The notes below the pieces were generated by a model. That model made no database searches, was not told the origin of the DNA, and was given only the letters and a program-made list of their open reading frames with translations. DNA of 12,028 nucleotides from an uncultured Eubacteriales bacterium (GTDB lineage Bacteria > Bacillota_A > Clostridia > Christensenellales > Aristaeellaceae), in NCBI GenBank assembly GCA_900313545.1, contig OMRS01000094.1:1-12028 (forward strand). The letters are read 5' to 3'. The position numbers were made by a program, and so were the translations under genes. Position 1 is the stretch's first letter; every line of letters begins with the position of its first letter. This document shows positions 1 through 12,028 of the stretch, piece by piece.

Positions 1-42
1 CGGCGGTTCATGGATAAGGTCCCGGAAGAGAAACATGGATGA
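1..42 (+). CDS. C-terminal end of an upstream gene (partial, unrecognised)
   Basis: Frame 1 is open from the left edge and ends with TGA at 40-42, giving the tail RRFMDKVPEEKHG. A strong intrinsic terminator begins 16 bases later, which is what one expects just after the last gene of a transcription unit. Thirteen residues are too few to name a family. Frame 2 is also open from the edge but runs through the terminator and is less likely to be the upstream gene. Confidence 0.4.
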   Translation, partial: RRFMDKVPEEKHG

Positions 43-58
43 ACGGACAAGCTCAGGC

Positions 59-95
59 AGCGGCTGCGCGGAACCCCCGCGCGGCCGCTTTTTTC
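59..95 (+). terminator. Intrinsic terminator of the upstream unit
   Basis: Two 13-base arms (59-71 and 77-89) pair fully, with one G-U wobble, around a five-base loop. The stem is almost all G/C and is followed by a T run at 89-94. The opposite strand has no T run on its side, so this terminates + strand transcription, presumably of the gene ending at 42. Confidence 0.9.
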
Positions 96-115
96 TGTGT
101 CCGGAGGATGGCTGT

Positions 116-388
116 ATGCAGCAGCCTCGGGAAGCGGCAGAAAAGTCTGAAGCATTCCTCCGGAAAAAACGACCAGAATCATATGATCCTGGCCTTGATT
201 TTAATCCCCGTCACCGCCCTCAGCTGTCAGATGACAAATTATATGAGTCTGATTCTGCACATGATATGAGTCTTGGAGGGAAGCGGTTATCACACAATAC
301 ACCAAATGGAAAGAAATGGAATCTTTATGGGTTATTCCAATCTTTTCCAAGAAAACGACGACGTTTCCTTCCTGACAGCACCGGCTGA
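116..388 (+). CDS. Possible small basic protein (90 aa, doubtful)
   Basis: An ATG at 116 lies eight bases after a GGAGG (103-107) and opens a 90-codon frame ending in TGA at 386-388. The product would be very hydrophilic and basic, with KK, KRR and RKRRR clusters and many S, P, D and N residues, no membrane segment, and no family I recognise. The region is richer in A+T than the neighbouring genes and no clear promoter is seen after the terminator at 59-95. A different frame reads through the same stretch in two natural-looking pieces (108-269 and 270-404) broken by a stop, so the region could also be a decayed gene or plain intergenic DNA. Only the start context supports it. Confidence 0.2.
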   Translation: MQQPREAAEKSEAFLRKKRPESYDPGLDFNPRHRPQLSDDKLYESDSAHDMSLGGKRLSHNTPNGKKWNLYGLFQSFPRKRRRFLPDSTG

Positions 389-610
389 GATGTCTTGTGC
401 CTGAATATCTGAGAGGTTACGACCGGTTTCCCATTCTCCTGGCAGAATCATTTAATTTGCAAATCATTGCCGGATTCAGTCTCATTATCGTGCGTCTTCA
501 CAGCATGTTCAGGATGTTCATCGATTGTGCGGACAGGTTTGCCGGGCAGGGGAAACAGGAGAATCATGGAGAAATGGAGAAAAGCGGACTTGACAATCTG
601 GAACGTTCTC
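389..610. other. Intergenic stretch without a recognisable gene
   Basis: Together with 96-388 this leaves about 500 bases with no convincing gene. The short frames present on both strands have unnatural compositions. I see no tRNA-like cloverleaf, no tandem repeat and no transposon end. A TTGACA at 590-595 has no matching -10 box at 16-18 bases. The base composition is clearly more A+T-rich than the rest of the window. Confidence 0.5.
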
Positions 611-639
611 TTGAAAACGGGCAGTGATTTGTATAAAAT
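611..639 (+). promoter_or_regulatory. Vegetative-type promoter for the DUF1269-like gene
   Basis: TTGAAA (611-616) and TAAAAT (634-639) are separated by exactly 17 bases, matching the housekeeping consensus at five of six positions each. Transcription would begin near 646 and leave a leader of about 60 bases before the ATG at 707. An AAGGAAG ribosome site (692-698) sits eight bases before that start. Confidence 0.65.
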
Positions 640-706
640 GAACGAATGAAAGCTGGAAATTTTCTTTTTCCCGCGGACATGAATAATTCGAAAGGAAGAA
701 TAGTCC

Positions 707-1246
707 ATGTACAATATCGTTGGAGCGCTTTTTGCGAACGAGAGCGAAGCCCGCAAGGCGATGGCAGCCCTGTCCGAGAATCCTCAGATTAACGGCACCA
801 CCATTTATCAGATCTCCCTGATCAAGCGCGTGGAAGGCGTGCTCAAGCTGTGTGACAATTTCACTTCTGCCTATCTCAAAGCCGGCGACACCGTGAAGGG
901 CGGCCTGATTGGCGGCCTGATCGGCGTCCTGAGCGGCCCCATTGGCCTGCTGCTGGGCGGCGCTGCCGGTGCTCTGCTGGGGAAAGCCGGAGACGGCAAC
1001 AAGAAGGATACGAGTGCGGCTCTGATCGAGCAGGCGGCCCAGAAGCTGGAAGAGGGCGACATCGCCCTGATCGCGCTGGTTGAAGAGGAGAACGAGGGAA
1101 TCCTGGACCATGCGATGGTGAAGTTCGACACGGTGCCGATCCGTTATGACGCGAAAGTCATCGCCAAGGAACTGGAAAAAGCCAAGCAGATGGAAGAGGA
1201 ACTGGCCGCTCAGGCTCGCGAGGCCCTTCGCGAAGCCCAGAAATAA
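707..1246 (+). CDS. DUF1269-like glycine-zipper protein
   Basis: This is a 179-residue protein of the DUF1269-like type, whose biochemical function is unknown. The N-terminal part (residues 1-55) has a mixed alpha/beta pattern beginning MYNIVGALFANESEA. A central hydrophobic glycine-zipper stretch (about 64-92; GGLIGGLIG and LLLGGAAGALLG) could insert in or pack against the membrane. A second alpha/beta part (about 101-150, with a DIALIALVEE motif) is followed by a charged helical tail rich in E, K and A, probably a short coiled coil. The ATG at 707 has a good AAGGAAG site and its own promoter, and a perfect hairpin terminator follows, so the gene is monocistronic. Some DUF1269 homologues are labelled stress proteins or, wrongly, histidine kinases; neither label is supported by residues here. 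I am confident of the family type, not of a role. Confidence 0.75.
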   Translation: MYNIVGALFANESEARKAMAALSENPQINGTTIYQISLIKRVEGVLKLCDNFTSAYLKAGDTVKGGLIGGLIGVLSGPIGLLLGGAAGALLGKAGDGNKKDTSAALIEQAAQKLEEGDIALIALVEEENEGILDHAMVKFDTVPIRYDAKVIAKELEKAKQMEEELAAQAREALREAQK

Positions 1247-1267
1247 GACGGTATCCAACATAAACCT

Positions 1268-1313
1268 AAGGAGACTGCAAACCGCTGCAATCGCGGTTTG
1301 CAGTCTCCTTTTC
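1268..1313 (+). terminator. Intrinsic terminator after the DUF1269-like gene
   Basis: A perfect 18-bp inverted repeat (1268-1285 and 1293-1310) with a seven-base loop begins 21 bases after the stop codon and ends in TTTT. The T run is short, but the stem is very strong. The stretch from 1314 to 1457 between this and the facing telA terminator holds nothing I can name. Confidence 0.85.
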
Positions 1314-1457
1314 TGATGCAGGGAAAACGCCTGCCCGGTGCGCGGCATTGGCAGGGAAGGCTGAAATATCAGGGCATGAAAACCTCTGTGCTCCTCATGG
1401 TTTCCGCCACGTCCCTCCGGCTGAAGCCGGGAACAGGCACAGATGGGGAGACCATAG

Positions 1458-1483
1458 AAAAAAGCCAGGGAAAAATCCCTGGC
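1458..1483 (-). terminator. Intrinsic terminator of the telA-like gene
   Basis: Read on the - strand, GCCAGGGA (arm 1476-1483) and TCCCTGGC (arm 1464-1471) form a perfect 8-bp stem with a four-base loop. Six T residues follow (A run at 1458-1463 on the + strand). It begins 12 bases past the telA-like stop codon. Confidence 0.9.
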
Positions 1484-1495
1484 AGGAGAGGATGC

Positions 1496-2755
1496 TTACT
1501 TGTTGATCTCGAGAATCTTGTCGCGCAGCTCTTTTTCGAGACGGCCCAGTTCAACGGAGGCTTCCTCGCGCTTCCTGGCGCCTTCGCGCTGAATGGCCTG
1601 AACCTCGGTCAGGGTCTCGATGAGGCTGGTGTTGGCCACACGGATGGTCTCCATGTCGATGACGCCGCGCTCGGCCTCGCGTGCCGTTTCGATGGTGCCC
1701 ACCTTGAGACGCTCGGCATTGCTCTTGAGCAGATCGTTGGTCATATCGGTGACCGCCTTCTGAGCCTTGAGGGCTTCCTCGGCGTGCTGCATGCCCAGGG
1801 CGATGACCATCTGGCTCTTCCACAGGGGGATGGTGTTGGCGATGGTGGACTGGATGCGCTCGGCAAGCACGTTGTCATTGGTCTGCATCAGGCGGATCTG
1901 AGGCCCGGTCTGAACGCTGACCATGCGCGTGAGCTTGAGGTCGTGGACGCGCTTTTCAAAGCGGTCGATGAGCTGGGCAAAGTCATTGGCAGTCTGGGCA
2001 TCGGCGGGGTCCGCCGTCTCCTGGGCTTTGGCCAGCAGCGGAGGCAGGTCCTCCTCGCGGAGCTTCTTGAGCTTCAGCTCGCCCGCGATGATGTACAGGG
2101 TCAGTTCATGGTAGTACTGCTCATTCTCGCTGTAGAGGCCGTCAAGCATCTGGCTGTCGGAGATCAGCTGCTTCTGGTGTCCCTGCAGGGTATCCACGAT
2201 GGTCAGAACGTTCTCTTCCACGCGGGTGAACTTGGCCTTCATCTGAGTCAGGTCAGCGGCGCCCTTCTTGAAGAGGCCGAAGAAGTCAAAGCCCTTCTTG
2301 TTGTCCTCGACGGTGAAGCCCTTGAGCTCGGTGACCAGCCTGGAGAGCATGTCGGAGATGGCGCCGGTATCCTTGGTCTTGACGTCTTCAAGGATCCTGT
2401 CGGCAAACTTGGAGATCTTCATCTGGGCGGCGTTGCCGTACTTGAGCACGGTCTCGCTGTTGGAGATGTCGATGCGATCGACAAATGCCAGAACGGCCGC
2501 CTGCTCCTCGGGAGTCAGGTTGTTGAAGTTGAGGGCGTCCTCTTCCTGGGAGACGGGCTCGATTTTGACCTGCTCGGCGGCGGGCTGTGCATCGGCGGGA
2601 GCTTCCTGAACAGCAGCGGCTGCGGCAGCTTCAACATCCTTCACGGCAGCCTGGACATTCTGTACGGCTTCGTCAGCGGTTTTGGCTTCGGCCACGGCGG
2701 CTTCCTGCTCCTCATCGCCTGGCAGGACCAGCGTGGGAATGACCTTATTGTCCAT
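1496..2755 (-). CDS. telA: TelA/KlaA-family toxic anion resistance protein
   Basis: The 419-residue product belongs to the TelA family (PF05816), cytoplasmic helical proteins named for tellurite resistance and linked in Firmicutes to envelope stress, antibiotic and bacteriocin tolerance; the mechanism is not settled. Residues 18-70 are a low-complexity Ala/Glu linker including a six-Ala run. The conserved domain runs from about 75 to the end, almost all amphipathic helix. Features visible are FFGLFKKG (158-165), a central helical run with ENEQYYHELTLYI (210-222), VQTGPQIRLMQ (281-291) and the family's IANTIPLWKSQMVIALG (305-321). The end (about 390-415) is a charged coiled coil. AGGAGG (2765-2770) is nine bases from the ATG at 2755 but only three from an in-frame ATG at 2761, so I chose 2755. 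It is monocistronic and no ter or xpaC-like partner is next to it. Confidence 0.92.
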   Translation of the reverse strand: MDNKVIPTLVLPGDEEQEAAVAEAKTADEAVQNVQAAVKDVEAAAAAAVQEAPADAQPAAEQVKIEPVSQEEDALNFNNLTPEEQAAVLAFVDRIDISNSETVLKYGNAAQMKISKFADRILEDVKTKDTGAISDMLSRLVTELKGFTVEDNKKGFDFFGLFKKGAADLTQMKAKFTRVEENVLTIVDTLQGHQKQLISDSQMLDGLYSENEQYYHELTLYIIAGELKLKKLREEDLPPLLAKAQETADPADAQTANDFAQLIDRFEKRVHDLKLTRMVSVQTGPQIRLMQTNDNVLAERIQSTIANTIPLWKSQMVIALGMQHAEEALKAQKAVTDMTNDLLKSNAERLKVGTIETAREAERGVIDMETIRVANTSLIETLTEVQAIQREGARKREEASVELGRLEKELRDKILEINK

Positions 2756-2810
2756 ATACATCAACCTCCTGAATAATTATAGATTATTAGGGTAATGTCC
2801 CTTTGTGGCC

Positions 2811-2839
2811 ATGATACACCTTTTGACAGGGGGAGTAAA
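2811..2839 (-). promoter_or_regulatory. Candidate promoter of the telA-like gene
   Basis: On the - strand, TTTACT (2839-2834) and TATCAT (2816-2811) are separated by 17 bases, four and five matches to consensus respectively. A perfect TATAAT also lies closer to the gene (rev. of 2774-2779), but it has no -35 match and would start the transcript inside the ribosome site. Confidence 0.4.
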
Positions 2840-2841
2840 GC

Positions 2842-2870
2842 TTTTCTTTCTTATGGTTTTGTGATAAAAT
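2842..2870 (+). promoter_or_regulatory. Candidate extended -10 promoter of the four-gene operon
   Basis: TGATAAAAT (2862-2870) reads as an extended -10 element (TG, one base, TAAAAT). The -35 region 17 bases upstream (2842-2847, TTTTCT) is weak, as is common when the TG element is present. The perfect TTGACA at 2823-2828 is too far upstream to pair with it. A 6-bp hairpin (2870-2875 with 2884-2889) sits in the short leader before the ribosome site. Confidence 0.45.
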
Positions 2871-2902
2871 CCCTGTAAAAAATCAGGGAAAGAAGGTCAG
2901 AT

Positions 2903-3808
2903 ATGGACGATTTGCGGCGCAGGGAGATGCTGGTCGCGGACGGTCTTCTGCTGCTGACGACACTCATCTGGGGAAGCGCCTTTGCGGTGGTGAAGACCTC
3001 CCTGGATGTCTTTGCCCCCGCCCAGCTGGTCTTCTGCAGATATGCCATCGCCTCCCTGGCGGGAGCGGTACTGTTCTGGCCGCATCTTCGCCATGTGGGG
3101 CTGCGGGAGGTGATGCAGGGCGCCGAGGTGGGGCTGGTGCTGGGCATGGCCTATCTCGTGCAGACCATGGGCCTTAAGGAGACCACCGCCGGCAAGAACG
3201 CCTTCCTGACCACCATTTATGTCCTTGCGGTGCCCATGCTGGGGGCGCTCTTCCTTCGCGAGAAAATCCGCAGGAGGACCTGGATGGCGGCCTGCCTGAT
3301 GCTGGCCGGTATCGGGGCCCTGTCCCTGGACGGGGAAAGCGGCGGCCTGACCCGGGGGGACCTGCTGACGCTGCTTAGCGGGCTGTTTTTTGCCCTGCAC
3401 ATCATCGAGGTGGACCGCAGGCAGAAAACCATGGACAAGTATGCCCTCATCGAGCTCCAGTTCATCTTCTGCTGCCTGACGGCCCTCCTGTGGCACCTGC
3501 TCCTGGAGCGGGGAGCACCGCCCCTTCGTCTGGAGCGGGGCCCGGTGATGGGCCTTCTGTACCTGAGCATCTTTTCCACGCTGGGCGGCATGTCCATGCA
3601 GAACATCGGGCAGAGCATGACGCCCGCCAGCCACGCCTCGATCATCCTGTCGCTGGAGTCCGTGTTCGGCGTGGCATTTTCCTGCCTGCTGCTGGGGGAG
3701 CGGCCCACGGTGATGATGTTCATCGGCTTTGCGCTCATTTTCATCGCGCAGCTGTTCAACCAGCTGGATTCGGCAGAAATCAAGGAAAGGGGACAGGCGG
3801 AAGCCTAG
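2903..3808 (+). CDS. EamA-type drug/metabolite transporter (DMT superfamily)
   Basis: The 301-residue product has the ten-helix pattern of two tandem EamA domains (about 12-141 and 152-288). The first opens with the family signature LIWGSAFAVVKTSLD (21-35), followed by a helix with FCRYAIASLAG. Each repeat ends with a helix preceded by a short basic loop (LREKIRRRTW; LLGERPTVMM), a typical arrangement. These proteins are inner-membrane exporters or exchangers of small metabolites such as amino acids, nucleosides or drugs; the substrate cannot be read from sequence. AGAAGG (2891-2896) lies six bases before the ATG. It is the first gene of an operon: the LCP gene starts six bases after its stop. 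The C-terminal tail is short and charged. Confidence 0.9.
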   Translation: MDDLRRREMLVADGLLLLTTLIWGSAFAVVKTSLDVFAPAQLVFCRYAIASLAGAVLFWPHLRHVGLREVMQGAEVGLVLGMAYLVQTMGLKETTAGKNAFLTTIYVLAVPMLGALFLREKIRRRTWMAACLMLAGIGALSLDGESGGLTRGDLLTLLSGLFFALHIIEVDRRQKTMDKYALIELQFIFCCLTALLWHLLLERGAPPLRLERGPVMGLLYLSIFSTLGGMSMQNIGQSMTPASHASIILSLESVFGVAFSCLLLGERPTVMMFIGFALIFIAQLFNQLDSAEIKERGQAEA

Positions 3809-3814
3809 ACAACC

Positions 3815-4687
3815 ATGAAGATGAAGAAGAAACAGGGACTGGCACTGCTTGTTGTGGTCATGTGCCTGGTCATTTTCTCCGCCGTCGCGGAGCAGGACGT
3901 GAAGCATTACCTGATGCTTGGTGAGGACGGCTATGACAAGGTCATCAGGGAGGATGCCCGCACCGACACGGTGGTGCTGGTGACCCTGGATACCCGGTAC
4001 AACCGGATCATCTGCACCTCCATTCTCCGGGACAGCATGATCACCTCCCTGCGGGGGAACCCCATCAAGGTGAACGTGCTGTACAAGAACCTGGGCCTGG
4101 ACGGGATGGTGGAGTGCATCGAGCGCGCCCTGAAGATCGACATCGAGGGTGCGATTCTGGTCAACTTTGAGCATGTGAAGCCGGTCATCGACGCCCTGGG
4201 CGGCGTGGACCTGCAGATCGACATCAATGAGCTGATCGCCATCCGCAAGATCCTGCTGGGGAAGGACCCGAACATGCCCACCTCCCCCGGGATGGTCCAC
4301 ATGACCGGCAGAATCGCCCTGGCTTACATGCGGGACAGGAGCACGGGAATGGGGGATTTCTCCAGGACCCAGCGCCAGCGCAAGGTGGTCCGCCAGCTCT
4401 TTGACAAATGCCGCAGCCTCTCCCTGCCGGAGCTGATCGATGTGTACAACAGCGTCAGCGCGGGCATGGTGACCAACCTGTCCCAGATGGACATCATCGG
4501 GGTCATGGCCAGGGGCTACCAGCTGGTGGATGCCCACGCGGATTTTGTGGATTACCATATTCCCCAGCCGGGGACCTATTCCTACACCACACTGGACGGA
4601 TCCTCCGTGCTCGATGTGAGGTGGAACAAAAACGGCGAAAAGTTCCGGGCGATGCTGGAAACGCCGCCCGAAGGAGAGACGAAATGA
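3815..4687 (+). CDS. LytR-CpsA-Psr (LCP) family protein
   Basis: The LCP family transfers lipid-linked envelope polymers such as wall teichoic acid or capsule to peptidoglycan outside the membrane. The 290-residue product has a positively charged start (KMKKK), a hydrophobic segment (about 8-24) and then the catalytic domain directly. Family motifs are present in order: RTDT (49-52), SILRDS (69-74), KVNVLYKNLG (85-94), DALGGVDL (126-133), GRIALAYMRDR (165-175) and SRTQRQR (183-189), which supply the Arg/Asp residues that bind the polyprenyl pyrophosphate. SAVA before EQD (22-27) looks like a signal peptidase I site, so the protein might be released rather than anchored. The ribosome site is weak, suggesting coupling to the upstream gene. 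It overlaps the CapA-like gene by four bases. A start at 3821 is an alternative. Confidence 0.9.
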   Translation: MKMKKKQGLALLVVVMCLVIFSAVAEQDVKHYLMLGEDGYDKVIREDARTDTVVLVTLDTRYNRIICTSILRDSMITSLRGNPIKVNVLYKNLGLDGMVECIERALKIDIEGAILVNFEHVKPVIDALGGVDLQIDINELIAIRKILLGKDPNMPTSPGMVHMTGRIALAYMRDRSTGMGDFSRTQRQRKVVRQLFDKCRSLSLPELIDVYNSVSAGMVTNLSQMDIIGVMARGYQLVDAHADFVDYHIPQPGTYSYTTLDGSSVLDVRWNKNGEKFRAMLETPPEGETK

Positions 4688-5862
4688 GAAAATGGATCGG
4701 AGTGCTGATGGGGCTCCTGCTGGCCCTGCCCGCCTGCGCGGAGAAGCTGGACCTGAGCCAGTTTGAAGGGGGAGAACCCCCGGCGGCGGAGGTCTGGGAG
4801 CAGGCCCCCATGCCCCACTGGTACCAGCGCCCGGACGGCAGCGACGCCCGGGTGCTGCCCGACGGCAGCGTCATCGTGACCCTCAGCGCCACGGGGGACG
4901 TCACCATCGGCGGGGATACCCGGAAGAAGGGAAAGACGGTCTTTGACAAGCAGCTGGCCAAGCAGCCCTCGGGACTGGCCTTTCCCCTGGAGAACGTGAA
5001 GAGCATCTTTGAGGAGGATGACCTGACCCTGGTCAACTTCGAGGGGACCCTCACCACCACCAGAAGCGCCACGAAGAACACCTACTCCTTTGCGGCGCCG
5101 CCCCAGTACGTGGAGGTGCTCACCAGCTCCGGCGTGGAGGCGGTGAGCCTGGAAAACAACCATGTCATGGACCACGGTGAGGCGGGGTACGCCGAGACCT
5201 GCCAGACCCTGCAGGCGGCGGGGGTGCTGTACTGCGGGCATCTGGGTCCCGCGGTGTTCACCACGGACACCGGTGTCAGGGTGGGGCTTCTGGCCTACCA
5301 GACCTTCAACGGCAACTACAAGAACATCTATGAGAGCATCGAGGGGGATATCGCGGCGCTCAGGGGCCAGGGCTGCCAGATCGTCATCGTGTCCTACCAC
5401 TGGGGCGAGGAGCTCGATTATATTCCCAATGAGCGGCAGGTCCCCCTGGGACGGGCCACCATCGACGCGGGCGCGGATCTGGTGCTGGGGCACCACAGCC
5501 ACAGGATGAATCCCATCGAGGTGTACAATGGCAGGTACATCTGCTATTCCCTGGGCAATTTCTCCTTCGCGGGCAACGTGAAGCCCAAGGACATGGACAC
5601 CTTCATCTATCAGCAGCGCTTCAGGGTTTTCCCGGACGGGCATGCGGAAAATGCCGGGTTCAGGATCATCCCCTGCTCCATTTCCTCCATTCCCAAATCC
5701 AATGACTTCAAGCCCACGCCCAAGCAGACCCGGGAGGAGAAGGATGCCCTGCTGAACCGGCTGTATGAGCTCAACGGGAACTTTGAAAAGAAATACAGAA
5801 GCCTGGGTGTCACCGCGGTGGGGATCTATCCCACCGAATGGGACGCGGTGGCCCTGCAGTGA
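4684..5862 (+). CDS. CapA-family metallophosphatase-like protein
   Basis: The 392-residue product belongs to the CapA/PgsA family (PF09587), extracellular proteins with a calcineurin-like fold first known from poly-gamma-glutamate capsule systems; many relatives are not tied to capsules. A signal peptide (1-19) ends in PACA before EKL; C18 is a poor lipobox because Pro precedes the Ala. Metal-site motifs are seen in order: GDVTIGGD (71-78), NFEGTL (118-123), ENNHVMDHG (157-165), YHWGEE (238-243), GHHSH (269-273) and SLGNFSF (289-295), so the fold and metal site look intact. AAGGAGAG precedes the ATG, which overlaps the LCP stop (ATGA). No capB, capC or capD gene is nearby, so a poly-gamma-glutamate role is not supported. 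Pairing with LCP argues for a surface-polymer or wall role. Confidence 0.9.
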   Translation: MRKWIGVLMGLLLALPACAEKLDLSQFEGGEPPAAEVWEQAPMPHWYQRPDGSDARVLPDGSVIVTLSATGDVTIGGDTRKKGKTVFDKQLAKQPSGLAFPLENVKSIFEEDDLTLVNFEGTLTTTRSATKNTYSFAAPPQYVEVLTSSGVEAVSLENNHVMDHGEAGYAETCQTLQAAGVLYCGHLGPAVFTTDTGVRVGLLAYQTFNGNYKNIYESIEGDIAALRGQGCQIVIVSYHWGEELDYIPNERQVPLGRATIDAGADLVLGHHSHRMNPIEVYNGRYICYSLGNFSFAGNVKPKDMDTFIYQQRFRVFPDGHAENAGFRIIPCSISSIPKSNDFKPTPKQTREEKDALLNRLYELNGNFEKKYRSLGVTAVGIYPTEWDAVALQ

Positions 5863-6797
5863 GCCGCCATGACTGTCCCCCGGACCTGTGGGAGCTGCTG
5901 GAGCGGCTTGCCCGGGAAACCGGCCGCAGCCCCATGATGGCGGCGGCGGGGCGGGTTTCCCGGAGGTACAGGGAGGAAAAGGGAACCTCCCGGACCCTGA
6001 GGCGTCCTGAGGAGGCCCTGGCATATGCGCTCTCCCGGATGCCGGCCACCTATGGGGCGGCCCACGCCGCCCTGGAGGAGGCGCTTGAGCTGACGCCGGG
6101 GGTCAGGTCCCTGCTGGACTGCGGCTGCGGCACCGGAGCGGTGGTGCTGGCCGCGGGGGAGCTGACGGCCCTGCCGGAGTGCCGGGCGCTGGAGCGGGAA
6201 AGCGCCATGCGGGAGGTGGCGGCAAGGATCTTTTCGGAGCTGAACGTCCCCTGCGTCCCTGAAGAGGGGGATGTGCTGACCTCCCCGCTGCCCGGGGCGG
6301 ACCTGGTCACCTGCGGCTACGTGCTGGGGGAGCTGGCCCCGGAGGACCGCCTCCGGGCGGCGGAGCGGATGTTTGCCGCCTGCCGCAGGGGGCTTCTGCT
6401 GCTGGAGCCCGGAACCCCTGAAGGGTATCTGACCCTTGCCCGGGTGCGGCAGCACCTGGAGGCGGCGGGCGCCCGCGTGGCCGCCCCCTGTCCGGGGCGC
6501 TGCGCCCTGCCGGAGGGGGACTGGTGCCACTTTGCCGTGAGGGTCCAGCGCAGCCGGACCCATCGCCAGCTGAAGGAGGGCAGCGCGCCCTTTGAGGATG
6601 AGAAGTTTGCCTGGCTGTACCTGACCCGGGAGGACGTGAACCCGGGAGGGGCCAGGATCCTGCGCCACCCCAGGGTGGAGAGCGGGAAAATCACGCTGCG
6701 CCTGTGCGCGGACGGCAGCGTATGCGACCAGGAGGTCAGAAAAAAGGACCCGCTGTGGAAGCGGGCCCGGAAATGCGCCTGGGGAGAGAGGCTTTAG
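5859..6797 (+). CDS. Rsm22-family (METTL17-like) methyltransferase-type ribosome assembly factor
   Basis: The 312-residue product matches the bacterial Rsm22 family (PF09243), relatives of the mitochondrial small-subunit assembly factor METTL17/Rsm22. The family N-terminal motif MPATYGAAHAAL (61-72) is followed by the SAM-binding loop LDCGCGTGA (86-94) and an acidic residue at the end of the next strand. The highly conserved block DWCHFAVRVQRSR (221-233), then HRQLKEGSAPFEDEKF (235-250), is diagnostic. Cys211, Cys215 and Cys223, with Cys283 or Cys289, could supply the four ligands of the [4Fe-4S] cluster known in METTL17. I chose the GTG at 5859, which overlaps the capA-like stop (GTGA); an in-frame ATG at 5838 would overlap by 25 bases and has no ribosome site. 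It is last in the operon and its stop interlocks with the convergent ecf gene. Confidence 0.88.
   Translation: MSRHDCPPDLWELLERLARETGRSPMMAAAGRVSRRYREEKGTSRTLRRPEEALAYALSRMPATYGAAHAALEEALELTPGVRSLLDCGCGTGAVVLAAGELTALPECRALERESAMREVAARIFSELNVPCVPEEGDVLTSPLPGADLVTCGYVLGELAPEDRLRAAERMFAACRRGLLLLEPGTPEGYLTLARVRQHLEAAGARVAAPCPGRCALPEGDWCHFAVRVQRSRTHRQLKEGSAPFEDEKFAWLYLTREDVNPGGARILRHPRVESGKITLRLCADGSVCDQEVRKKDPLWKRARKCAWGERL
6740..6768 (-). terminator. Intrinsic terminator of the ECF gene, inside the rsm22 coding region
   Basis: On the - strand the arms 6768-6760 and 6754-6746 form a 9-bp stem (one G-U) with a five-base loop, followed by six T residues (A run 6745-6740). On the + strand the same pair is an A-C mismatch and there is no T run, so it acts in one direction only. 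It begins 26 bases past the ECF stop codon and lies within codons of rsm22. Confidence 0.8.
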
Positions 6798-7366
6798 CGA
6801 AGGTCAAGGACGCCCGCCCTGCGAAGCGCGGGCCGGATGGCGGCATAGAAGATGGGCGCCACGATGGTGGCAAAGAGCGCGTTGATGGCGCTGCCCGGCA
6901 GCTTGCTGAGCATCTTGGCCAGGGTGCCGGACATGGTGAGGCCGTTGACGCTGAGGCCGAAGATGAAGGTCTTGAGCATGTACAGGGCCACATAGGCAAA
7001 GGCGCCCGCGGCGCTTCCGAGGACGATGAGGGCGTGGTCGCTGCCGGACATGGGCTCGCGGGGCAGGATCCTGTAGGCGATGAGGCCCGCGATGAGGCCG
7101 ATGGCGCCCTTGCTCACAAAGGTGATCAGGCACTCCGCGCCGTAGCCGGCGACGATGTCATACAGCATGGACCCGATTCCGGAGGAAAGGAATCCCGCGG
7201 CAGGCCCGAACAGCAGCCCGGACAGGACGCACAGGGCATTGGTCATGTGCACCTGGGTCCCCAGGAACGGGAAACGGAAATAGTTGAGCACGAAGATCAT
7301 GGCGGACATCATGCCAATCACGGTGATGGAAAGCGTGGCATGCCGCGAGGCGGCGGAGCTGTTCAT
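6794..7366 (-). CDS. ECF transporter S component (substrate unknown)
   Basis: The 190-residue, very hydrophobic product has the size and about six membrane helices of an S component, the substrate-binding subunit of energy-coupling-factor vitamin transporters; it would work with shared EcfA, EcfA' and EcfT subunits encoded elsewhere. Typical features are the N-terminal helix followed by FRFPFLGTQVHMTNAL (31-46), SGLLFGPAAGFLSSGIGSMLYD (49-70), and a Gly/Ala-rich helix (about 86-98). The ATG at 7366 is preceded by GGGAGG with six bases of spacing; the longer in-frame reading upstream is hydrophilic and crosses the promoter. The exact vitamin or cation cannot be decided: no binding residues or riboswitch were recognised. 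The gene is alone on this strand, convergent with rsm22 and divergent from the membrane glycosyltransferase. Confidence 0.82.
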   Translation of the reverse strand: MNSSAASRHATLSITVIGMMSAMIFVLNYFRFPFLGTQVHMTNALCVLSGLLFGPAAGFLSSGIGSMLYDIVAGYGAECLITFVSKGAIGLIAGLIAYRILPREPMSGSDHALIVLGSAAGAFAYVALYMLKTFIFGLSVNGLTMSGTLAKMLSKLPGSAINALFATIVAPIFYAAIRPALRRAGVLDLR

Positions 7367-7399
7367 GGAAAGCCTCCCTTTCTCTTGTTGAATGGGAGC

Positions 7400-7427
7400 A
7401 GTATAGCACAATCTGGCGTGACGTGAA
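7400..7427 (-). promoter_or_regulatory. Extended -10 promoter of the ECF gene
   Basis: On the - strand, TTCACG (7427-7422) and TATACT (7405-7400) are 16 bases apart, and TGC directly before TATACT gives a perfect extended -10. The -35 hexamer lies between the two arms of an inverted repeat (see the repeat at 7411-7467), a placement typical of operators. Confidence 0.6.
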
Positions 7428-7467
7428 GAGCCAGATAATGAAAGTTTACCCATGCCAGATGATCTGG
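7411..7467. repeat. Cluster of four ATCTGGC/GCCAGAT half-sites (possible operator)
   Basis: ATCTGGC (7411-7417) and GCCAGAT (7430-7436) form an inverted repeat with a 12-base gap. A second GCCAGAT (7454-7460) pairs with ATCTGG (7462-7467) across one base. The two inverted repeats lie about 37 bases apart centre to centre, in the gap between divergent genes. The first brackets the ECF -35 box. The same elements could instead pair as alternative hairpins in the leader of the + strand gene. Confidence 0.5.
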
Positions 7468-7488
7468 AGAACGGAGAACACAGAATAC

Positions 7489-8883
7489 ATGAAACAACGT
7501 CGGATAGCCCTGTTCGCAGGCCTGAGTTTCCTCGTGTTTCTGGGATATTCCCTGTACATGAGGGTCGGACTGGAGCGGCTTGCGCAGGGGCAGGAATGGA
7601 TGATGTCCCTGATTTTCACAGGGATTTTTTCTGTTTCCCTGCTTCTTGCGGTGAAACTGGCCTGCAGAACCCGCCGGGAGATGGTGCAAACTGGCATGGT
7701 CATCTTCCTGTCGCTGACGGCCAGACTGGTGATGCTGGATTTTGTCTCCAGCGACTACACCTCCTTTCTCAGCCTGTGGACCGAGATCTTCCGGAAGGAG
7801 GGCTTCCGCGCGCTGGGAGAAAACATCGGGGACTACAACCTGCTCTACCAGTACGCGCTGCTGATGATCGCCAAAGGGCCCCTGCCGGACCTGTACATGA
7901 TCAAGGTGTTTTCCCTCGTGTTTGACTATGCGCTGGCCCTGACGGTCATGCAGCTGGCGGGACTCTTCGGGGGAGAGAAGGCAAAGCTGCCGGCGCTGTA
8001 TGTGCTGCTGCTGCTGCCCACGGTGCTGCTGGATGGCGCCTGCTGGGGCCAGTGCGACAGCGTGTACGCGTTTTTGATCATGCTCTCCCTGTACCTGCTG
8101 AAAACGGAGCACCCCGTGGGCGCGGCCAGCGCGCTGTCCCTGGCCTTTGCCTTCAAGCTCCAGACCATCTTCTTCTTCCCCGTGGTGCTGCTGGCACTCT
8201 TTACCGGGGAATACCGGCTGCGCCATGCCCTGGCGTTTGCGGCGGCCTACCTGGTGACCCTGATCCCCGCCCTGATGGCGGGGCGGCCCTTCATGGATGC
8301 ACTGTCGGTCTATGCCAACCAGTCCATGGGGCAGTACTACCACCGGCTGACCTACAATGCCCCCAGCCTCTACACCTTTTTCCCCATGCTGCACATCGCC
8401 AGCACCCAGGAATTCACCTGGATGAGGTACATCGGGGGGATCAACAGGGACGGGACCAATGAATACCTGACGGAGGCGCTGTTCCCCACGCTGCAGAATG
8501 CGGCGCTGCTGGCCAGCGTGCTGCTGGTGGGCATCCTGGTGGTCTACTGGGTTGTGCACAGGGACCGGATCCGCCGGGAGGACACCCTGAATTTTGCCCT
8601 GTTCTGCGCGATCCTGCTGCCCTTTGTCATGCCGAAGATCCATGACCGGTATTTCTATCTTGCCGACATCCTCTCGGTGCTCTATGCCCTGCAGCGAAGG
8701 GACAGGCGCTTTGTCCCGGTACTGGTGGTCACCGCCTCCCTGATGAGCTACACCACCTTCCTCATGCGCCAGAGGCCCTTTGACGAGCGGGTGCTGAGCC
8801 TGATGATGGGCACGGCGCTGGTGGTGTGCGGGCGGGACCTGCTGTTGACCATGCGCGCCCGCGCGGGGAGGGTGGAAGCATGA
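7489..8883 (+). CDS. Gpi18/PIG-V-like integral membrane mannosyltransferase (GT-C fold)
   Basis: The 464-residue product has about ten membrane helices and fits the bacterial family related to Gpi18/PIG-V mannosyltransferases (COG5542 type), which use polyprenyl-phosphate sugars on the outer face of the membrane. Motifs in order: an early loop SSDYTSFLSLW (87-97) with the candidate catalytic Asp89, GDYNLLYQY (114-122), IKVFSLVFDY (138-147), CWGQCDSVYAF (185-195), FAFKLQTIFF (220-229) and, late in the protein, KIHDRYFYLAD (383-393). The acceptor is unknown: lipid, wall polymer or protein. The ATG at 7489 has only a distant GGAG (7473-7476); upstream in-frame starts have no better site and cross the half-site cluster. 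The next gene overlaps by four bases (ATGA), so it heads an operon. Confidence 0.82.
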   Translation: MKQRRIALFAGLSFLVFLGYSLYMRVGLERLAQGQEWMMSLIFTGIFSVSLLLAVKLACRTRREMVQTGMVIFLSLTARLVMLDFVSSDYTSFLSLWTEIFRKEGFRALGENIGDYNLLYQYALLMIAKGPLPDLYMIKVFSLVFDYALALTVMQLAGLFGGEKAKLPALYVLLLLPTVLLDGACWGQCDSVYAFLIMLSLYLLKTEHPVGAASALSLAFAFKLQTIFFFPVVLLALFTGEYRLRHALAFAAAYLVTLIPALMAGRPFMDALSVYANQSMGQYYHRLTYNAPSLYTFFPMLHIASTQEFTWMRYIGGINRDGTNEYLTEALFPTLQNAALLASVLLVGILVVYWVVHRDRIRREDTLNFALFCAILLPFVMPKIHDRYFYLADILSVLYALQRRDRRFVPVLVVTASLMSYTTFLMRQRPFDERVLSLMMGTALVVCGRDLLLTMRARAGRVEA

Positions 8884-10259
8884 ACAAGAGAAAATGGATG
8901 GAGATGCTCCTGCCCCCGGTCCTGGCGCTTGTGTGCGCCGGCGGGTTCTTTGCATGGAACATCCGCCTGGGGCCCCTCAGCAACCTCAACGATATCGGCG
9001 GCTGGGACAGACGGCTGCTGTTCATGACCGCCGCCTCGGCGGTGCTCTTTGCGCTGCTCCTGCTGCCCTTTGCCCTTTCCCGCTCCCGGGGCGTGCTCCG
9101 GGTGCTGCTGCGCCAGGGGATCCTGATGGCGGGCATGGTCATCTACCTTCTGGCCATCAACCAGAAGACCTACGCCTATACCACCCAGATCCAGCCATTG
9201 CTGCGAAAGCTCCAGGCCGGCGGGCTGGGCGCGCTGCCCGCGGACAGCCCTGTGAGCGCCCCCATGGCCCTGCTGCTCATGGGCGTGACCCGGTTCCCGT
9301 CCTATGATATGTACAGCGTCAAGCTGGTCAGCGTGTTCTGCGTGCTGGCCGCCGCCTGCATCGCCGGACATCTGGCGGATGAGGAGCGGATGGGCCTTCG
9401 GGCGGAGGCGACGCTGGTGCTGTGCGTGATTCTGCCCCAGGCCTTTCTGTCCTCCGCCTGCGCGGCGCAGCTGGACAGCGTGGCGCTGCTGTTTGCCGCC
9501 CTCGCCCTCCTGTCCTGGCGCAGCGGGCGCCGGACCCCGGCGGCGGTGCTGCTGGGGGTCGCCGCCACGCTGAACCTGGTCTTTGCCGCAGGCTTTGTCC
9601 TGATGGTCCTGGAGGGGGGACGCAGGGAGCTTCTGCCGGGCCTGTGCCCCGCGGCGGCGGGGGTGCTCCTTTGCACCCTGGCCGGGCTGTCCCCGCTGAG
9701 GGCGGCAGGCAGCCTGCTTGCGCCGCTGCTTTCCCCGCCCTTTGCCAAGGGCGGCATGCCCACCCTGGCCTCCATCATTCCCTACGCGAGGCCCTCGGAG
9801 ATGCCCTCCTGGTTCCTGATTCACGCGCTGCCCCATGCCCAGCTGGAGGTGGAGGAGACCCTGGTCTATACGCCGGAGCATGTGGTGCTCCTGCAGCGGG
9901 GCATGGCGGTGGCCGGCCTGGGAGTGCTGGCGGCCCTGCTGCCCCGGATGCTGGAGCGGCTCCGGGGGAACGAGCGGCTCCTCGGGGTCCTGCTGCTCTC
10001 GCTCATGTGCGTGCCGGGCACCTCGGCGGCCTGCTGGCTGTCGGTGTGCTTTGTCGCGGTGCTGATCGTGCAGAAGGGGCCCTCCCGGCTGCGCATTCCC
10101 GCGGCGGCGGTGCTGCTGGGAATCGCGGGGGGCGCGGCGTATCCCGTGACGGGGGAGACCATGGTGCCCGCCGGGGCGCTGTGGCTGGGCGCCATTGTGC
10201 TGCTGCTGGGGATCGCCGGGGTGATCCCGTTCCCGGGAGGTGCCCGCGATGGAGAATGA
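8880..10259 (+). CDS. Polytopic membrane protein, degenerate paralogue of the preceding GT-C protein
   Basis: The 459-residue product is mostly membrane helix (about eleven to twelve segments, rich in Leu, Ala and Gly). Its helix order and several stretches follow the preceding protein: YSVKLVSVFCVLAAA (145-159) against YMIKVFSLVFDYALA, and SSACAAQLDSVALLFAALAL (191-210) against DGACWGQCDSVYAF. The residues expected to be catalytic are gone: the early Asp-Tyr is KTY (96-98), the DYN motif is absent, WGQCDS is AAQLDS, KLQ is TLN and the late HDRYFY is missing. I infer a diverged paralogue, perhaps a non-catalytic partner of the first. GGAGGG with seven-base spacing and the ATGA overlap make the start firm and suggest equal expression of the pair. 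It could also be a GT-C protein with different motifs. Confidence 0.7.
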   Translation: MNKRKWMEMLLPPVLALVCAGGFFAWNIRLGPLSNLNDIGGWDRRLLFMTAASAVLFALLLLPFALSRSRGVLRVLLRQGILMAGMVIYLLAINQKTYAYTTQIQPLLRKLQAGGLGALPADSPVSAPMALLLMGVTRFPSYDMYSVKLVSVFCVLAAACIAGHLADEERMGLRAEATLVLCVILPQAFLSSACAAQLDSVALLFAALALLSWRSGRRTPAAVLLGVAATLNLVFAAGFVLMVLEGGRRELLPGLCPAAAGVLLCTLAGLSPLRAAGSLLAPLLSPPFAKGGMPTLASIIPYARPSEMPSWFLIHALPHAQLEVEETLVYTPEHVVLLQRGMAVAGLGVLAALLPRMLERLRGNERLLGVLLLSLMCVPGTSAACWLSVCFVAVLIVQKGPSRLRIPAAAVLLGIAGGAAYPVTGETMVPAGALWLGAIVLLLGIAGVIPFPGGARDGE

Positions 10260-10635
10260 GCGCAGGGTCCGCCTGATGATCCGAAGGGGACAGGACAGGC
10301 ACGCCTGCTTTGCGCGGATGCGTGAAGAGGGGGAAGCCCTGATCTTCGCCTATTCGGACCGGGGCGGCGAGGGAGAATTCCCGGTGGTCCTGAGGCTGGG
10401 CGGCGGGCGCATGGAGATCACCCGGGAGGGTGAAATGAAGGGGACGCTGGTCCTGGAGCCCGGGAAGCGGCACGCCTTCGCCTATGAAACGCCCTACGGG
10501 TCCTGGCCCATGGAGGCACGGTGCAGCTTCCTGACTTTCAGCAGGGAGGGACGGCGGGCTGAGGCCGCCTATGAGATTTTCTCCGCGGGAGAGAGAACGG
10601 TGCAGCAGGTGATGGAGCTGATATGGAAAGACTGA
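10249..10635 (+). CDS. DUF1934 (YwiB-like) beta-barrel protein
   Basis: The 128-residue cytoplasmic product fits DUF1934, small calycin-like beta-barrels of unknown function (YwiB in Bacillus). It is a succession of short beta strands with the family's recognisable centre: RMEITREGEMKGTLVLEPG (54-72), then the YETPYGSWPMEA stretch (79-90) before the last strands AAYEIFSAGER. In Bacillus ywiB neighbours argS; here no argS follows. GGGAGG (10235-10240) lies eight bases before the ATG, which overlaps the preceding stop by 11 bases, so it is translated from the same message. An in-frame GTG at 10240 sits on the ribosome site and is rejected. The end is unusual: the last strand is replaced by a helical QQVMELIWKD tail whose codons overlap the next start. 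Confidence 0.72.
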   Translation: MENERRVRLMIRRGQDRHACFARMREEGEALIFAYSDRGGEGEFPVVLRLGGGRMEITREGEMKGTLVLEPGKRHAFAYETPYGSWPMEARCSFLTFSREGRRAEAAYEIFSAGERTVQQVMELIWKD

Positions 10636-11153
10636 CCGGGATCCGGTGCCGAAATGAAATCCGCGGACTGCTCAGGGAACGGGCAGTCCGCGGATTTGTG
10701 CGTTTTTCGGATCAGGAGGGGCTGCTGGCAAGCGATGCCCCCAGATGGAACCGCTCCCTCGGGGACCTGGGGGAGGACCTTGCGCAAAGGGGCTACCTCC
10801 ACGTCCTGCAGGGGGAGCTGCTCCTTGTGACGCCGGGGCCGGAGCTGCTGTGCAGAAGGTGCGGGGAGATTCCCCCGGCCCTTCCGGAGCTTTCGGAGGA
10901 CGCCCCCCAGCGGCTGTTCCTGGCCGCGAGGTTCCTGCGCTTTCCGGCGGAAAGGCCGGACAGGGACGGGGTGGAGCTGTGCGCTCTGGCCATGAAGGCC
11001 AGGCAGGATGAGGCCAGGTGGCTCCCCCGCCTGCGGGAACACGCCGCCCTCATGCAGAGGCGGCGCAGCACGTCGGGGTTTGCCCAGGCGGGCCTTCTGC
11101 TGCTGGAAGGGGATCAGGAAAGCTGTTTCTCCCCCAGCATGAGGGTGCAGTAG
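10623..11153 (+). CDS. Uncharacterised 176-residue protein
   Basis: I do not recognise this protein. The ATG at 10623 overlaps the DUF1934 stop by 13 bases, with a GGAG five bases before it. Composition is natural for the organism: leucine- and arginine-rich, cytoplasmic, no membrane helix. Residues 45-71 (SLGDLGEDLAQRGYLHVLQG then LLLVTPG) read as a helix followed by a beta hairpin, reminiscent of a winged-helix wing, but this is weak. Cys77 and Cys80 form a lone CxxC. The first 25 codons contain a perfect 15-bp hairpin followed by a T-rich stretch, so the true start could be the GTG at 10698, or the gene may be limited by attenuation. Its last 40 bases overlap the convergent nucleotidase gene. 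The competing - strand frame has an implausible composition. Confidence 0.55.
   Translation: MERLTGIRCRNEIRGLLRERAVRGFVRFSDQEGLLASDAPRWNRSLGDLGEDLAQRGYLHVLQGELLLVTPGPELLCRRCGEIPPALPELSEDAPQRLFLAARFLRFPAERPDRDGVELCALAMKARQDEARWLPRLREHAALMQRRRSTSGFAQAGLLLLEGDQESCFSPSMRVQ
10657..10707 (+). terminator. Possible terminator or attenuator after the DUF1934 gene
   Basis: Perfect 15-base arms (10657-10671 and 10683-10697) flank an 11-base loop. The right arm ends in ATTT and is followed by GTGCG and TTTTT, so the U-rich tail is interrupted. It starts 21 bases after the DUF1934 stop, where a terminator would be expected, but it lies within the first codons of the next ORF. Confidence 0.5.
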
Positions 11154-12028
11154 CGGTGGGTGTCGATGGTGATGTGGGGATGCGAGAGGATATACTCGAT
11201 AATGGCATCCGCCACGTCCACCAGGATCTCCCGCACGGCGGGCGCTGAGGAGACCATGTCGTATCCGCTGGAGCCGTGACTCCTGTAGGAATTGACGCAG
11301 ACGATGATTTCCTCGTCATCCGCGACGGGGACGCCGTTTCGCGTGAGGGAGACAATGCGCTGCCCCACGGGCCGCAGGATGTCCACCACATAGTCAACGC
11401 CGGAAAAATAGTCGTAGTTGTAGTGCTGGAGCTTGGGCTTGGTGAAGAGGTTCCCGTAGGTGACGCCGCCCTTGCCGTCCGGTGCAAAATACGCCATGGT
11501 ATGCTCGATATAGCTGCGCAGGGTGGCGCCGGTCATGCTCAGGTTGACCAGCGTGTTGGCGTAGATATAGGTGGAGACCACGTCCCGGATGGTGACCACC
11601 TGGGGAAAGCCCTTGTAGCTGTTGGGCATGGCGCAGGTGGCCACCTGCGCGCCGCTGACGGCGAGCTGGACGGTGTTGATGAAGTTGGCCAGGGGGTTCC
11701 CGTGAATGGCGGCCTCCAGATGGTCCATGGCGGGAAGGGGACGGTCCAGAATCCCGGCGGGGGAGTCGAGCCACTGCTGCAGCCGCCGGTTCAGGGCGGA
11801 GAGCATCCGGCAGCCCTCCTCGAGGGCGGGCAGGGCCCCCGTTTTGAGGGAGGAGGTAAAGCGGATGCGCCCATCCTCCTCCACCCTCGCATCAACGGCA
11901 CAGCAGTGCCTGGCCATGTCCGAGGGCTGGACGGTCCAGGTGCCGTTCAGGCTGAGACCGGGCACGGCCAGGTGCTGATGACCGGTTAAAATCAGGTCAT
12001 AGTCCAGCTCCCGGCACATGCGGCAGGC
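11114..12028 (-). CDS. 5'-nucleotidase / cyclic-nucleotide phosphodiesterase, C-terminal part (CpdB/YfkN-like, partial)
   Basis: The frame is open to the right edge; 304 residues of the C-terminal part are present. The first residues hold the end of the metallophosphatase domain with the metal ligands GHQH (16-19) in DLILTGHQHLAVPG. After a linker comes the 5'-nucleotidase C-terminal domain (PF02872): HGNPLANFINTVQ near its start, the substrate-stacking motif HYNYDYFSGVDYVVD, and the closing NSYRSHGSSGYDM. Such enzymes are secreted or wall-bound and hydrolyse nucleotides and 2',3'-cyclic nucleotides for salvage. The YDYFSGVDY spelling is nearer CpdB/YfkN-type enzymes than UshA. The signal peptide and promoter are off the window. 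No wall-sorting signal is seen at the C terminus, which ends soon after the domain (LGEKQLS), and no terminator was found downstream. It overlaps the convergent gene by 40 bases. Confidence 0.9.
   Translation of the reverse strand, partial: ACRMCRELDYDLILTGHQHLAVPGLSLNGTWTVQPSDMARHCCAVDARVEEDGRIRFTSSLKTGALPALEEGCRMLSALNRRLQQWLDSPAGILDRPLPAMDHLEAAIHGNPLANFINTVQLAVSGAQVATCAMPNSYKGFPQVVTIRDVVSTYIYANTLVNLSMTGATLRSYIEHTMAYFAPDGKGGVTYGNLFTKPKLQHYNYDYFSGVDYVVDILRPVGQRIVSLTRNGVPVADDEEIIVCVNSYRSHGSSGYDMVSSAPAVREILVDVADAIIEYILSHPHITIDTHRYCTLMLGEKQLS

Follow-up and report, generated by a model that had tools for sequence, protein, structure and literature searches.

A GT87-family glycosyltransferase gene and an overlapping, catalytically stripped paralogue as a candidate two-subunit GT-C system in Clostridia

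The gene pair and its surroundings

Two genes, p1 and p2, lie head to tail on the + strand of the window, by which we mean the whole stretch of 12,028 nucleotides that was analyzed. The features on which the following account rests are these.

7489..8883, + strand: p1, a GT87-family GT-C glycosyltransferase of 464 amino acids with its motifs intact
8865..8872, + strand: GGGGAGGG, a Shine-Dalgarno-like stretch (as read from the sequence) inside the 3' end of p1 and ahead of the p2 start
8880..8883, + strand: ATGA, the 4-base overlap of the p1 stop and the p2 start, a layout of translational coupling
8880..10259, + strand: p2, a catalytically stripped GT-C paralogue of p1, 459 amino acids, with no family assignment
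8970..9002, + strand: p2 residues 31 to 41, the outer loop GPLSNLNDIGG, in which G31, L33, and N35 to G40 are invariant in 39 rows
9159..9176, + strand: p2 residues 94 to 99, N-Q-K-T-Y-A, the start of juxtamembrane helix 1, with Asn and Ala at the sites of p1 D84 and D89

An earlier note on this DNA, made from its letters, had described the 4-base gene overlap and a ribosome site ahead of p2. Both are present, with 7 bases separating GGGGAGGG from the p2 ATG, and G/A-rich stretches such as AAGGGAGG precede the p2 start in related loci (judged by eye from the contexts shown). Of the 21 loci where the overlap was measurable, which leaves out L016, L023, and L024, 16 have one of exactly 4 bases. 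Four other loci have a spacing between -25 and +1, and L002, counted among the 21, has no ATG or GTG close to the p1 stop. Of loci L035 to L044, five scored the same as loci already counted and five gave no value, probably because of their orientation.

Do the two genes always stand together, as the earlier note had suggested be surveyed? A search of 84,980 species, each represented by one genome, using two peptide patterns, yielded 24 p2 loci. p1 lies directly upstream on the same strand in 22 of these, and in the other two p2 sits at a contig end, so that wherever the neighbor of p2 is visible (22 loci), it is p1. In the reverse search, a sample of 200 genomes from one family gave 11 with a closely related p1 (E below 1e-229), four of them already met through p2; p2 adjoins it in 10, and the remaining p1 stops at a contig edge.

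The surroundings recur as well. Many loci carry LCP, PGA_cap, and Rsm22-like genes, an opposite-strand ECF S component, p1, p2, and DUF1934. In the window, genes for an LCP family protein, PGA_cap, and an Rsm22-like methyltransferase, with an opposite-strand gene for an ECF transporter S component, occupy 3815-7453. The span 10249-11153 holds a DUF1934 gene, which overlaps the p2 end, and after it a 176-amino-acid frame without a Pfam match; several related loci have relatives of both downstream of p2. Farther upstream, the - strand carries a TelA family gene (PF05816, 381 bits) at 1496-2764, with a DUF1269 gene as its neighbor at 707-1246. One genome, G007, has two p1-p2 pairs on separate contigs (L019 and L033) and may be a mixed assembly.

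The range of p2 looks restricted. Full-strength p2 was seen only in G003 (the sample center) and G006 among 396 genomes of an order sample, and only in G003 among 291 genomes of a class sample, in searches that, like that of the family sample, scored part of the first-look candidates per genome (4 of 17, for example), so that these absences are not exhaustive. The carriers are Clostridia or Clostridiales MAGs, several of them from animal gut samples, including Candidatus Ventricola.

Homology, catalytic loss, and constraint

A BLASTP comparison of p1 and p2 with filters off gives 27% identity over 252 amino acids. Because both proteins are hydrophobic, their family profiles were also compared, with a profile-profile score of 176 (probability 99.5, E 6.9e-23, 414 columns); as controls, the reversed p1 profile scored 20 and eight block-shuffled profiles 36 to 46. 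The local alignment score of the two proteins is 112, against a maximum of 76 in 500 block shuffles. Chance similarity between membrane proteins is ruled out by the reversed and shuffled profiles, and p2 is, on this sequence evidence, a full-length paralogue of p1.

p1 matches the Pfam family PF09594 (GT87) at 41.4 bits, above a cutoff of 25, and has no other Pfam match up to E 10. Every motif that the earlier note had quoted for p1 was found, but its description of them as specifically of the Gpi18/PIG-V type was not upheld: PIG-V gave no Pfam match, and the motifs are those of GT87. The window p2 has no Pfam match up to E 10, PF09594 included, and no NCBIfam match, and as these collections leave it unnamed, the pairing is easily missed in databases. 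Tested against the p2 family, PF09594 reaches E 0.01 in 5 of 39 members, with a best value of 1.3e-4.

The AlphaFold2 models (pLDDT 85 and pTM 0.88 for p2, 80 and 0.85 for p1) have a closely similar helix order, in which the third long helix precedes the juxtamembrane helices. The p2 model shows the GT-C transmembrane architecture with two juxtamembrane helices, and p2 has two extra helices at its N terminus. A common helix order with local similarity had been noticed from the letters alone, and it holds: the models agree, and p2 has YSVKLVSVF and LDSVALLFAALAL. A lack of structural superposition had been named as one observation that would refute a catalytic subunit with a pseudo-enzyme partner; each model was searched against structures, and both match the same GT-C structures. 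The top match of the p2 model is PIG-U, narrowly ahead of the enzyme PimE, which we take to be a GT87 member. A search of PDB sequences with either family profile gave no meaningful match.

What has p2 lost? The motif positions in p1 are D84, D89-Y90, G114-D-Y-N117, W186-G-Q-C-D190, K223-L-Q225, and H385-D-R-Y-F389, with D89 at the start of a helix modeled at 88 to 104. According to the accessible part of the PimE study, the proposed base of that enzyme is D58, at the tip of juxtamembrane helix 1, the D58A, D58N, and K195A changes kill activity, and H322A lowers it (PMC12041525). By topology, D89, K223, and H385 of p1 correspond to D58, K195, and H322. The apical Asp89, the Lys223 of KLQ, and the His385 of H.RY are present in 120 of the 120 p1 matches listed out of 618, and their counterparts in 0 of 42 p2 matches, one of which is gapped at the His; the window protein itself is counted in both sets, and three of the 42 are short. 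The motif loss reported for the window p2 is therefore conserved across genomes. The Arg of the donor site and the WGQC motif are also gone.

The replacements are not random, and the loss is, at the level of sequence, fixed in the p2 family. Asn stands for D84 and Ser for N117 in 42 of 42 p2 matches, and Trp stands for F389 in all 39 rows of the p2 alignment. p2 retains Y136 and K139 (p1 numbering) in 39 of 39 rows, and the site of D190 is acidic in 41 of 42 matches (25 Asp, 16 Glu). The 39 rows are the window protein with 38 of the 42 matches, after its own copy (P0001) and three short matches (P0002, P0041, P0042) were dropped; the p1 alignment holds the window protein with 34 of the 120 listed matches, hand-picked for spread. 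Judged by known GT-C chemistry, these residues support the conclusion that p2 is non-catalytic.

Is p2 a dying gene? Its frame is open at full length in 21 of 24 loci and contains a stop in none; contig ends truncate it at L016 and L024, and a stretch of N interrupts it at L023. Over the 39 rows, 36 positions are invariant, and 23 of these fall within the 155 of 459 residues that belong to outer loops and juxtamembrane stretches (hypergeometric 1e-4), the regions having been set by the analyst from the model and the outer face assigned from the predicted helix order with the N terminus taken as inside. In the two closest pairs of sequences, dN/dS is 0.38 and 0.33 for p2 and 0.23 and 0.15 for p1, by a simple counting method on stop-to-stop frames of GC-rich genomes; these two pairs were used because the apparent p2 value rises to 0.96 in the more distant of 18 pairs. 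p2 is constrained by this sequence measure, though less than p1, and an open, constrained frame beside p1 argues that it is no dying gene. Its strongest conservation is the loop between the first two helices, GPLSNLNDIGGW, where Asp38 is present in 42 of 42 matches. The fragment at L023 reads NLHDIG, so the Asp is kept there and the loop is not wholly invariant.

Related pairs and the origin of p2

A second kind of pair was met in three further genomes (L045 to L047), in which a GT-C gene, OG2, comes immediately after a p1-like gene, OG1, in a neighborhood unlike that of p1 and p2. By eye, a response-regulator-like gene lies downstream at these three loci. Between L046 and L047, the OG2 proteins share 97% identity. 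Against OG2 the p2 profile scores 95 to 110 bits, full length in L046 and L047, and it also matches the OG1 proteins of L048 (103 bits) and L049 (98 bits), which are unpaired; the p1 profile matches OG2 better, at 171 to 192 bits. Downstream of the unpaired OG1 of L049, the gene order is, by eye, that of L045 to L047 minus OG2. OG2 has the catalytic Asp in 7 of 7 sequences, the Lys in 0 of 7, and the His in 0 of 7. It has the GPLxNL of the p2 outer loop in common with p2; the DIG part, with its Asp, is found in p2 and not in OG2.

How did p2 arise? An unrooted tree, its rows thinned to 11 p2 and 10 p1, places p2 and OG2 together on one side of a branch with support of 99/99. They are still united at 94/98 when the motif columns and the long window row are removed, which lowers the risk of long-branch attraction and does not exclude it. 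Recent duplication, lineage by lineage, was rejected both for p1 with p2 (p-AU 0.021) and for the OG1 of L045 to L047 with OG2 (0.006), in topology tests that are weak because the groups were named after the tree had been seen and the branches are long. Since OG2 keeps the Asp without the Lys and His and groups with p2, the decay looks stepwise. The sequences thus suggest one old duplication followed by decay in steps, the donor site going first and the base last, a case that, with long branches throughout, is fair but not final.

Another arrangement accompanies the pair. In seven of the nine genomes searched there is also a tandem cluster of three GT87-like genes, A-B-C; the other two, G001 and G004, showed other arrangements only. 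Over the seven triplet loci (L025 to L031), A and C have the Asp in 7 of 7 each. In B, Arg takes the place of the catalytic Asp and Asn that of the His, each in 7 of 7, and the Lys of KLQ is kept in 7 of 7. In 6 of the 7, a 4-base overlap joins A and B. An example is L025, with its triplet at 3249-7404 and an adjoining PAS/HTH regulator gene. In the tree, which holds four of the triplets, B does not group with p2, and a dead GT-C copy beside active ones therefore seems to have arisen twice.

A candidate non-catalytic subunit and its counterparts

We favor, at a rough probability of 0.6, the reading that p2 is a non-catalytic GT-C subunit that works with p1, either handling a lipid-linked substrate or scaffolding p1. 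p1 would be an active, polyprenyl-phosphate-sugar-dependent GT87 transferase that attaches a sugar at the external side of the membrane; we infer this activity, and likewise the identity of sugar and acceptor. p2 would go back to an ancient duplication of an enzyme of this kind, would have lost the donor-phosphate Lys and His first and the catalytic Asp afterwards, and would have been retained as a subunit made in step with p1. The two would form a heterodimer, in which the conserved outer face of p2 may bind, orient, or pass on a lipid-linked acceptor or product, as PIG-U does, or may serve to scaffold p1. The earlier note had proposed a catalytic subunit with a pseudo-enzyme partner, perhaps for substrate presentation or for a heterodimeric transferase. 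This is supported in part: fold, full-length homology, fixed loss, linkage, and overlap speak for a closely linked, non-catalytic paralogue, and the contact and substrate presentation are what we infer.

Three other explanations have to be weighed. (i) p2 might be non-catalytic and act in the same pathway apart from p1, as a lipid-glycan binding protein, a flippase-like helper, or the partner of another protein, with the linkage reflecting co-regulation only. p2 does have an invariant outer surface of its own, and the partners of PIG-U in the GPI transamidase are not GT-C enzymes. We nevertheless consider this rather unlikely, as the two genes adjoin with overlapping reading frames and such a pair turns up as a unit in two distinct neighborhoods. 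(ii) As the main rival in mechanism, p2 might still be an enzyme, with Asp38 of the NLNDIG loop taking over from the lost Asp and the invariant K96, R109, or K148 from the donor-phosphate residues. Asp38 is constant in p2 and absent from OG2 (0 of 7), where the old Asp persists, so that gain and loss go together, and the loop would lie on the outer face if the helix order of the model is read with the N terminus inside. The earlier note had counted homologues with an intact catalytic Asp at another site as evidence against a pseudo-enzyme, and this objection is cleared only in part, given Asp38 in the extra outer loop of all 42 matches and the Asp at the original place in the distant OG2. However, the loop joins two N-terminal helices outside the GT-C core (most GT-C structural matches start at p2 residue 64 to 77), p2 has also lost the WGQC motif and the donor-site Lys, His, and Arg, and it is nearly the whole loop that is invariant, not the Asp alone, which fits a contact surface as well; continued catalysis is thus improbable. 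(iii) That p2 is a functionless, slowly decaying relic of a tandem duplication, as its lost motifs, its weaker conservation than p1, and the long tree branch of the window p2 might suggest, is very hard to reconcile with stop-free frames, 36 invariant positions, fixed replacements, and, for the closest pairs, dN/dS values well below 1.

A bolder extension of the subunit reading, offered tentatively and at somewhat less than even odds, is that this lineage has repeatedly built GT-C complexes from an active subunit and a dead twin: p1 with p2, the half-decayed OG1 with OG2, and, separately, A-B-C. The NLNDIG loop of p2 would then hold the lipid-linked acceptor, and p2 would be a counterpart of PIG-U reached independently. 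A bacterial pair together with a related lineage midway in its catalytic loss would show how dead GT-C subunits arise, and p1 and p2 would give a simple two-gene system for testing what such a subunit does.

GT-C enzymes are mostly seen as single catalytic chains or in complexes with unrelated helpers, and a dead GT-C twin is, to our knowledge, known mainly from PIG-U. No report of a bacterial GT-C pseudo-enzyme pair was seen among the open-licence papers listed. PIG-U/Gab1, a subunit of GPI transamidase (PDB 7w72_U, 8imx_U), has the GT-C fold and is the best structural match of p2. It differs in being eukaryotic, in having a protease and other subunits as partners where p2 adjoins a GT87 enzyme, and in being without the two extra N-terminal helices. 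Neither Pfam nor a profile search of PDB sequences matches p2 to PIG-U, and p2 is not, by these tests, a member of the PIG-U family; by analogy, it may work like one. The accessible portions of the literature describe a PIG-U in which the DxD has become SSW and which scaffolds the GPI transamidase and contacts the glycolipid (PMC12653191, PMC9098846, PMC7801869), in a complex conserved among eukaryotes (PMC9098846). They also describe the old channel of PIG-U as closed, with substrates binding at the side, so that any use of the former cavity of p2 would be a guess outside the PIG-U parallel.

The other known systems are less close. The earlier note had looked for a eukaryotic parallel in the non-catalytic partners of the GPI mannosyltransferases (PIG-X, Pbn1, and Pga1); a eukaryotic parallel stands, but PIG-U, a GT-C protein with a lost DxD, fits it better. 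In GPI mannosyltransferase I (Gpi14/PIG-M with Pbn1/PIG-X; PDB 9wno), Pbn1 is, according to the accessible part of the source, a single-pass protein with a soluble domain and not a GT-C paralogue. The mycobacterial mannosyltransferase PimE (PDB 9dm5) needs residues that are absent from p2, and no pseudo-enzyme partner is mentioned in the accessible part of its description. Pmt1-Pmt2, which appears in one of the two structural comparisons, and EmbA-EmbB, which appears in both, likewise place two paralogous GT-C chains in one complex, as p1 and p2 presumably do. In Pmt1-Pmt2 and EmbA-EmbB both chains carry active-site residues, whereas in p1 and p2 one of the two has lost them.
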